Assembly: GCA_001768195.1 (NCBI GenBank)
Contig: MENI01000005.1
Span: 1-64,000, forward strand
Source: Bacteroidetes bacterium GWA2_40_15
Lineage (GTDB): Bacteria > Bacteroidota > Bacteroidia > Bacteroidales > VadinHA17
Length of the DNA: 64,000 nt
Reading direction: 5' to 3'
Shown here: positions 1 through 64,000 of the stretch, piece by piece
Numbering within the stretch: position 1 is the first letter of the stretch
How the letters are laid out: each line of letters begins with the position of its first letter
Position numbers and translations under genes: made by a program
The notes under the pieces: generated by a model
The model's input: the letters and a program-made list of their open reading frames with translations, nothing else
What the model was told of the DNA's origin: nothing
Database searches by the model: none

Positions 1-628
1 ACAACTCGATAATTATGTCGGCGAGATTATAGCTAAACTGAAGAAACTGGGTCTTGAAAAAAATACAATTGTAATATTTACTTCAGACAATGGACCTCAT
101 CTTGAAGGAGGTGCTGACCCTGATTATTTCGATAGTAATGGCCCACTGAAAGGATATAAGAGAGATCTCTATGAAGGTGGTATCCGCACACCAATGCTGG
201 TTAAATGGCCTGGGAAAGTCAAACCAGCTTCAAAATCCGATCATATATCTGCATTCTGGGATGTCCTGCCGACTCTGGCAGAAGTTGCAGGTGCTGATAC
301 AATTTTAAATACCGATGGGATCTCATTTCTTCCGGAATTGCTTGGCAAAGAGCAGAAGCAGCATGAATATCTCTACTGGGAATTTCACGAACAAGGTGGT
401 CGGGTTGCATTGCGAATGGGTAACTGGAAAGCTGTAAAAAAGGATATTGAGAAACTACCGCACGGTGAAACAGAACTATATGATCTGTCCTCAGACATTG
501 GAGAAACAAAAAATGTGGCTCCATTGCATCCTGAAATTGTAAAAAAAGCAGATTCACTATTGATAAAAGCAAGAATCAGATCAGAAAACTTCCCGTTTTC
601 TTGTGAAGTATCGGCAACAAAGCAATAA
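1..628 (+). CDS. Sulfatase, C-terminal part (5' end outside window)
   Basis: The reading frame is open from base 2, so only the last 208 residues are visible. They contain the TSDNGP metal-site motif and an EGGIRTPM segment, both typical of the second half of type I (formylglycine) sulfatases, followed by the small C-terminal subdomain with ETELYDLSSDIGE. The formylglycine motif lies upstream of the window. Closest relative here is the sulfatase at 20153-21703: they share SDHISAFWDVLPTL, DGISFLPEL and a KQKQH...LYWEF segment, so the two are probably recent paralogues with similar substrates. It is first in a same-strand run of five sulfatases; the next gene starts 11 bases later, suggesting one operon. 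The natural substrate cannot be told from sequence. Confidence 0.92.
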   Translation, partial: QLDNYVGEIIAKLKKLGLEKNTIVIFTSDNGPHLEGGADPDYFDSNGPLKGYKRDLYEGGIRTPMLVKWPGKVKPASKSDHISAFWDVLPTLAEVAGADTILNTDGISFLPELLGKEQKQHEYLYWEFHEQGGRVALRMGNWKAVKKDIEKLPHGETELYDLSSDIGETKNVAPLHPEIVKKADSLLIKARIRSENFPFSCEVSATKQ

Positions 629-639
629 TATTAATCATT

Positions 640-2181
640 ATGATCAGGATCAACCTAAACCACAAAATCATTCCGGGCACTCTGGGCATTTTGTCACTTG
701 CTGTAACGGCATGCGTGAATGAGAAGGCTGAAGAAAAACCCAATATCGTGATAATCTATGCTGATGATCTTGGCTACGGCGATGTCGGATGTTATAGTTC
801 CAACACTCTGATAACTCCGAATATTGATCTTCTGGCATATCACGGACTTCGTTTCACCAATGCCTATTGCACATCGGCAACAAGTACACCTTCGAGGTAT
901 TCTCTGCTAACCGGAGAATATGCCTGGAGAAAAGCAGGGACAGGAGTTGCACGGGGTGATGCTTCTGCAATAATTGCTCCCGGTAGGACAACAATGGCCT
1001 CAGTACTTAAAAAGGCAGGATATTCAACCGGTGTTGTCGGCAAATGGCATCTGGGACTCGGTCCGTCTTCAGGAGCCGACTGGAATGGAGAGATTACTCA
1101 TAGCCCGCTCGACATAGGTTTCGATTACAGTTTCCTGATTCCTGCTACAGGCGACAGAGTGCCCTGCGTTTATGTTGAAAACAGACGTGTTGTCCGGCTG
1201 GATCCGAATGATCCTGTAAAAGTAAGTTTTACAGATCCGATCCTTGTTGAACCTACCGGAAAAGATCATCCTGAGCTTCTTAAAATGCACCCGAGCCATG
1301 GCCACGATATGACCATCGTTAACGGAGTAAGCCGCATTGGCTGGATGAGTGGCGGAAAATCTGCACTCTGGGTCGATGAAGATATGGCTGATACAATTAC
1401 AGCAAGAGCAGTGAAATTCATTGAGCATAACAGGAATAACCCTTTCTTTCTCTATTTTGCCACACACGACATTCATGTCCCCCGACTGCCACACAAAAGA
1501 TTCGAAGGTAAAAGTGGGATGGGACCAAGGGGTGATGCAATTGTTGAGTTCGACTGGTCGGTTGGTGAAATAATGAAAACAATCGACAGGCTCGGTCTTG
1601 CTGAAAAAACCCTGATCATTGTCACAAGCGATAATGGACCTGTGGTAGATGACGGGTACATTGACCAGGCAGTTGAGCTCCTTGGCAACCATAAACCTGC
1701 CGGAAAACTCAGAGGTGGAAAATACAGCTCATTTGACGGGGGGACAAGGGTTGTGTTTATTACATCCATGGAAGGAAAGATAAAGCCTGGCAGAAGCGAT
1801 GAACTCTTCAGTCAGATTGATCTGCTGGCCTCTTTTGCCGAATTAACAGGCCAGTCAGTTGCTGATGGCGATGCACCCGACAGCCGAAGCAATCTCTCTG
1901 CACTGCTGGGTAAATCTCCATCATCACGTGAATGGGTGGTGGAGCATGCAGTGAACGGACGCCTCTCAATAGTAAAGGACCAATGGAAATACATTGAACC
2001 CGGACCAGGCGAAAAACTATATAAGCATGTGAATATCGAATCAGGCAATGATCCCATCACTCAGTTATTTAACATGAAAACCGATATTGGGGAAACGAAA
2101 AATGTAGCTGTCGATAACCCTCTTATTGTTAATGAATTAACACAACTTCTTGATAAAATAAAAAACAGTGAAACTCCGTGA
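640..2181 (+). CDS. Lipoprotein sulfatase, serine-type (STPSR)
   Basis: A 513-residue type I sulfatase that would hydrolyse sulfate esters in the periplasm or at the cell surface. A signal peptide ends in the lipobox AVTAC (Cys25), pointing to a lipid anchor. Core motifs are in order: metal-binding ADDLGYGD (41-48), formylglycine motif S82-T-P-S-R86, GKWHLG (134-139), THDIH (275-279) and SDNGP (330-334). The modified residue is Ser82, so activation needs the anaerobic maturase encoded at 9257-10624. Full length for the family. Second gene of the sulfatase operon; 39 bases separate it from the next gene, and that gap holds GTGAAACTCCGTG/GTGTAACTCTGTG imperfect direct repeats. Sulfatase class is certain; substrate is unknown. 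Confidence 0.95.
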   Translation: MIRINLNHKIIPGTLGILSLAVTACVNEKAEEKPNIVIIYADDLGYGDVGCYSSNTLITPNIDLLAYHGLRFTNAYCTSATSTPSRYSLLTGEYAWRKAGTGVARGDASAIIAPGRTTMASVLKKAGYSTGVVGKWHLGLGPSSGADWNGEITHSPLDIGFDYSFLIPATGDRVPCVYVENRRVVRLDPNDPVKVSFTDPILVEPTGKDHPELLKMHPSHGHDMTIVNGVSRIGWMSGGKSALWVDEDMADTITARAVKFIEHNRNNPFFLYFATHDIHVPRLPHKRFEGKSGMGPRGDAIVEFDWSVGEIMKTIDRLGLAEKTLIIVTSDNGPVVDDGYIDQAVELLGNHKPAGKLRGGKYSSFDGGTRVVFITSMEGKIKPGRSDELFSQIDLLASFAELTGQSVADGDAPDSRSNLSALLGKSPSSREWVVEHAVNGRLSIVKDQWKYIEPGPGEKLYKHVNIESGNDPITQLFNMKTDIGETKNVAVDNPLIVNELTQLLDKIKNSETP

Positions 2182-2220
2182 AAACTCTGTGTAACTCTGT
2201 GTTTAAAAACTTTTAATATC

Positions 2221-3696
2221 ATGATTAACTTAAAATCTGTATTCAGTCTCGGGATGGCAACACTTACAACAGTAAACGCCACATCCCAGAAAACAACTGT
2301 CAAAAAACCTGAAACCCCTAACATCATAATAATCCTCATGGACGACATGGGTTATGGTGATATAGGCAGGACAGGAGCAAACCAGTATGAAACACCCAAT
2401 CTCAACAAACTTGCCAACCAGGGAATGCAGTTCACCTGGTGGTATTGCCCTCAGGCTGTCAGCAGCGCCTCAAGGGCCGGGTTGATCACCGGCTGTTATC
2501 CTAACCGCATTGGCTTTTCAGGCGCCCTCATGCCTTGGGCTGAGGTCGGTATCAATCCGGAAGAGACAACAATAGCTGAAATGCTTAAAACAAAAGGATA
2601 TCGTACATCCGTAATAGGAAAATGGCACCTCGGTCATCTTGAAAAGTTTCTTCCGCTGCAGCATGGATTTGATGAATATTACGGAATACCTTATTCTAAC
2701 GATATGTGGCCGGTCGATTTTGACGGAGTGCTGGTCAGGCTCAAAGATACAACCCACAGATTGATGCGTTACCCGGCTCTTCCTCTAATCAACGGCAATG
2801 AGAAAGTGGCAGAGGTACCTGATCTTGCAGGCCAGGACAAGCTTACAACGGATTATACAGAGAGAGCTGTGAAATTCATCGAAAAGAACAAAAACAGACA
2901 TTTTTTTCTTTATATTCCTCATTCAATGGTACATATCCCGCTGGGGGTATCAGATAAATTCAGGGGTAAAAGCAAACAGGGCCTTTATGGAGATGTAATG
3001 ATGGAGGTAGACTGGTCAATAGGTGAGATTATGAAAGCGCTTGAGAGAAATGGTCTTGAAAAGAATACCCTCGTGATATTTACCAGTGACAACGGTCCCT
3101 GGTTGAATTTCGGTAATCACGCGGGAAACACTGCTGGTTTAAGGGAAGGGAAAGGTACAAGCTGGGAAGGAGGTCAGCGGGTCCCATGCATTATGCGATG
3201 GCCCGGTGTTATTCCGCCAGGTGATATATGTACTCAGCTGGCAAGTTCAATAGATATTCTCCCCACACTTGCTGCCATTACAGGAGCCGCTCTGCCGGAA
3301 AATAAAATAGACGGTGTAAATATACTTTCTCTTATTAAGGGCGATAAGGAAGCCACTCCCCGTAGGGATCTCTATTATTATTACCAGCAGAACAGTCTGG
3401 AGGGTGTGCAACATGATTTCTGGAAACTAGTACTTCCTCACTCGGGAAGAACCTACAGGGGACATATGCCCGGCAACGACGGCTGGCCCGGCCAAACCGG
3501 AACCGAAACTGTAACCACAAAGCAGCTGTATGATTTACGCCGCGATCCGGGAGAATGGTATGACGTTTCTGAATTATACCCCGAAAAGGTAAAGGAACTG
3601 GAAGAACTTGCCGAAAAAGCAAGAAAGGATATTGGAGATGATATAACAAAAGTACCCGGGGCTAACCGTCGTAAAATAGGATCGATTAATGAATAA
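2221..3696 (+). CDS. Exported sulfatase, serine-type with variant SSASR motif
   Basis: A 491-residue type I sulfatase with a cleavable-type signal peptide (about residues 1-22) and no lipobox. Motifs: MDDMGYGD (40-47), formylglycine motif S81-S-A-S-R85, GKWHLGH and TSDNGPWLNFG. The third motif position is Ala instead of the usual Pro, an allowed but less common variant. The metal and sulfate-binding residues are otherwise present and the length is normal, so I regard it as active. It lies mid-operon; its stop is followed by a palindromic repeat that fills the gap to the next sulfatase. Confidence 0.94.
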   Translation: MINLKSVFSLGMATLTTVNATSQKTTVKKPETPNIIIILMDDMGYGDIGRTGANQYETPNLNKLANQGMQFTWWYCPQAVSSASRAGLITGCYPNRIGFSGALMPWAEVGINPEETTIAEMLKTKGYRTSVIGKWHLGHLEKFLPLQHGFDEYYGIPYSNDMWPVDFDGVLVRLKDTTHRLMRYPALPLINGNEKVAEVPDLAGQDKLTTDYTERAVKFIEKNKNRHFFLYIPHSMVHIPLGVSDKFRGKSKQGLYGDVMMEVDWSIGEIMKALERNGLEKNTLVIFTSDNGPWLNFGNHAGNTAGLREGKGTSWEGGQRVPCIMRWPGVIPPGDICTQLASSIDILPTLAAITGAALPENKIDGVNILSLIKGDKEATPRRDLYYYYQQNSLEGVQHDFWKLVLPHSGRTYRGHMPGNDGWPGQTGTETVTTKQLYDLRRDPGEWYDVSELYPEKVKELEELAEKARKDIGDDITKVPGANRRKIGSINE

Positions 3697-3705
3697 GCGT
3701 AATGT

Positions 3706-3806
3706 ACTCACCCCCTTTGATTCCCCCTCTCTATTTCATAAAGATGGGGAAACCCTGTCAGTAATTCCCACTCTTTGCGGAGCAGAGAGGGGGTTAGGGG
3801 GTGAGT
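3706..3806. repeat. Palindromic intergenic element with ~23-base G/C-run arms
   Basis: The left arm (ACTCACCCCC at 3706-3715 and CCCCCTCTCT at 3723-3732) pairs with the right arm (AGAGAGGGGG at 3784-3793 and AGGGGGTGAGT at 3796-3806). About 50 bases lie between the arms. It sits exactly between two co-oriented sulfatase genes. Related C/G-run palindromes occur at 10652-10741 and 21739-21790, so this looks like a dispersed REP/MITE-like family. No transposase is present in the window. Confidence 0.75.
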
Positions 3807-3808
3807 TC

Positions 3809-5494
3809 ATGAAAAAATGGACAGGGAGCAAATATTTTGCAACTGGTATAACTGCCTCATTGCTGACATTCACCGCCTCCGCCCAGCAACCCCTCAAGCA
3901 ACCCAACATCCTCTGGATCTCAACCGAGGATATGAGCCCCCATCTCGGATGCTATGGTGACAAGGTTGCCATAACACCCAATATTGACCGCCTTGCATCA
4001 CAGGGTATCCGGTTTGATAATGTATTCACAACCGCAGCAATAAGCGCTCCGGTACGGGCAGGTGTAATAACAGGTATGTATCAGACTTCAATAGGCTGCA
4101 TGCACATGCGGACAACATCATACCGCCGTGGTGTGGATAATCCAGTTGAATTTACTGCTGTTCCTCCGCACTATGTAAAAGCCTTTACCGAATATCTGAG
4201 AACTGCCGGTTATTACTGTACAAACAACAGCAAAACCGACTACCAGTTCACTAAAGACCCTGTTCCTGCAAGTATATGGGATGAATGCAGTACGACAGCC
4301 CATTACAGGAACCGTAAAGACAAGAGTCAGCCATTTTTCGCAATCTTTAACTGGATCGGAACACATGAGAGTCAAAACTGGGACATCTCGAATGTTAAGA
4401 CTGATCCTGCTGGGGTTCCCGTTCCACCGTATTATCCTGATAATGAAATTATAAGGCGCAACATCGCGAAGATGTACGACAATATCGCAAGGCTCGATTC
4501 TGTTGTTGGTGTTCTGTTATCGGAACTGGAAAGGGAAGGGGAGCTTGAAAATACTGTTATCTTCTTCTGGGGCGATCACGGGGATGGACTGCCAAGGGGT
4601 AAGAGATGGCTGTATGATTCAGGATTAAGGATACCGCTTATAATTAAATTTCCCGGAAATCAAAAAAGGGGAACAGTTGATAAAAGGCTGATCAGTTCAA
4701 TCGACCTGGGTCCTACAGTTCTATCCCTGGCCGGAGTGCCAGTACCTGCACATATGCAGGGAATCCCATTTTCAGGCGATCAGGCAGGAGAGCCCAGGGA
4801 TGCTGTTTATGCCGCACGCGACCGTGTTGATGAATCGTATGATATGATCAGATCAGTACGTACAAAAAACTGTCTTTATATACGTAATTATTATCCCAAT
4901 GAGCCTTTCCCCATATGGGTGCCTTACCTTAACAGGATGCCAATATACAAGGAAATGCTGCGTCTTGATGCTGAAGGAAAACTTACCGGTCCGCAAAAAG
5001 CATGGATGGCTTATAAACGGCCACCTGAAGAGCTTTATAATATTGCAACAGATCCTTATCAGATCAATAATCTTATTAACGACCCGGTAATGAAACTGAC
5101 TCTTTACGATATGCGCAGGCTACTTGATAAGTGGACTTTGGAAACAGGTGACCTGGGACATATGAATGAGCCGGAGATGATAGAACAGATGTGGCCCGGA
5201 GGAAAACAGCCTGTTACGGATATTCCTTATTTCATAATCAATTCCCCTGAGGATAGGGGATCAAAAAACTACAGAACAGGCGGTACATATTCTGAACCTA
5301 TGACACTTGCTTTCTATTGCCCGACTCACGGAGCTTCACTTGTCTATACTTTTGAAAACAGTCAGAAACCTCACTGGCTGCTTTATACAGGCCCCATCCA
5401 CCTTAAGAGGGGAACTCACAACATTCGTGTTAAGGCTGTACGATACGGCTACAAAGAAAGCGAAGAACTAAAAGGCAATTTCATTATTAAATAA
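3809..5494 (+). CDS. SGSH-like exported sulfatase with variant SAPVR motif
   Basis: A sulfatase of 561 residues if started at the ATG at 3809. I prefer that start because a signal peptide (MKKWTGSKYF...ASAQQ) follows at once; an upstream ATG at 3689 would translate through a palindromic repeat. The TEDMSPHLGCYG metal site is typical of the heparan N-sulfatase-like branch. The formylglycine motif is S79-A-P-V-R83: Val replaces the fourth Ser/Thr/Ala, outside the classical signature. DHGDGLPRGKRW is the second metal/substrate motif. A short C-terminal beta domain (about 500-561) resembles chitobiase C-terminal/Fn3-like domains. Only six bases separate it from the next sulfatase, so they are co-transcribed. 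Activity depends on whether the maturase accepts Val at that position. Confidence 0.9.
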   Translation: MKKWTGSKYFATGITASLLTFTASAQQPLKQPNILWISTEDMSPHLGCYGDKVAITPNIDRLASQGIRFDNVFTTAAISAPVRAGVITGMYQTSIGCMHMRTTSYRRGVDNPVEFTAVPPHYVKAFTEYLRTAGYYCTNNSKTDYQFTKDPVPASIWDECSTTAHYRNRKDKSQPFFAIFNWIGTHESQNWDISNVKTDPAGVPVPPYYPDNEIIRRNIAKMYDNIARLDSVVGVLLSELEREGELENTVIFFWGDHGDGLPRGKRWLYDSGLRIPLIIKFPGNQKRGTVDKRLISSIDLGPTVLSLAGVPVPAHMQGIPFSGDQAGEPRDAVYAARDRVDESYDMIRSVRTKNCLYIRNYYPNEPFPIWVPYLNRMPIYKEMLRLDAEGKLTGPQKAWMAYKRPPEELYNIATDPYQINNLINDPVMKLTLYDMRRLLDKWTLETGDLGHMNEPEMIEQMWPGGKQPVTDIPYFIINSPEDRGSKNYRTGGTYSEPMTLAFYCPTHGASLVYTFENSQKPHWLLYTGPIHLKRGTHNIRVKAVRYGYKESEELKGNFIIK

Positions 5495-5500
5495 ATTTAT

Positions 5501-7063
5501 ATGCAGACTAAATTCAAATTACTATCGATCCTGGGCATTGCTGCAGCTGTCTCATCCTGCTCTGATTCTCCTTCCGTATCCGGTAGGCCTAACATAATTT
5601 ATATCATGAGCGACGATCACGCGTTCCAGGCCATAAGTGCTTACGGAGGCCCACTTAAAGATCTTGCACCAACACCCAACATTGATCGAATCGCTTCAGC
5701 AGGGATGAGGTTCGACCGTTGCCTCGTGACTAATTCAATATCAGGACCTTGCAGGGCTGTGGTGCTTACCGGAAAATACAGTCACCTGAATGGCTTCCTT
5801 TCAAACGAAGCAAAAGAATTTGACGGCTCACAGCAGACATTCCCTAAACTGCTTCAGGCTGCGGGATATAACACCGCCATGATCGGAAAATGGCACCTTG
5901 GTTCAAACCCTACCGGATTCGATCACTGGGAGATACTCCCCGGACAAGGCCATTACTATAATCCCGATTTTATCACAAAGGATGGAAGAAAGCGGAATGA
6001 AGGGTATGTTACAGAACTGATAACCGAAAAATGCCTTAAATGGCTCAGCGGGGCAAAGGATCAAAAGAAACCTTTCATGCTGATGATGCATCATAAAGCT
6101 CCTCACCGCGAATGGCAGCCCGGACCAAATGAGTTGACATTGTATAATAATGTCACATTTCCTGAACCTCCGACGCTGTTTGACGATTATTCAGGTCGGG
6201 GATCCGCCTCAAGAGAACAGGATATGACTATTTCAAAAACTATGAGGCTTATCGAGGATCTTAAGTTGTATCCCGATACAATGAAGACAAAGAATGTAGG
6301 GCTGAACCGAATGAATCCTGATCAGGAGGCAGCCTGGGATGAAGTATATGATCCGATCATAAAGAAGTTCTATGGTTCAAAACTGACAGGAGAAGAACTT
6401 GTGAGATTCAAGTATCAGCGCTATATGCAGGATTACCTTGCAAGCATTGCAGCAGTTGATAAGAGTGTAGGTGAAGTACTCAATTACCTGAAGGAAAACG
6501 GTCTGGATAAGAACACGGTAGTTGTATATGCATCCGACCAGGGATTTTACCTTGGCGAACATGGATGGTTTGATAAGAGATTCATGTTTGAAGAGTCCTA
6601 CCGTACACCGCTTCTTGTGCAATGGCCCGGAGTGACACAGCCCGGAAGCATAAACGCAGATATCGTTTCGAATCTCGACTTTGCTGAAACTATCCTCGAT
6701 ATTGCAGGAGTGGAAGTACCTGAAGATATGCAGGGTGCAAGCATGGTTCCGCTTCTTAAGGGAAATACACCGTCAACCTGGCGCCAGGAACATTATTACC
6801 ACTATTATGAGTATCCTGCCGTTCACAGCGTCAAGCGTCACTATGGGATCAGCACCGGGCAGTTTAAGCTGATCCACTTCTATTATGATGTCGACGAGTG
6901 GGAGTTATATGATTTCAGGAATGATCCCCAGGAGATGATTAACCGTTATAACGAACCGGCATTCGAATCAGTAAAAGAAGATCTCCATAAACGCCTCTCG
7001 GAATTAATGGCAAAATATGGAGACAGCGAAGAATTAACAAAATCATATCTTCCGGTTAAATAA
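5501..7063 (+). CDS. Lipoprotein sulfatase, serine-type with variant SGPCR motif
   Basis: A 520-residue sulfatase. Signal peptide with lipobox VSSC (Cys20). Metal site [15 protein letters not shown] (36-50), formylglycine motif S81-G-P-C-R85, [15 protein letters not shown] (substrate-pocket histidines) and [13 protein letters not shown]. The set HHKAPH plus [11 protein letters not shown] is typical of the GlcNAc-6-sulfatase/iduronate-2-sulfatase-like branch of Bacteroidota. Cys at the fourth motif position is unusual; Ser81 is the expected modified residue. Last intact gene of the five-sulfatase operon; a decayed hydrolase gene follows. Confidence 0.93.
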
Positions 7064-7077
7064 ATATGAGCTATAAT

Positions 7078-7172
7078 CTTGGTGAAACTTAGTGTCTTCG
7101 CGCCTTGGTGGCAAATATTTTAATTCAAAACCTCTGTGAATCTCCATGTCCTTCGTGCCCTGTGGTTAAAAA
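7078..7172. repeat. Degenerate low-complexity repeat (CTTGGTG / CTTCGTGCC type)
   Basis: The gap between the last sulfatase and the next gene is built of imperfect units such as TTGGTGAAACTTAGTGTC, TTCGCGCCTTGGTGGCAAA and TCCTTCGTGCCCTGTGGTT. Similar wording recurs at 2169-2205 (GTGAAACTCCGTG...GTAACTCTGTG) and at 14233-14265 (AGGCACTAAGGCGCCAAG). It is best described as a dispersed degenerate intergenic repeat; I see no gene in it. Confidence 0.55.
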
Positions 7173-7195
7173 TTATTAAAATTTCAAATAACAAT

Positions 7196-7941
7196 ATGAC
7201 AAAAATTACAAAACTGCTTCTGTTATCATTGTTAGTATTGCTACTGACAACATGTGACAACCCCAAAACCGATAATTCCCTTCCACTGAGCACGCCTGAA
7301 GCAGAAGGAGTATCGTCCGCAGCTGTACTTGCTTTCGTAGAAGCAGCTGATAAAGAGGCAAATGAAATACACAGCTTCATGCTCCTCAGACACGGTAACG
7401 TTATCGCTGAAGGCTGGTGGAAACCTTATGCTCCGGAACTGAAACACACAATTGATTGAGGAAACAACATCTTTCAAGATCGATCAGGCGCCTGACGCTG
7501 GTTTACTACAAAATGAGTTCTTCACCACTGGAAAAAGAGTTTACCGGAAAGACATATCTTTTTGGCTCTAATGACAGCCAGCTTCAAAGCCTGAAGCTTG
7601 AAATCAGCGATACTCTTGTAACACTTCATATACGGAAGGCATCAACTGACTATGCTCTGAATTTTACAACGGGTGAATGGTATTATTCTGTAACTGAACT
7701 TCCCGGTCCTAACCTTGTTCCAAATAAGAACATTGATGTACTACGTCCCTTTAAGGTTGCCGGTAGCTATACCTGGCTCGATAATAATTCAGCCGAATTT
7801 ACACTAAGGTATATTGAAAGTCCTCATACTGAGACTATAACCTGTGTATTTCTGAATAATAAGGTTGGCGTTTCATTTAAGAACGTATTCAGTAAGCCAG
7901 ACGATATTAAACTGATCGAAGGAAAATCAGCGGAAAATTAG
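7196..7941 (+). pseudogene. Serine beta-lactamase-like hydrolase, internally deleted remnant
   Basis: The first frame (7196-7459) encodes a lipoprotein signal (LLLTTC) and the N-terminal strand region of class C beta-lactamase-like hydrolases (LSTPEAEGVSS, MLLRHGNVIAEGWW), and stops just before the SxxK catalytic motif should appear. The second frame (about 7510-7941) encodes the C-terminal beta domain seen at the end of the same family (PLEKEFTGKTYLF, TTGEW). The whole catalytic core, about 250 residues, is absent and the two parts are in different frames. Known: intact relatives are about 450-500 residues. Inference: deletion plus frameshift after the gene joined the sulfatase operon. A start at 7136 exists but lies in the repeat; the ATG at 7196 precedes the signal peptide. 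Confidence 0.75.
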
Positions 7942-7992
7942 CCGGCTTTTGAACAATTTACACCTCTTTATGGTTTATTGGAAAAGTATACC

Positions 7993-8484
7993 ATGAAGAA
8001 TTACTCTTTCATAATAATTGCTTTTGTATTTCTGACCCTGATTGCTGAACCGGCAAATGGCCAGAATTTTTCCCAGATCAGGATGACTGACCTGGAAAAG
8101 ATCCTCTCGGCAAAGGAAGATAAGCTACTGGTAGTCAATTTCTGGGCAACATGGTGTCCTCCGTGTGTGAAAGAGCTTCCCCACTTTCAAAAAGTAGCAA
8201 AGGAATACAATAAGGAAAAAGTATTATTCCTCCTTGTGAGTATCGATTTTCCTTCACAGATAGATTCTCATCTCAGGCCTTTTCTGAAGAAAAACAATGT
8301 AGCTCTTGATGTTGCACTGATGATGGATACAGATCAGAATGAATGGATCGATAAGGTTGATCCGTCATGGCAGGGGAACATACCTGTTACTCTAATGCTC
8401 AACAATGTAAAGAAAACCAGGAAATTTCATTCAGGCGATCTGGATGAAACTGAACTCAGGAACATGATCAATTCTCTATTATAG
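7993..8484 (+). CDS. Exported thioredoxin-fold protein (TlpA/ResA-like)
   Basis: A 163-residue periplasmic thiol-disulfide oxidoreductase. Signal peptide to about residue 24 (ending PANGQ), then a compact thioredoxin fold with FWATWCPPC (active-site Cys55 and Cys58) and the cis-proline region GNIPVT. I start at the ATG at 7993; a TTG at 7978 is possible but adds nothing conserved. Followed 24 bases later by another redoxin, so probably co-transcribed. Partners are not evident; one possibility is keeping periplasmic cysteines of nearby exported enzymes in the right state. Confidence 0.85.
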   Translation: MKNYSFIIIAFVFLTLIAEPANGQNFSQIRMTDLEKILSAKEDKLLVVNFWATWCPPCVKELPHFQKVAKEYNKEKVLFLLVSIDFPSQIDSHLRPFLKKNNVALDVALMMDTDQNEWIDKVDPSWQGNIPVTLMLNNVKKTRKFHSGDLDETELRNMINSLL

Positions 8485-8508
8485 TTATTAACTTAAAATC
8501 AGTAAATT

Positions 8509-9114
8509 ATGAAAAAACCAGTTTTATTTCTTGCAGTGGTGGCAATTTCACTACAGTCATTCTCCGGAAGTCCTTATAAGGCAGGCGATTATGCTACCGA
8601 CTTCAACCTTAAGAATCTCGATGGGAAAATGGTTTCCCTCAGTCAGTATGAAGATGCAAAAGGATTCATCGTTGTATTCTCATGCAATGTATGCCCTGTT
8701 GTAATTAAATATGAGGACAGGATCAAGGAACTTCACCAGGAGTACAGCAGTAAAGGATATCCGGTTGTTGCAATCAACAGCAATGACCCTTCGGTATCCC
8801 CCGGTGATTCATACGAGGCAATGAAAAAGCACGCAAAAAATAATGGCTATAAGTTTGAGTATCTGTATGATGAATCACAGGATGTTGCAAAAACTTACGG
8901 AGCAACAAATACACCTCATGTTTATCTTCTTTCAAAAAATGCAGGGAAGCTGAAAGTGGAATATGTTGGTGCCATTGACAACAATGCCGATAATGGCGCT
9001 GCTGCCGATAAGAAGTATGTTGTGGATGCACTTAATAAACTGATAAAAGGTGAACAGCCCTCGGTAACGGCTACAAAAGCTGTCGGTTGCGGAATAAAGT
9101 GGAAGAAGGCATAA
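8509..9114 (+). CDS. Exported peroxiredoxin/thioredoxin-like redox protein
   Basis: A 201-residue redoxin-fold protein (AhpC/TSA-like). Signal peptide residues 1-20, then YATDFNLKNLDGK typical of the fold start, and S-C59-N-V-C62-P as the redox site at the end of the first strand. TNTPHVYLL carries the cis-proline. A third cysteine near the end (VGCGIKWKK, Cys194) is conserved in this subgroup and could act as a resolving cysteine. It pairs with the TlpA-like gene just upstream. Convergent with the maturase gene; the gap holds a heptamer tandem repeat. Confidence 0.85.
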   Translation: MKKPVLFLAVVAISLQSFSGSPYKAGDYATDFNLKNLDGKMVSLSQYEDAKGFIVVFSCNVCPVVIKYEDRIKELHQEYSSKGYPVVAINSNDPSVSPGDSYEAMKKHAKNNGYKFEYLYDESQDVAKTYGATNTPHVYLLSKNAGKLKVEYVGAIDNNADNGAAADKKYVVDALNKLIKGEQPSVTATKAVGCGIKWKKA

Positions 9115-9177
9115 TCATAAAGGCTCAGGGCTCAGGGCAAAGGGCGTAAATCATAATAAATGAGTTTTCTGCCCATT

Positions 9178-9254
9178 CCCTATGCTCTATACTCTATGCT
9201 CTATGCCCTATGCCCCATGCTCTATGCCCTATGCCCCATGCTCTATGCCCCATG
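9178..9254. repeat. Eleven-copy heptamer tandem repeat (consensus CYCYATG)
   Basis: Eleven consecutive 7-base units: CCCTATG, CTCTATA, CTCTATG twice, then alternating CCCTATG, CCCCATG and CTCTATG. The array ends three bases before the stop codon of the maturase gene on the other strand. Just upstream (9123-9144) is a second 7-base pattern, GCTCAGG twice then GCAAAGG. The units differ by C/T at fixed positions. It lies between two convergent genes, so a transcription-stop or repeat-slippage role is possible; no coding potential. Confidence 0.85.
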
Positions 9255-9256
9255 CG

Positions 9257-10624
9257 CTATTTATAAATTGGTAATCCCGCACAGCAATTCTTAAACTTCT
9301 TACCTGATCCGCAAGGACAGGGATCGTTTCTACCGGGAGAAGCAGGCTTTACAACCTGGCTCTCCTTGTTTTTTAACCACTGCATCACATTTGCCGGGGC
9401 TCTTTTATTTTTAAGCTCCTTAGCCATGAAATCCATATAGGGCTCAACATGCTTAAAGAACATCTTGTAACCCTCACACAGGTAATTTAAACCAGGTTTA
9501 CCGTCAGGTGTATTGATTATCCGGTGCTTGGGACACTCGCCATGACAGGCGTATCGAACATCACACTGAAGGCAGTACCGTGGTAATTTATTCCGCTTGT
9601 CGATCCCGAAATCGAACTGTTTTTGTGATTTGGCAAGATCGGGGAGAGGTGTTTCTTTTATGTTTCCCAGGTAATATTCGGGATATACATAATGATCGCA
9701 TGAAAATACATCACCGTTATGCTCCATTACCAGTGCATCTCCGCAGGTTTCGCAGAAAACGCATATTCCGGGCATTTCACCGACATAGTTTGCAAGCGTT
9801 GCATCGAATATCTGCACATAATATTTCGCAACATCGTTTCGCACCCACTCATTGAAGATTGTGATAAGAAAATTTCCGAAATCCTTTGCACCAACCGACC
9901 ATTCGGTTACTGAAGCATTTTCATTGAAAGAGGGGGAGACAAGCTTAAGATTTTCATCTCCCGGATTATCTGCTATCCGTTCAACAGCAGGGAGAAATTG
10001 AATAAACCCGCTGCCTATTTTTTTGAGGAACCTGTATGTCTCTGAAGCAAAATTAACATTGTAACTGTTCACAACGCTCAGAGTATTGAATTCTACTTTG
10101 TTCCTGTGCAGCAGCTCAATCCCTTTCATTGCCCTTCTGAATGTGGGACCGCCACTGTTTGTTTTCCTGTAGCGATCATGATTATGCTCTTCGCCATCTA
10201 TTGAGATCCCTACAAGTATATTATTGTCTGTAAAGAACTTACACCAGTCATCATTGAGCCTGGTTCCGTTTGTCTGAAAGGCATTCTCAATGTTTTTCCC
10301 CTGCGAATATTGCTTCTGCAGTTCAATTACTTTTTTAAAGTAGTCCAGTCCCAGCAGAGTAGGTTCTCCTCCCTGCCATACAAATGTAACTACAGGGACC
10401 TGTTGGGCTTCTATATACTGTTTTATAAATTTCTCAAGAAGCTCTTCTGATAACTTAAAATCATTTTTACCCGGATATAGATTCTTTTTTTCAAGATAAT
10501 AGCAGTATGTGCAATTCAGGTTACATAATGATCCTGTTGGTTTGACCATTACACTGAATGCATCCGGCCTGCGTAACTTAAGGGCATCGGTGAAGAGGAG
10601 GTTTGATTTTTGTAACGGGCACAT
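9257..10624 (-). CDS. Anaerobic sulfatase-maturating enzyme (radical SAM, SPASM, SEC-C tail)
   Basis: Oxidises the motif Ser or Cys of sulfatases to formylglycine without oxygen. Radical SAM cluster motif C34-NLN-C38-TY-C41, then WQGGEPTLLG and NGTRLNDDWC typical of anSMEs. The SPASM region carries further cluster cysteines: 289, 292, 295, 310, 352, 355, 361, 365 and 384. GDVFSCDHYV contains the Asp region implicated as catalytic base. Residues 432-449 form a SEC-C zinc motif (RNDPCPCGSGKKFKNCC), an added tail found in many Bacteroidota homologues. It is the only maturase in the window and all readable sulfatases nearby are serine-type. Start: the ATG at 10624 leaves almost no leader after the predicted promoter, so a start at Met26 (10549) is an alternative. 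Confidence 0.94.
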   Translation of the reverse strand: MCPLQKSNLLFTDALKLRRPDAFSVMVKPTGSLCNLNCTYCYYLEKKNLYPGKNDFKLSEELLEKFIKQYIEAQQVPVVTFVWQGGEPTLLGLDYFKKVIELQKQYSQGKNIENAFQTNGTRLNDDWCKFFTDNNILVGISIDGEEHNHDRYRKTNSGGPTFRRAMKGIELLHRNKVEFNTLSVVNSYNVNFASETYRFLKKIGSGFIQFLPAVERIADNPGDENLKLVSPSFNENASVTEWSVGAKDFGNFLITIFNEWVRNDVAKYYVQIFDATLANYVGEMPGICVFCETCGDALVMEHNGDVFSCDHYVYPEYYLGNIKETPLPDLAKSQKQFDFGIDKRNKLPRYCLQCDVRYACHGECPKHRIINTPDGKPGLNYLCEGYKMFFKHVEPYMDFMAKELKNKRAPANVMQWLKNKESQVVKPASPGRNDPCPCGSGKKFKNCCAGLPIYK

Positions 10625-10630
10625 GGGTTA

Positions 10631-10660
10631 CAAAAATAGTATTATTCGCTTGAGGGGCAA
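10631..10660 (-). promoter_or_regulatory. Bacteroidota-type promoter for the maturase
   Basis: On the minus strand the -7 box TATTTTTG (10631-10638, consensus TAnnTTTG) is preceded at 19 bases by TTG (10658-10660) as the -33 element. The -33 element falls inside a GGGGTGGGTTAA repeat. Transcription would start within a few bases of the annotated ATG, implying a leaderless message or a downstream start codon. Confidence 0.5.
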
Positions 10661-10741
10661 GGGGTGGGTTAATTAAATGGCGCAGGGCGCAGGGCGCAGG
10701 GATTTCGGTTCCCCTCCTGGGAGGGGCCAGGGGTGGGTTAA
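10652..10741. repeat. Direct repeats with GGCGCAG heptamers and a G/C hairpin
   Basis: Two near-identical 21-base copies (GAGGGGCAAGGGGTGGGTTAA at 10652-10672 and GAGGGGCC... at 10721-10741) flank three tandem GGCGCAG units (10679-10699) and a hairpin CCCCTC-CTGG-GAGGGG (10711-10726, overlapping the second copy). It fills the space between the divergent maturase and sulfatase genes. It belongs to the same C/G-run family as 3706-3806. Confidence 0.7.
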
Positions 10742-10781
10742 AAAAAATTCTTATTTTTAAAGAAATTATTACAATAAGCAT

Positions 10782-12206
10782 ATGAGAAAGTATGGGTTTA
10801 ACACCATCAGTTTACTGGGATTATGTACATTATTTATTCAGTGTGCCTCCGAAGAGAAGCCTAATATAATACTTATCATGGCTGACGACCAGGGCTGGGG
10901 CGATATGGGTTACAACGGGCATCCGGCAATTAAAACGCCAAACTTCGACAGCATGGCTTCATCAGGATTGCGATTTGACCGTTTTTATGCCGCCGCTCCT
11001 GTAAGCTCTCCAACCCGTGGAAGCGTACTGACAGGACGTAATCCTAACCGTTTCGGATGTTTCAGCTGGGGATACACACTTCGTCCACAGGAGATCACAG
11101 TGGCCGAAGCACTAAAATCTGCAGGATATGTGACAGGTCATTTCGGAAAATGGCACCTAGGGCCAGTCAGAGAAAACAGTCCTGTCAATCCGGGCAACTC
11201 CGGTTTCGATCATTGGTGCTCATCTCCCAATTTTTTTGACAATGACCCGATTTTGAGCCGTGAAGGCAAAGCCGTTCAGACATACGGGGAAAGCTCGATG
11301 GTCACGGCAGATGCAGCAATGGAATTTATTCGGGCTCAGACTGATAAGAAAAAGCCGTTCCTTGCTGTTGTTTGGTTCGGCTCTCCGCATAATCCATATT
11401 CGGCGATGGAACATGATCGCGAATTTTATGCCGGTGAGGAAGAGAGAATGCAGCATTATCTGGGTGAAATAACAGGAATGGACCGCGCTGTCGGAAAAAT
11501 AAGACGGGAAATTAAAACACTCGGTATAAGTGAAAATACTATTCTCTGGTTCTGCAGCGACAATGGGGGACTTGCCGGATTCAGCGCGACCGGGGGCAGG
11601 GGCGCAAAAGGGCAAATATACGAAGGCGGATTAAGGGTCCCGGCGATAATGGAATGGCCTGCCCGCATTCCTGAAAACAAGGTATCTGATTTTCCCTCTT
11701 TCACCTCCGATATTTATCCCACCCTTCTGGAAATTGCCGGGGTAACAATGAAAGCTCAGACGCCACTCGACGGGATCAGCCTTGTGCAACTGATCGACAA
11801 CAAAATCAGAACCAGGGAAAAACCAATGGGCTTCTGGCAGTTTCCGGCAAGAGGCAAAGTTACTCCTTCAGCAAAACTTATGGCAGAGCTTCTGAAAGAG
11901 CAGGAGGCAGGATTAACTGAGGTCGCTGACTCTCTTCCGGATTCAGATGCAGGGGAAATCAAAATCAAATACGACGGAGATCTCTATCCCGGTCATTCTG
12001 CATGGCTCGACTGGCCATATAAACTTCACAGGATCGATTCTGAAAACAGAGAACCTCTCTTCGAGCTCTATAATCTTGAAACAGATCCCGGAGAGACGAA
12101 CGATCTCTCAGCATCAATGCCCGAAAAGGTCATATCCATGAAAAAAGGTATTGAAGCATGGCTGAAATCGGTAGTTAACAGCCTCAACGGAGATGATTAC
12201 ATATAA
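10782..12206 (+). CDS. Lipoprotein sulfatase, serine-type (SSPTR)
   Basis: A 474-residue sulfatase with a lipoprotein signal (LFIQC, Cys21). Motifs: MADDQGWGDMGYNGH (33-47), formylglycine motif S75-S-P-T-R79, GKWHLGP, SDNGG and a GGRGAKGQIYEGGLRVP stretch. MADDQGWGDMGYNGHP is the usual opening of the arylsulfatase A-like branch. All key residues are present, so it should be active once modified. It is divergent from the maturase gene, 157 bases away, which supports a functional link. Its 3' end abuts a truncated thioredoxin-like gene on the other strand. Confidence 0.94.
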   Translation: MRKYGFNTISLLGLCTLFIQCASEEKPNIILIMADDQGWGDMGYNGHPAIKTPNFDSMASSGLRFDRFYAAAPVSSPTRGSVLTGRNPNRFGCFSWGYTLRPQEITVAEALKSAGYVTGHFGKWHLGPVRENSPVNPGNSGFDHWCSSPNFFDNDPILSREGKAVQTYGESSMVTADAAMEFIRAQTDKKKPFLAVVWFGSPHNPYSAMEHDREFYAGEEERMQHYLGEITGMDRAVGKIRREIKTLGISENTILWFCSDNGGLAGFSATGGRGAKGQIYEGGLRVPAIMEWPARIPENKVSDFPSFTSDIYPTLLEIAGVTMKAQTPLDGISLVQLIDNKIRTREKPMGFWQFPARGKVTPSAKLMAELLKEQEAGLTEVADSLPDSDAGEIKIKYDGDLYPGHSAWLDWPYKLHRIDSENREPLFELYNLETDPGETNDLSASMPEKVISMKKGIEAWLKSVVNSLNGDDYI

Positions 12207-12233
12207 CAAGTAATCCATTTCTAAGAATATATA

Positions 12234-13397
12234 TTATGCGACCGGATCCTGGTACCACCGATATAATTTATCGGTTGTCTCCTTGCAATGAACACAATCA
12301 GCCGACCAGAAAAGGATCAGGATATTATTCTTGCCACCCTGGTAACTGCTTAATATAAAAGGATTGTTATCTGAATCCTGCATTACAATATCAGGTGCCG
12401 GCGATCCTTTTACCCGTGATTTTATTCCCTCCAGCCTCCTGTTTATCTCCTGCCGTTTGGTGGTCAGACAATCAGGATCATCAAGATAAGGCTCCAGCAT
12501 TTTTATTCCTGCCTGAATATTGAAGCTTTCGTACCCTCTGAAGAAATAGTCTACCATCCATCCAGATACAAGAGGATCGCCATTTTTAGCCTTTTCAATT
12601 GCATTTTTACCTGCCAGTGTAAAAAGCGAGTCACGCAGAGCTGTGGTGGTAGCCAATTCCCCATAAAGATTAACATAGCCATCCATCCCTTCAAAATAAT
12701 TGTCACGCAGGCTTTGTTTTCTGTCAGCTTCGGATCCTTTCCAGTCGATCGCAGGTATATGCTGGAATCCAAACATGTTACTGACAAAAAGTGTCTTATA
12801 CTGCCTTATCTGGTCATTAATCCATTGGTTTGAGGCCAGGCGTCGCTTCTCATATTCGGCAATTCCATTTGTGTAAAATGTCGAATTCGGATCGTCATAG
12901 CCGAGCAGGAAGTTCTGTAAAAGTCCGATCATTTGCTTCTGCCTGGCATTCTCCCTGGAGAAATTTATAAAAGCAGTGTTTTCCCTCTCATCTTCCTGGA
13001 ACCAGGTACTGTCAGTGTTGTTGCAGAAGACAGGATGAACCCAAAGTTCGAGATCCTGATCATTAACAATGATCCGTTTTTCAGAAGGGTAGGGGGTGCT
13101 TGCCGGATTCTCCTTGTAATCGAATCTCAGCACAAATTCACCGGGGAAATTTTCTTCAGGGAATTTAAGTGTTGCAGTATCTCCGTTTTTAACTCCCTCG
13201 ACAGTTAGAACAGTCTTAAGAACATTAGGTCCGGATAGTGGGAGCAGGGAGATTTTGGATTCATATACACCCCTTAAATGTATATTAATTGTAAAATCCT
13301 GTGACCGGGTCGAAAAACAAAATGTGAATATAATCAATACCAGAATGAATTTTTTAATTTTTGAGGGAGTATAATCAGATATTATTCTCATTTCCAT
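12234..13397 (-). CDS. Exported thioredoxin-domain protein, C-terminally truncated
   Basis: 387 residues with a membrane/signal segment (16-32), an N-terminal beta domain resembling DUF4369-type modules of Bacteroidota TlpA proteins, a helical middle, and the start of a thioredoxin domain: GSPAPDIVM, LSSYQGGKNNILILFWSADC, redox pair Cys368-VH-Cys371. The protein ends only 16 residues after the CxxC, so about 100 residues of the thioredoxin fold (including the cis-proline strand) are missing. The convergent sulfatase ends 27 bases beyond the stop, so no remnant can be hidden there. Probably non-functional or altered in function. It keeps a strong promoter. Confidence 0.75.
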   Translation of the reverse strand: MEMRIISDYTPSKIKKFILVLIIFTFCFSTRSQDFTINIHLRGVYESKISLLPLSGPNVLKTVLTVEGVKNGDTATLKFPEENFPGEFVLRFDYKENPASTPYPSEKRIIVNDQDLELWVHPVFCNNTDSTWFQEDERENTAFINFSRENARQKQMIGLLQNFLLGYDDPNSTFYTNGIAEYEKRRLASNQWINDQIRQYKTLFVSNMFGFQHIPAIDWKGSEADRKQSLRDNYFEGMDGYVNLYGELATTTALRDSLFTLAGKNAIEKAKNGDPLVSGWMVDYFFRGYESFNIQAGIKMLEPYLDDPDCLTTKRQEINRRLEGIKSRVKGSPAPDIVMQDSDNNPFILSSYQGGKNNILILFWSADCVHCKETTDKLYRWYQDPVA

Positions 13398-13440
13398 TTA
13401 TTTAAATGGTAATTCCTAAAGGAAGGCAATCCATATAAAA

Positions 13441-13471
13441 CAAAGTTAACAACAATTCTAATTATATCAAA
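13441..13471 (-). promoter_or_regulatory. Bacteroidota-type promoter for the truncated thioredoxin-domain gene
   Basis: Minus-strand TTTG (13468-13471), 19-base spacer, TAACTTTG (13441-13448): an exact match to the TTTG-N19-TAnnTTTG consensus, about 43 bases before the ATG at 13397. Confidence 0.65.
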
Positions 13472-13515
13472 TGTCCTTAATATGACCAACTTGAAAGAGC
13501 TTTACACTAACACAG

Positions 13516-13548
13516 GGGAGATCCTTCGCTCCGCTCAGGATGACACTG
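13516..13548. repeat. Dispersed repeat, GATCCTTCGCTCCGCTCAGGATGACA type
   Basis: On the minus strand it reads TGTCATCCTGAG...GAAGGATCT. A second, diverged copy with the same ends (GTCATCCTGAATCC...GATGAAGGATCT) is at 13686-13732, and its core TCCGCCGGCTGGCGGA is a hairpin. Short dispersed elements of this wording are often seen in Bacteroidota intergenic DNA; I know of no function. Confidence 0.6.
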
Positions 13549-13601
13549 CATTTATCAGAAACTGGTTATTGACTAAACTCCACAATCGTCTCATTATCAA
13601 T

Positions 13602-13625
13602 AACCCCAGACTTAAGTCCGGGGTT
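13602..13625. terminator. Near-perfect 24-base palindrome, possible terminator
   Basis: AACCCCAGACTTAAGTCCGGGGTT: both arms pair with one mismatch. No clear U-run follows on either strand, so it may be another dispersed repeat rather than an intrinsic terminator. It sits in gene-free DNA between the thioredoxin-like gene and the ATPase fragment. Confidence 0.4.
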
Positions 13626-13676
13626 ATGCACTAACTTAACTACCTGGCTTTAACCCAAAATGATGCTTCATAACCC

Positions 13677-13940
13677 TTACCCCTGAAACGCCGCTGTCAT
13701 CCTGAATCCGCCGGCTGGCGGATGAAGGATCTCCCGGGTGGTAAACCTTATTACCTTATGTGTAACCTCGATTAACAGACCTGACAAAGGGATCACTCTA
13801 CGCATAAGACAGCCTTCTTTTTCTGACAGAATCATTTCTGTGAGAGTCATTTTGCCGGTTTGACGAGGTCCCAAAACAATAATCGCTTTTCCGGTATTAT
13901 ACTTCTGTTCAATAATCTTTCTGAGCTGACGTTCAATCAT
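13677..13940 (-). pseudogene. Fragment of an AAA-type ATPase (DUF4143-associated family)
   Basis: The first 45 or so residues (MIERQLRKIIEQKYNTGK, VLGPRQTGKMTL, EMILSEKEG) match the N-terminus of the AAA_14/DUF4143 ATPases, with the Walker A motif GPRQTGK. After about residue 45 the similarity ends and the frame runs into a TGTCATCCTGAATCC-type repeat. Intact members are about 380-400 residues, so nearly 90 percent is missing. The Walker B and DUF4143 parts are not found elsewhere in the window. Confidence 0.65.
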
Positions 13941-14493
13941 GATTAAAGTGATTTAATTCACCAAATTTAGCTATATTTGATGAATATATTCACTATAATT
14001 ATAAATATTCTCAATATTATTTATGATCGATGAGCATACCTGATTGCTTCATCTCCGGCTTCGGGGATTGTGTCGGAAACATCCGCAGAATTGATTGAAA
14101 TATTGGTTACCTCTCATATTGAAACCAATATTGACTTTTCAAGCTTCTGGCAGGTGTAAAGAACTATTAAACATACCAATCCAAATAATAAAAATAAAAA
14201 CTTTAGTCTGCTCCGAAATGTATTTTATTGCCAAAAAGGCACTAAGGCGCCAAGTTGCACCAAGAGTAAGTTATTAAAGATAAGCTCTTTGTGAATCCTG
14301 GTGTTGCCTGTTAATAAATGTCCTGTCATACCGGACCCTCACACAAATTTGCACACCATGTTTTATGACAATAGCACATGTATCAGATAATGTTTAACTT
14401 ACAAAATGTTGTCATTAGTAGTAGTGATAGCGAGGAATCTCCTTATCATGATACCGCATTATTTAATCCCAAGTTCTCCAAAAATCGACCACC
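13941..14493. other. Gene-poor stretch with repeat debris
   Basis: About 550 bases without a convincing gene on either strand. It includes an AGGCACTAAGGCGCCAAG degenerate repeat (14236-14260) and a GCGAGGAATCTCCTTATCATGATACCGCAT segment (14430-14460) that resembles another dispersed intergenic motif. Short open frames present here have no recognisable family. Confidence 0.5.
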
Positions 14494-14646
14494 TTAAAGA
14501 GCAATCTCAACAGGGTAAACTTCGCGGTAATTATCAACCTGAGCACCATAAGCCTTTCCTGCGCTGTTTGTGGCGTATGCTCTTACATAATATGTATTGG
14601 CTGTTAATCTTGTAATAGTGGTTGTAAAGTTGCCGATTCTGCAGGT
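14494..14646 (-). pseudogene. Remnant of a fibronectin-repeat/FISUMP-type protein
   Basis: The open segment translates to ...FTTTITRLTANTYYVRAYATNSAGKAYG..., which is the same repeat wording as the intact protein at 15754-18210 (LTAGTTYYVRAYATNSAGTAYGNE). There is an in-frame stop upstream and a stop 21 residues after the repeat. It is therefore a leftover of a second copy or of an earlier, longer gene, separated from the intact gene by hicAB. Confidence 0.7.
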
Positions 14647-14657
14647 TTAGACAAGTT

Positions 14658-14738
14658 AGAACCTCATCCGGAATAGTGAGATAGTGAACGAGATTTAACT
14701 ACAAACTAATGCCTGACAATTCATTGCCTAATTTGTGA
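14658..14738. repeat. 81-base duplication, copy A (covers the hicB 3' end)
   Basis: Copy A (14658-14738) and copy A' (15451-15531) are both 81 bases and about 85 percent identical by eye; both contain AGAACCTC.TCCG, GTGAACGAGATTTAACTA and ATTGCCT.ATTTGTGA. Copy A contains the stop codon and last 12 or so codons of hicB; copy A' is the decayed end of what must have been a second hicB-like gene. The pair brackets hicAB. Confidence 0.7.
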
Positions 14739-15100
14739 AGAGCCACTTCTATTTTATTAGCCTGTTTTTCGGAAATATAACTCAACCCTTTTTTATATTG
14801 CCTCATAAGAGAAGCGTTAATTCCTGCTATTTTAGCAAATTTCGAAACGTTTATCCAGTTGTAGTTATCGAATAACGATGCTATATCATATTTGTATTCA
14901 AATGTTAAATTTTGCAACTCATCAGGCAATACCCTGCCTGTTTCGGTATATGATAGTATCATTTCTGATACAGAGTTACTAAAATCTTCTTTTGCGGTTT
15001 TAACACTTTGGCCACTTCCGGTAATTGTACATTGCAATTCGGGAGTGTAAATTGTAAAGCTTCCATCTTTACCTTGTTCTATAAGTGCAATTGTTTCCAT
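14699..15100 (-). CDS. hicB: HicB-like antitoxin with C-terminal HTH
   Basis: A 133-residue partner for the HicA toxin. The N-terminal half (ALIEQGKDGSFTIYTPEL, then GSGQSVKTAKEDF) is the degraded RNase H-like HicB fold that blocks HicA. The C-terminal half (NWINVSKFAKIAGINASLMRQYKKG) is a helix-turn-helix of XRE type, expected to bind the operon's own promoter. The gene starts one base after the hicA stop, so the two are translationally coupled, in the toxin-first order usual for HicAB. A palindrome in the promoter (15309-15330) is the likely operator. Confidence 0.88.
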   Translation of the reverse strand: METIALIEQGKDGSFTIYTPELQCTITGSGQSVKTAKEDFSNSVSEMILSYTETGRVLPDELQNLTFEYKYDIASLFDNYNWINVSKFAKIAGINASLMRQYKKGLSYISEKQANKIEVALHKLGNELSGISL

Positions 15101-15101
15101 A

Positions 15102-15284
15102 TTAAAAACCTATTTGTTTCTTTAATTTACTAAAAAGACCTTTCTTTACTTCCTCTGAATCGTGTCGTCCTATCTGTATCTGAAAATCTTTATCATTATG
15201 AGCGTAAATGTCATGGTTAGAACCGTTACGAACCAAATACCATCCTTTACGTTCAGCTTTGCGCCTGAGTTCAGACCATTTCAT
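15102..15284 (-). CDS. hicA: HicA-like mRNA interferase toxin
   Basis: A 60-residue double-stranded-RNA-binding-fold toxin. MKWSELRRKAERKGWYLVR is the canonical start; GSNHDIYAH contains the catalytic histidine region, and IGRHDSEEVKKG ends in the KKQIGF tail found in Bacteroidota members. It cleaves mRNA when free and is neutralised by HicB, encoded one base downstream. No truncation is seen. The location among gene fragments and repeats fits a mobile or addictive element. Confidence 0.9.
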   Translation of the reverse strand: MKWSELRRKAERKGWYLVRNGSNHDIYAHNDKDFQIQIGRHDSEEVKKGLFSKLKKQIGF

Positions 15285-15304
15285 TAAACCACTTTAATAA
15301 AAAA

Positions 15305-15336
15305 CAAATATATAGCATAAATGTTATATAAACAAA
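15305..15336 (-). promoter_or_regulatory. hicAB promoter with overlapping palindromic operator
   Basis: Minus strand: TTTG (15333-15336), 20-base spacer, TATATTTG (15305-15312), an excellent Bacteroidota promoter about 20 bases before hicA. Between and overlapping the boxes is a 22-base inverted repeat, TATATA-G-CAT-AA-ATG-T-TATATA (15309-15330), with one mismatched pair. Its placement would let bound HicB block RNA polymerase. Confidence 0.7.
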
Positions 15337-15450
15337 AAAATCACTGATTTATTAATTGATTTCCTGCTTATCGGGGTTGCTGGTAAGTTTATAAAACAGC
15401 AAAATACCCGTTAATTAAGGTTTAGCTATAGTAAAAAGAACGGACGATGG

Positions 15451-15531
15451 AGAACCTCGTCCGAAATGGGGAGCCGGTGAACGAGATTTAACTATAAACT
15501 ATTGCCTGATAATTAATTGCCTGATTTGTGA
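15451..15531. repeat. 81-base duplication, copy A'
   Basis: Partner of 14658-14738 (see there). On the minus strand it holds remnants of a HicB C-terminus (HKSGN, a stop, then LSGNSL) interrupted by a stop codon. The DNA between hicA and this copy (15337-15450) shows no gene. Confidence 0.7.
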
Positions 15532-15532
15532 C

Positions 15533-15646
15533 TCAAAATAGCTGATGCCAACCAGCTAATTGCATAGATACATCTTCTGCCTTTTGATTAACCAAAAGTA
15601 AATCATAACAAGCTTTATATACAGGCAGTTCATTATATTGTGCCAT
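15533..15646 (-). pseudogene. N-terminal fragment of a four-helix-bundle (S23/Avd-like) protein
   Basis: A 37-codon frame beginning MAQYNELPVYKACYDLLL, which matches the start of the S23-type four-helix-bundle proteins common in Bacteroidota (usually about 110-125 residues). After 18 residues the match is lost (LVNQKAEDVS...) and a stop follows. It ends two bases short of duplication copy A', so its loss probably belongs to the same rearrangement. Too short to function. Confidence 0.5.
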
Positions 15647-15714
15647 TTTTTTCAAAAATCGACCGCTTACTTCGGCTAATGCTCAGTACAAGTCGCGGGA
15701 TACCCCAAATAATC

Positions 15715-15735
15715 ACCCTTCGACAGGCTCAGGGT
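15715..15735. repeat. Dispersed short repeat ACCCTTCGACAGGCTCAGGGT
   Basis: A 21-base element with 5-base inverted ends (ACCCT...AGGGT), 19 bases past the stop codon of the FISUMP gene. This wording is a familiar dispersed intergenic motif in Bacteroidota and related genomes. It could serve as a weak terminator hairpin for the operon above. Confidence 0.5.
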
Positions 15736-15753
15736 AAAAATAAACAAATAGAC

Positions 15754-18210
15754 CTAATCTCTGACACAGCGAACAGGAATGCCATCCTTCTTACTGACGT
15801 TACCCTCGTACACAAAGCTGTTATTGTAGAACACGTACCGATACCATGCATCCGTAGCACCGAACTCAGTAGCACTCCACCAGACACCGATGAGGCCAAT
15901 ATCGTAGAATGTTCCATCAAAAAAGTCACGGTAACCACCTGGAAGGGCTGTAAAACCTGTTTCGTTGGTTGCGCCCGTATTTGGGGTTGTCCAATGGGTT
16001 GTACCGGTTTCTTTTAGTTTGCCCCCGGCAACAACTTCACCACCCAAATAGGCTGTCAGGTCAGTCCATTCGGTATCGGTGGGCACATGCCAGCCCGTAG
16101 GGCATACATTTTTTCCACCGTTACTTAGTGGATCCACTGCATACCAGTTGTACAAGGCTCCATAAGTAGCTTTATAAGTAGCTGCATCATTATTATACCA
16201 GCAGTAGCCGGGTGTTGTCAGAATTGACCAGACTGTATTGTCAGTGACCAATGGTATAGGTGTTCCATCTCTGTAGCTGGTAGTTTTCAGGTTTTCGGAC
16301 ATCCATATTTGTGTACCTATTTGAACAGTGTTATATACATTTCCATCCCAATCGGAGACTGTTAATGCTGCTAAAGGCGTTACTGAATTTGAAGCCAGGC
16401 TTGCCGGACCGGTACCACTGGCATTTTTGGCAGTTACTGTAAAGGTATAAGCAGTACCATTGGTGAGACCCGTTACAGTAATTGGGCTTGCTGATCCGGA
16501 AGCTGTAATACTACCCGGGTTTGAAGTTACCGTGTAGCCCGTTAATACAGAGCCGCCATCACTCACCGGCGCTGTAAATGTTACCGTAGCTTGAGCGTTT
16601 CCTGCTATTGCTGTCCCTATTGTTGGCGCTCCGGGAACTGTTGAAGGCGTTACTGAGTTTGAAGCAGAGCTTGCCGGACCGCTGCCATTGGCATTTGTGG
16701 CAGTTACCGTGAATGTATAGGCTGTTCCATTGGTGAGACCCGTTACCGTAATCGGGCTTGCTGATCCGGAAGCTGTAATACTACCCGGGTTTGAAGTTAC
16801 CGTATAGCCCGTTATTGCAGAGCCGCCATTACTGACCGGCGCCGTAAATGTTACCGTAGCCTGAGCATTTCCTGCCGAGGCTGTTCCTATTATTGGTGCA
16901 CCCGGAACCACTGTCGCTGGTGCACTTGTAGTAAATGTTTGCTCATTCCCATACGCCGTACCTGCACTATTTGTTGCATAAGCTCTGACATAATAAGTTG
17001 TACTGGCTGTCAATCCTGTGAGACTGCTTGTAAATGTACCGGTTCCGGTACCATCGGTAGTTTTAGTGCTTAATGCAATTGTCGGATTTGCTGATGTGTT
17101 CCAGCATACACCACGCGCTGTAACCGGTGCATTTCCGTCACTGGTAATATTTCCTCCACTGCTTGCTGTAGTTTGCGTAATTAATGTTATTACAGAAGTA
17201 GTCAGAGTAGGCGACACCGGTATAACGGCGCTTGTAGTAAAGTTAATTTCATTCCCATAAGACGTTCCGGCACTGTTGGTTGCATAGGCACGTACATAAT
17301 ATGTAGTACCTGCCGTCAATCCTGTGAGGCTGCTTGTAAATGTACCGGTTCCGGTACCGTTGGTAGTTTTAGTGCTTAATGCAATTGTCGGGTTTGCTGA
17401 TGTGTTCCAGCATATACCACGCGCAGTAACCAATGCACCTCCGTCACTCGATATATTCCCTCCGCTTGCGGCAGTAGTTTGAGTAATTCCGGTTATTGCC
17501 GTTGTAGTAAGTGTTGGAATCACAGGAGGAGGTACACCTGTAGTAAAGATCACTTCATTCCCATAAGCCGTTCCTGCACTATTGGTCGCATAAGCACGTA
17601 CGTAGTATGTTGTACCCGGAGCAAGACCTGATATACTGCTTGAATAACTGCCTGTTCCTGTTTCGTCCGTAGTCTTGCTGTTGCTTATTGAAGGACCTGT
17701 GGATGTGTTCCAGCACACACCTCGTACAGTAATAGGAGCTCCGCCATCTGCAGTCACGTCACCACCTGAAGTTGCGGTAGAAGTTGTTATTTCTGAAACA
17801 GCAGTAGTAGTTATTGTTGGTACAACAGGATCTGCGGTTTTAAAGGTCATCTCTTTTCCCAGTTGTGTCTCGCTGTTGCCCATTACATAAGCCTTTATAT
17901 AATAGGTTGTTCCTGCAATCAGGTTGGTCAGCTGACTGGTGAATGAACCGGTGCTTCCCTTTGAGCCAAGGCTTATCTTAGTTCCGCCCATCGTCACATC
18001 CTTTGATGTGCTGTATACATGTCCATGATCCGATACACCCTCACCAATATCAATCACAGTTCCTTCAGCAGTTGCTGAATTGGCAAGAACATTGTTTACA
18101 TTGCCGGTTGCGACCATTAATTTCTTCTCAACCTTGATGCAGGTGATTATCACAATCAGGCATACCAGAACTGATACCAGATAAAATACCGGTCGGACAA
18201 TATTTCTCAT
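15754..18210 (-). CDS. Exported fibronectin-repeat protein with C-terminal FISUMP domain
   Basis: 818 residues. A hydrophobic segment (7-24) gives export or membrane anchoring. One diverged repeat (about 31-125) is followed by three similar about-97-residue repeats (about 131-226, 231-327, 333-429) with GVCWNTS and TTYYVRAYATNSAGTAYGNE. Two Fn3 domains follow (about 434-522 and 525-612; nearly identical to each other). Residues about 617-818 are the Fibrobacter-succinogenes-major-paralogous (FISUMP) domain: WDGNVYNTVQIGTQIWMSENL, YGALYNWYAV, CPTGWHVPTDTEW, LPGGYRDFFDGTF, WWSATE and a final RCVRD. Third gene of a minus-strand operon behind a caspase-like protease. Function unknown; adhesion or glycan recognition at the cell surface is plausible for such folds. 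A remnant of a related gene is at 14494-14646. Confidence 0.9.
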   Translation of the reverse strand: MRNIVRPVFYLVSVLVCLIVIITCIKVEKKLMVATGNVNNVLANSATAEGTVIDIGEGVSDHGHVYSTSKDVTMGGTKISLGSKGSTGSFTSQLTNLIAGTTYYIKAYVMGNSETQLGKEMTFKTADPVVPTITTTAVSEITTSTATSGGDVTADGGAPITVRGVCWNTSTGPSISNSKTTDETGTGSYSSSISGLAPGTTYYVRAYATNSAGTAYGNEVIFTTGVPPPVIPTLTTTAITGITQTTAASGGNISSDGGALVTARGICWNTSANPTIALSTKTTNGTGTGTFTSSLTGLTAGTTYYVRAYATNSAGTSYGNEINFTTSAVIPVSPTLTTSVITLITQTTASSGGNITSDGNAPVTARGVCWNTSANPTIALSTKTTDGTGTGTFTSSLTGLTASTTYYVRAYATNSAGTAYGNEQTFTTSAPATVVPGAPIIGTASAGNAQATVTFTAPVSNGGSAITGYTVTSNPGSITASGSASPITVTGLTNGTAYTFTVTATNANGSGPASSASNSVTPSTVPGAPTIGTAIAGNAQATVTFTAPVSDGGSVLTGYTVTSNPGSITASGSASPITVTGLTNGTAYTFTVTAKNASGTGPASLASNSVTPLAALTVSDWDGNVYNTVQIGTQIWMSENLKTTSYRDGTPIPLVTDNTVWSILTTPGYCWYNNDAATYKATYGALYNWYAVDPLSNGGKNVCPTGWHVPTDTEWTDLTAYLGGEVVAGGKLKETGTTHWTTPNTGATNETGFTALPGGYRDFFDGTFYDIGLIGVWWSATEFGATDAWYRYVFYNNSFVYEGNVSKKDGIPVRCVRD

Positions 18211-18255
18211 GATAATGGAATTACCGGTTTATGTTGTTTATGATATTCTAAAAAC

Positions 18256-19155
18256 TTACCTGTGAATAAAAATAAAATCACCACCCTCGTCTCCAACATC
18301 CTTTATTTCACCATACTGTGGGATAACATTGCTGTTGTTTATAACTGCTATCCTGAAACTGCTGAAAAGCTGTTCACTTGAAAGGTATTTCTCCTTGTTG
18401 CCATTCAATCTTTCTATCATATACTTCAGGAAAGCGCTCTGATCAGGCACTTCAGTAAGTGTCCCGCTTGTCATTGCCTTCCTGCTTGGAAGTTCATAAA
18501 GTTTGTTGACAGCAAGGTCCGCATCGCTGAATGCAGCCCGCGTTTTGAAGATCGATCCACCGAAACAGGCATCTGTAACAAGCAGAGTATGTTTTGAGTT
18601 CACCTCACGCAGATAATCCCTCAATGCGCTGTTGCGGAACCAGTTCAGAGTACTGTTTTTCCTTGCATCAGAAGGAAGCCAGAAGCCCGTTTCCGAATTG
18701 GCATTCCATACTCCGTGACCTGCATAAAAAATAAGAAAGCTATCGGTTGGCTTCACTATCTTGGCAAAATAGTCAAGTGAGTTGACAATGTCCGACATTG
18801 TCGCATTCTTAAGAAACTTAACATTCCCAGGTTCAAAAGTGTAGAACGAAGTCAGGGCATTGTAGAATGACTGGGCATCCCGGATACAGAAATCAAGGGA
18901 ATTAATATCAGGATCGGGATAATCGTTAATACCGATAATAAGGGCATAATACTTCCCTGTGCCAACCGGCAGGGCAGCAGCTGTAGCTATTGTTGCCGGA
19001 ATCACACTTTCAACAGCAACGGGTACTGATTTATTCACTGTAGCATCAGGTTTATTGTTAATGAGAACAGTAGCCTTGCTGCTGCTGACTACCTGTGCAC
19101 AGATGTTTGCAACATGCAACAGGATAATCGCCGAAACAAACAATAGCTTTTTCAT
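18256..19155 (-). CDS. Exported caspase-like protease (peptidase C14 family)
   Basis: 299 residues. Signal peptide residues 1-20 (ending ICAQ), a low-complexity linker to about 66, then a caspase/metacaspase catalytic domain: YYALIIGINDYPD (first strand), FLIFYAGHGVW with catalytic His147, and LLVTDACFGGSIF with catalytic Cys197. Both catalytic residues are intact. Export to the periplasm or surface is unusual compared with cytosolic bacterial metacaspases but known in Bacteroidota. It lies 12 bases after the DUF5683-like gene and 45 before the FISUMP gene, so the three are one operon; the FISUMP protein may be substrate or partner, which is inference. Confidence 0.88.
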   Translation of the reverse strand: MKKLLFVSAIILLHVANICAQVVSSSKATVLINNKPDATVNKSVPVAVESVIPATIATAAALPVGTGKYYALIIGINDYPDPDINSLDFCIRDAQSFYNALTSFYTFEPGNVKFLKNATMSDIVNSLDYFAKIVKPTDSFLIFYAGHGVWNANSETGFWLPSDARKNSTLNWFRNSALRDYLREVNSKHTLLVTDACFGGSIFKTRAAFSDADLAVNKLYELPSRKAMTSGTLTEVPDQSAFLKYMIERLNGNKEKYLSSEQLFSSFRIAVINNSNVIPQYGEIKDVGDEGGDFIFIHR

Positions 19156-19167
19156 CTTCTTATAGGA

Positions 19168-19911
19168 TTAAAATTTATATCTCAAAGTAAGTAATGCAGC
19201 TCCATTCAATGGATCTGCAGAGGGTTCCAGTGTAATAGGTCTGTACTTCAAAGGCTGATACCTGTTTGGGGTAACAGCGACCCAGAAGAGATTTGAGACC
19301 CAGATAGCCGCCGCTGTTACGAACATAGCGCTTGACAGAGTTGCACTTTTCTCAGCCTGACTAAGGTAATCGGCTCGTTTCTGAGGGTTTGTTTCCTCTG
19401 CTAAATATTTGTCATAGGTACTCTTATAACTGCTGTATGTTAACAGTCCGCCTGCCAGTGCGCCGTATGATGCAACTCCCATCAGCCAGTAGGGTTTGCC
19501 ACCGCTCATCTTGGTCTGTCCCAGTCCGGGTACAACTATCGATAAGAGCATCATTGAACCTTTATTATACGATTTTACATATTTCTCTGCATATATCTGA
19601 ACTGTAACTTCCTCATTCAGAAATACATAATCTTTTGCAGGTTCCCACATGATCACTTTGCTTGTGCCTGGCTTAACATCTCCTATATCACCCGAGATTG
19701 AATTCATCTTCAGCACCTGACCGTCATTCTTCTGTACTACAACCCAAACAAAGAACTGATCAGATTGATTGGCATTTAGCATATCATAGGATATGTTAAG
19801 CTTACTACCGTCAAAATCCAGCTTTGGTGCACTAATCTGAAAATCCTGTGATACAGCCTGAGTATAAACAAAAATCAGGTTTAGGAGTGAAAGGAGTATA
19901 TGTTTCAGCAT
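19168..19911 (-). CDS. DUF5683-like membrane protein with PGLGQ motif
   Basis: 247 residues with a signal peptide (1-21), a beta-rich N-terminal domain (22-110) that looks like an Ig/Fn3-type fold, and a C-terminal membrane part with MLLSIVVPGLGQTKMSGGKPYWLMGV. The PGLGQ...G..Y motif defines the DUF5683 group of Bacteroidota envelope proteins. Three hydrophobic segments follow. First gene of the operon with the caspase-like and FISUMP genes. No function is known. Confidence 0.75.
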   Translation of the reverse strand: MLKHILLSLLNLIFVYTQAVSQDFQISAPKLDFDGSKLNISYDMLNANQSDQFFVWVVVQKNDGQVLKMNSISGDIGDVKPGTSKVIMWEPAKDYVFLNEEVTVQIYAEKYVKSYNKGSMMLLSIVVPGLGQTKMSGGKPYWLMGVASYGALAGGLLTYSSYKSTYDKYLAEETNPQKRADYLSQAEKSATLSSAMFVTAAAIWVSNLFWVAVTPNRYQPLKYRPITLEPSADPLNGAALLTLRYKF

Positions 19912-20152
19912 TGTTTAACGAATAATAAAACAATACAATAAACAAGTCTAATCAAAATTAATCAAAATTAAACAAAAAAAAACTGACATAACCTTATTTT
20001 TTGAATTGATTTTGACCAATATTGCATGATATTACACATATTATGTCTGAAGGGCATATGAAGGCATAAAATGAGTGAATGAAATATTTGTAAAAGGTGT
20101 ATCTTTATTGGACTTATATCAAATGATCTCTCATAGTCACCATTAGAATATT
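19912..20152. promoter_or_regulatory. Divergent intergenic region with tandem -7-like boxes
   Basis: Between the DUF5683 operon (minus) and a sulfatase (plus). On the minus strand two TAATTTTG boxes (19953-19960 and 19963-19970) match TAnnTTTG 42-60 bases before the 19911 ATG; a clear -33 element is lacking because the region is an A-run. They arise from a 10-base direct repeat ATCAAAATTA. I see no convincing promoter for the sulfatase and no gene. Confidence 0.35.
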
Positions 20153-21703
20153 ATGAATCTAAATTATCTGAAAACAATAAATATGATCGGGATAAGTGCC
20201 ATGCTTATCCCTTTTGAAAGCTGCGTGAATCAAAAGAATGAGAGTGTAAGTATGAAGGCAAATATCATTTTCATTCTTGCTGATGATCTTGGCTATGGTG
20301 ATCTTGGTGCTTACGGGCAGACAAAAATCGAGACTCCCAATATCGATAAGCTTGCAGCAACAGGAATGTTGTTCACGCAGCATTACTGTGGCTCTCCTGT
20401 AAGCGCACCATCGCGCTGTGTTCTTTTAACCGGCAAACATACCGGTCATTCACAGGTGCGCGGCAATGATGAATGGGGCGACAGGGGAGATGTATGGAAT
20501 TACAGGGCAATGATCGCCGATTCAACACTCGAAGGTCAACGTCCTCTTGAAACTGGTACAGTCACCACCGCCAGCCTGCTGAAAAAAGTTGGTTACAAAA
20601 CCGGAATGATTGGTAAATGGGGCCTTGGGGCTCCACACACTGAGAGTATTCCGACGAAAATGGGATTTGACTATTTCTTCGGAATTAACTGCCAGCGAAT
20701 GGCTCACACTTTCTATCCGGTCTTCCTGTACGAAAATGAGAACCGGTTTCAGCTTGGAAATGATACCGTGGCTCCGCATACCTTGCTTGATAAAGATGCA
20801 GATCCATTGGATCCGTTAAACTATTCAGCCTATAATCTGAAAGAGTATGCACCTGACATAATGTTCACAAAGCTCACCGATTTTGTAAATAAAAGCAAGG
20901 ACAATCCATTCTTCCTTTATTGGGCAACCCCAATTCCTCATGCTGCCCTCCAAGCTCCGCAAAAATGGATCGATTACTATGTCGACAAATTCGGTGATGA
21001 AAAGCTATATCTTGGCGAGTCGGGATATTTCCCTCACAGATATCCTCACGCAGCATATGCCGGCATGATCTCATATCTCGATGATCAGGTGGGAATACTT
21101 GTAGAGCAGCTTAAGGATCTTGGAATATATGAAAACACCCTTATTATCTTCTCAAGCGATAACGGTCCTGCATATAACGGCGGCACAGACTCACCCTGGT
21201 TCGATAGCGGCGGACCCTTCAGAAGTGAACAGGGATATGGAAAGGGTAATGTAAATGAGGGGGGAATAAGAGTACCAATGATAGCAAGCTGGCCCTCCAG
21301 GATAGCTTCCGGCAGTGTTTCTGACCATATTTCAGCTTTCTGGGATGTTTTGCCCACATTGTGCGAAATAGCCCGGGTAAAGCCACCTGATGATTCAGAT
21401 GGCATAAGCTTCCTGCCTGAACTAACCGGTAAAAAGCAGAAACAACACAAACACCTTTACTGGGAGTTCCCTGAATCAGGTGGTCAGCAGGCTGTAATAA
21501 CAGGCAGTTTTAAAGCCTTGAGGAAGGATTTGCACAATGGCAACACTGTATTCGAACTATATGATCTTGAATCAGATAAGGAGGAAACAAATAATATAGC
21601 CTCCTCTCATCCTGAGATAATTAAAAGGGTAGAGGATATTATCAGAAAAGAACATCAGAAATCAGCAAATCCAAAATGGCAATTCAAATTGCTTGATAAT
21701 TAA
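20153..21703 (+). CDS. Lipoprotein sulfatase, serine-type (SAPSR)
   Basis: A 516-residue sulfatase with a lipoprotein-like signal ending FESC (Cys24). Motifs: LADDLGYGDLGAYGQ (42-56), formylglycine motif S84-A-P-S-R88, GKWGLG (Gly where most members have His), ATPIPHAALQ and SSDNGPAYNGG. The GKWGLG form is shared by a recognisable branch of Bacteroidota sulfatases, so it is not damage. The C-terminal third is clearly paralogous to the cut gene at 1-628. It stands alone on the plus strand, but its dependence on the maturase at 9257-10624 is expected from the serine motif. Confidence 0.94.
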   Translation: MNLNYLKTINMIGISAMLIPFESCVNQKNESVSMKANIIFILADDLGYGDLGAYGQTKIETPNIDKLAATGMLFTQHYCGSPVSAPSRCVLLTGKHTGHSQVRGNDEWGDRGDVWNYRAMIADSTLEGQRPLETGTVTTASLLKKVGYKTGMIGKWGLGAPHTESIPTKMGFDYFFGINCQRMAHTFYPVFLYENENRFQLGNDTVAPHTLLDKDADPLDPLNYSAYNLKEYAPDIMFTKLTDFVNKSKDNPFFLYWATPIPHAALQAPQKWIDYYVDKFGDEKLYLGESGYFPHRYPHAAYAGMISYLDDQVGILVEQLKDLGIYENTLIIFSSDNGPAYNGGTDSPWFDSGGPFRSEQGYGKGNVNEGGIRVPMIASWPSRIASGSVSDHISAFWDVLPTLCEIARVKPPDDSDGISFLPELTGKKQKQHKHLYWEFPESGGQQAVITGSFKALRKDLHNGNTVFELYDLESDKEETNNIASSHPEIIKRVEDIIRKEHQKSANPKWQFKLLDN

Positions 21704-21738
21704 ATGTATCGAATTCCCCATTAAGGGAAGCTCATCTT

Positions 21739-21790
21739 GATTCCCCCTTTGAAGAGCCTGTCCCGCCTAAGCGGGAGGGCAAGGGGGATG
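21739..21790. repeat. Palindromic C/G-run element
   Basis: Outer arms ATTCCCCCTTTG and CAAGGGGGAT plus an inner hairpin TCCCGC-CTAA-GCGGGA. It lies between the convergent sulfatase and DoxX-fusion genes. Same family as 3706-3806. It could act as a bidirectional terminator. Confidence 0.65.
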
Positions 21791-21806
21791 TTTTCAGGAA
21801 ATTATC

Positions 21807-23354
21807 CTACGCATACCACTCCCTCTTCCTGTTCTGGAGGTTTTTAAGGGAATCCAGACAGATATTTACATCATTTACCACCTGGAAATCGAACATTCCA
21901 ACGCAGATAAAATCAGCCCCGTTTTCAAATGCCCACTTGAAGCCATCCTTTGGCTCAATGGCTCCTGCTGCCAAAACCTTGAATCCCATAACAGGGACTT
22001 TGGTTTTATTAATGAATTCAACTGTCCTTTCAGGGAAAAGACAAAACAGGTTATCATGAAACTTATTATGATCCTTCGACTTATCGCCATCAACTTCAAA
22101 TGGAACCCTGTTCTCTTTCGGATGTGCCGACCAGTAATTATCATGGTGTAAAGTCTTCATGTAGTAATCGGGAATAATTCCCTGCTCTTCACAATATATC
22201 AGTGAATCAATTGTATGCGCCCCGAGTCCGGCAGTAAGATTATTGCTTCTGATCCTGTCAAGCATCTTAACAATCACTTCAGTATTCTTATCCCGTACCA
22301 GCCAGTCGCACCAGTTACCCTGAACCTGCAGGATATCACACCCGCTGTCCAACGCCCCGTTAATCTGTTCATAAATGTCACCTGTCTTCATATTGGGTGC
22401 TACCTGGCAGATCACCTTTATTTTACTCCCAGTCATCCTCTTATATTTGGCCATAAGCACATGTGTCGGGAATCCGATATTTATGGCATTAATGCCTGCC
22501 TCTTCAGCAAGCATCAAAGTTTCATAAATCTTCTTTTCAGTATTATAGGCCTTGAAAAGGGAAGGAACATAAAGCAGATCCCTTGAATGCGCCCATCCGC
22601 CTATAAGATTGCCTCCAAGAATCAGCCGGCTTATTTCATGATCTTTGACTTTTCCTTTGGGTAAAACCCCTTTCAATTCACCCAATGATGCACGGTTAAG
22701 CTGAATAGTTGCTCCTGAGAGAACATCAACTCCGTATCTTTTATGGTTTTCTCCTGCCCATATGCCCATTAATCCGAGAAACGGCAATGTTGCAAGATTC
22801 TTCAATGCTTCCCTGCGTGAATCAGAATACTCTGCTTTTCCGGCCGGTGAGGCCTGGTCTGCTTTTCTGCTTTTCTTAATCAGCTCTGCGAACAGATCAA
22901 TACCATACCCTTTTTCTTTCAGTAAAACAAAGAACAGCAAAACCAGCGCTTCAATGAAGATCTTGTCTATAATGAACAGATGCCCTTCAGAAACACTGAA
23001 AAGTGAGTCGCCAAAAGGAGGATATGCAAAATAATACATAGTAAGCAAAAGAGCTCCGCAGACAGCTGCTATTCTTGAGAAAAGACCCAGAAAAAGAGCA
23101 GCTCCTATCAGCAGCAAGCCGGAAACATTCAGAATATCAACTGTTTTCAAAACAGCCGGTGTTGAGGCCATCCAGTGGTAAAGTCCTGAGAACGGGCCTG
23201 AGGAATTTGACAGATATGAGAAAGAGGTCCATTTCGGGATGAGCAGCTTTGCAATTCCCTCATAAAGGAAATGCCAGCCTATTGCCATCCTTACAAGTGT
23301 CAGTAATATCTTCTTCCAGTCTGCCTGCCTGATACTTTGAATAAAGGTACCCAT
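21807..23354 (-). CDS. DoxX membrane domain fused to an aldo-keto-reductase-like TIM barrel
   Basis: 515 residues in two parts. Residues 1-150 hold four membrane helices of the DoxX family (RMAIGWHFLYEGIAKLL, YYFAYPPFGDS, GHLFIIDKIFIE). A linker with DSRREALKNLATLPFLG (about 180-196) resembles an embedded twin-arginine-like signal. Residues about 215-505 form a TIM-barrel domain (HEISRLILGGNLIGGWAHSRDLLYV, EEAGINAINIG) homologous to the stand-alone protein at 26432-27376. The barrel lacks the classic DTAxxYG aldo-keto motif, so its chemistry is uncertain. The fusion suggests a membrane-tethered reductase acting outside the cytoplasm. Confidence 0.8.
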   Translation of the reverse strand: MGTFIQSIRQADWKKILLTLVRMAIGWHFLYEGIAKLLIPKWTSFSYLSNSSGPFSGLYHWMASTPAVLKTVDILNVSGLLLIGAALFLGLFSRIAAVCGALLLTMYYFAYPPFGDSLFSVSEGHLFIIDKIFIEALVLLFFVLLKEKGYGIDLFAELIKKSRKADQASPAGKAEYSDSRREALKNLATLPFLGLMGIWAGENHKRYGVDVLSGATIQLNRASLGELKGVLPKGKVKDHEISRLILGGNLIGGWAHSRDLLYVPSLFKAYNTEKKIYETLMLAEEAGINAINIGFPTHVLMAKYKRMTGSKIKVICQVAPNMKTGDIYEQINGALDSGCDILQVQGNWCDWLVRDKNTEVIVKMLDRIRSNNLTAGLGAHTIDSLIYCEEQGIIPDYYMKTLHHDNYWSAHPKENRVPFEVDGDKSKDHNKFHDNLFCLFPERTVEFINKTKVPVMGFKVLAAGAIEPKDGFKWAFENGADFICVGMFDFQVVNDVNICLDSLKNLQNRKREWYA

Positions 23355-23476
23355 AATGTGATTTGTTTATTATTCTGAGGAATAGTGATGATATCAATTC
23401 AGGTCATAAACATACAATTTTTTAGATTTCAAATGACAGTTACTTGCAGAAATCACGATAAAAGGAGTATTTTGTG

Positions 23477-23484
23477 TAAGTTTG
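23477..23484 (+). promoter_or_regulatory. Candidate -7 box (TAAGTTTG) for the antiporter
   Basis: TAAGTTTG matches TAnnTTTG 24 bases before the ATG at 23508. No good TTTG lies 19-20 bases upstream, so the assignment is weak. Confidence 0.3.
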
Positions 23485-23507
23485 AGAAATGAAACAGTGA
23501 CTGATCA

Positions 23508-24977
23508 ATGAATCTTTCCACAGAAAATATACTGCTCGTAGGTTCAATCCTTCTCTTCATATCTCTGTTTGCAGGTAAAACCACTTCCAGATTCGGTGTC
23601 CCGGTATTGATCCTCTTCCTGGCAATTGGCATGCTTGCTGGTTCAGAGGGTGTCGGCGGAATCTATTTTAACAATCCCAAATCTGCACAGTTCATTGGAA
23701 TAATCGCCCTGAATTTTATACTGTTTTCAGGAGGTCTTGATACCGACTGGGAGTCAGTAAAACCAATAATATGGAAAGGTATTTCCCTCTCCACCCTGGG
23801 GGTAATGATAACAGCTGCCACAGTAGGTATCTTTGTATGGCTTATCACCGATTTCACCATCTACGAAGGTTTGCTGTTAGGCTCTATTGTATCATCAACC
23901 GATTCAGCTGCCGTTTTTTCAATCTTACGGTCAAAAAAACTGGCACTCAAGGGAAATCTCAGACCTACTCTTGAGCTTGAAAGCGGAAGCAACGATCCGA
24001 TGGCCTATGTCCTTACTATTGCTTTCACTGGACTTGTAATGACCAAAGATCCTGATTTTCTGACTATTATTCCATTGTTTTTAAAGCAGTTCATTATAGG
24101 TGGAATTCTTGGACTTATGTTCGGGAAAATCAGTAAAATGGTCATTAATAACATCAGGCTCGATTATGAGGGTCTCTATATTGTTCTTGTGATTGCGATA
24201 ATGTTTTTCAGTTTTTCAGCAACAGGCTTCCTCGGAGGAAACGGTTTCCTGGCTGTATATATATGTGCAATTTATCTTGGTAAGGAGGAATTGATCCATA
24301 AAAAGAAATTACTTAAATCATTTGACAGTTTTGCCTGGCTTATGCAGATAATTTTATTTCTGACCCTGGGGCTGCTGGTGTTTCCCAGCAGGATACTCCC
24401 TATAATTGGAATCGGATTGATCATCTCACTTTTTCTCATCCTGGTTGCCCGGCCTGTAAGCGTTTTTTTAAGTCTTGGCTTTTTTAAAATACAGAACAGA
24501 AGTAAACATTTTATATCCTGGGTCGGATTACGCGGAGCGGTCCCGATAGTTTTCGCAACCTATCCATTGCTGGTCGGGGCAGATAAAGCCCAGGTAATAT
24601 TTGATATTGTCTTTTTCATTTCAGTCACTTCGGTAATAATTCAGGGAACTACCCTGCCATTTATTGCAAAAAGACTGCATCTTACTCTGCCGGCAAAGGC
24701 AAAACACAGAACTCTTGCAGATATGGAACTGGAGAACCGGGTAAAATCAAACCTTACGGAAATTACTTTACCTGCCGGCTGTAACGCAATAGGAAGGCAA
24801 ATTGTGGAACTGGGGATTCCGAAAACAACCGAAATTGCCATTATTCAGAGGGGAGATAAGTTCATTACGCCTGATGGGGCAACGGTTCTTGAAGAAAATG
24901 ATAAACTATATGTACTGACGGAAAATAAGGAGTCGCTAAGTAAATTTTTTACCTGTATTAGCATGACTCCAGCTTAA
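23508..24977 (+). CDS. Potassium/proton antiporter, CvrA/NhaP2-like (CPA1)
   Basis: 489 residues. About 12 membrane helices (1-400) of the cation:proton antiporter family, with SIVSSTDSAAVFSILRSK and LRPTLELESGSNDPMAY, the conserved ion-binding segments of the CvrA/NhaP2 group. The C-terminal about 80 residues (ITLPAGCNAIGRQIVELGIP...DKLYVLTENKE) are a TrkA-C-type ligand-binding domain, usual in this group and thought to gate transport. Expected to export K+ (or Na+) in exchange for protons at the inner membrane. Full length. It is followed by the Gfo/Idh/MocA gene after 31 bases. Confidence 0.88.
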   Translation: MNLSTENILLVGSILLFISLFAGKTTSRFGVPVLILFLAIGMLAGSEGVGGIYFNNPKSAQFIGIIALNFILFSGGLDTDWESVKPIIWKGISLSTLGVMITAATVGIFVWLITDFTIYEGLLLGSIVSSTDSAAVFSILRSKKLALKGNLRPTLELESGSNDPMAYVLTIAFTGLVMTKDPDFLTIIPLFLKQFIIGGILGLMFGKISKMVINNIRLDYEGLYIVLVIAIMFFSFSATGFLGGNGFLAVYICAIYLGKEELIHKKKLLKSFDSFAWLMQIILFLTLGLLVFPSRILPIIGIGLIISLFLILVARPVSVFLSLGFFKIQNRSKHFISWVGLRGAVPIVFATYPLLVGADKAQVIFDIVFFISVTSVIIQGTTLPFIAKRLHLTLPAKAKHRTLADMELENRVKSNLTEITLPAGCNAIGRQIVELGIPKTTEIAIIQRGDKFITPDGATVLEENDKLYVLTENKESLSKFFTCISMTPA

Positions 24978-25008
24978 TCAATACTTACAACACTAAATAA
25001 CCGGAATT

Positions 25009-26286
25009 ATGAAACGCAGAAGATTCATTGAACTATCAGCCGCAGGATCTGCTACTATGGCATCATCCTTTTTTCTGCCAGGCATGTCACAGGATCGTAA
25101 ACTGAAGATAGGGCTGATCGGTGCCGGATGGTACGGAATGGTAATAACAAAAGCTGCTCTTCAAGTGGGAGGAGTTGAAGTTATAGCTGTATGTGATGTC
25201 GACTCAGATCATCTTAACTCGTCAGCAGATGAAATAGAAAAACTCCAGGGGAAAAGGCCAAAAACCTTCAAGTATTACCAGTACCTGCTCGATATTAAAG
25301 ACCTTGAAGCTGTTTTTATCGGTACAATTCCACACTGGCATGCACTACAGTTTATAGCTGCCTGTCAGAAGGGCCTTGATATCTACTGTGAAAAGCCTCT
25401 ATCCTACGATGTTACGGAAGGCATTGCGATGGTAAATGCCTGGAAGAAAGCAGGAAATATTGTTCAGGTCGGTTTTCAGCGCAGGCAGAGCAATGCATTT
25501 TCAAAGACCAGGGAATTAATCGAATCAGGCACAATAGGTAATGTTCATCAGGTTGTGGCTCAGATCAATTATATCCCTGTTCTGGAGGATACAACAATCC
25601 GGCAGCCTCCTGCAACTCTCGACTGGGAGGAATGGTGCGGTCCTGCTCCAAAACTCGACTACCGTCACAATATCGGACATAAAGCATGGAGGCTTGAAAA
25701 GGAATATGGTAACGGACATCTGGTCGACTGGGGAATTCATCACATTGACATAATAAGGAAGATAATGGGAGAGGGAATGCCTTCGGAATTCTACACAAAA
25801 GGCGGCATTTATGAGCTTAAAGATAAAATCACAACACCTGATATGCTGACTTCCTACATGACATTCCCAAAATTCCAGTTAGTATGGCAGCATCGGCTCT
25901 GGGGCACAGGAGATGTGACCAGAGAATTCAATAATGGCATTTTCTTCTATGGCGACAAAGGGAGTCTGTTTGCTGAAGATTCAAGGGTTACAATCATTCC
26001 TGCAGGCAGGGACTCCCGGAAAGAGGTGATGAACATTCCAACTGAAATGATGCAGGAGAATCATGTCGGGAACTTCCTGAAAGCAGTTAGTGCAAAAGAC
26101 AGGAATCTGATAAATTGTACCCCTGAAGATGCATTCCTGTCAACAGCAACTGTTCAGCTGGCAATGATCTCCTATAATACAGGAAATGTAGTCAGGTGGG
26201 ATCAGACAAAGAATGAGATTGCAGGAAATCCTGAAGCTTCAGCGTTGCTTAAGCGTGTGTACAGGGGAAAACTTCAGCATCCGTGA
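25009..26286 (+). CDS. Exported Gfo/Idh/MocA-family oxidoreductase
   Basis: 425 residues. N-terminal RRRFIELSAAG segment resembles a twin-arginine signal, so the folded, cofactor-loaded enzyme is probably exported. The Rossmann motif is IGLIGAGWYG (34-43); C-E-K-P (127-130) is the conserved catalytic-lysine motif, and HLVDWGIHHIDIIR lies in the substrate domain. Such Bacteroidota proteins act on sugars, often in glycan degradation loci, which fits the neighbouring sulfatases and aldo-keto reductases. The exact sugar is unknown. Confidence 0.88.
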   Translation: MKRRRFIELSAAGSATMASSFFLPGMSQDRKLKIGLIGAGWYGMVITKAALQVGGVEVIAVCDVDSDHLNSSADEIEKLQGKRPKTFKYYQYLLDIKDLEAVFIGTIPHWHALQFIAACQKGLDIYCEKPLSYDVTEGIAMVNAWKKAGNIVQVGFQRRQSNAFSKTRELIESGTIGNVHQVVAQINYIPVLEDTTIRQPPATLDWEEWCGPAPKLDYRHNIGHKAWRLEKEYGNGHLVDWGIHHIDIIRKIMGEGMPSEFYTKGGIYELKDKITTPDMLTSYMTFPKFQLVWQHRLWGTGDVTREFNNGIFFYGDKGSLFAEDSRVTIIPAGRDSRKEVMNIPTEMMQENHVGNFLKAVSAKDRNLINCTPEDAFLSTATVQLAMISYNTGNVVRWDQTKNEIAGNPEASALLKRVYRGKLQHP

Positions 26287-26431
26287 TAAGGGCACAAATG
26301 CTGTAAATAAAATGTTGCATTGATTAATGTCTTGTAGTTTAATGATTTATATCAATCAATTTTATTGTCTGGTCATAAAATCATATAACTTGGCCGCTAA
26401 GGATTTACTTAACTCATAAATAGAGAAACCT

Positions 26432-27376
26432 ATGAAAACCAATAATCACAACCCCGGTCGAAGGGAATTTATCTCAAAGCTTTCTATGGTGGCAGCTCTT
26501 GGGGCCATTGGGTCTTCCGGGATTAAAGGAGCACTTTCCGCAGAAAAATACACTGACATCCTTCAAACCGGCAGTGTTATGCCAACAATCAGATTGGGAC
26601 CTCATAATATAAGCCGGCTGATAGTTGGTTCAAATCCGATGCTTGGCTATTCCTACATGGGTCCTCACACCGACAGGCAGATGAAGGATTACTTTACAAC
26701 AGAGCGTACCGCAGAATTCCTCCTCCAATGTGAGCAGGCAGGAATAACGGCCCATCAGTCATCCTCCAGGTTCGATTACATGAATATGTTAAGAGAGCAG
26801 GGATCCAAATTAAAGATTTTCACTCTTCAGTCCGACCGCAAGGATATCAGCAGTGCAATTGAAAATGCCGGTCCGATTGGGCTGGCTCATCATGGCGGTG
26901 TGACTGATCGCCTGTTTGCAGAAGGAAAATCTGAAGTTGTACATGATTATGTGAAGGCAGTGAAAGATAAAGGAATACTGGCAGGCGTCTCTGCTCATAA
27001 TCCCGATGTCATAAAACAGATCGCTGATAAGGGCTGGGAGGTCGATTTCTTCATGACATGCTTCTATTATCTTACCCGTAAAATGGATAAACCCGAATCT
27101 CTCCCTACACTCCCGGTCGGAAGTTACCATTTCTTTAAGGATGATCCTGAAGTAATGACTAATGTAATCAGACAGGTAAAGCAGCCATGTCTGGCATTTA
27201 AGATCCTCGGAGCAGGAAGGCACACATCAAGTCAGAATGAGGTCATGGCTGCCTTTAAATTCGCATTTGACAATATAAAACCAACCGACGGCATAATTGT
27301 CGGTATGTTCCCATGGTTCTTCGATGAAGTGACCGCTGATTCCCGGTATGCGATTGAATATGGTAAGATTAATTGA
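26432..27376 (+). CDS. Exported aldo-keto-reductase-like TIM-barrel protein
   Basis: 314 residues. N-terminal GRREFISKLSMVAALGAIGSSG is a good twin-arginine signal. The body (IRLGPHNISRLIVGSNPMLGYSYMG, QCEQAGITAHQSS, PCLAFKILGAGRH) is homologous to the barrel half of the DoxX fusion at 21807-23354. No canonical DTAxxYG tetrad is visible, so it may not be a classical reductase. It is followed by a true aldo-keto reductase after a short tandem repeat. Confidence 0.75.
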   Translation: MKTNNHNPGRREFISKLSMVAALGAIGSSGIKGALSAEKYTDILQTGSVMPTIRLGPHNISRLIVGSNPMLGYSYMGPHTDRQMKDYFTTERTAEFLLQCEQAGITAHQSSSRFDYMNMLREQGSKLKIFTLQSDRKDISSAIENAGPIGLAHHGGVTDRLFAEGKSEVVHDYVKAVKDKGILAGVSAHNPDVIKQIADKGWEVDFFMTCFYYLTRKMDKPESLPTLPVGSYHFFKDDPEVMTNVIRQVKQPCLAFKILGAGRHTSSQNEVMAAFKFAFDNIKPTDGIIVGMFPWFFDEVTADSRYAIEYGKIN

Positions 27377-27406
27377 CCGCAAGACCGCAAGACCGCAAGA
27401 CCGCAC
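27375..27406. repeat. Four-copy tandem octamer GACCGCAA
   Basis: GACCGCAA three times followed by GACCGCAC, beginning at the stop codon of the TIM-barrel gene and ending 17 bases before the next ATG. A slippage-prone array; copy number could vary between strains and alter spacing between the two genes. Confidence 0.8.
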
Positions 27407-27422
27407 AACATAAGACAACAAT

Positions 27423-28406
27423 ATGAAATATAAAAACCTCGGTAATACTGATAATAAAATCTCCGCAATAGGATTGGGTTGTATGGGCATGAGTCATGCC
27501 TATACGGGAAGGGACGATAATGAGTCAGTCGCCACATTGCACAGAGCTATTGAGCTTGGCATTAATTTCTGGGATACAGCCGATATGTATGGAAATGGTG
27601 AAAACGAAATGCTGATTTCAAAAGTACTGGCTCCCAACAGGGATAAGGTTTTTATTGCAACAAAATTCGGCTTCAAATCTGCCCCCGATTACAACTTTAC
27701 TCTGGATGCATCGCCTGAATACATGAAAAGTGCAATAGAAGCCAGCCTGAAGAGGTTAAAGATTGAAACAATTGACCTCTACTATGCTCACCGGATCGAT
27801 CCCAAAGTGCCCGTGGAGGAGATGGTTGGAGCAATGAGTGAGCTTGTAAACCAGGGTAAGGTACGCTATCTTGGACTGTCAGAAGCATCGGCAGGTTCAA
27901 TCAGAAAGGCTAATGCTGTTCATCCCATATCAGCTTTGCAGAATGAGTTTTCGATACTTACACGCGACTCCGAAAAAGAAATGATACCTCTCTGTAAAGA
28001 GATGAAAATCACTTTCGTACCATTCAGCCCTTTATCGAGAGGATTATTCACCAATACACTCGATATGGAGAAGGTTAACGGGAATGACTTCAGAAATCAG
28101 CTTCCCCGTTTCTCAGGTAAACACTGGAAAAACAACATGAACCTGGCTCAGGCATTTGCTGAAATGGCTGCAGATAAGAGTTGTACACCTGCTCAGCTGG
28201 CCATAGCCTGGGTAATAGCTCACGGAGACCATATAATTCCAATCCCCGGTACCAAACACAGGAAATATCTCGAAGATAATGCCGGAGCAGCTGAGATTGA
28301 ACTCACATCAGCCGATATGAAGGATATCGATGATTTACTTTTACGATTCCCGGATATAGGCTCCCGCTATACTGAGAAGTTTGCAAAACAGGTTGATAAA
28401 GATTAA
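27423..28406 (+). CDS. Aldo/keto reductase
   Basis: 327 residues, a cytoplasmic NADPH-dependent aldo-keto reductase of the YajO/YhdN-like groups. The catalytic tetrad is visible: D51-TADMY56, Lys81 (ATKFGFK) and His123 (YYAHRID). [15 protein letters not shown] near the end is the cofactor 2'-phosphate-binding loop. No signal peptide. It sits between two exported proteins and probably reduces an aldehyde or keto-sugar released during glycan breakdown; the substrate is not predictable. Confidence 0.9.
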
Positions 28407-28416
28407 TACTAATATT

Positions 28417-29547
28417 ATGTCAATGAAAAATCATAAATACTTGTCAATTAACTTACTGATGGCCTTTATATCAACAGCAACTATCATAGGTCAAACCACA
28501 GGCCCGGCTGATAGCATCTGGCAGAAGCCGTGGGAAGGTGTGCCTGAGTACTATCAGAAATGGACTTATCCGGATTATATATTTCCTGAAGATCTGTCCA
28601 AATGGAAAAATGACCGTGTCCAGGTAAAGGAAACACTTCAGAATCTGCTTGGTGATATCCCAGCCAGACCCAGGCAGTTAAAGGTAAAAACAATTTCAAG
28701 GGAGGAAAAAAATGGTTATATCCTCGAAAGATTTGTAATTGACAATGAGGTTGATTCCTGGATACCGGGATATATTGCCATCCCGACAAATGTTAAGGGA
28801 AAAGTCCCGGCTATTGTCGGATTACACGGACATAGCAGCAGCAAGGATAATATTTTCGGGTATAACTCCAATACAGGCCAGGATGTTATGGCTCTTTTAA
28901 TTTCCCACGGTTTTGCAGTAATGGCCATCGACAGCTATTTCAACGGAGAAAGGCTTGGAACGGGGCCTGCGGGTGAAATTGAGCAGCAGCAAAGGGGATC
29001 TGACCAGGAGCTTTCACAGTTTAAGATAAATCTATGGTATGGCCGCTCACTCTGGGGAATGCAGCTTCGCGACGAGCAGATCGCACTTGATTATCTTGAA
29101 AACCGGCCTGAAATTGATGCAGAAAGGATAGGAGTGGAGGGTATGAGCATGGGTAGTACCCGTGCATGGTGGCTTGCTGCGCTTGACAACAGGGTAAAAG
29201 CCGTGGTCGGGGTGGCTTGTTTTACGCGTTATAAAGAGCTTATTGAACAACGTCAGCTAAAGGCTCATGGCATATACTATTTTGTACCGGGCGTGCTTAA
29301 TCACTTCGACACTGAAGCCATTATGGGGCTTATTGCACCACGGCCCTTCCTTGTTCTTACAGGAGACAGCGATCAGGGTTCTCCTCTGTCAGGCATGTTT
29401 GTACTTGAGAAAAAACTTAACAGTGTCTATTCACTTTATGAAAAGGAGGAGAACTTTAAGAGTATAATCTATAAGAATACCGGGCATGTATATACCGATG
29501 AGATGAAGATGGAGATGCTCGGCTGGTTTAAGAAATACCTTAAGTAA
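28417..29547 (+). CDS. Exported alpha/beta hydrolase (dienelactone hydrolase/acetyl-xylan-esterase-like)
   Basis: 376 residues from the ATG at 28417, chosen because the signal peptide (about 1-26, ending TIIGQ) follows and it begins 10 bases after the upstream stop; a longer frame from a TTG overlaps that gene. Fold landmarks: PAIVGLHGHSSSKDN (oxyanion loop), GVEGMSMGSTRAWW (nucleophile serine), LVLTGDSDQ (acid) and KNTGHVYTDEM (histidine). The triad is complete. Likely an esterase removing acyl groups from carbohydrate; co-directional with the aldo-keto reductases and probably the last gene of that operon. Confidence 0.85.
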   Translation: MSMKNHKYLSINLLMAFISTATIIGQTTGPADSIWQKPWEGVPEYYQKWTYPDYIFPEDLSKWKNDRVQVKETLQNLLGDIPARPRQLKVKTISREEKNGYILERFVIDNEVDSWIPGYIAIPTNVKGKVPAIVGLHGHSSSKDNIFGYNSNTGQDVMALLISHGFAVMAIDSYFNGERLGTGPAGEIEQQQRGSDQELSQFKINLWYGRSLWGMQLRDEQIALDYLENRPEIDAERIGVEGMSMGSTRAWWLAALDNRVKAVVGVACFTRYKELIEQRQLKAHGIYYFVPGVLNHFDTEAIMGLIAPRPFLVLTGDSDQGSPLSGMFVLEKKLNSVYSLYEKEENFKSIIYKNTGHVYTDEMKMEMLGWFKKYLK

Positions 29548-29572
29548 GGAGTTTTATTATTTCTGTATCAAA

Positions 29573-30682
29573 TTACTGGTTTTCAAAATGATGCAGGTAG
29601 TCATCTAATTCAAAAGTTTTACACAATCCCCTGAACTCTTCAAGCAGCTGATCATTGAAAGGGACTCCTTTATCTTTACGATCCAGCCAGGTGTAGTGTT
29701 CCTTTTCACCGGCTGTATAGATGCGGTTCTCTCCCGGCATTTTTCTGGAGGCCCTCAGTTCGCGGAGAATATCGCCGGTGGTCTTTTTAAAATCACCAGG
29801 ATCAGTAAAAGCATTGATATCTATTACAATAAAGAAATGACCAATAGGATAGGGTATCTTTTTCCCGTCTTTTACCCCCAGCAGCATCTTCATGAAAGCG
29901 CCCTGTTGCAATGCTGCAGAAAGGATCTCCACAACCGTGGCATACCCATATCCTTTATATCCTGCAGTTTCCTCTCCAACACCACCCAGAGGGGTCAGTG
30001 CAGCTTTTCCGGCAATAAGGTCTTTAAGCACCTCTTCTGAATTGGTTTTGCTTTCACCATTCTCATCAATCACCCATCCTTTGGGAAGATCTTTTCCCTC
30101 ACGCGCATAAAGCTCAACTTTTCCCCTCTGAGTTATTGAAGTTGCGCAGTCGAGAAGAAAAGGGAAGGGTTCATCGCTTGGTATTCCAAAAGTAAGAGGG
30201 TTTGTTCCCATCATGTTCTCAACTCCAAACGTGGGAGCTATTGATGGTCGGGCATTTGTGCCGGTAATTCCGATCATATTTTCACTTATTGCCATCAGCG
30301 GATAGTATCCTGCAAAGCCATAGTGTGTTGAATTGCGTACGGTAACCATGCCCATACCATATTTCCTGGCCTTTTCAATTGCAAGCTTCATTGAATTGAA
30401 TCCGATAACATGTCCCATACCGTTATGACCATCCACAATTGCAGTAGTCGGACCCTCCTTAACTATTTCAAATTGAGTCAGAGGATTAAGAATGCCATCT
30501 TTGATCCGGTCGAGATATATGGGTTTCAGTCTGTTAACGCCGTGGGAATCAAATCCGAATTTGTCAGCCTGTATAAGCACATCGCCAATAATTTTGGCAT
30601 CTCCTTCAGGTATACCGGCTTTCACCATTACATCAGTCATAAATCTCTCAATGACTTCGAACGGAATAAATTTTTGTCTCAT
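29573..30682 (-). CDS. Malate/L-lactate dehydrogenase family (Ldh-type) oxidoreductase
   Basis: 369 residues of the NAD(P)-dependent Ldh_2 family (YiaK/DlgD/ComC-like), which reduces 2-oxo acids such as 2,3-diketogulonate or sulfolactate-type substrates. Seen: FGFDSHGVNRLKPIY near the N-terminus (conserved Asp-Ser-His), VTVRNSTHYGFAGYY (catalytic-His region), MMGTNPLTFGIPS and YKGYGYATVVEILSAAL. All expected motifs are present and the length is normal. Convergent with the exported hydrolase. In this setting it could process sugar-derived keto acids. Confidence 0.88.
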   Translation of the reverse strand: MRQKFIPFEVIERFMTDVMVKAGIPEGDAKIIGDVLIQADKFGFDSHGVNRLKPIYLDRIKDGILNPLTQFEIVKEGPTTAIVDGHNGMGHVIGFNSMKLAIEKARKYGMGMVTVRNSTHYGFAGYYPLMAISENMIGITGTNARPSIAPTFGVENMMGTNPLTFGIPSDEPFPFLLDCATSITQRGKVELYAREGKDLPKGWVIDENGESKTNSEEVLKDLIAGKAALTPLGGVGEETAGYKGYGYATVVEILSAALQQGAFMKMLLGVKDGKKIPYPIGHFFIVIDINAFTDPGDFKKTTGDILRELRASRKMPGENRIYTAGEKEHYTWLDRKDKGVPFNDQLLEEFRGLCKTFELDDYLHHFENQ

Positions 30683-30916
30683 TTCTGTTTTATTAATTCA
30701 GATGAAACACACATGATTGACCACAATCACAACCGACCCCGCTTCTGCGGGGGAGCTCAGCGAAGCTAAACACGGATGAATATAATTCCAATCATGTGCG
30801 GTTCCATCATACCATTGAAATCAAAATTATATTATGATGAAAATTAAATACTGATAATAGAATAAATCTTTGCAAGATATAACCAATAACCAAACAATTG
30901 ATGCATTACAACTCTT
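30683..30916. repeat. Intergenic stretch with a CCCCGC-TTCT-GCGGGG hairpin
   Basis: A perfect 6-base stem with a 4-base loop (30737-30752) lies between two minus-strand genes, followed by an A/T-rich tract. It could end the TPR-protein transcript that reads toward lower coordinates. No gene is seen. Confidence 0.4.
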
Positions 30917-31546
30917 TTACCTGCAATTAACCTGAATGAGGAGATCAGCCTGTTCGAGACCGAGCCTGCTGGCTTCTTTAAGATCCTTACAGCCGCTCTC
31001 TTTACGGCCGAGTTCAATTTTAATCATTCCCCTCCAGTACAAGGCCATGCTTTTTTGATATTTCCCGGCTGAAAAAGTTATAATCACCTTATCAAAGTCA
31101 GAGATTGCTTCTTCAAAATCCCCGAGCTGGTATTTAGCCTGGCCTCTTATGTTGTAATACTGAGTTTTGTCATCTGCACCCCTGATAGCCTGAGTAAAAT
31201 CGGCTATTGCACCATTGTAGTCCGTCAGACGGTACTTTGCCCATCCTCTTCTTCCATAAGTGTTAAAATCATTTGGATTTATCCCGAGAGCCTTGTCGTA
31301 GTCTTCAATTGCGCCTTTATAATCCATAAGGTAATATTTTGCAACACCTCTGTTCTCATATGCTTCAAGAAAGCCCGGAGATATCTTCAATGCATCAGAG
31401 AAATTCCTTATTGCCTCACTGTACTTATTCCGTGAAATATTATCACAGCCTTCGCTGAACAATCTTCTGGCATTCCTGTCAGAAGGTTGCGGGAATCCTG
31501 CGGTAAAGATCAGATACAATGATATAAATGACAGAAATCTCTTCAT
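30917..31546 (-). CDS. Exported TPR-repeat protein
   Basis: 209 residues. Signal peptide (1-19), then about five tetratricopeptide repeats of 34 residues, seen as LEAYENRGVAKYYLMDYKGAIEDYDKALGINP-type units (quoted in part: AYENRGVAKYYLMDYKGAI). Such proteins are protein-interaction scaffolds in the periplasm. A short paralogue, probably a remnant, is at 32094-32279. No catalytic motif. Confidence 0.8.
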   Translation of the reverse strand: MKRFLSFISLYLIFTAGFPQPSDRNARRLFSEGCDNISRNKYSEAIRNFSDALKISPGFLEAYENRGVAKYYLMDYKGAIEDYDKALGINPNDFNTYGRRGWAKYRLTDYNGAIADFTQAIRGADDKTQYYNIRGQAKYQLGDFEEAISDFDKVIITFSAGKYQKSMALYWRGMIKIELGRKESGCKDLKEASRLGLEQADLLIQVNCR

Positions 31547-31597
31547 AAAGAAAGAATTAACATTTATCCAGGCCTGTCTTAATCCTGAAGGAATCTT

Positions 31598-32029
31598 CTA
31601 TTCCCTGTTATAACTGCTTTCATACTCCGACCGGGCAGTATGGCCATCAATGGTCTCCACCACAGCCCATCTCAGTGTCAGGCTGGTGTCGTCCACCGAA
31701 TACTCATTTTTTTGTACAACCCCGGTATCCCATGTCAGTATCAGGATATCGCCTTCGACTGACCAGTAATAAGAACCTGCAATTTTGCCATTATGAAAAC
31801 GACTGGCTGTACCATTATCATAAACTTCAAGAACATATTCTCCCATGGAATAGGTATTGGTAATATCGCTGGTTTTTACATTGTCATAGTAGTTGATAAT
31901 ATGTGTTGAAACCTGGTTCCATGTGCCGATCAGCAGTTTATTCGGATCTTCATTATCTTTTTCACACCCTGTAAATGACAATAACAGAACGAAAAAAATC
32001 AAACCTTTCAAAGTGAATGGATTGTTCAT
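31598..32029 (-). CDS. Lipocalin-like lipoprotein
   Basis: 143 residues. Lipoprotein signal with lipobox SFTGC (Cys22), followed by LLIGTWNQVS, the opening strand of the small lipocalin-like domains common in Bacteroidota, and alternating beta strands to the end (GSYYWSVEGDILILTW). Ligand and role unknown. It lies between two TPR genes on the same strand. Confidence 0.7.
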   Translation of the reverse strand: MNNPFTLKGLIFFVLLLSFTGCEKDNEDPNKLLIGTWNQVSTHIINYYDNVKTSDITNTYSMGEYVLEVYDNGTASRFHNGKIAGSYYWSVEGDILILTWDTGVVQKNEYSVDDTSLTLRWAVVETIDGHTARSEYESSYNRE

Positions 32030-32093
32030 ATTAATAGTTTACATTATATAAAATTACTGCAAATTATGTCAGTTTATAATCTGATTATTCTCG

Positions 32094-32279
32094 TTATTCT
32101 CCGGTATAATGTTTTAGGTCAAGTTCAATAGCCCAATTAAAATATTCCATTGCACCTTGATAATTTTCTTGCCTGAGATTTTGGCATCCTCGATTATAAT
32201 ACTCATCTGCTTCTGAAAGCTGACTGAAATCCTCTGATGTAATTAATAATACAGTTAATAGATGTAAAATCCTTCTCAT
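32094..32279 (-). CDS. Short TPR protein, probably truncated
   Basis: 61 residues: a signal peptide and a single TPR-like unit (EADEYYNRGCQNLRQENYQ, AMEYFNWAIELD). It aligns with the N-terminus of the protein at 30917-31546 (ARRLFSEGCDNISRNKYSE, AIRNFSDALKIS) but stops after one repeat, so I regard it as a remnant of a longer paralogue. Confidence 0.5.
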   Translation of the reverse strand: MRRILHLLTVLLITSEDFSQLSEADEYYNRGCQNLRQENYQGAMEYFNWAIELDLKHYTGE

Positions 32280-32470
32280 AATTTAAGTTCTGTACTCAAA
32301 GAAAGGGCGGTACATATTGTCTTGCTGCTTACTACTGTTAGTAGCAATGAACGAAATGCCGTTGAACCATATAGCATTAAATCCGCATCGTATTATCCTC
32401 AATATGCTGAACTGTAACGATGTCAGGATATGGGTTGTGTCCGAATAAAATTGGCTCACTCACAAATCAA

Positions 32471-33232
32471 TTATTTCTTTTCTTTATGTAAGAAAGCTGA
32501 AATAATATCAACCGGAACGGGGAAAATGATAGTCGAGTTCTTCTCCGAAGCGACTTCTGTTAAAGTTTGCAAGAAGCGAAGCTGTAAAGCTGCAGGGTTT
32601 ATGCTTATTATCTGAGCTGCGTCGGATAACCGTTGGCTTGCCTGGAATTCGCCTTCAGCGTGTATAACTTTTGCACGGCGTTCTCTTTCGGCTTCTGCTT
32701 GTTTTGCCATTGCACGCTGCATCTCCTGTGGCAAATCTATATGCTTTACTTCGACGTTCGACACTTTAATTCCCCACGGTTCAGTTTGATTATCAATTAT
32801 TTTTGCCAGCTCGCGATTGATTTTATCGCGCTGTGAAAGTAACTCATCCAATTCCGATTGCCCCAATATACTTCGTAGCGTAGTTTGTGATAATTGTGAA
32901 GTGGCAAAAAGAAAATTCTCTACTTCGACGATTGCTTTGTCGGGATGCATCACGCGGAAATAGACCACTGCGTTTACTTTTATAGAAACGTTGTCTTTTG
33001 TAATTACATCCTGTGAGGGAACATCCATCACAACAGTTCTCAAACTTACTCTTACCATCCTGTCAACCACAGGGATGAGCAAAATCAGACCGGGGCCTTT
33101 AACGGCAATTAATCTTCCCAGGCGGAAAACTACACCGCGTTCATATTCCCGCAAAATCCGTATTGCGCTTGCCAGAATAACCAACAGGAACAAAATTCCC
33201 GTAATTAACAATGTATAGTACATTTGCTCCAT
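32471..33232 (-). CDS. Slipin (SPFH/band 7, stomatin-like)
   Basis: 253 residues. One N-terminal membrane helix (4-26), then the SPFH domain ([42 protein letters not shown]) and the alanine/glutamate-rich coiled coil ([21 protein letters not shown]) that drives oligomerisation. A clear AAGGAGA ribosome site precedes the ATG. It follows the NfeD protease gene by 22 bases; slipin-NfeD pairs are a well-known conserved unit in which NfeD cleaves the stomatin C-terminus. Role: membrane microdomain organisation. Confidence 0.92.
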
Positions 33233-33254
33233 AATTATCTCCTTTCTACTTATT

Positions 33255-34568
33255 TTATGTTGTCTTACGAACCATTAATTTAAGATTTGAAACCTGGGTA
33301 ACTTTAACTTTTGTGCCTTTACTGATAGAACCATCTAAACTTTCTGCATTCCAAAGCTCACCGTGCACCCTGATTTGTCCTTCGGGTTCCAGATTGCTGA
33401 TTGTCTCGCCGATTTCTCCAATAATCCCTTCGATTCCGGTCGTAGGGTTAAGGCTTTGTGCTTTAATCCCAAAAGCTATTGCAAATATAAAGAAAGCAGT
33501 GGTGAGTATGACAATTACTAAAATTACCTGCCAGGAAATTTTGATTACTTCCAATGTTGACTCCGTATCTATTAACATAATTGATCCGAGGATTAATGAT
33601 ATAACTCCGCCAATCGATAAAAGTCCGTGGCTGACTACTTTAATTTCTGCGATGAATAAAATAACGGCAAAAATAATTAACGCTAAGCCAGCATAGTTTA
33701 CCGGTAGTGTGTGCAATGCGTAGAAAGCGGTGATTAGACAAATTCCTCCTATTACGCCGGGGAATATTGCGCCGGGATTATAAAGCTCAAACATAATACC
33801 GTATAAACCGATCATAAATAATATGTATGCGATGTTCGGGTCGCTGAGCATGCCGAGGATCTTTTGTTTAAAATCCATTTCGATATTAATTACCTCAGCG
33901 TTTTTAGTATCCAACACCTTTTTACCGATAGATAAGCTGATTTCTTTTCCGTGTATTTTTCCCAGCAGATCCTGCACTGAAATCGCGATTGTATCGATAA
34001 CCCGTTCTTTCAGCGCTTCAGTTTCAGTAATGGATAAACTCTTCCGTACTGCATCTTCAGCCCATTGGATGTTTCGTGCGCGCTTCTCGCTTATTGTTCT
34101 TATAAAAGCTGCGGCGTCGTTCGTAGCTTTTTCGTTCATAATGGAATCCTGTTCGCCTTGCAGGGAGACAGGGTGCGCTGCGCCGATGTTAGTACCGGGT
34201 GCCATTGCGGCGACATGACCCGCAAGTGTGATGAAAACACCCGCCGATGCCGCCTGAGATCCGCCCGGGTAAACGAACACTACCACCGGAATTTCAGATT
34301 CGAGTATATCGGTTACAATTATGCGGGTAGATTTTAATAACCCACCCGGTGTATTCAGTTTAATAATCAGACACTCAGCATTTTTTTCGCATCCATGTTT
34401 AATACCTGAATTGATGTATTCGGCACTCGACGGGTTGATTGAACCGTCCACCGAAATCATGACTACTCTTTTTACGATAGTGTTTTCCTCGGTTTGGGAT
34501 ACTGAGACTGATCCCAGGCTCATGGTCAGGATTATGCAAATCGCAATATGTAGTATTAAGGCTTTCAT
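33255..34568 (-). CDS. NfeD-type membrane serine protease (ClpP class)
   Basis: 437 residues from the ATG at 34568 (an upstream TTG frame exists but the signal peptide begins at this Met). N-terminal ClpP-like domain: [21 protein letters not shown] with nucleophile Ser108, and KATNDAAAF with the dyad Lys147. Four to five membrane helices (about 230-375), then a C-terminal OB-fold NfeD domain ([11 protein letters not shown]...[10 protein letters not shown]). Full-length member; protease partner of the slipin encoded immediately downstream. Confidence 0.92.
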
Positions 34569-34836
34569 TAACGGTATGAAAAAAACGACTATCGGCAATT
34601 CAATTCTGTTGAGTATGTGCGAATGGAGGTGTCGGCTGGTATTATTTTACACGCTCAATACAACTATCCCAAATATATTAAATTGGTGGGATTTTCGCAT
34701 ATTTAATATAGAAAATATTTGTGAAGCGGTAATTATTGCTATGCTTGTCTCAGCGCAGCCTGGAATTTGTTAAAATAACTGACAGCAGAATTATGGGAGA
34801 GAGTGGTCTTATTGAGTGTTTGTTAATATCTTTTTA

Positions 34837-35112
34837 TTAGTTCTGTTCGTGCCGGTTATTGGTAATCTTGTTGAAGGGAGACATTTTACGGAGACTGCCT
34901 GCATATACCTCGTTGATGAGGGGTAAAACTTGTCTCACAAGGTTAACGGTTGTAGCGAATTTATTTCGCTGTGTTACCTGTCCGACAGTCTGTGGATTCT
35001 TAACTTCCATCGGTTTGGAACGCATAACGTTTTTTCCAAACTGCTTTGAAAATACAGCAGTACCGAATTTCTTTTTGGTTCTGCCGGTGATTGGATTCTG
35101 TACAATTGCCAT
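34837..35112 (-). CDS. DUF6266-like protein, apparently truncated
   Basis: 91 residues from the ATG at 35112: MAIVQNPITGRTKKKFG, GKNVMRSKPMEVKNPQT and RNKF are typical of the DUF6266 proteins of Bacteroidota. Family members are about 200 residues, whereas this one ends shortly after SLRKMSPFNK, so the C-terminal half is missing. Function unknown. About 390 bases of repeat-bearing DNA lie upstream. Confidence 0.55.
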   Translation of the reverse strand: MAIVQNPITGRTKKKFGTAVFSKQFGKNVMRSKPMEVKNPQTVGQVTQRNKFATTVNLVRQVLPLINEVYAGSLRKMSPFNKITNNRHEQN

Positions 35113-35506
35113 TTTAATAATTTTTAAGTGAAACAATCCTGTTAATTAAGTGGACTTGATACGGATTTAGTAAGGCTTTTATACACATCTGCTCTAATCC
35201 ATTTCAAAGATAAACCGAAAATGGTCATTATTTCACTAACATATTGATATTGTGACTGTAATGAATGTTTCTGCATCCATTTGCGTCAATTTACCAAAAT
35301 TGATATTTATTTATAACTATTATGTTAAATAGCTTAGGGTTGATTTTTTTCTGGCACAAGCGGAATCCCTCGATGCCTCGGGACAGGCTCTGGTGGTGGT
35401 TGGAGTGAAGCAACTTTTTGCTTTTGTGAGTCGGCGAGGGGCGGGGATTTTGCAGCACGGAGGATTGGGATAAAATATTATCTTATAACTTAGCTTGAAT
35501 ATGCCT
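35113..35506. repeat. Intergenic DNA with a GGCGAGGGGCGGGGATTTTGCAGC repeat
   Basis: No gene is seen. The part 35350-35470 contains CCTCGATGCCTCGGGACAGGCTC and GTCGGCGAGGGGCGGGGATTT segments that look like dispersed Bacteroidota intergenic repeats and are GC-rich relative to the flanks. The rest is A/T-rich. Confidence 0.45.
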
Positions 35507-35719
35507 TTAACAACAACTTTTGTCCAATTGTATTGATGGGCAAGGAACTGATCCAAAGGAACAGTATACGCAACAATCACCAGTTAATGGTTTTAGAGGA
35601 GCTTTACATTTTGTGCATTCATAAAAGAATTGGCATGAATCAGTCGGCATGGTCTCCTGTTTTTCAAATCCACAAACAGGACAAGTTATCGTTGAGTTTA
35701 ATTGAACCTTTTTAGTCAT
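35507..35719 (-). CDS. Small cysteine-rich GDCCVYCSxG protein
   Basis: 70 residues with nine cysteines: ITCPVCGFEKQETMPTDSC, YECTKCKAPLKP and GDCCVYCSFGSVPCP. The motif set is that of a small family found across bacteria near heavy-metal (for example mercury) resistance or mobile genes. Two CxxC pairs suggest zinc-ribbon metal binding. A copper-ATPase remnant lies 3.3 kb away, but there is no intact metal operon here. Function unknown. Confidence 0.75.
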   Translation of the reverse strand: MTKKVQLNSTITCPVCGFEKQETMPTDSCQFFYECTKCKAPLKPLTGDCCVYCSFGSVPCPSIQLDKSCC

Positions 35720-35806
35720 GTTAAAGGGACTTTTTCAATCATGTAAATGTTTGATTTATATCCTATAAGCCATAATGTTCATTAGAAAAATTATGTCTTG
35801 ATGCCA

Positions 35807-36451
35807 TTACAGGTTGTTTTTAGTCACTTTTAACCATATCCCAATCATCTGAAATATTAATATAATGACAAAAAGTGGTAGATATAACAAGTAAATAAGA
35901 TTTTGATCTTCTTTACCTATAATGTAGTAGTAACAATGAATAATAATAAGAATAAACATTATGTAAGATGATCGCTGAATATTTTTCCATCTGGAGGGAT
36001 GCAGTTTTTTCAATAAGTAATCATTTGAAGTTATGAGTAGAAGTATGATTATCAGGGCTGATAATAATCCAGTATAATTTGCTAATCCAAAATTATCAAG
36101 ACGGACATGATAGCCATCTTCAGTTTTATTCAGGAAGTATAGCCAAGTTTTGCCTCTGAGATGTACAAATAGTCCCGCTACTGAATGGATAATAGCCAAA
36201 GTACCGCCAATTATACTTATGTCACGTCTAAGATATGTTGAAACCGGATTTATATTTTTAAGCAACAAACTAATTGATCCAATAATTAGTGAAATTGAAA
36301 GTATTATTATTGAGATATATCCTGATGCTTGAGTGATAAAAGCAATGAAGTTTCTATTGCCCCTGTTGAAATAAAAAATTAATCCAGCTAATAAAACCAA
36401 AGCTAACAGTGGAAAATAATGTTTTTTTAATCTTAAGATGATCTTATCCAT
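35807..36451 (-). CDS. Ferric-reductase-like transmembrane protein
   Basis: 214 residues from the ATG at 36451. Six hydrophobic helices and the histidine pattern of the ferric-reductase/MsrQ-like haem-binding domain: RRDISIIGGTLAIIHSVAG, LDNFGLANYTGLLSA and WKNIQRSSYIMFILIIIH. It probably carries b-type haem and moves electrons across the inner membrane. No flavin or NAD domain is attached, so a separate donor is needed. Neighbours give no clear partner. Confidence 0.75.
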   Translation of the reverse strand: MDKIILRLKKHYFPLLALVLLAGLIFYFNRGNRNFIAFITQASGYISIIILSISLIIGSISLLLKNINPVSTYLRRDISIIGGTLAIIHSVAGLFVHLRGKTWLYFLNKTEDGYHVRLDNFGLANYTGLLSALIIILLLITSNDYLLKKLHPSRWKNIQRSSYIMFILIIIHCYYYIIGKEDQNLIYLLYLPLFVIILIFQMIGIWLKVTKNNL

Positions 36452-36537
36452 AATCCATTGATTTTTTAAACGCAAATCAGTAAAATATTAAAATAGCTTT
36501 TTACTCAGGCAAATGTGAAGGCCAGGTCAATTTTCAT

Positions 36538-37200
36538 TTAAAACCTTCCAAATTTTAGCGATATATTGACATTAAAGCTATTCATAAGATTACTATTGGT
36601 CTTTGGCAAATCAAGTCCTGTGGTAAATCTGTAGCTGATACCTGTATCCAGCCGCATAAACTTAAATAGGTTAACTCCCACCACAACTCCGGGTTCAATG
36701 ATAAAAAAACTATCCCATGCATAGGCGTAGTCAGAATCTTCATAATGATTGCCATGTATGTAATCCATTCCCCATGTACTGTAGGCCAATCCGTCACCTC
36801 CAATAAGAAGCGGAAAGGCTACATTAATCTTTTTTAAAGGATTGATGCGATATTCCAGCTTTAATCCGCCATATCCTCCATAAAGATAAACATCAGCCGT
36901 ATCATTGATCCCGCTGTATTTCAGGTTTTGAGAGTTCATTATTCCATAACCCGCAAGACCGATTGAAAAGGAATGATTAATAATTATTCCACCGCTCATG
37001 CCCCCGAGGAATGCATCCCTGCCATCGAATTTAGTCCATGCAAAATCAGCGGAGACCCACCAGCCAATATGACCTGTTTTGTCGAAAAGTGTTTGTATCT
37101 CATCTGATCCTTTCCTGGTTGTATCGGTTTTTGTTTCCTTTTGGGCCTGAATCGTGACAGACGTTACGAGAGTAAGAAATAAAAAAAGGATCTTTTTCAT
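36538..37200 (-). CDS. Outer-membrane beta-barrel-type protein
   Basis: 220 residues. Signal peptide (1-19, TIQAQ) and a series of amphipathic beta strands ending in aromatic Phe (LKFGRF), as required for outer-membrane assembly. HIGWWVSADFAWTKFDG and GGYGGLKLEYRINP are strand-like. No recognised family beyond the general 8-10-strand barrels. Starts 29 bases after... the adjacent MoeB-like gene lies upstream on the same strand. Confidence 0.65.
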   Translation of the reverse strand: MKKILFLFLTLVTSVTIQAQKETKTDTTRKGSDEIQTLFDKTGHIGWWVSADFAWTKFDGRDAFLGGMSGGIIINHSFSIGLAGYGIMNSQNLKYSGINDTADVYLYGGYGGLKLEYRINPLKKINVAFPLLIGGDGLAYSTWGMDYIHGNHYEDSDYAYAWDSFFIIEPGVVVGVNLFKFMRLDTGISYRFTTGLDLPKTNSNLMNSFNVNISLKFGRF

Positions 37201-37228
37201 ATGATATATTTTAAGTTCAACATACGTA

Positions 37229-38299
37229 CTAAATTACAAGGCTGTAAAGATTCTCAAGTTTATATAATTTCTGAAGATAGTTTATAACACTGGTGGATCT
37301 GCTCCCAGACCTGCAATAGAAAGCAACTGCATCACAACCAGAAAATAGATTGATCTTACGACTGACATCATAATGGGGTATTGAGATTGTCTGAAAACCA
37401 ATGTCTTCATTATCCTCCTTGTCTCTGAGATCGATAACCAGAACTTTTGAGTTTTTTTCAAGCATTTTATTGAGTGCATCAGCGGATATTTCTTTGACTG
37501 AATTATTCCTGCACGGACCATTATCTTCATATTCTCCCAATTCTGTAATCGGAGAAAATTCAAGATTTCTTTCAAATGAAGAAATCCAAGTATTAAAATT
37601 GAGAGTGTCAATCATAAAGATCTTCCCTGAAAGGATTCCACCAAGTCCCAATATGATTTTGAAGACCTCTGTAGCCTGCATTGAACCTATTAAACCCGGA
37701 ACAGATCCAATAACACCAAACTCTTCACAGGAAGGAACCTCAAGCGGATGAGGAGGTTCCGGATAAAGGCATCTAAGCGTTGGTCCATTATGGTAATTAA
37801 GCACCATAACCTGTCCTGAAAACTTATGTATTGCCCCGTAAACTAATGGCTTATTAAGTATTACGCAAGCATCATTTATTAAATATCGTGAAGCGAAATT
37901 ATCAGTACAATCAACAACTACATCATATTGTGAAATTAGTTTCAGAGCACATTCTTTATTTAACCTGATAAAATGAACATTAAAAATAACCTCCGGGTTC
38001 AGGATTTTCAGTCTCTCCCTTGCTACCAGAGGTTTAGGTTTTCCAATGTCTTTATGTGTATAAAGAACCTGCCTGTTTAGATTTGATTCATCGACCCAAT
38101 CATTATCTACAATACCAAGTGTCCCCACTCCAGCTGCTGTCAGATATTGAAGTACCGGGCATCCCAATGCACCTGCACCTACGACAAGAACGGAAGATGC
38201 CTTTATCTTCATCTGCCCTTCTTTCCCTATTTCTGCCAGCCTTATCTGTCTGCTATATCTCGCAATCTCATCTTTCGTTAAAGTAGTATTACAGCGCAT
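37229..38299 (-). CDS. MoeB/ThiF-like adenylyltransferase fused to a rhodanese domain
   Basis: 356 residues. E1-like domain: ARYSRQIRLAEIGKEGQ, VVGAGALGC nucleotide loop (39-47), NLNRQVLYT, CTDNFASR (131-138) and active-site-type Cys191 (PSCEEFG). The C-terminal rhodanese domain (about 265-356) has VIDLRDKED and the sulfur-accepting Cys329 in FYCRSGSRS. It would adenylate a ubiquitin-like carrier and hand over sulfur. Oddly, the structural zinc site is missing: only Cys177 remains of the first CxxC and the second pair is absent. Compare 57023-57820, which keeps all four. Cotranscribed with the LarE-like gene (21-base gap). Confidence 0.85.
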   Translation of the reverse strand: MRCNTTLTKDEIARYSRQIRLAEIGKEGQMKIKASSVLVVGAGALGCPVLQYLTAAGVGTLGIVDNDWVDESNLNRQVLYTHKDIGKPKPLVARERLKILNPEVIFNVHFIRLNKECALKLISQYDVVVDCTDNFASRYLINDACVILNKPLVYGAIHKFSGQVMVLNYHNGPTLRCLYPEPPHPLEVPSCEEFGVIGSVPGLIGSMQATEVFKIILGLGGILSGKIFMIDTLNFNTWISSFERNLEFSPITELGEYEDNGPCRNNSVKEISADALNKMLEKNSKVLVIDLRDKEDNEDIGFQTISIPHYDVSRKINLFSGCDAVAFYCRSGSRSTSVINYLQKLYKLENLYSLVI

Positions 38300-38320
38300 A
38301 AATGAGATGGTTTTTTAAAG

Positions 38321-38938
38321 TTATTCTTCAGTTTTTTTCTGATGACACTGCTTATCCAGATCAGACAGGACTTCATTCATTGAGCCGGTTCTGTATCCGG
38401 TTAAATCAATCGTGATGTAGATGAACCCTGATTTCTTACATATATCTGTAAGTTGCCTCTTTAATTCCCATGCTTTGTTCATTTCCTCAGGAATAAATTC
38501 AAATCGGGCAAGGTTTTCGTGACTTCTGATCCTGAACTGAGTGAATCCAAGGTTCCTTACTTCAAATTCTGCCATTGCCAATCGATCGAGTTTAACTTTT
38601 GTTATCTTTTCACCATAAGGGAAACGTGATGCAAGGCAGGCATAAGATTGTTTTGTAGCTGTCGGAAGCTGAAGTTTTGTAGACAAGTCTCTTATGTCGG
38701 TTTTGGAGAATCCAGATTCTGCAAGTGATGTTGCTTCCTCAAGTTCGTAAAATGGATATGTGCTTGATGTGGCAGTAATCAACAACAGATTATCTCCATA
38801 AATATCTTTTGCGATTCTTGAAAGAAATGTGCTGTCAACTCCACCGGAAAAAGCTATGACTGCACTTTTATAAATATTAAGCCTGGCTTTCAGATTTTCT
38901 AATTTTTTTTCCATTTTTATATTATTATCATTCCCCAT
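38321..38938 (-). CDS. larE: LarE-like ATP pyrophosphatase with an internal deletion
   Basis: 205 residues; normal LarE is about 270. The PP-loop SGGVDSTFLSR (31-41) and the C-terminal half (LPTATKQSYACLASRFPYG, LGFTQFRIRSHENLARFE) are present. Between EEATSLA and SGFSKTDIRDLS about 70 residues are missing in frame, the part with the CYxCK pair and the substrate loop. LarE donates its own cysteine sulfur to make the nickel-pincer cofactor. The lost segment makes activity doubtful. No larA, larB or larC is nearby. The adjacent MoeB-rhodanese gene suggests a sulfur-transfer unit. Confidence 0.8.
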   Translation of the reverse strand: MGNDNNIKMEKKLENLKARLNIYKSAVIAFSGGVDSTFLSRIAKDIYGDNLLLITATSSTYPFYELEEATSLAESGFSKTDIRDLSTKLQLPTATKQSYACLASRFPYGEKITKVKLDRLAMAEFEVRNLGFTQFRIRSHENLARFEFIPEEMNKAWELKRQLTDICKKSGFIYITIDLTGYRTGSMNEVLSDLDKQCHQKKTEE

Positions 38939-38973
38939 CCATTATGTAATCTGTTCACCTTAATTATAAGTAT

Positions 38974-39147
38974 TTAATTATTCACTTTTAATAAACTTGC
39001 ATTGATAGTAACAACAACTGTACTTGCCGACATTAAAACAGCACCGGCAGCAGGACTTAACAATATACCCAGTTTATATAGTACCCCTGCCGCCAAAGGT
39101 AATGCTATTATATTATACCCTGTTGCCCAGATGCTTGATATTATTAG
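38974..39147 (-). pseudogene. C-terminal remnant of a copper/heavy-metal P-type ATPase
   Basis: The open segment reads [19 protein letters not shown]...[14 protein letters not shown]...TINA, the last two membrane helices of CopA/ZntA-type pumps, ending at a normal stop. Just upstream in frame there is a stop codon and then a hairpin element, so the other roughly 90 percent of the pump is gone. Confidence 0.75.
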
Positions 39148-39150
39148 TTA

Positions 39151-39195
39151 TTTGGTGGACTGTGGTCGGGCTACGCCCTCCCTTCGTCCACCAAA
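39151..39195. repeat. Hairpin element TTTGGTGGAC ... GTCCACCAAA
   Basis: Perfect 10-base inverted repeats enclosing GTCGGGCTACGCCCTCCCTTC, placed exactly where the copper-ATPase remnant is interrupted. It may be the trace of a small non-autonomous mobile element. The DNA from 39196 to 39482 shows no clear gene; on the minus strand it encodes PHDNYRIGVSSLTYIEDF..., a family I do not recognise. Confidence 0.6.
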
Positions 39196-39482
39196 CAGTT
39201 AAAGGTACATCAATCTTAAAATCTTCAATATATGTCAAAGAACTTACCCCAATCCGATAGTTGTCATGTGGCACAAATAAAGGGGGCAGTATTAAAAAAT
39301 GTAAACGAACTCTTGACACAGTATTTTCCTTAGAAAGTGTAACGAACTTATGACATATTACAATTAAGGTCTTAAAAAAAAGTTTAAAAAACTATCTCTA
39401 TTTTTCATGTTCCCGGAAACATTGGCAATTAAAAATTAGAATTAATGGAACATACTCATAACAAAAGAATTAGCATGTTACT

Positions 39483-40080
39483 TCATACTAATCTGTGGGT
39501 TGGATTTGGGAATCCCGGTTTAAAATAAGAAAGGAATTTTTCATTAATTTTTACACCGTCATGGGATTTCAATTGATTTAGATTATCAAAAAGAATTTTT
39601 CGTAACTCATCAGGTGATGTTTGTATGCGGGCATTAACCAGAAGGTCAACAGAACCGCACTTTTCAAAAACTAACGGTTCCTGAATAGATTTATCTAAAA
39701 TTGTTGTATAGCTTAATTTTAAGAATTGATTATTAAATGATAAGAAATATTTTAAATGCCCTATTGGTAAACCTTTCTGCATAATGTCGGATGTCAACTT
39801 TTTAATAAAATCGTATGCAAGCTCAACCGATGAATTATTAGTACTGATAATTTCAATTTCCTCATCAAGCCAGGCAAGATTAGCCTCCCCTTTGCCATAT
39901 TTAGCATAATCAACTTCAATTACCTTGTGTTCCTGTATTTTCTGTTGTTTACTGATAATTGCCTTGATCATTTGTAATAACTGAGGTTGTACTACCTTTA
40001 TCAGATAGGATTTTACAGGCATTTGCAATTGCAGTGGTTTTGCCACTACCCAGAAAACCTCCAACTAAATGAATTTTCAT
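39483..40080 (-). pseudogene. CobW-like G3E GTPase, frameshifted with central deletion
   Basis: From the ATG at 40080 one frame gives MKIHLVGGFLGSGKTTAI with an intact Walker A, then TNDQGNYQ and a stop. Another frame, entered near 39950, gives the family's C-terminal part: WLDEEIEI, GLPIGHLKYFLS, VNARIQTSPDELR and PGFPNPTHR. The central G-domain motifs (Walker B, NKxD) are absent, a loss of roughly 200 residues. So it is a decayed gene. It overlaps the end of the cyclase-like fragment upstream, also damaged. Confidence 0.75.
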
Positions 40081-40879
40081 ATTTTAGGTATTTGACATCA
40101 TTCATACAGAAACCTCCGCAAAGCCTCCAAATAGTATTCCCATCCGAATTTTGCTGCGATAGCAAATATTTTTTGGCTGAAGTAACCATGGTTATCAGTT
40201 TTTCTTTTATTTCATTTCGGGCAAATCTTTTTAACAGGCAATCTTCCAAATAAATGCAAACCTTGGCGGTGCCATATACCGGGTTCTTCTTATCATCCGT
40301 TAGTTGATTGCCAAACCATAACGGAAGCCAATGGCCATCGTTTGCCTGGTGTTTTTGTAAATAACCGACGGCTTTTATTGCACTTCTATAAATTCTGCGG
40401 TGTAAATGAAAAGGAATGCTATTCCCCAGTTTTTCTAAGGAGCTAAGTAAAGCCAGCAAAGCATGGCCCGTTAAATCGGCACAACTGCTGTCGAATGGTA
40501 AATGTCCCCATCCTATGCAAAAAGTGGGAAAACCTCCATCGGAATTTTGTAAACCAACCAGCCATTTACATCCGTTTACAATAGCATCGATATCTTCCTG
40601 GTTTCCTTCATACATTTCCAGTAAAGCCAATATAGCTCCCGGGGTATCATCGGCATCTGGTACGGAACCCGGATAGTTTGTCCATCCCCAACCTCCGGGT
40701 TTTGCTTCGTTAAACGGATGTTTCTCCTTATATTGAATGGTAAGAAGGTGTTTTTTTAATTGTAGAATATTTTCACGGGGTAAAACTGATTGCAGTTGAG
40801 TTCCCAGCGCTTTTATGCTGAGGGTTGCTACCCAGGTGGATAAGTCGGTATCGATACTATCGGGAGTACCTACATACAA
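40046..40879 (-). pseudogene. Squalene-hopene-cyclase-like (prenyltransferase repeat) fragment
   Basis: About 277 residues containing the class II terpene-cyclase acid motif D-A-D-D-T (VPDADDTPGA) and QW-type repeats (QNSDGGFPTFCIG, YLQKHQANDGHW, LLSQQNSDG). The frame has no ATG start; it opens at a TTG and continues upstream into the tail of the neighbouring membrane-protein gene, and its 3' end runs into the GTPase start in the wrong frame. Complete cyclases are about 550-650 residues, so both ends are lost. Hopanoid synthesis by this copy is not possible. Confidence 0.65.
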
Positions 40880-40910
40880 AAGGAGAACTGCTGTTTTTGA
40901 TTTTATGACG

Positions 40911-41348
40911 CTACCGGTAAATAAAATAAAATGTCACGGAAACTATGGTAATTAATGTGGCTACACCATAATAAAATGAAGCATATGCAAAACGGTTTTT
41001 ATCGACGGTGGTTTTACGGATAAATATTCCTCCGATCTGTGAGAGGATCAGGGCGAACGTCATGAAATAAAAATGTTCTACCACCCAAAACCTCAACGAT
41101 ACCTGCTTTATGGCATGCTGAATACCCAATGTCGATTTAGACGAGGGGTTGATAAAGAAATACATTATAATCCCATGCACAAGAGTAAGGTATAACAGTG
41201 CCATAAACAGATATGCCATGTATCTATCTGTTTTCGTATACTTCAGGTTTTTCGACAATCCTACTATAGATCTTGCAGTTACTGCTATGGCCATAAGGAG
41301 AAAAACAGAACTTGTGATAATGTGTAATACGAGCAAAAACTTGTACAT
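40911..41348 (-). CDS. Four-helix membrane protein, cytochrome-b-like
   Basis: 145 residues with four hydrophobic helices (about 4-26, 45-66, 92-112, 123-143) and helix histidines (LLVLHIITSS, LTLVHGIIMYF, WVVEHFYFM) that could hold haem. It resembles small CopD/cytochrome-b561-like proteins of Bacteroidota, but I cannot place it firmly. It lies just after the broken hemG on the same strand, so a link with haem metabolism is possible. Confidence 0.6.
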   Translation of the reverse strand: MYKFLLVLHIITSSVFLLMAIAVTARSIVGLSKNLKYTKTDRYMAYLFMALLYLTLVHGIIMYFFINPSSKSTLGIQHAIKQVSLRFWVVEHFYFMTFALILSQIGGIFIRKTTVDKNRFAYASFYYGVATLITIVSVTFYFIYR

Positions 41349-41366
41349 AAAGTATAAAATTACAAA

Positions 41367-42088
41367 TCAAATTATATCAGCCAAATTTTTTCCTTGCTTT
41401 ATACGGTCGTCCATACCTATACCGTCACGAAGATTTCCGCCGAATCCATCGAGTTCCTTGAGGGTAGCTTTTTTTTCACGTTCGTCTTTTTTTCAAACAT
41501 CTTTTTTATTGAACCACCAATAAAACTGCCATAGTTTTGTTCAAGATTATAAAGTTTTTGGTATGCATATTTAGTGATCAACAGTGATGGATCACCGGAG
41601 TAAACACCAAGAATAAAGGGGTCTATGGCATAATCGAGAAAGCTTTGCCCCATCCGGCGTTTAACCATCTCACTGAGAGGTTCGTCGGGATTTGTCCCGC
41701 TGCTTCGGAATGGTTCTCCCAACAACCGGAATTTATCCTTTAGAGTGAAAAGAGGTGTGTTCACAGCCTGAATTGGTCCCATTGGCATTGGTTCCCATAC
41801 TCCTTCCTTCAGGATGTAACGCTTATTTACTTTCTCACTGGCAATTTCACATTTGCATAGGCCGTTGAGGTCTTCGAAAAGTTCTGGTACTTCAGGGTTT
41901 CCAACTACTCCTGTATTTGGTCCCTCTTCGTAAGTAAAACCGTTCTCATGCCTGGTTTGAATTACTTCACCAGGTTTATCTTTTTCCTCAAGAAGAATAA
42001 AATCCTTATTTTTCTTTTTCAGGTAAAAAGCAGTGGTCAACCCGGTGAGTCCGGCGCCTATAACAGCTACTTCAACAGTTTTTTCCAT
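41367..42088 (-). pseudogene. hemG: Protoporphyrinogen oxidase (HemG/HemY type), frameshifted and deleted
   Basis: The N-terminal frame encodes VIGAGLTGLTTAFYLKK (FAD-binding), EEGPNTGVVGN and FIGGSIKKM, about 200 good residues. Near an A8-9 tract (about 41460-41495) the frame is lost. A different frame then gives GFGGNLRDGIGMDDRIKQG to the stop at 41367, the normal C-terminal FAD-contact segment. About 200 middle residues are missing (family length about 450). The final oxidation to protoporphyrin IX would need another enzyme, not seen here. It is the last tetrapyrrole gene of the operon. Confidence 0.8.
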
Positions 42089-42094
42089 GAGAAA

Positions 42095-43465
42095 TTAAAT
42101 CGTTTTTGAATACATACCTTGTTTAACTTCCAGTTGGGGATCAAAAGCCATTGCTATGTTGCGAACGATAAGCATTCCCTGCTGACTTACCCTGATGGAC
42201 TTGTTGTCCAGTGTAACCAATCCATCGTTCACAAATTCCGATAATTTACCGGCAGAATATTGTAGCGTGTTTTTCAGTTCATCTTCAGAAATACCGAACT
42301 TATTGGCTATTTCATCAAAATTCAGATACCCGTTACACATCACCGAGTTAATAGCCTCGCGGCTGATTATTTCTCTTTTTGTAAGCCGATACCCTCTTTC
42401 AACAGCAAAATCGTTATTTTCGATAGCTTCAATATATTGCTGATAATCTTTGATATTCTGACTGTAAGAGTTCCACAGCTGGCTTATTCCACTTGAACCG
42501 AAGACATACACCTGTCCGGTAGTTTCGCGTGTACAATATCCCTGGAAGTTCCGGTGCAGCTTTTTTTCTCTAAGAGCGATGGATAGATCATCCGAGGGTT
42601 TTGCATAATGGTCAAGTCCAACAGGAACATATCCGTTTAATGTGAGCATTTCATATGCCAGCCCGAACAACCTGAATTTTTCTTCAGTTGTTGGCAACCC
42701 TATTTTCTCGAGCTTTTCCATTGATTTGTTAAACCACGGAACATGTGCATACGAGAAAGTTACCAGCCTGTCGGGCGATAATGCAAGTACCTGATTAATT
42801 GAATCAGCAAACAATTCAGGTGTTTGCTTCGGCAAACCGTAAATAAGGTCGAGATTAATGCTTTTGAATCCTTTCTCCCGGATATGATGAAACAGTACAT
42901 CCATCGGAAGCAGTGAAGGCAGTCTGTTTACAGCATCGAGTACCTCCCGGTGAAGATCCTGTACCCCAAGGCTGATACGATTAAACCCGGTTTCTGACAG
43001 GGTATCGATGTTTTCGAGAGTGAGATACGCCGGACTACATTCCATAGCAATTTCTGCTCCGTTCTTAAATTCGAGGTTGGTTTTAAGGGTGTCCATAATC
43101 TCTGCAACATATTCATAGGGAATGGAATTTGGAGTTCCTCCTCCCCAGTGGACCTGTGTCACTGTGCGTTTTTTATCGATCAGGGCCGAAACAGTATTAA
43201 TCTCTTTGATCAGTGCCCTGACATACCTCTCTATATGGTTCTTTTCTTTTGCGATCCCTGTATTGCATCCACAAAAATGACATAATCGGGGGCAGAAAGG
43301 GATATGGATGTATATGGAAATATTCTCCGGCTTCTCATGATTTGAATCTATTACCGATTGTTTATAATCCTCTGCTGAATAACCGGTATGAAAAAATGTG
43401 GCCGGAGGATAACTTGTATATCTGGGTCCGGGCCTGTTATATTTTAATAGTATATTATCAACCAT
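42095..43465 (-). CDS. hemN: Oxygen-independent coproporphyrinogen III oxidase
   Basis: 456 residues from the ATG at 43465; that ATG overlaps the hemE stop (TAATG), a sign of translational coupling, while the longer frame starts with TTG. Radical SAM motif C58-PRL-C62-HF-C65 followed by GCN, GGGTPN, and a C-terminal HemN domain. GPRYTSYPPATFF is the diagnostic N-terminal substrate motif separating true HemN from HemW. Converts coproporphyrinogen III to protoporphyrinogen IX without oxygen. Intact. Confidence 0.94.
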   Translation of the reverse strand: MVDNILLKYNRPGPRYTSYPPATFFHTGYSAEDYKQSVIDSNHEKPENISIYIHIPFCPRLCHFCGCNTGIAKEKNHIERYVRALIKEINTVSALIDKKRTVTQVHWGGGTPNSIPYEYVAEIMDTLKTNLEFKNGAEIAMECSPAYLTLENIDTLSETGFNRISLGVQDLHREVLDAVNRLPSLLPMDVLFHHIREKGFKSINLDLIYGLPKQTPELFADSINQVLALSPDRLVTFSYAHVPWFNKSMEKLEKIGLPTTEEKFRLFGLAYEMLTLNGYVPVGLDHYAKPSDDLSIALREKKLHRNFQGYCTRETTGQVYVFGSSGISQLWNSYSQNIKDYQQYIEAIENNDFAVERGYRLTKREIISREAINSVMCNGYLNFDEIANKFGISEDELKNTLQYSAGKLSEFVNDGLVTLDNKSIRVSQQGMLIVRNIAMAFDPQLEVKQGMYSKTI

Positions 43466-44496
43466 TATCTGTTCCAGTTTGTTGTTTTTACCCAATCAGC
43501 AATATATTTAGCATTTTCAAACGGGATTCCAGGTATGAAACCATGGCCGAGATTGAAAATCCATTTATATTCTTTTTGACCAAATTCAATGTATTTCGCC
43601 AGTTCTTTTTCTATTACTGCCTGATCAGCAAAAAGAAGACGCGGATCGAGATTCCCTTGCAGACCAACATCGGGGTGAACCAATTTTCTGGCTTCGGTGA
43701 CAGGTGTTTGCCAGTCGACACTCACAAAATCGCAGATATCGGGTGTTATATGTCTGAATCCTGTTCCTATATCCTTTGGGAAATAGATAAAAGGTATGCT
43801 CTTATTGCGCACAACCCTCGATATTTTTTTGATAGAAGGGAAAAACATCGATTTATAGAAATCGAAGGGGAGAAGTCCTCCGTGGGTTTCGAATAGCTGA
43901 AAGGAGTCTATTCCATGGGCAATTTGCTGCATAGCATATTCAATGGTAAGGTCTGTAATTGCTTCAATCAGTTTTTCAGTGATGCTTTTATTCTTATAGA
44001 TAAACGAAATGGCATCAGGGAAACCCGATTTATTGCTTAATCCTTCGAGCATATAACAGAGAACCGTGAGCGGGGCGCCTGCAAAACCAATAAGAGGAGT
44101 GTTTTCAGGACGGGTTGTTACAATTTCATCGATTGCCCTGTAAATATATTGAAGCTTATCCGGGTCTGGATGCAGTTCAGTCATCGGATTTTTGAAATTC
44201 TTCAGGGGTCTGTCAAATTTTGGTCCATGATCGGTAAAATCAAGCCCCATACCCATGGCATATGGAATTACCAGAATATCGGAAAACAGAATAGCAGCAT
44301 CTACCCCAAGATCATATACCGGCAAAAGGGTCACCTTAGCGGCAAGACCGGGATCACTCATCATCTGCCAGAACGAATGCTTAGCGCGAAGTTCGAGATA
44401 TGAGGGTAGCACCCTGCCTGCCTGCCGCATAAACCATACGGGAGGGCGTGAAGTTTTCTCCCCTTTCAGTGTATCGAGAAATATTGAATTTTGCAT
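43465..44496 (-). CDS. hemE: Uroporphyrinogen III decarboxylase
   Basis: 343 residues, full length. PPVWFMRQAGRVLPSYLELR is the signature substrate-binding segment, with FSDILVIPYAMGMGL, GFAGAPLTVLCYMLEG and NLGHGFIPG at the expected places. Decarboxylates uroporphyrinogen III to coproporphyrinogen III; it is the branch point away from siroheme, whose genes lie upstream. Coupled to hemN. Confidence 0.95.
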   Translation of the reverse strand: MQNSIFLDTLKGEKTSRPPVWFMRQAGRVLPSYLELRAKHSFWQMMSDPGLAAKVTLLPVYDLGVDAAILFSDILVIPYAMGMGLDFTDHGPKFDRPLKNFKNPMTELHPDPDKLQYIYRAIDEIVTTRPENTPLIGFAGAPLTVLCYMLEGLSNKSGFPDAISFIYKNKSITEKLIEAITDLTIEYAMQQIAHGIDSFQLFETHGGLLPFDFYKSMFFPSIKKISRVVRNKSIPFIYFPKDIGTGFRHITPDICDFVSVDWQTPVTEARKLVHPDVGLQGNLDPRLLFADQAVIEKELAKYIEFGQKEYKWIFNLGHGFIPGIPFENAKYIADWVKTTNWNR

Positions 44497-44552
44497 GAAT
44501 AAATGTTCAGTCTGTTTAATCTTAAGAACAGGTCTTTCTTTCCTGTACCCTG

Positions 44553-45851
44553 TTATTGAGTTTTTAACATTTTCATGGCAGCAAGACTGGCCAGCTGAGC
44601 CTTTTTAATATCCTCATTGGTATGCGCATAAGAAACAAAAGCTGCTTCAAATTGAGACGGTGCAAGATAAATGCCATTCTCAAGAGCCAGTTTGAAATAG
44701 CGCGCATACCTTGTAGTATCTGATTTTATAGCAGTATTATAAGAATCGACTTTCTTTTCTCCGGTAAAAAACAGTGTCATTAAAGAACCAATACGATTAA
44801 TGATCCCGGGTATTCCGGTATTTTGAAGATTCTGTCGGAGTCCATTTTCCAATAAGGCTCCTTTTCGATCGAGCTCATTGTAAAAACCGGGTGTTTCGTC
44901 AATGATTTTAAGGGTTTCCAGGCCGGCGCTCATGGCAAGAGGATTTCCTGCAAGCGTTCCGGCCTGGTAAACCGGTCCTGTCGGTGCCAGTCTGTTCATT
45001 ATTTCCCTCTTTCCTCCGTATGCACCGACAGGCAGTCCCCCCCCAATGATTTTACCAAGTGTGGTTATGTCGGGAATTACACCATAATACTCCTGCGCTC
45101 CGCCTTTTGCAAGGCGAAAGCCGGAAATTACTTCATCAAATATCAGCAAGGCTCCATATTTAATAGTGATTTTTCGTAATCCTTCAAGAAAACCTGATTC
45201 GGGAAGAAATACTCCCATGTTGGCAGGCACAGGCTCAACAATTATTGCAGCTACCTGATCGCCTTTCTGTTTAAAGATTTCTTCAACTGAAGACAAATCG
45301 TTGTATTGAGCAATTAACGTATCTTTTGCGGTTCCCTGTGTAACACCGGGACTATCCGGATAGCCGAAAGTAAGCACTCCCGATCCGGCTTTAATCAGAA
45401 AACTGTCGGCATGACCATGATAGCAGCCCTGGAATTTGATTACCACGTCTCTTCCTGTATAGCCACGGGCCAGGCGCAAAGCGCTCATTGTAGCTTCAGT
45501 ACCGGAATTTACCATACGAACAAGTTCCATAGAGGGTACCATTCTTTTTATCAGTTCAGCCAGCTCAGTTTCGGCAATAGTGGGCGCTCCATAGCTTGTT
45601 CCATGAACAGCAGCCATTTGAATGGCGTTTATGACTCTTTCATCAGCATGACCTAAGATCATTGGTCCCCATGAACTTACAAAGTCTATATATTCGTTAC
45701 CGTCAATATCAGTTATCCGGGCTCCTTTTGCCTGTTTTATAAAAATCGGATCGCCATGTACACTCTTAAATGCCCGTACAGGTGAGTTTACGCCGCCCGG
45801 AATGCTTTCCTGTGCGCGTTTGAATTCGTTTATGCTGTTTTGGATGTTCAT
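44553..45851 (-). CDS. hemL: Glutamate-1-semialdehyde 2,1-aminomutase
   Basis: 432 residues from the ATG at 45851 (the longer frame runs into hemB). [15 protein letters not shown] is the family's N-terminal hallmark; [16 protein letters not shown] and [18 protein letters not shown] are cofactor contacts; [18 protein letters not shown] carries the PLP lysine. It turns glutamate-1-semialdehyde into 5-aminolevulinate, completing the C5 route begun by hemA. It is 43 bases after hemB. Confidence 0.95.
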
Positions 45852-45894
45852 GAGAAATTCTATGAAATAAAAAGTTATTGAAGTTTCAATAGTT

Positions 45895-46863
45895 TTACAA
45901 CCACTCTGCCATATCCCTGGCATGATAAGTAAGGATAATATCGGAACCGGCTCTTTTTATTGATGTAAGAATCTCGCGGACAATACGTTTCTCGTCGATC
46001 CAGCCTTTCTCGGCAGCGGCTTTCACCATCGAAAATTCACCGCTCACATTGTAAGCAGCAATAGGGATATTAAATTCGTCTTTGGCACGGCGTATTACAT
46101 CAAGATAACTTAACGCCGGTTTTACCATAATAATATCAGCCCCTTCTTCGATATCGAGAGCAATTTCGCGCATAGCTTCATCAGAGTTTGCCGGATTCAT
46201 CTGATATGAAGAGCGGTTGCCAAACTTTGGAGCGCTTTCTGCGGCCTCGCGAAAAGGGCCGTAAAAGGCCGATGCATATTTGGCAGAATAAGACATGATG
46301 GGCAGATATGAAAATCCATGATCATCGAGCGCCAGGCGTATCCGGCCTACACGACCGTCCATCATATCGCTGGGAGCAACCATATCCACACCTGCACGTG
46401 CAAACGATAATGCCTGCAGTGCAAGTGTTTCGAGCGTTAAATCATTATCGACATCGCCATTCACAATGGTACCGCAATGCCCATGGGTGGTGTACTCGCA
46501 ATTACATATATCAGCGATAAGAAATATATCGCTGATCTCTTTTTTTACGGCTTTGATGGCCTGTTGAACTATGGCATCGTCGCTGGTTGCCACCATCCCT
46601 GTTTCATCTTTATGAGCGGGTATTCCGAACAGCAAAACAGCTTTAATGCCTTTATCAACCAGTTGCTTACATTCATCCACAATATTGTCGACAGACATCT
46701 GGTAATTACCTGGCATGGAACCAATCGGTTTTTTCACCTTAGAGCCTGAACAAACAAACAACGGCATAATTAAATCGTCAAGGGAAATGGTGGTTTCCGT
46801 AACCATTTTTTGTAAAATGGGATTTTTCCTGAGCCTTCTTAGGCGTGTTTTTGGAAAAGACAT
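45895..46863 (-). CDS. hemB: Porphobilinogen synthase
   Basis: 322 residues, full length. Zinc-type active site: ADIC120-N-C122-EYTTHGHC130-G. The Schiff-base lysines are in [15 protein letters not shown] and [10 protein letters not shown]. Condenses two 5-aminolevulinates. The start is 4 bases after hemD ends, within the tight hem operon. Confidence 0.96.
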
Positions 46864-46867
46864 AATT

Positions 46868-47638
46868 TTATTTATTAATGGTATAGTAGTTTACAATTTC
46901 ATCTGCCAGACCCTCGTATGTCGATTTTGCAGAAGTTACAAGGCAGGTTAACCCATGTTGTTCGACGGCACAGGCGGTTACTTTCCCGATGCTGGCAACC
47001 CGTAGTTCGGGGTTTATATTTTCATGGCCAATAGCATCTGCAAAGTTATCGACACCAGAGGGGCTGGTAAATAAGACCAAATCGTAGCGGTTATTTTTAA
47101 TACGTTCAATGGTATCGTTGGCCGCAACCTGAGCTTTTATAGCCTTATACACATCGATACGAGTGACGTTGGCGATTTTTGAAAGCCGTGTATGCAGGGT
47201 ATCCGGGGCAAGATTCCCCAACGGAAGCAAAATGTTGCAGTTTTGCAGGGACTCTTTTTCTAACAGTTCATCTACAAGGTTTTCGGCTGTATTCTTAGTA
47301 CCGGAATAATCTGCTTTTCTACCGTTATTTTCCAACTCCAACGCAGTTTTAACTCCTACTGCAGCTATTTTTACCCCTGATGGAATTTTGGAGACTTTAC
47401 CAATTTCTTTTAATAAACGATGGAAATATCTTACCCCGTTTGCACTGGTAAAAATAATCCATTGAAATTTTTCAATTTGCCATATAGCTTTTTGAATGGC
47501 AGGAGTTTGCTCCACTGCCAACAATTCTGTCATGGGAAAATCAACCACTGTTGCACCCAATTGTTCAAAAATATTCCTTATTTCAACTGATTTATGAATG
47601 CTGACTGTTGATATAAAAACTTTTCCCTGAAGTATCAT
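46868..47638 (-). CDS. hemD: Uroporphyrinogen III synthase
   Basis: 256 residues. The sequence is divergent as usual for HemD, but IIFTSANGVRYF, YSGTKNTAENLV and LVLFTSPSGVDNF are recognisable, and the gene overlaps hemC by 4 bases. It closes and inverts ring D of hydroxymethylbilane. Its product serves both the haem and siroheme branches. Confidence 0.92.
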   Translation of the reverse strand: MILQGKVFISTVSIHKSVEIRNIFEQLGATVVDFPMTELLAVEQTPAIQKAIWQIEKFQWIIFTSANGVRYFHRLLKEIGKVSKIPSGVKIAAVGVKTALELENNGRKADYSGTKNTAENLVDELLEKESLQNCNILLPLGNLAPDTLHTRLSKIANVTRIDVYKAIKAQVAANDTIERIKNNRYDLVLFTSPSGVDNFADAIGHENINPELRVASIGKVTACAVEQHGLTCLVTSAKSTYEGLADEIVNYYTINK

Positions 47639-48573
47639 ATATTGTTTAAGAGTCTGATTTTCTGTATCAATTCCTTCGCTCCTTTATCAAGAAATTTTTT
47701 TGCAAGCACAAGAGCTGTTTTTTCGGCCGTTCTGATTTCTCCTTCCACAGATTCTCTAATCATTCCCGAACCGTCAGTATCAGAAACAACTCCGGATATT
47801 TTAAAATTCTTATCGTCTGATTCTGAAAAGCATCCAATCGGAACCTGACATCCTCCTTCAAGAGCGCTTAGAAAAACTCTTTCAGCCTTCACCGCAATTA
47901 AAGAGGGAATGTGATTAATTTCTAATACCATGGATTCTGTTTCATGATCATCATCCTTTATTTCTATGGCAATAGCTCCCTGACTGATAGCGGGAGTCAT
48001 GATAGAAGGATCAAGAATTTCAGAAATTTTATCCTGATATCCTAAACGCTGTAAACCTGCAGCAGCCATTATCATAGCAGTGCAATATCCTTCATCCATT
48101 TTCTGAAGACGTGTATCAACATTACCACGGATATCCACAACCCTTAACTTACTGTTAAAATGAAGAAGCTGAGCCTTACGTCGCAGACTTGAAGTTGCAA
48201 CAATATCATTCTCATCAAGCTCAGCTAGTTTTTTACCATTTATGCTTACCAGAGCATCGCGAACGTCACCACGCTTCAGTACTCCGGCAATTATTAATCC
48301 TTCAGGCAATTCAGTGGGCATATCTTTTAAGCTGTGAACAGCCATATCGGCTTCGTTCTGAAGAAGTGAATTTTCAAGTTCCCTGGTAAAAAGACCCTTA
48401 TCGCCTATTTTTGAGAGAGCAACATCCAGTATCTTATCTCCTCTGGTTTTAATGATCTGTATTTCGAAGACATTGCCCGGAAAGTGCTTTTCAAGTTGCT
48501 CTTTTACCAGATTTGCCTGGCAGAGAGCTAATTTGCTTCCACGAGTAGCAATTTTTACAGAGCAATTAGTCAT
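47635..48573 (-). CDS. hemC: Hydroxymethylbilane synthase (porphobilinogen deaminase)
   Basis: 312 residues. IATRGSKLALCQANLVK opens domain 1; HSLKDMPTELP contains catalytic Asp84; LEGGCQVPIG carries the dipyrromethane-binding cysteine. All three domains are present. It overlaps hemA by 8 bases. Contrast the HemC-like domain of the CobA fusion at 51896-53038, which has Asn at the position of Asp84 and no cofactor cysteine. Confidence 0.96.
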   Translation of the reverse strand: MTNCSVKIATRGSKLALCQANLVKEQLEKHFPGNVFEIQIIKTRGDKILDVALSKIGDKGLFTRELENSLLQNEADMAVHSLKDMPTELPEGLIIAGVLKRGDVRDALVSINGKKLAELDENDIVATSSLRRKAQLLHFNSKLRVVDIRGNVDTRLQKMDEGYCTAMIMAAAGLQRLGYQDKISEILDPSIMTPAISQGAIAIEIKDDDHETESMVLEINHIPSLIAVKAERVFLSALEGGCQVPIGCFSESDDKNFKISGVVSDTDGSGMIRESVEGEIRTAEKTALVLAKKFLDKGAKELIQKIRLLNNI

Positions 48574-49828
48574 TTACAATGGGTTCAAATAAATCATTTA
48601 TTACCTTAATGTATTCCGATTTTTTACCGTTTTTAGTAACCTCTTTAAGTTTTTTGATAAATATCCGGGCATACTTTTCTGAGATGTGCTCAGAGTATTG
48701 TTCAATCAATTCATGTTCCTTAATTTTCCTTATCTTAAGAAAATCCTCAAGTTCAGCTTGCTGGATATTTTTCATATTTTCTTTGATGGAAATAATTGTT
48801 GGTGTAAGGTTCTGAATATCCATCCATTCCATAAATTCATCCTTAACCTCAGAAATTATAGCTGTACTATGATCAATAGCAGATTTTCTTCTTTCAACAT
48901 TTTTGATAACTACAGCCTTCAAATCATCAACGCCATAATAATGTACATTTTCTATCTCATTTACACTTTTGGCAATATTTGATGGGACTGAAAGATCGAT
49001 ATAAGCCTGGGTTTTATATTCTCTTCTAATCATGGCCTTTTCAGCCATATCCCTGTTAATGAGATGATTCTTAGATGATGTGGCTGTAATTACAAGATCG
49101 CATTCAGGAATGTACGATTCGATTGCTGATAATTCTATCGCACTTCCCGTATATTTTTCAGCCAATTCTGCAGCCCTTGAGAATGTACGGTTCGCAATGA
49201 AAAGCGCAGGATGATTTTTTTTCATTAAACATTGCAGAATAAGATCTCCGGTTTGGCCTGCTCCAATTAACATAATCGTTCGATTCTGAAGATCGGGAAA
49301 TATCTCATTACAGAGTTCCACAGCAGCATAACTGACAGATGCTGCTCCCCTGTTAATATGTGTTTCTGTACGTATCCTCTTGCCTGCTTCAATAGCTTTT
49401 ATAAATAATCTTGAAATAATACAATCTGTTAATTTATTGTTCTGTGCATAACGAAAAGCTTCTTTTACCTGGCCGAGAATCTGTTCTTCACCCAATACCA
49501 TAGATTCGAGCCCCGATGTAACTTTAAAAAGCTGTTCAACAGCCATCCCCATTGTGCAGAAATAAAATTCGCGAAGATTATAGTTGATGATTTTTTTGAA
49601 TTTCATTAACTCATCTGTTATAAGACGATAAACTTCACTCTCCTTATCCATCCGGGTATTAAAATAAATTTCAGTACGGTTGCATGTCGATAAAATGACT
49701 ATGCCTTCGAGCTGAAGTATAAATTTGATATGATCTGCAAAAATTATTTTTTCGCGCTCATCAAACGCGTATAACTCCCTTACACTCACCGGAGCAGATT
49801 TATGACTAATTCCCAGAATAGCTATCAT
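48566..49828 (-). CDS. hemA: Glutamyl-tRNA reductase
   Basis: 420 residues. LSTCNRTEIYF has the catalytic cysteine; GLESMVLGEEQILGQVKEA is the diagnostic central motif; MLIGAGQTGDLILQCL binds NADPH; the C-terminal helical dimerisation domain is present. It makes glutamate-1-semialdehyde from Glu-tRNA. First hem gene; a 95-base gap separates it from the sensor kinase, so it may have its own promoter, though none is clear. Confidence 0.95.
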   Translation of the reverse strand: MIAILGISHKSAPVSVRELYAFDEREKIIFADHIKFILQLEGIVILSTCNRTEIYFNTRMDKESEVYRLITDELMKFKKIINYNLREFYFCTMGMAVEQLFKVTSGLESMVLGEEQILGQVKEAFRYAQNNKLTDCIISRLFIKAIEAGKRIRTETHINRGAASVSYAAVELCNEIFPDLQNRTIMLIGAGQTGDLILQCLMKKNHPALFIANRTFSRAAELAEKYTGSAIELSAIESYIPECDLVITATSSKNHLINRDMAEKAMIRREYKTQAYIDLSVPSNIAKSVNEIENVHYYGVDDLKAVVIKNVERRKSAIDHSTAIISEVKDEFMEWMDIQNLTPTIISIKENMKNIQQAELEDFLKIRKIKEHELIEQYSEHISEKYARIFIKKLKEVTKNGKKSEYIKVINDLFEPIVND

Positions 49829-49923
49829 AGAAAATTAAGATTGGGCGCTAATATATAATCCCGATTTTGAATTAATTTGGAATTTTTATAGGAGAGCCGA
49901 TAAGCTAGCGATAAAAAATCCAG

Positions 49924-51192
49924 TCAATTAAAGATAATTGTGATGGTGTGAAAATTGTCCTGACAGAAATATTGAATGCTGCAATGATAATAATCGCAGA
50001 TTTTTTTTACAATAGCCAGACCCAACCCAAGAGATTCCGGCTTATTGGAAGATTTTGTGAATCGTTTAAACAAATCTTCCTTATTGATATCCAGTTCCTT
50101 GCCGGAATTTCTGATGATCAGTTTGTTTACTTCTGTTATAATTTCAATATTGCCGGAAGGAACATTGTGATAAATTGAATTTTTCAAAAGGTTTAGCAGC
50201 ATTATACTTATCAGATTGGAATCAGCCAATATAGTAATCTGATTATTATAATCTTTATGAAGTGTAATATTTTTTGATTGTATAATATCTTCAAAATTAT
50301 CGAGATGGTAATTAATATTTTCAACAATACTAACCTCTTCTTTATCAGGGAACTGGTTATTATCAATCTTAGAAAGTAAAATCAATGATCTGTTAAGATT
50401 GGATAGCCTGATAGTACTGTTTTGAATGGATTGTATCAGATCAGTCTGCGATTTATTCAGGTCTTCATCTTGCAGAAGCAAATCTACTCTTGATTTGATA
50501 ATGGCCAGCGGGTTTTGTATTTCATGCGATATATTCTCTATAAACTCTTTAAGATTCTGGTAGTCTTGCTTTATGCGTTCATGCATCTGTTCAAATACCT
50601 GGTTTAACAGGTTAAACTCGGTAATTTCCGATTCGGGAAAGGTTATTTCTTTCTTATCGGAAATATTGTAATCTTTAATCACATCTATGGTTTTGAAAAA
50701 TTTTCCCCAGATACGCGAAAAAAAGTAATTGTTAAAAGCAATAATGAATAATAATAAAATGAGAGAAAGAAGTAATATTACAAATGCCACATATTCAATA
50801 AGCTCGTCAGACATCAGCAGCGATTTGGAAATGGAAATACGAACAGGCTTTCCATCTAAGTTGGTCTCGTAACTGAGCATGCGGTAAGGTTGGTAACGTC
50901 CCATAATATTATCAAACAACAATGTATCCCTGAAAACAAACGTTGGATTATGAATGTCTTTAACTGGTAAAATCTGGTAATGAACCGGTAAATTGAAAAC
51001 TACCGAATCGATGCCAATGATATTGCCCTGGGGAGGATGTAGAATAACCTGGTGCATTTCTGTGACCAATTCCCTTTTCACTTCGTGGTTCATTATATAC
51101 CGGAACGAGAAATAGAATACTATTCCTCCCCCAAAAAGGACAAACAGTGCGATGGTAAGAAAAAATAAAGTGGTTTTTGTAAGTAATTTCAA
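49924..51192 (-). CDS. Sensor histidine kinase
   Basis: 422 residues. Two membrane helices (about 8-30 and 133-153) bracket a periplasmic sensor of about 100 residues. HisKA box FIENISHEIQNPLAI with phosphorylated His223, then an N-box region (LNLLKNSIYH), and GLGLAIVKKICDYY as G-box. A HAMP-like linker lies at about 155-205. It overlaps its response regulator by 4 bases. Position between siroheme genes and hemA suggests, but does not prove, control of tetrapyrrole or metal supply. Confidence 0.9.
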   Translation of the reverse strand: MKLLTKTTLFFLTIALFVLFGGGIVFYFSFRYIMNHEVKRELVTEMHQVILHPPQGNIIGIDSVVFNLPVHYQILPVKDIHNPTFVFRDTLLFDNIMGRYQPYRMLSYETNLDGKPVRISISKSLLMSDELIEYVAFVILLLSLILLLFIIAFNNYFFSRIWGKFFKTIDVIKDYNISDKKEITFPESEITEFNLLNQVFEQMHERIKQDYQNLKEFIENISHEIQNPLAIIKSRVDLLLQDEDLNKSQTDLIQSIQNSTIRLSNLNRSLILLSKIDNNQFPDKEEVSIVENINYHLDNFEDIIQSKNITLHKDYNNQITILADSNLISIMLLNLLKNSIYHNVPSGNIEIITEVNKLIIRNSGKELDINKEDLFKRFTKSSNKPESLGLGLAIVKKICDYYHCSIQYFCQDNFHTITIIFN

Positions 51193-51866
51193 TTTTCAAT
51201 AAATTTATATCCGACACCATAAACCGTCTGCAAATATTTACCAACCCCTTTGTTTGTGAGTTTTTTCCTTAAATTTTTTATGTGAGCATACACAAAATCG
51301 AAAGAGTCGGCCGAATCGATATAGTCGCCCCAAAGATGCTCGGCAATAGATTCCTTTGAAAGTACCCTGTCTTTATTGGTCACCAGGAAAAGCAGCAAAT
51401 CGAATTCTTTTCTGGTTAAATCCATTAACTTCCCTTTTATGTAAACTTCGTGCGCATCGGGTTTAATTTTTATTTCGTTCAGGGTAATGGTATTGCCGCC
51501 TTTGAAAAGTACACGCCGTGTAAGAGATTTTATTCGTGCATTCAGTTCAGCCAGGTGAAAAGGTTTGATCAGATAATCGTCAGCGCCGCTGTTAAGCCCT
51601 GAAATGCGATCGTCGAGAGTTTCGCGTGCTGAGGTTATAATAATCCCCCCTTTAAAATCCGATTCTTTCAGCTTTCTGATGATTTGAATTCCGTTACCGT
51701 CGGGTAAATTGAGATCGACCAGGATAATATCGTATGCATACAGGGAAATCTTATCGATTGCCGAATCGTAGGTAAGCGCATATTCGCACAAATAACCCTC
51801 GCTCTTCAGGTACGATACAATCGACTCCGACAGTTCTATTTCGTCTTCAACGATGAGAATCTTCAT
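51189..51866 (-). CDS. OmpR-family response regulator
   Basis: 225 residues. Receiver with acidic pair in VEDEIELS, phosphoacceptor Asp51 (LVDLNLPDGNG), T/S at TSAR and Lys in LIKPFH. C-terminal winged helix (LTRKEFDLLLFLVTN ... HIKNLRKKL ... VYGVGYKF). Partner of the kinase downstream. A TAAGTTTG box at 51886-51893 could be part of its promoter, without a clear -33 element. Confidence 0.92.
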   Translation of the reverse strand: MKILIVEDEIELSESIVSYLKSEGYLCEYALTYDSAIDKISLYAYDIILVDLNLPDGNGIQIIRKLKESDFKGGIIITSARETLDDRISGLNSGADDYLIKPFHLAELNARIKSLTRRVLFKGGNTITLNEIKIKPDAHEVYIKGKLMDLTRKEFDLLLFLVTNKDRVLSKESIAEHLWGDYIDSADSFDFVYAHIKNLRKKLTNKGVGKYLQTVYGVGYKFIEN

Positions 51867-51895
51867 GAATGACGTCTTTTTTATGCAAACTTAGT

Positions 51896-53038
51896 CTATT
51901 TTATTATAGAATGATTTACCATTACGGTATTACCGGCAATTACGAGTAAAGGGCTTTGAAATATATTTGTTCCTTTCAGGATTTCATATAACCTTCCGGT
52001 AATTATTCGTTGTCCGGGTAATGAAATGTTTTCAATAAGGGCAATGGGTATATTCGTTGGTCTTCCTGCTGCGATCAGTTTATTCAGAATGATGTGTAAA
52101 GTCGATGCCGGCATATAAAATACGATAGTATCTGTATCGGGGATGTGTATACTGCTTTCAGGATGCCCGGTGCAAAAGGACACTGATGAAGAGATACCTC
52201 GTTGGGTAAGAGGAATGCCGGCAATGGCAGCAGCTGCCAAAGCGGAAGTGATGCCGGGAATGATCTCCACATCGATCAGTCGTTGTTTCAGATAACAGAA
52301 CTCCTCACCGCCACGGCCAAAGATCATGGGGTCGCCGCCTTTGATCCGCACTACCTTTTTACCGCTGATAGCCGCTCTGTATAACAGTTCATTGATCTCA
52401 TCCTGTTCTTTCATGTGCAGATCTTTTCGTTTACCTGCTTTGATCTTTTTACCTTTAAAGTTTTCGAGGTAGGTATCATCCAACAAACTGTCATAAAAAA
52501 TAATATCTGCCTGTTGTAATGCCTTCTGTGCTTTTATTGTGAGTAATTCCGGGTCACCCGGCCCAAAGCCGGCAATATAAACTTTCCCGTATTTTTTTCG
52601 GCAATCAATAGGGGAAAAGAGATTTTTAAGAAATAAATTTTCTTTTTTAGCAATTACAACCAGTTGTTCTTGTAAGGATTTAGTTTTAACCTGTGATGCC
52701 GGTTCATTAAGTTTTCTATTGTTATTGCTGATCATGCAGTCGGTCTTATCAGACGAATCAGTTAAAGCAATGACATCAAGACCTGCCGGTAAAGGATACG
52801 GCAGATTTTTGGCTGAATGAATGGCTATGTCTCCTTCGTCTGATAGGATCGCTTCATCAAGTTTGCGGGTAAAAAAATCTGTTGGTGTATTGGCATACAA
52901 AGATATCTCTTTGTGTTTATCGACATGACTTTGAATTTTTAATATCTCGTATGTAACATTTGGAAGAAGCATCATTAATTCCTCAACCTGTTTGATTACA
53001 AGGCTACCCGAACGAGTTACTATTTTAAGTCTGTTCAT
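51896..53038 (-). CDS. cobA: HemC domain 1-like / uroporphyrinogen-III C-methyltransferase fusion
   Basis: 380 residues from the ATG at 53038, which overlaps the previous gene by 14 bases. Residues 3-105 resemble domain 1 of porphobilinogen deaminase (IVTRSGSLVIKQVEEL, DFFTRKLDEAIL, IAIHSAKNLPYPLP). The catalytic Asp of HSxKD is Asn78 and domains 2-3 with the cofactor Cys are missing, so it cannot be a deaminase. Residues 150-380 are a complete SUMT: IAGFGPGDPELLTIKA, VVRIKGGDPMIFGRGGEE, PGITSALAAAA and GHPES. SUMT makes precorrin-2 from uroporphyrinogen III for siroheme. The N-terminal domain may bind tetrapyrrole or stabilise a complex; that is inference. Confidence 0.88.
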   Translation of the reverse strand: MNRLKIVTRSGSLVIKQVEELMMLLPNVTYEILKIQSHVDKHKEISLYANTPTDFFTRKLDEAILSDEGDIAIHSAKNLPYPLPAGLDVIALTDSSDKTDCMISNNNRKLNEPASQVKTKSLQEQLVVIAKKENLFLKNLFSPIDCRKKYGKVYIAGFGPGDPELLTIKAQKALQQADIIFYDSLLDDTYLENFKGKKIKAGKRKDLHMKEQDEINELLYRAAISGKKVVRIKGGDPMIFGRGGEEFCYLKQRLIDVEIIPGITSALAAAAIAGIPLTQRGISSSVSFCTGHPESSIHIPDTDTIVFYMPASTLHIILNKLIAAGRPTNIPIALIENISLPGQRIITGRLYEILKGTNIFQSPLLVIAGNTVMVNHSIIK

Positions 53039-53510
53039 GTTCAGTTTTTTCAGATGTATCATTCGCAATCAAACGTTTTATTTTATTTCTCCATTCGATG
53101 GCTTTTTTAACATTTATGCCGTTTGAACTCACGGCAATTGTCAGGTAATCTTTTTTAAAGACAGCAGGAGTAATGAAATCACATAACCCCGGATCATCCA
53201 CCACGTTTACTAATATCCCTAATTTAACAGCGTCTGATTTTATTTGTGCGTTCACTGTCCTGTTGCTAGTGCAGGCATATACAATCGAATAATGATGCAA
53301 ATCATAAAAATGATATTCTTTGGTTATCTGCTTAAAACCGGTTTGTCGGATATCTTCACATATTTCTATCGCCAAAATGGTTATTTTATCAGTAAACATT
53401 GAAAGGGCCGACAGTTTCCGTGCTGCAATCCTGCCACCACCTATGATCAAAATATGTTTGTTTGAGATATCTAACCAAACAGGTAAATAAATATTCTGTT
53501 TAGATTTCAT
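53025..53510 (-). CDS. Precorrin-2 dehydrogenase / sirohydrochlorin ferrochelatase-like (Met8/CysG-N)
   Basis: 161 residues. LPVWLDISNKHILIIGGGRIAARK is the NAD-binding opening of the CysG N-terminal/Met8 family; YACTSNRTVNAQI, VNVVDDPGLCDFITPA and LTIAVSSNG are the conserved substrate-site segments. It converts precorrin-2 to sirohydrochlorin and perhaps inserts iron. With the overlapping CobA fusion it forms the siroheme branch that supplies the sulfite/nitrite reductase encoded 20 bases upstream. Confidence 0.92.
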   Translation of the reverse strand: MKSKQNIYLPVWLDISNKHILIIGGGRIAARKLSALSMFTDKITILAIEICEDIRQTGFKQITKEYHFYDLHHYSIVYACTSNRTVNAQIKSDAVKLGILVNVVDDPGLCDFITPAVFKKDYLTIAVSSNGINVKKAIEWRNKIKRLIANDTSEKTEHEQT

Positions 53511-53530
53511 ATTCTTTGGTACATATCGGG

Positions 53531-55855
53531 TTAGTTTTTTTGTATCAAAACCGACCAGTAGTTATCTATCCTGTCCTGTTTTATAATGTTGTGTCCTTCA
53601 CTTTTAACTGAACCCGGTACATTCTCTATGGGTTCACCATCATCAAGCAGTATTTCTAACAGATCGCCTGATTTCAAGGCTGAAAGTTCTATTTTTGTTT
53701 TAACAAAATTCAGCGGACATTTTATTCCTCTAAAATCCTTGATTTTAACAACTTCTGCCTTTTTATCAACTGTAACGGGTTTTGCTGCTTCTGTTTTGAA
53801 ATGGAGTGAATCGTCCATGTTCTCGTATAATTCGATTACCGCATCTGATAATAAATAAATATTGTCCTTGTCAGGAATTAAATTATCGTTAGGATTTTGT
53901 TTAGTTTTTTTGACCAGGTATTTATATTCCTGATTGATCAAACCTTCATCAATGAAATTATTTATAAAAGCATCAAATAATTCCTGATCATTCTTAGGTT
54001 CAATGCCTTTTGTAATGAGCAGCATGCGTGATGATGAGTATATTATAGCATACAGATATTCATTAATCGCGGCTCTGTCTGATGTCTGCAAAATCTTTTC
54101 TTTGTTATTTATGATCGAATTCATGTCCAGGTCGATCAGGTCGAAAAGACCTGCGGAACATTCACCTAATCCACGTCCCACCAATGAGAAAATGTTCTCG
54201 CTGCCCCAATCGAAATAATAATTTTTATCTTCTTCGAAATCGGGGATATTATTGAATTTGCTGCATAAATCAGTTATGTTTTTCTTGCCTTCCGATGCGA
54301 TATATGATGAGAAGTTTTTATAATTGATTTTTTTACTTAGATATTTCTCCAGGAGTTTAACAGTAAACTCAGGCAGATCACGAGCACTGATTTTGCCAAC
54401 TTGCTCAGCAAGTTTTGCGTTATATTCAGATTGAACGGCCCCTGCAACAATCTCATATGCCGGGTACATACGATCATTACGACCAACTATGCCATAAAAA
54501 CCAAGATCAGCAGAAGCCTGCTGTCCGCATGAATTAGGGCACCCGGAAATATTAATCTTTATATCTCCCAGTTCGTCCAGGGCCAGCTTGCTTTTGGCAA
54601 GTTCTTTTCTTAGTCCGTTTAAAGCCCCCCTTGATAGACATATACCCAGACGGCAGGTATCAGCTCCTGTGCAGGATGCCATTGTATTTAAGAGTAAAGG
54701 CTCCCCTGTATTTATACCTGTTTTTAACAGAAAATTGTAAATATTACCCAGATATTGTTCAGGGATATTACGCAAATGGATATTCTGACGCATTGAGAAT
54801 CTGATTACGTCATTGCCAAATTGCCTGAGATATTCACCTAAACTATGCGCAATATCAGCCGGAACATTTCCAAAAATAAAAGGCACGATGATGCTGTAAA
54901 ACCCGTCCTGCTTTTGGGTTTTTACATATCGTTTTCTCCACAGGTCAAACTCGGAACCGATGACATCCTGGGGTTTCAGATCAGGTAAATTTGTTGTGCT
55001 TTTAATATCGGGAATGATGATCTGGTTGTTTCCGGCATTTTTGAGTTCATTATAAATTTGTTGATATAAATTAAATACATTTCCTTTCCCGAGTTTATAG
55101 AACACGTAACGTAGGCGGGCTTTATGTTTGTTTTTTCGGTTACCATAACGTGAGAATAACTTTTTTGCAGCATCGGCCACAAGACCAATCTCACCCGACG
55201 GAATAAATTCGAACAACACCGGGCTTACCATGGGTTTAAGGCCAAGCGAACCACCAATGAATACCTTGAATCCTTTTACGCCGTCCTTTTCTTTAGCAAT
55301 GAATCCCAAATCGTTGAAAGTTGAATATGCCGTATCTTCTTCTGTATTTGAAAAGGCAATCTTGAATTTTCGCGGGAGGGTCCAGGAATCGGCCTCGGCA
55401 ATCAACTTATTAGTTAAAGCAACCGTATAAGGAAAAACATCAAATGTTTCATTCGGGTCAATACCCGAATCAACAGATGCCATTATATTTCTCACGGTAT
55501 TACCACCGCCGCCCCTGGATGCCAGACCGATCTGATACAGGTCTTTCAGGATATTGACCGTCCTCTGTAATGTAATATTCTGAATCTGAATTTCCTGCCT
55601 TGTTGTAATATGCAACAATTCAGAGCCATACTTTTTAGCAATAGAAGCCACCTGTTCCAGTTGAGAAGGACTTATATAACCACCGGCGCAGCGAACACGA
55701 ACCATGAATGTGCCGTCTTTGCGTTGTTCGTATATCCCCATTGGCACGCGTGTTGCCTTAAATTTGGCCGGCTCAATTTTCTTATCCAGGAAATCGGAAA
55801 TAAGAGCTTCGTAATTTTCAATCTCTTCTGTCAGGTTATCTGGTAATGAATACAT
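53531..55855 (-). CDS. Siroheme sulfite/nitrite reductase with C-terminal TusA domain
   Basis: 774 residues. About 1-510 is a siroheme/4Fe-4S reductase of the NirA/CysI type: RVRCAGGYISP, TTRQEIQIQNI, GGGGNTVRNI, and cluster cysteines 395, 401, 439 and 443 in ASCTGADTCRLG and SGCPNSCG. About 560-685 is a helical HEPN-like insert. Residues 704-772 are a TusA/SirA domain with Cys713 in GIKCPLNFVKTK. Sulfite reduction would make sulfide on the same chain as a persulfide-carrying TusA domain. It leads toward siroheme genes below and TusA, JAMM, DsrE and ThiF genes above. Substrate (sulfite rather than nitrite) is inferred from this setting. Confidence 0.9.
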   Translation of the reverse strand: MYSLPDNLTEEIENYEALISDFLDKKIEPAKFKATRVPMGIYEQRKDGTFMVRVRCAGGYISPSQLEQVASIAKKYGSELLHITTRQEIQIQNITLQRTVNILKDLYQIGLASRGGGGNTVRNIMASVDSGIDPNETFDVFPYTVALTNKLIAEADSWTLPRKFKIAFSNTEEDTAYSTFNDLGFIAKEKDGVKGFKVFIGGSLGLKPMVSPVLFEFIPSGEIGLVADAAKKLFSRYGNRKNKHKARLRYVFYKLGKGNVFNLYQQIYNELKNAGNNQIIIPDIKSTTNLPDLKPQDVIGSEFDLWRKRYVKTQKQDGFYSIIVPFIFGNVPADIAHSLGEYLRQFGNDVIRFSMRQNIHLRNIPEQYLGNIYNFLLKTGINTGEPLLLNTMASCTGADTCRLGICLSRGALNGLRKELAKSKLALDELGDIKINISGCPNSCGQQASADLGFYGIVGRNDRMYPAYEIVAGAVQSEYNAKLAEQVGKISARDLPEFTVKLLEKYLSKKINYKNFSSYIASEGKKNITDLCSKFNNIPDFEEDKNYYFDWGSENIFSLVGRGLGECSAGLFDLIDLDMNSIINNKEKILQTSDRAAINEYLYAIIYSSSRMLLITKGIEPKNDQELFDAFINNFIDEGLINQEYKYLVKKTKQNPNDNLIPDKDNIYLLSDAVIELYENMDDSLHFKTEAAKPVTVDKKAEVVKIKDFRGIKCPLNFVKTKIELSALKSGDLLEILLDDGEPIENVPGSVKSEGHNIIKQDRIDNYWSVLIQKN

Positions 55856-55867
55856 AATCAGGCATAT

Positions 55868-56266
55868 TTAATTTATTATTTGTATGGTTTCTTCTTCTAC
55901 TTTTGATTTTTGAATATTATATGCTTTAATATGTGGAGTTTTATCAGCTAATGATATTATGAAATACAATATATCCGGATCATAAGCCATCCGGATATCT
56001 TCTTCCGACGGGCGTGCCGGGGATTTGGGATGACTGTGATAATTGGCCATGATACCTATTCCTGCTTCCCTGACCTTTCTCACAACTGTGAATTGCTCCT
56101 CAGGATCAAATGAAAAGTGTTCTTCGCTATTATCCACGTTTCTTATTTCATAACTTTGAGTTATCGTATCGCTATTGCCGGCTAAGTAGCCGCATGCTTC
56201 AATGGGGTAAACTTTTTGCGCATGCAAAATAATTTGATCTACTATTTTTTGCCTGATTTTTATCAT
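55868..56266 (-). CDS. JAMM/MPN metalloprotease (HcyD/Mec+-like)
   Basis: 132 residues, a complete JAMM domain: Glu23 (PIEACGYL), then zinc ligands His77 and His79 in YHSHPKSPARPSEED with Asp90. Bacterial relatives Mec+ and HcyD release amino acids from, or trim the tail of, ThiS-like sulfur carriers. It overlaps the TusA gene by 4 bases and lies in the same cluster as a ThiS-like protein ending GGGEK, its likely substrate. Confidence 0.9.
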   Translation of the reverse strand: MIKIRQKIVDQIILHAQKVYPIEACGYLAGNSDTITQSYEIRNVDNSEEHFSFDPEEQFTVVRKVREAGIGIMANYHSHPKSPARPSEEDIRMAYDPDILYFIISLADKTPHIKAYNIQKSKVEEETIQIIN

Positions 56267-56487
56267 TTCTTAATGCGTATTTTATAAATATTATCATGCA
56301 AATTTTCAATACCTAAAATCTCAAAACCTTGTTCGGTAGAGCTCTTGGGGATGTTTTCCAAAGGTTCGCCTTCTGTCACCAACACTTCAAGTATATCATC
56401 CTTCGCGATCTTTGCCAGTTGTATTTTGGTTTTTACAAAGGTCATCGGGCAATGTTCCTTAGTTATATCTAAATTGAATGTTGCCAT
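56263..56487 (-). CDS. TusA/SirA-family sulfur-transfer protein
   Basis: 74 residues: ITKEHCPMTFVKTKIQLAKI with the persulfide-carrying Cys13, then LEVLVTEGEPLENIP. Closely related to the TusA domain at the end of the reductase 53531-55855 (CPLNFVKTKIELSAL, GEPIENVP), indicating a local duplication. Likely relays sulfane sulfur between the DsrE-like protein and downstream acceptors. Confidence 0.9.
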   Translation of the reverse strand: MATFNLDITKEHCPMTFVKTKIQLAKIAKDDILEVLVTEGEPLENIPKSSTEQGFEILGIENLHDNIYKIRIKK

Positions 56488-56498
56488 ATTTAAAATTA

Positions 56499-56981
56499 TT
56501 AAATGAATATTCTGTCCCCGCCTTGTGAAATCTCCATGAATTTAGCCACTCCCAGAACTTCTTTATTTACCTCGGGAATAAAATCATTGATAGTAAGACC
56601 CAGGATTTGCATTGACATTTCGCAGGTGTAAAGTTTAACCCCAACTGCAATAGATGCATCAATCAGTTCTTTTAAAGATGCTACATTCCTTTTTCTCATC
56701 ATATAGTTCATCAATTTCGGACTGATATTGCAGAAATTCAACCTGCTGAGCGGAACATTATCAATACCACCCATCAGAAATCCGAAGAAGCGCGCAAGAA
56801 ATCCTTTACCCGTGAATACCCTTCCTTTTTTCTTTTTAATGGCATTTAAGCCCCAAAATGTAAAGAAGATATTTACTTCGTAATTGACAGCAGCCGAGCC
56901 ACTTGCAAGCGTAAACGCTGCAACCAGTTTATCGAAATCGCCACTAAAGCAGATAATTGATAGTTTTTTCCTGGGTTCCAT
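56499..56981 (-). CDS. DsrE/DsrF-like (DrsE2-type) sulfur-relay protein
   Basis: 160 residues: KLSIICFSGDFDKLVAAFTLASG, FFTFWGLNAIKK, KLMNYMMRKRNVAS and KLYTCEMSMQILGL. This is the larger DsrE/F-like group found beside TusA and rhodaneses; the cysteine in YTCEMSM is the probable sulfur carrier. It is 11 bases from tusA, so co-expressed and likely a TusA partner. Confidence 0.85.
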   Translation of the reverse strand: MEPRKKLSIICFSGDFDKLVAAFTLASGSAAVNYEVNIFFTFWGLNAIKKKKGRVFTGKGFLARFFGFLMGGIDNVPLSRLNFCNISPKLMNYMMRKRNVASLKELIDASIAVGVKLYTCEMSMQILGLTINDFIPEVNKEVLGVAKFMEISQGGDRIFI

Positions 56982-57022
56982 GATTTTTTATGATTTTTAG
57001 ATTATGCAATTTTTTAATTTTG

Positions 57023-57820
57023 TTACAGGTCGCATACCGGCATTTCTTCCAGTTTCAATTCGGTGATCGTGGGGTTTATACCGCACACCGGGCAATTTTC
57101 ATTACGGTTGAAATGGACTGAACGGAAACTCATGGACAATGCATTAAATATTAAAAACCGGTTTGTGAGCAGTTCACCAATACCTGTTAAATATTTCAAT
57201 GCTTCGGTAGCCTGTATGGTACCCAATATTCCGGCGACTGATCCTAATACCCCTGCTTGCGAACAGCTTGGAACCAGTCCTTTAGGGGGCGGACTATTAA
57301 AAACGCAACGATAACATGTATTCCCGGGGGTATAGGTCATCGTTTGACCATCGAATTTTATAATGCCTCCATGTGAAAAGGACTTACCTGATAAAACGCA
57401 TGCATCATTTATCAGGAATTTAGTTGGAAAATTGTCTGTACCATCCAGGATAAAATCGTATTCCGAAAAGATATCGTTGATATTATCGGTTGTAAGAAGC
57501 TCGTGGTAAGTCTTAACTTTAACATCCGGATTGATTTTTTCAATTTTTTCTTTGGCAGAAATAACTTTTGGCCGGTTGATGTCGGGCGTTGTATGAATAA
57601 TCTGACGCTGAAGGTTAGTAATGTCAACCACATCATTATCGATTATGCCTATAGTACCTACACCGGCAGCTGCCAGATATAAAGCTGCAGGTGATCCAAG
57701 TCCTCCTGCCCCTACAACAAGTACTTTCCCTTCAAGCAGCTTTATTTGCCCTTCAACACCTACATCTTTTAAAATGATATGACGGCTGTACCTTTCAATT
57801 TGGATATCTGTAAAATTCAT
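57023..57820 (-). CDS. ThiF/MoeB-like E1 adenylyltransferase (HcyF-like)
   Basis: 265 residues. VLVVGAGGLGSPAALYLAAAG (nucleotide loop), DNDVVDITNLQRQ, DGTDNFPTK, active-site Cys186 (VPSCSQAG) and both structural zinc pairs: Cys169/Cys172 and Cys243/Cys246. It would adenylate the C-terminal glycine of the ThiS-like protein at 59146-59358 so that sulfur can be transferred. It lacks a rhodanese domain, so sulfur would come from TusA/DsrE or directly from sulfide. Confidence 0.92.
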   Translation of the reverse strand: MNFTDIQIERYSRHIILKDVGVEGQIKLLEGKVLVVGAGGLGSPAALYLAAAGVGTIGIIDNDVVDITNLQRQIIHTTPDINRPKVISAKEKIEKINPDVKVKTYHELLTTDNINDIFSEYDFILDGTDNFPTKFLINDACVLSGKSFSHGGIIKFDGQTMTYTPGNTCYRCVFNSPPPKGLVPSCSQAGVLGSVAGILGTIQATEALKYLTGIGELLTNRFLIFNALSMSFRSVHFNRNENCPVCGINPTITELKLEEMPVCDL

Positions 57821-57846
57821 CGCTGTTTTTGATTGATTCTAATTTC

Positions 57847-59091
57847 CTACTTAATGTTTTTTGCCAATGATTTTAACGATTGTGAAATATCTTCGATCAG
57901 ATCTTCCGGTTCTTCAATACCAACAGCCATCCGTATCATCGTATCGCTTACACCAAGCTCTTGCCGGATTTCTGGCGTGTATTCGCAGTAGATGGTTGAC
58001 GCGGGATGAATAGCCAGTGTTTTATTGTCATTCAGGTTTGTAGCTCTTCGTATGATTTTAAGATTGTTTAAAAATTCAAAACAGTGTTCTTTTTTTACCA
58101 GATCGAAAGTTAGCAATGCGCCGTGGAGTTTACCAAACTGTTTCTTACTTATTTGATGAAACTCAGAAGTAGCCAATCCCGGGTAATTAACACTGGTGAT
58201 CAGCTTTTGTTTTTCGAGCCATTCAGCTAATACCTGTGTATTATGGCACGACTTATTTATTCTTAAATGAAACGTTTCCAGTCCCAATGTTTGCAAATAG
58301 GCATTATGTGCCGATAAGCAAGCGCCTATGTTTCTGAATACTTCTTTCCTCAGCTTGGCAATGAAGGTGAATTTGCCAAACTTCTTAGCATCAGGTGAAA
58401 ACTTCGGAATACTGTTCCAATCAAATGTACCATGATCAATAATAATTCCACCCATCGAGGTAGCTCCACCTGAGATGTATTTTGTTGAAGAAATAACCTC
58501 AATATCGATACCTGTTTCTTTGGCATTGAAAAAGCATAGCGGAGTAATGGTTGAATCAGCGATCAAAACCAGATGGTGATTCTTTCCTATTGTCGCGATT
58601 TTTTTTATGTCGGTTACTTCAAGCTGAGGATTGGTGATGGTTTCAAGAAAAATACCACGGGTATTTGCATCGGTCAGTTTTTCTATACACTCCGGCCGGG
58701 TCAAATCAGCGTATTTAAATGATACACCAAAGGGTTTTAGGGTGTGTTCGAAAAATGAATAGGTGTTTCCGAATAAATTTTTTGATGTAATAAAATTATC
58801 ACCTGCTTGTGCAATACAAAAAAATACATTGGAAATGGCTGCCATACCTGATGATAAAGCAATAACACCCGACGAATCGGTCAGATTTTTAATTACGTTT
58901 TCAAAATGCTCTACGGTCGGATTAGACAAACGGGCATAAACATGTAATGGTTTAGTGCCCCTGAATGCGTCTTCAAGTGCCTCTGCATTTTTTGTTTCAA
59001 ATGCAACATTATCGTAGACAGGCATACGTAAAGCGCCATGTGTATCCTGTTTACTGAAAGGTGTGTGTATGGCTTTTGTGGCAAATTTCAT
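57847..59091 (-). CDS. PLP-dependent O-acetylhomoserine sulfhydrylase-like enzyme
   Basis: 414 residues of the Cys/Met-metabolism PLP family. AIHTPFSKQDTHGALRMPVYDNVAF (start, quoted in part), SSGMAAISNVFF, LFGNTYSFF and the PLP lysine Lys204 in ISSTKYISGG. MetY members join O-acetylhomoserine with sulfide, or with a carrier thiocarboxylate as in Wolinella. It sits between the E1 and the carrier gene, which favours the latter. It could also act as a cystathionine-gamma-synthase or lyase; sequence alone does not decide. Confidence 0.85.
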   Translation of the reverse strand: MKFATKAIHTPFSKQDTHGALRMPVYDNVAFETKNAEALEDAFRGTKPLHVYARLSNPTVEHFENVIKNLTDSSGVIALSSGMAAISNVFFCIAQAGDNFITSKNLFGNTYSFFEHTLKPFGVSFKYADLTRPECIEKLTDANTRGIFLETITNPQLEVTDIKKIATIGKNHHLVLIADSTITPLCFFNAKETGIDIEVISSTKYISGGATSMGGIIIDHGTFDWNSIPKFSPDAKKFGKFTFIAKLRKEVFRNIGACLSAHNAYLQTLGLETFHLRINKSCHNTQVLAEWLEKQKLITSVNYPGLATSEFHQISKKQFGKLHGALLTFDLVKKEHCFEFLNNLKIIRRATNLNDNKTLAIHPASTIYCEYTPEIRQELGVSDTMIRMAVGIEEPEDLIEDISQSLKSLAKNIK

Positions 59092-59145
59092 TTTTATTGT
59101 TATATATTTAAAACTTAGTACAGGATAATTCTTAATTCCGGATCT

Positions 59146-59358
59146 TTATTTTTCTCCGCCTCCCATAAAATATAGAAAATCTAATTCGTCATTTTCTTTC
59201 AATGAAATTTTATCAAAAATTTTTTTATCAATGAAATTTCCGTTTAATTGAACCGAAACCATTTCTATTGACTCAACTTTATTCAATTTTAGTAAATCCG
59301 AGATGGAAACTGCATTTTTTTGAATTGATTGGTCTTTACCATTTACCTTTATTTTCAT
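59146..59358 (-). CDS. ThiS/HcyS-like ubiquitin-fold sulfur carrier with GGGEK tail
   Basis: 70 residues with a beta-grasp layout: MKIKVNGKD, SISDLLKLNKV, SVQLNGNFI, LKENDELDFLYFMGGGEK. ThiS and MoaD end in Gly-Gly; here Gly67-Gly68 are followed by Glu69-Lys70. The extra residues must be removed before E1 activation, which the cluster's JAMM protease could do, as HcyD does for HcyS. The absence of thiG, thiH or thiC nearby argues against a thiamine role. It is 20 bases after cysteine synthase. Confidence 0.88.
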   Translation of the reverse strand: MKIKVNGKDQSIQKNAVSISDLLKLNKVESIEMVSVQLNGNFIDKKIFDKISLKENDELDFLYFMGGGEK

Positions 59359-59378
59359 TATGATATGATTTTAACTGT

Positions 59379-60368
59379 TTAATTTATGTGTTGTCCATGT
59401 TTTTCTGAAAAGACTGATAAAGAGTTTTCTATCATATCGGGGTTATAAAGTGGTGTTGATAAATACCGTTCACCCGAGTCAGGTAAAATGACAACGATTT
59501 TTTTACCTTTGTTTTCAGGACGTTTAGCCACTTGCAAGGCAGCATAAACAGCGGCACCCGATGATATTCCTGCCAGCAGACCCTCGGTACGCGCTAACAG
59601 ACGACTAATCCGAAAAGCATCTTCATTTTCTACCTTTATTATTTCATCAATAACCGATTTGTTCAAAACATCAGGCACAAAGCCTGCACCAATACCCTGG
59701 ATTTTATGAGGGCCAGGGTTACCCCCTGACAATACAGGGGAGTCAGCAGGTTCAATACCTATAATTTTGATTTGAGGTCTGCGCTTTTTAAGGATCTCTC
59801 CAACACCTGTGATTGTTCCACCGGTGCCAATGCCGGCAATAAAAATATCAACATTACCTTTTGTGTCTCTCCAAATTTCTTCAGCTGTAGTTCTCTTGTG
59901 TATTTCAGGATTAGCAGGATTTTTAAATTGCTGCGGCATGAATGAATGAGCTATGTTTTCTGTAAGTTCTGCCGCCTTATTTAATGCGCCGGTCATTCCC
60001 TTTTCCCCCGGAGTCAAAACAATCTCAGCGCCTAATGCTTTTAATAAATTTCTTCTTTCAACACTCATTGTTTCGGGCATCGTCAGAATTAGTTTGTATC
60101 CTTTAGCAGCTGCGATAAATGCAAGAGCTATCCCTGTGTTGCCGCTTGTGGGCTCTATGATAATTGTATCTTTGTTTATCAGCCCTTTTTCTTCGGCATC
60201 TTTAATCATTGAATAGCCGATTCTGTCTTTAACACTGCTGCCTGGATTGAAAAATTCAAGCTTGGCTATTATGGTTGCCAGAGTATTATTTACCTGATTA
60301 AAATTTGATAACTCCAGTAAAGGCGTATTGCCTATAAGTTCTGTTAAATTTTTTGCAACTTTTGCCAT
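59379..60368 (-). CDS. cysK: Cysteine synthase (O-acetylserine sulfhydrylase)
   Basis: 329 residues. PLP lysine Lys47 in [29 protein letters not shown] substrate loop; [10 protein letters not shown] phosphate loop. Closest in wording to CysK, but the CysM group that accepts a carrier thiocarboxylate is similar, and the ThiS-like gene follows directly. First gene of the sulfur cluster, preceded by a promoter and two palindromes. Full length. Confidence 0.93.
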
Positions 60369-60395
60369 AATTTGTAATGATTAAATTTTACAATA

Positions 60396-60466
60396 CAAAG
60401 GTCGGGCAATAAGAAAGGCATTACAATACCTCGTTTTGGGTATTTCATATACCTAAATACAGGTAT
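60396..60466 (-). promoter_or_regulatory. cysK promoter with twin palindromes (AATACC/GGTATT, ATACCT/AGGTAT)
   Basis: Minus strand: TTG (60424-60426), 20-base spacer, GACCTTTG (60396-60403) as a slightly imperfect Bacteroidota promoter. Overlapping and upstream are two inverted repeats: AATACC-N8-GGTATT (60425-60444) and ATACCT-N6-AGGTAT (60449-60466), centres 23 bases apart, about two helical turns. They look like binding sites for a dimeric regulator. The NarL-type gene next door is one candidate. Confidence 0.5.
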
Positions 60467-60475
60467 TAAATTAAT

Positions 60476-61135
60476 TCAGATATAATATTCGGTAGTGTCA
60501 ACGATGCCTGTTTTAACGGCATACATGATAAGCTCGGAGGTGTTGTTAATGCCAAGCTTTTTGAAAATGTTCTTTCGATGTGTATTGACAGTATGAACAC
60601 TTAAAAAATCTTTAGCTGCTATTTTTTTTGTTGAAAGACCTTGCGCTATGAGACGGATGATCTCAAATTCTTTTTTAGTTAAATGGATATTAGTACTCTT
60701 ATTCTTACTAATAGTGAGGTTCTCTTTCAGCAAAGCTTCAACCACTTCCTTACATAAAAAATTTTCATTCTTTTCGAGAGATGTAAGCGCATTTAGCAGC
60801 TCATCTTTAGTGCAGTACTTTAATAAAATATGGGTAATTCCGAATTCTAATATTTTAATTATATTTTCATTAACAGAATCTCCGGTCAGAACGAGGATGC
60901 TGGAAGAAGGGAATATCCCGGTTAGTTTTGCTAAATAAGATATTAAAAAATCATTCAACCGGTATGGATCAATAATCAAAATAGAAGGAGTATTATTTTC
61001 CAAAAAATCAAATAACTCATTATTAGATTCAATTGAGCCAATAATATCGTAATTACCGGTATTTTTCAAAACCGTTGTAATTCCTTCCCGGGTAAGTACC
61101 TGTGAGTCGGCTATAAGTATTTTAGTTAATCCCAT
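60476..61135 (-). CDS. NarL/LuxR-type response regulator
   Basis: 219 residues. Receiver domain with one N-terminal acidic residue (Asp10, ADSQVLTREG), phosphoacceptor-position Asp56 (LIIDPYRL), LTGDS and LLKYC. C-terminal LuxR helix-turn-helix (LTKKEFEIIRLIAQGLSTKK, then SVHTVNTHRKNIFKKL). Only one of the usual two acidic-pocket residues is present, so phosphorylation may be weak or absent. No sensor kinase is adjacent. It lies directly before the cysK promoter and may regulate the sulfur cluster; inference only. Confidence 0.87.
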   Translation of the reverse strand: MGLTKILIADSQVLTREGITTVLKNTGNYDIIGSIESNNELFDFLENNTPSILIIDPYRLNDFLISYLAKLTGIFPSSSILVLTGDSVNENIIKILEFGITHILLKYCTKDELLNALTSLEKNENFLCKEVVEALLKENLTISKNKSTNIHLTKKEFEIIRLIAQGLSTKKIAAKDFLSVHTVNTHRKNIFKKLGINNTSELIMYAVKTGIVDTTEYYI

Positions 61136-61356
61136 TAAAATTGAATTATCGGATTACAATCCAAAATTAAAAAATAAAGAATAGTTTATACTATTCCCAT
61201 TAAACTCTTCTAACCTTTATTATACTTAAAACCAATAAAATATATGTATCCTAAATGCCTAAGGCTGTAATTAAAAGAAGAAGTCATATTTTGTCGGTTG
61301 ATTAATACATTACAACCTCAACTAAAAATGACTTATTTTTCCACCCCATTTCAACT

Positions 61357-63393
61357 TTATTTGTTATAATCCAAATCCACCACAACACCCCCTCTGAACC
61401 ATATGCCGGGTTGGATTATACCTCCAAAATCGTAATAGTGGGCATTATAAATATTGGAGGCTTCGGTATAGACGGTATAATGTTTATCTTTCCAATATAA
61501 CTTTGCATCGGTTAACAAGAATGACTTATAAGACACTACCTGTCCTTTAGCATCCTGATAAACACTATTGCGGTCATGATAGGTTAACCGGCATGAGATA
61601 TTTAGTTTCCATGCAACCCTGACATCAATACTTGAAGTAATCTGGTGCCTCAGATAGTCGAGCGCGTATTTTGAGAGCATATTGTTGACATTCGAATCTG
61701 CTTGTAAAAAAGCATAGGATATCCTGATAGCCTGGATTCTTTCAAATGTACTTTCTTTCGGAGGTGATAATGTCAATGAGCATTCCATCCCTGTAAAATT
61801 TATTTGTGTATGATTCATACTTCGCCAGATGATACTATCAGGTGAAGGATTTTTTACCCAGTCAATCATGTTGTAACCCCAACGCCGGAATGCACTGATA
61901 TAGCCTTTGAGAAATGAATTATTGTATTTCATACCTCCTTCAAGTGTAATGGCTTCTTCGGGCTTTAAACCGGGATTACCTTGCTGGGTGGGGCTTTTAT
62001 AAAACATATCAGTAAATGTGGGCATACGCAACGTTTTATTAGCAGACGAATATAATTTGAAATGATCGTTCAACCTGTAACTCACATCAATACCGGGATA
62101 AATTCTGAATCCTGGGAGGTTTGAGTTATGATGAGCCATGGCGCCTGCAGTAACCGTGAGCATTTTCCACGAAACAGAATGTTCGGCATATATACTGGTG
62201 TTCATCCGGTTGTAATATTTTGTATAAAAAACGCTGTCGGAACCGGGTACTTCTATTGGTACATTCAGTGTATTCCCTAACACATTGCTTACAATATGTT
62301 CGTTGCGGAAATCAATTCCAAGACTGGTTTTTCCGAAACGGTGTGTTGTCCAGACATTCAGGTTCAGTCCTGCAGTATTGGTTTGATGGTGATTAAAAGG
62401 TATGGAATCATTGTTTCGTTTCAGTTCGAAACGATCGAGATGGCGGCGCAGGTAAATGGTTGGTGCGAATTTTATTAAAGTATTGCTTTGGTATTTCAAA
62501 TTCACAAATTCTGTCTTTGTTGCTTCATACTGATCCGGATATTTTAATGAATAAAAACTATTTGCTCCGAAATCTTTTTTATTGTACCCTGTTTGAAAGT
62601 CAATTGCACCGGCTTTGGATGTGTACCCGGCCTGGTAAAAGATATTGGTGCCCGAAAAATCGGTATTTTTAATATATCCATCGGACGACATCCGGTTAAG
62701 ACTGACAAAATGTTTGAAATTACCAATGGTGTTTGAAATATTGCCGGCTGCTTTATACATCCCGTATTGCCCGAACATTCCTGATAAGCGGATATGATTT
62801 GGTTTGCTGTTACCGGTAATAATATTTATGGCCCCATTGAAGGCATTTGGGCCAAATGATTTAGCTGCAGGACCTTGCAAAATTTCAATACGTTCTATGC
62901 TTTCAACGTCTATCGGCAGGTCCAGATTATGGTGTCCGGTTTGTGGGTCGGTGATGTTAACACCATTGAGGAGGATTAAAGTCTGATCGAAGGTTCCACC
63001 GCGGATGCTTATGTCGGCTTGTACTCCAAGAGGTCCTCGCTGGCGGATATCCACTCCGGCAATATATCGGAGCAGATCATTAAGGTTCTGAGCAGGCGCC
63101 CGCTCAATTTCAGATTTGGTAATAACTGTAACGATACGCGCAGCCTGTTGTGCTTCAATCGGCGTACGCCCGGCTGTGACCACCACTTCGTCCAGCTCAT
63201 AGCTTTTGATCTGCAAGCTGTCGCTACCTCGCTGTGCCTGTGTTTTTTCGGGGATTGATATAATATTGTATGCAATACATAATGTGCAAATTTTTATTAC
63301 TTTATGCAAGGTTTTAAATACCGCATAGTTTTTCCGGCTCCACCGGTGAAAAGCTACTATTGAAATATCTGTTCTTTTTTTTTGTTTCATCAT
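61357..63393 (-). CDS. TonB-dependent outer-membrane receptor
   Basis: 678 residues from the ATG at 63393; a longer frame to 63480 has no signal-like start. A signal segment (about 30-50) precedes the plug domain: ELDEVVVTAGRTPIEAQQAA (TonB-box region), LNDLLRYIAGVDIRQRG, GGTFDQTLILLNGVNITDPQTG and EILQGPAAKSFGPNAFNGAIN. The rest is a 22-strand barrel with GLKPEEAITLEGG and a short last strand ending GVVVDLDYNK. The wording is BtuB-like (cobalamin) but such receptors are diverse. No SusD partner is present. Next to a sulfur locus it might import a sulfur compound, cobalamin or a metal chelate. Confidence 0.88.
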   Translation of the reverse strand: MMKQKKRTDISIVAFHRWSRKNYAVFKTLHKVIKICTLCIAYNIISIPEKTQAQRGSDSLQIKSYELDEVVVTAGRTPIEAQQAARIVTVITKSEIERAPAQNLNDLLRYIAGVDIRQRGPLGVQADISIRGGTFDQTLILLNGVNITDPQTGHHNLDLPIDVESIERIEILQGPAAKSFGPNAFNGAINIITGNSKPNHIRLSGMFGQYGMYKAAGNISNTIGNFKHFVSLNRMSSDGYIKNTDFSGTNIFYQAGYTSKAGAIDFQTGYNKKDFGANSFYSLKYPDQYEATKTEFVNLKYQSNTLIKFAPTIYLRRHLDRFELKRNNDSIPFNHHQTNTAGLNLNVWTTHRFGKTSLGIDFRNEHIVSNVLGNTLNVPIEVPGSDSVFYTKYYNRMNTSIYAEHSVSWKMLTVTAGAMAHHNSNLPGFRIYPGIDVSYRLNDHFKLYSSANKTLRMPTFTDMFYKSPTQQGNPGLKPEEAITLEGGMKYNNSFLKGYISAFRRWGYNMIDWVKNPSPDSIIWRSMNHTQINFTGMECSLTLSPPKESTFERIQAIRISYAFLQADSNVNNMLSKYALDYLRHQITSSIDVRVAWKLNISCRLTYHDRNSVYQDAKGQVVSYKSFLLTDAKLYWKDKHYTVYTEASNIYNAHYYDFGGIIQPGIWFRGGVVVDLDYNK

Positions 63394-63420
63394 AATGAAT
63401 AATTTAATTGGTAAACCCGG

Positions 63421-63458
63421 CAAATATAGCCTTATTATAAACACTCCGGAATATCCGG
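63421..63458 (-). promoter_or_regulatory. TonB-receptor promoter candidate with CCGGA-ATA-TCCGG palindrome
   Basis: On the minus strand the -7 box TATATTTG (63421-63428) lies 28 bases before the ATG. There is no TTTG at -33; instead an inverted repeat CCGGA-ATA-TCCGG (63446-63458) covers that position. It could be an activator site replacing the -33 contact. I looked for a cobalamin riboswitch in the leader and saw none. Confidence 0.4.
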
Positions 63459-63522
63459 GATAAATAGCTGCAAGCCTCAATCTGTAAGTTAAAGGAGAAT
63501 TCAGAAGATGGAAGTCAGAAGA

Positions 63523-63843
63523 CTAAAATGTTAAAACCCGGTCAGCCCAAACAACCAAATTAACACAGTCAATCATTGTTGAAATTGGACACGCTTCTGT
63601 ACTATCAAGTTGACGTGACTTCAAGCATGTTCCACAAGCAAGAATCTCTCCGCCTTCATTTACAAAGTTTCTGAGTTGTTCGTTAACGTTGAATTTTTCG
63701 TGTGTTAAGCCTTCGCATTCAACGGCTTCACCCATTAAAAATACTTTTACTTCATGCCCCTGCTTTTTGGCGGTTACCGCAAAACGAAAAGCATTCCAGG
63801 CTTTCTCGTATTCTTTGGTTTCGATAATAATTCCGATTTTCAT
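63523..63843 (-). CDS. DsrE-family small protein
   Basis: 106 residues: MKIGIIIETKEYEKAWNAFR, GHEVKVFLMGEAVE, EILACGTCLKSR and a C-terminal VVWADRVLTF. This is the compact DsrE/YchN-type fold, with cysteines in ACGTC that could carry sulfur. It is a second DsrE-like protein in the window, different from 56499-56981. It sits between the TonB receptor and a partial gene, all on the minus strand. Confidence 0.8.
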   Translation of the reverse strand: MKIGIIIETKEYEKAWNAFRFAVTAKKQGHEVKVFLMGEAVECEGLTHEKFNVNEQLRNFVNEGGEILACGTCLKSRQLDSTEACPISTMIDCVNLVVWADRVLTF

Positions 63844-63853
63844 CCTGTTCGAA

Positions 63854-64000
63854 TTAAAGCAGCACTAACATCACTACCATCATAACTCCCATCATAACTC
63901 CCATCACTGTCCCCATCGCTATAATCATTTTGTTTGCGTGTGTTTTTGTTTTGTGTGATGGGGTGAAACGGCTGGGCAGGCTGAAAATATCGAACAAACC
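63854..64000 (-). CDS. C-terminal end of a membrane-associated protein (5' end outside window)
   Basis: Forty-eight codons reach a stop at 63854: FDIFSLPSRFTPSHKTKTHA, then a hydrophobic methionine/valine-rich helix (MIIAMGTVMGVMMGVMMVVM). The helix is encoded partly by a tandem 12-base repeat (CATAACTCCCAT twice). The stop lies 11 bases before the DsrE gene, so they are probably co-transcribed. The protein family cannot be recognised from this piece. Confidence 0.6.
   Translation of the reverse strand, partial: GLFDIFSLPSRFTPSHKTKTHANKMIIAMGTVMGVMMGVMMVVMLVLL

Follow-up and report, generated by a model that had tools for sequence, protein, structure and literature searches.

A ten-gene Bacteroidetes operon that may carry sulfur from a TusA-tailed siroheme reductase to MetY, and probably CysK, through a protein thiocarboxylate

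Ten tightly spaced minus-strand genes of Bacteroidetes bacterium GWA2_40_15, delimited with ORFs, Pfam and NCBIfam, occupy positions 51896-60368 of the window (the whole stretch analysed here, namely the first 64,000 nucleotides of contig MENI01000005.1). From their content and from their relatives in other genomes, we lean towards interpreting them as an HcyS-type system of protein-thiocarboxylate sulfur assimilation in which a persulfide relay would be built in and sulfur would go to two acceptor enzymes. The best reading is that the sulfur of sulfite, after passing through a protein persulfide and then a thiocarboxylate, is used by MetY and probably by CysK. The ten genes and the regulator that adjoins them are:

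51896..53068, minus strand: SUMT (uroporphyrinogen-III C-methyltransferase) carrying part of a HemC domain, siroheme (PF01379 + PF00590; TIGR01469 over its cut-off)
53025..53510, minus strand: precorrin-2 dehydrogenase / ferrochelatase (Met8/CysG-N), siroheme (PF13241; TIGR01470 over its cut-off)
53531..55855, minus strand: siroheme sulfite reductase (residues 8-528), HEPN-like domain (569-681) and TusA (700-774) in one chain of 774 aa
55868..56266, minus strand: JAMM metalloprotease (HcyD/Mec+-like), proposed to process the carrier and release the product (PF14464; best PDB match 2kks)
56263..56487, minus strand: free TusA of the DsrE-linked lineage (PF01206)
56499..56981, minus strand: DsrE2-like sulfur relay protein (PF13686; PDB matches 2qs7 and 3pnx)
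57023..57820, minus strand: E1-like carrier adenylyltransferase (HcyF-like, ThiF/MoeB-type) without rhodanese domain (PF00899 only; best PDB match ThiF 1zfn)
57847..59091, minus strand: putative homocysteine synthase, a MetY of the thiocarboxylate-dependent class of Wolinella (PF01053; closest PDB entry 3ri6)
59146..59358, minus strand: ThiS-like sulfur carrier, proprotein end FMGGG-EK (PF02597, TIGR01683; best PDB match 2k5p/3cwi)
59379..60368, minus strand: cysK, O-acetylserine sulfhydrylase of 329 aa and putative second recipient of sulfur from the carrier (TIGR01139, 474 bits for a cut-off of 351)
60476..61135, minus strand: LuxR-type response regulator, upstream of the operon (PF00072 + PF00196)

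The order of transcription is cysK, carrier, MetY-like, E1, DsrE-like, TusA, JAMM, reductase-TusA, Met8/CysG-N and SUMT. Intergenic gaps do not exceed 54 nt and two gene pairs overlap, an arrangement that would fit a single transcript. A preliminary description of this DNA had rightly seen a run of ten genes, but just nine of them lie entirely within the range that it gave (53025-60368), as SUMT, the tenth, extends to 51896. It had also called for a comparison of gene order across genomes. The same order was found again in other genomes, so that chance can be ruled out as the explanation of this grouping. The comparison was based on 80 related loci, whose CysH, CysN and Rrf2 genes were labelled by eye, and the genome-wide searches for ThiS, CysK and MetY types covered 50 of these loci and the host genome (51 genomes). 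The HemC part of the SUMT fusion matches positions 1-148 of the 207 of PF01379. Genes for sulfur enzymes and for siroheme are repeatedly linked across the related loci.

The MetY of the operon belongs to the thiocarboxylate-dependent class. Its closest relative in the PDB is 3ri6, which we take to be the Wolinella enzyme (421 bits, 276 for the next entry). The phylogeny, in which long branches were flagged by the tool, groups both sequences (support 100/99) apart from the canonical MetY of the host. The canonical sulfide-dependent type was also considered and rejected: the protein obtains 354.6 bits with TIGR01326, under the cut-off of 495.1, and the other MetY of the host, encoded on contig C17, obtains 693 bits.

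The ThiS-like carrier of the preliminary description is present, with the correction that its end is FMGGGEK, two residues beyond the glycines. Automatic annotation names it ThiS, as TIGR01683 is over its cut-off. Related carriers were chosen by their FMGGG and not by their tail, sequences with less than 40% identity or without this motif being excluded; this set aside a second carrier of L094 (38% identity, bare GGG end), and L207 and L218 were not counted as they duplicate L060 and L085. Among the resulting 53 carriers (window counted), 51 carry a tail of 1-7 residues beyond FMGGG, another forms a fusion with MetY and the last is bare. The other ThiS-like proteins of the same genome set, read at 39 of its 91 ThiS places, have a bare GG end in 20 of 21 cases. 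We propose that the tail of the carrier is removable, as in HcyS-like proteins. An E1 is found in the gene chain of 52 of the 53 carriers, the exception being L087, where the 3.2 kb downstream of the carrier have no E1 match. A rhodanese domain was searched for in the E1 of the window with Pfam and gave no match. In alignments from which rows under set identity limits were left out (as for DsrE, TusA and JAMM below), the E1 cysteines C186 and C263 are kept in 58/58 and 57/57 aligned rows, respectively. The JAMM protein keeps E23, H77, H79, S87 and D90 in 52/52 rows; these are presumably its active-site motif (E, HxH, S, D), which is therefore intact. Together, the MetY class, the E1, the JAMM protease and the tailed carrier support the Wolinella-type thiocarboxylate pathway put forward in the preliminary description.

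The C-terminal domain of the reductase has the fold and the conserved cysteine of TusA, and such a tail with its cysteine is present in 78 of the 80 related reductases; of the two exceptions, L122 ends at a contig end and L112 lacks the tail. This count was drawn from the 80 because the 75 full-length reductases had been selected for reaching past residue 740. The alignment of the window protein with 63 of these 75 shows C395, C401, C439 and C443, which we take to bind siroheme and the 4Fe-4S cluster, and the presumed anion-site lysines K163 and K165 to be invariant in 64/64 rows. The cysteines of the putative relay are likewise conserved, C120 of DsrE in 17/17 rows and C13 of the free TusA in 21/21. 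The TusA next to DsrE and the reductase tails form separate lineages in the TusA tree (support 100/98), and two relatives have the reductase-side lineage as a separate adjacent gene. This linkage of two TusA lineages, one of them tied to the reductase, supports the TusA/DsrE relay that had been suggested earlier, yet DsrE is present in only 12 of the 53 carrier chains (in L187, L191, L193 and L194 it lies near the chain, outside it). Among the related loci, DsrE is also absent from those of Omnitrophota, Calditrichota, deltaproteobacteria and Spirochaetia. Since DsrE is missing from these loci and from most carrier chains, the pathway does not depend on the relay.

The resulting scheme would work as follows. 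Met8 and SUMT would supply siroheme to the reductase, and sulfite would be made from sulfate by a separate host cluster on contig C17, where CysD, CysN, CysH, a CysE-like protein, CysK and the canonical MetY are encoded together. The TusA tail of the reductase would draw off sulfur as a Cys713 persulfide, to be passed along by Cys120 of DsrE and Cys13 of the free TusA, as their linkage suggests. JAMM would trim the carrier to its glycines, E1 would adenylate the trimmed end, and the relay sulfur would convert it into a thiocarboxylate. MetY would then join the thiocarboxylate to an O-acyl-homoserine, from which JAMM would free homocysteine, as published for Wolinella. CysK would probably act likewise on O-acetylserine, yielding cysteine, a step suggested by the comparative evidence. 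The CysE-like protein of the C17 cluster would provide O-acetylserine and a MetA homologue the acyl-homoserine. In this scheme, sulfur would be transferred without free sulfide. The second CysK, CysE-like and canonical MetY set of the C17 cluster, which lay outside the view of the preliminary description, would be able to supply both amino acids using free sulfide.

The role of CysK is where the main alternative arises. The carrier could serve MetY alone, in a pathway restricted to methionine, with CysK present as a co-controlled sulfur gene that works on free sulfide; common regulation can be reason enough for genes to share an operon. By its sequence, CysK is an ordinary cysteine synthase: its closest PDB entry is 2q3b, a cysteine synthase A, and the O-phosphoserine CysM type was rejected, with 298 bits for TIGR01138 (cut-off 394) and TIGR01139 over its cut-off. 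Moreover, 9 of the 15 chains with a Wolinella-type MetY lack CysK, and the known acceptor of Wolinella, in the portion of the source drawn on, is an O-acetylhomoserine sulfhydrylase (PMC6271081). Nevertheless, a cysteine synthase is genetically tied to the carrier, E1 and JAMM: CysK lies immediately 5' of 14 of the 53 tailed carriers (the window and 13 more), eight of which have no Wolinella-type MetY in their chain. A tailed carrier without this MetY also occurs in 9 of the 51 genomes, mostly MAGs in which absence is soft evidence. In the CysK tree, 10 of the 14 rows of one Bacteroidales clade are carrier- or DsrE-linked and none of the 12 of the neighbouring clade are; the carrier-linked CysKs do not form one clade across phyla. 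The neighbours of 76 CysK copies (matches of at least 50% identity, with DsrE positions from three loci only) are a carrier or DsrE in 17 cases, a canonical MetY in 16, both in none and neither in 43, the last including the CysK of C17, separated from MetY by the CysE-like gene. The earlier suggestion of CysK as a second user of the carrier is thus backed by comparison and not by the sequence of the enzyme; we infer such a use, and regard the restriction to methionine as rather unlikely.

The relay invites a different objection. The reductase could release sulfide that attacks the acyl-adenylate of the carrier without an intermediary, in which case TusA and DsrE would have another task, for instance the storage or detoxification of persulfide or thiosulfate. 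This would fit the scheme reported for Wolinella, and also the 41 of 53 carrier chains without DsrE and the tailless reductase of L112. It is harder to reconcile with the near-constant TusA tail of the related reductases, with the two relatives in which a neighbouring gene encodes a TusA of the tail lineage, and with an E1 that lacks rhodanese yet keeps C186 and C263. In addition, a 2026 report, in the parts drawn on, describes four sulfite reductases of the assimilatory type as yielding zero-valent sulfur directly, and glutathione persulfide as being accepted by six cysteine synthases (PMC13188885). We find direct use of sulfide unlikely. A third view, in which carrier, E1 and JAMM conjugate the carrier to proteins and remove it, the sulfur genes being bystanders, could draw on the match of JAMM to a haloarchaeal desampylase model (below its cut-off) and on the conjugation that Iyer et al. 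2006 proposed for E1-JAB systems generally; the same paper, in the passages used here, places the subtype with sulfur genes in sulfur assimilation (PMC1779556). Pfam assigns none of the ten genes to an E2-like family and their linkage to sulfur and siroheme genes recurs, which makes tagging very improbable. Equally improbable is an assimilatory nitrite reductase accidentally linked to sulfur genes. The closest solved folds are indeed plant nitrite reductases, but the anion site reads RKFK and not their RKWN, its lysines are invariant and the protein is fused to TusA. It is also the sole PF01077 protein found in a search of the genome, which holds CysD, CysN and CysH.

The core of the proposed system was known earlier. 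Krishnamoorthy and Begley reportedly described the HcyS/HcyD/HcyF/MetY homocysteine pathway of Wolinella succinogenes in 2011, in which bisulfide from the reductase is said to attack the acyl-adenylate, so that a persulfide relay is not needed. The Wolinella cluster presumably shares with the present operon the MetY class, the rhodanese-less E1, JAMM, a carrier with residues after its glycines and a sulfite reductase. The present operon adds a reductase-fused TusA, a second, free TusA accompanied by DsrE, and a cysK immediately 5' of the carrier, whose tail is EK instead of what we take to be Ala. Nearly the whole core gene set is also shared with row 4e of Iyer et al. 2006, which combines ThiS/MoaD, JAB, a rhodanese-less E1, SirA, sulfite reductase and O-acetylhomoserine sulfhydrylase, the SirA/TusA protein being predicted to stand in for rhodanese (PMC1779556). 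That row has no cysteine synthase, the word DsrE is absent from the paper, and the reductase fusion that it describes is to ThiS, in two actinobacteria, and not to TusA. The paper had also pointed out Ub-like carriers whose neighbours are the two types of PLP enzyme, or cysteine synthase: Pelobacter propionicus has a Ub-like::ThiF fusion with O-acetylhomoserine sulfhydrylase and cysteine synthase, and Pelodictyon/Chlorobium have ThiS with cysteine synthase (PMC1779556). However, the Pelobacter carrier is fused to ThiF, cysteine is read as sulfur donor and not as product, and the passage concerned mentions no reductase, TusA, DsrE or JAMM.

The CysO/CysM/Mec+/MoeZ system of Mycobacterium tuberculosis and rows 4c/4d have in common with our scheme a carrier thiocarboxylate, a PLP cysteine synthase and a JAMM protein leading to cysteine. 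In M. tuberculosis, as far as the source drawn on covers it, CysM uses O-phosphoserine and the E1 has a rhodanese (PMC3227635), whereas here there are an ordinary CysK, no rhodanese and a reductase in the operon. TusA-less siroheme reductases of the same phylum share the reductase and the middle domain with its GEC motif, and a SUMT and/or Met8 match adjoins them in the 29 pieces read. Among the matches listed, all but those of the genome itself and of G228 end before query residue 700, and the pieces (about 5 kb each) contain no carrier, E1 or JAMM match. The DsrAB-DsrC and DsrE/TusA systems of sulfate reducers and sulfur oxidisers are dissimilatory, DsrC is not TusA, and their end product is not known to be a thiocarboxylate. 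The likeness lies in sulfur held on protein thiols beside a siroheme reductase and in the DsrE-TusA pairing, as far as the portions drawn on go (PMC13188885, PMC4175335). Against this background, what looks new is the integration of a sulfur relay into the operon and the branch towards a second amino acid.

A broader and more doubtful possibility, which we put forward tentatively, is that anaerobic Bacteroidota, including gut Parabacteroides and relatives of Prevotella, assimilate sulfite without releasing sulfide. The reductase would load zero-valent sulfur on its own TusA, DsrE and the second TusA would relay it to the rhodanese-less E1, and one thiocarboxylate would serve MetY and an ordinary CysK to give homocysteine and cysteine, the CysK paralogues being split into carrier-served and sulfide-served kinds. 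If this were true, the path of these anaerobes from sulfite reduction to cysteine would not have to pass through free sulfide, CysK, deemed a generic family, would have members fed by a protein thiocarboxylate, and the automatic naming of the carrier as ThiS would be corrected. The operon also offers a testable set of partners for the question of what assimilatory sulfite reductases hand over, and may bear on the sulfide output of gut Bacteroidales.

The LuxR-type response regulator that adjoins the operon upstream is its possible regulator. Homologues (E <= 1e-15) are found in 14 of 119 other loci and in the C17 cluster of the host itself, the latter with 39% identity.

The minus-strand block at 51896-60368 consists of ten genes with intergenic gaps of at most 54 nt. 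The preliminary description was right about ten genes on this strand, but the range that it gave, 53025-60368, leaves out SUMT. The families that it had named (siroheme genes, reductase-TusA, TusA, DsrE, JAMM, E1, PLP enzymes and carrier) are borne out by Pfam and NCBIfam.

Genes of the sulfur locus in block order, named from Pfam/NCBIfam, with the adjacent regulator
First, minus strand: CysK
Second, minus strand: ThiS-like carrier
Third, minus strand: Cys/Met-metabolism PLP enzyme (MetY-like)
Fourth, 57023-57820, minus strand: ThiF/MoeB-type E1
Fifth, minus strand: DsrE2-like protein
Sixth, minus strand: free TusA
Seventh, minus strand: JAMM
Eighth, 53531-55855, minus strand: siroheme reductase with TusA tail
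Ninth, minus strand: Met8
Tenth, 51896-53068, minus strand: SUMT
60476-61135, just upstream of the operon: LuxR-type response regulator

The core gene set is already found in the accessible text of Iyer et al. 2006 (PMC1779556), where ThiS/MoaD, JAB, a rhodanese-less E1, SirA, sulfite reductase and O-acetylhomoserine sulfhydrylase are grouped together and a cysteine-synthase subtype has an E1 with rhodanese. In the literature searched, which covered few subscription papers, no report was found of the reductase-HEPN-TusA fusion, of a two-TusA/DsrE relay inside a thiocarboxylate operon or of a repeated pairing of CysK with the carrier in Bacteroidota.

The gene order holds up across genomes: CysK-ThiS-MetY-E1-DsrE-TusA-JAMM-reductase was found again in three related loci (L045, L048, L052), and three others (L046, L047, L069) keep the order but have a chain, the run of adjoining genes around the carrier, that lacks CysK. 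The same order without DsrE/TusA occurs in Omnitrophota, Calditrichota and a deltaproteobacterial MAG. In two more distant genomes of the window's phylum, G228 and G114, the order is ThiS-MetY-E1-DsrE-TusA-JAMM, with CysK in front in G228, and the cluster is preceded by a reductase of about 720-750 aa and then its own separate TusA gene. Among the chains of the 53 carriers found, 52 hold E1, 15 the Wolinella-type, thiocarboxylate-dependent MetY, 14 CysK and 12 DsrE. The exception without E1 is L087 (2876-6256), where 3.2 kb of contig remain past the carrier. After its tailed carrier, a glyceraldehyde-3-phosphate dehydrogenase-like gene, recognized by eye, occupies the place of E1.

One scan of named genomes yielded 110 relatives of the reductase, a 774-aa protein with a HEPN-like domain between its siroheme and TusA parts. 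The 80 that were kept come mainly from Bacteroidota (Parabacteroides, Prevotella, Tannerella, termite-gut and sediment MAGs), together with Chlorobiota-labelled MAGs, Omnitrophota, one Calditrichota, and deltaproteobacterial, Desulfobacterales, Spirochaetia and Anaerolineae MAGs. The TusA tail is visible in 78 of them; of the other two, L122 is cut by the contig end and L112 (1317-3413, 698 residues) ends tailless. A reductase match at E <= 1e-40 is present in 64 of the 395 genomes sampled from the window's phylum, and among the matches listed all except those of the host and G228 stop before residue 700. The reductase part has no match in any of 24 congeners. A Glu-Cys pair in the HEPN-like domain (Cys566; residues 565-569) is invariant in 64/64 rows and is also kept in 29/29 reductases without the TusA fusion.

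In the TusA phylogeny (100 rows, only 69 columns, with weak deep forks), the DsrE-linked free TusAs (19 rows, 100/98) stand apart from the tails of the reductases, and the separate reductase-side TusAs of G228 and G114 group with the tails. Two different kinds of TusA thus seem to exist, the one linked to the reductase and the other to DsrE/E1. Cys13 of the free TusA is kept in 21/21 rows and Cys120 of DsrE in 17/17. The gene set, its domain make-up, its conserved residues and its linkage are established by this analysis, and a route for sulfur may be proposed: it would quit the siroheme as zero-valent sulfur on Cys713 of the TusA tail and then be relayed via DsrE and TusA. According to the accessible text of a 2026 paper (PMC13188885), four assimilatory sulfite reductases yield zero-valent sulfur directly and six cysteine synthases can use persulfide; the paper also states that evidence for DsrC in assimilation is absent. 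The TusA tail could be the sulfur carrier in DsrC's place.

The carrier steps of the operon would follow established schemes. In Wolinella, E1 adenylation and thiocarboxylate transfer are followed by JAMM release, and the carrier HcyS is trimmed by JAMM. The accessible part of PMC3227635 describes these three steps for Mycobacterium. Carriers with the FMGGG end (FMGGG-EK in the window) have 1-7 extra residues in 51/53 cases, while L052 ends bare at GGG; other ThiS-like proteins of the same genome set have a bare GG end in 20/21 cases. These ends fit a putative proprotein that JAMM must trim. JAMM active-site residues are kept in 52/52 rows and Cys186 of E1 in 58/58. The lone exception among the 21, from Parabacteroides sp. 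Marseille-P3160 (L204:5001-5216), lies outside the cluster and ends CGGSGKSVRL. On an Omnitrophota contig (L109, 7356-9000) the carrier is in frame with MetY (FMGGG-NGLRF...), a fusion that would require a cut behind the glycines. E1 also has a cysteine near its C-terminal end, residue 263, kept in 57/57 aligned rows and at most 12 residues from the end in 54/57; it possibly stands in for the absent rhodanese. A similar end occurs in one non-cluster E1 (L223). E1s that are more than 65% identical and whose frames span just 269-279 aa were found in 3/395 genomes, host included; the remaining 47 matches are 50-57% identical with longer frames.

The window MetY scores 421 bits to 3ri6, the Wolinella enzyme, versus 276 for the next PDB entry; it groups with 3ri6 in the tree and lies under the canonical MetY cut-off. 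The Wolinella O-acetylhomoserine sulfhydrylase draws sulfur from a protein thiocarboxylate, according to the accessible part of PMC6271081. Several comparative observations suggest that the carrier may also serve CysK, which would draw sulfur from it. CysK lies directly upstream of 14/53 tailed carriers, and eight such chains (L196 and L214 ending early) lack a Wolinella-type MetY, one of them being L205 of Parabacteroides sp. Marseille-P3160 (CysK-ThiS-E1-DsrE-TusA-JAMM). A tailed carrier without MetY, defined as none of at least 42% identity at E <= 1e-30, occurs in 9/51 genomes (G440, G445, G450, G452, G458, G462, G463, G474, G482), all MAGs, so that the absence is soft. Among 76 CysK copies, 17 are near carrier or DsrE, 16 near canonical, sulfide-dependent MetY and 43 near neither; none is near both kinds, against an expectation of 3.6 (naive P 0.01). 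The CysK tree contains a Bacteroidales clade (93/95) in which 10/14 rows are carrier- or DsrE-linked and none is MetY-linked; its neighbour (100/99) has 0/12 carrier-linked and 5/12 canonical-MetY-linked rows. The case for CysK is nevertheless weakened by the window CysK being ordinary by sequence and by carrier-linked CysKs outside the Bacteroidales clade.

The window reductase is the sole PF01077 protein found in the host genome. Another host contig, C17, holds CysH, CysD, CysN (named from EF-Tu-type GTPase domains), LarE, cystathionine gamma-synthase, a response regulator, canonical MetY, a CysE-like protein that scores below the curated cut-off, and a further CysK. Contig C91 carries a MetA homologue. 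Given this gene set and the single reductase, C17 should supply sulfite and the window operon should reduce it.

Of the 119 other loci fetched, 14 contain a homologue of the window's response regulator, as does the second sulfur cluster of the host; the two LuxR-type regulators of the host (window 60476-61135 and L200:11205-11873) are 39% identical. In the same position, directly before CysK, L245:8100-8633 (Pfam) and L048:5613-6047 (by eye) have an Rrf2-type regulator, and the protein cluster of the latter covers 11 loci. In the window, SUMT carries a fused, incomplete HemC domain (PF01379 positions 1-148 of 207), which reads HSAKN at the HS-K-D motif; HSAKD is found in 27/34 aligned rows, counting the window and one duplicate locus. 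A second HemC-like match, with the motif HSLKD, lies at about 48109-48597 on the minus strand.
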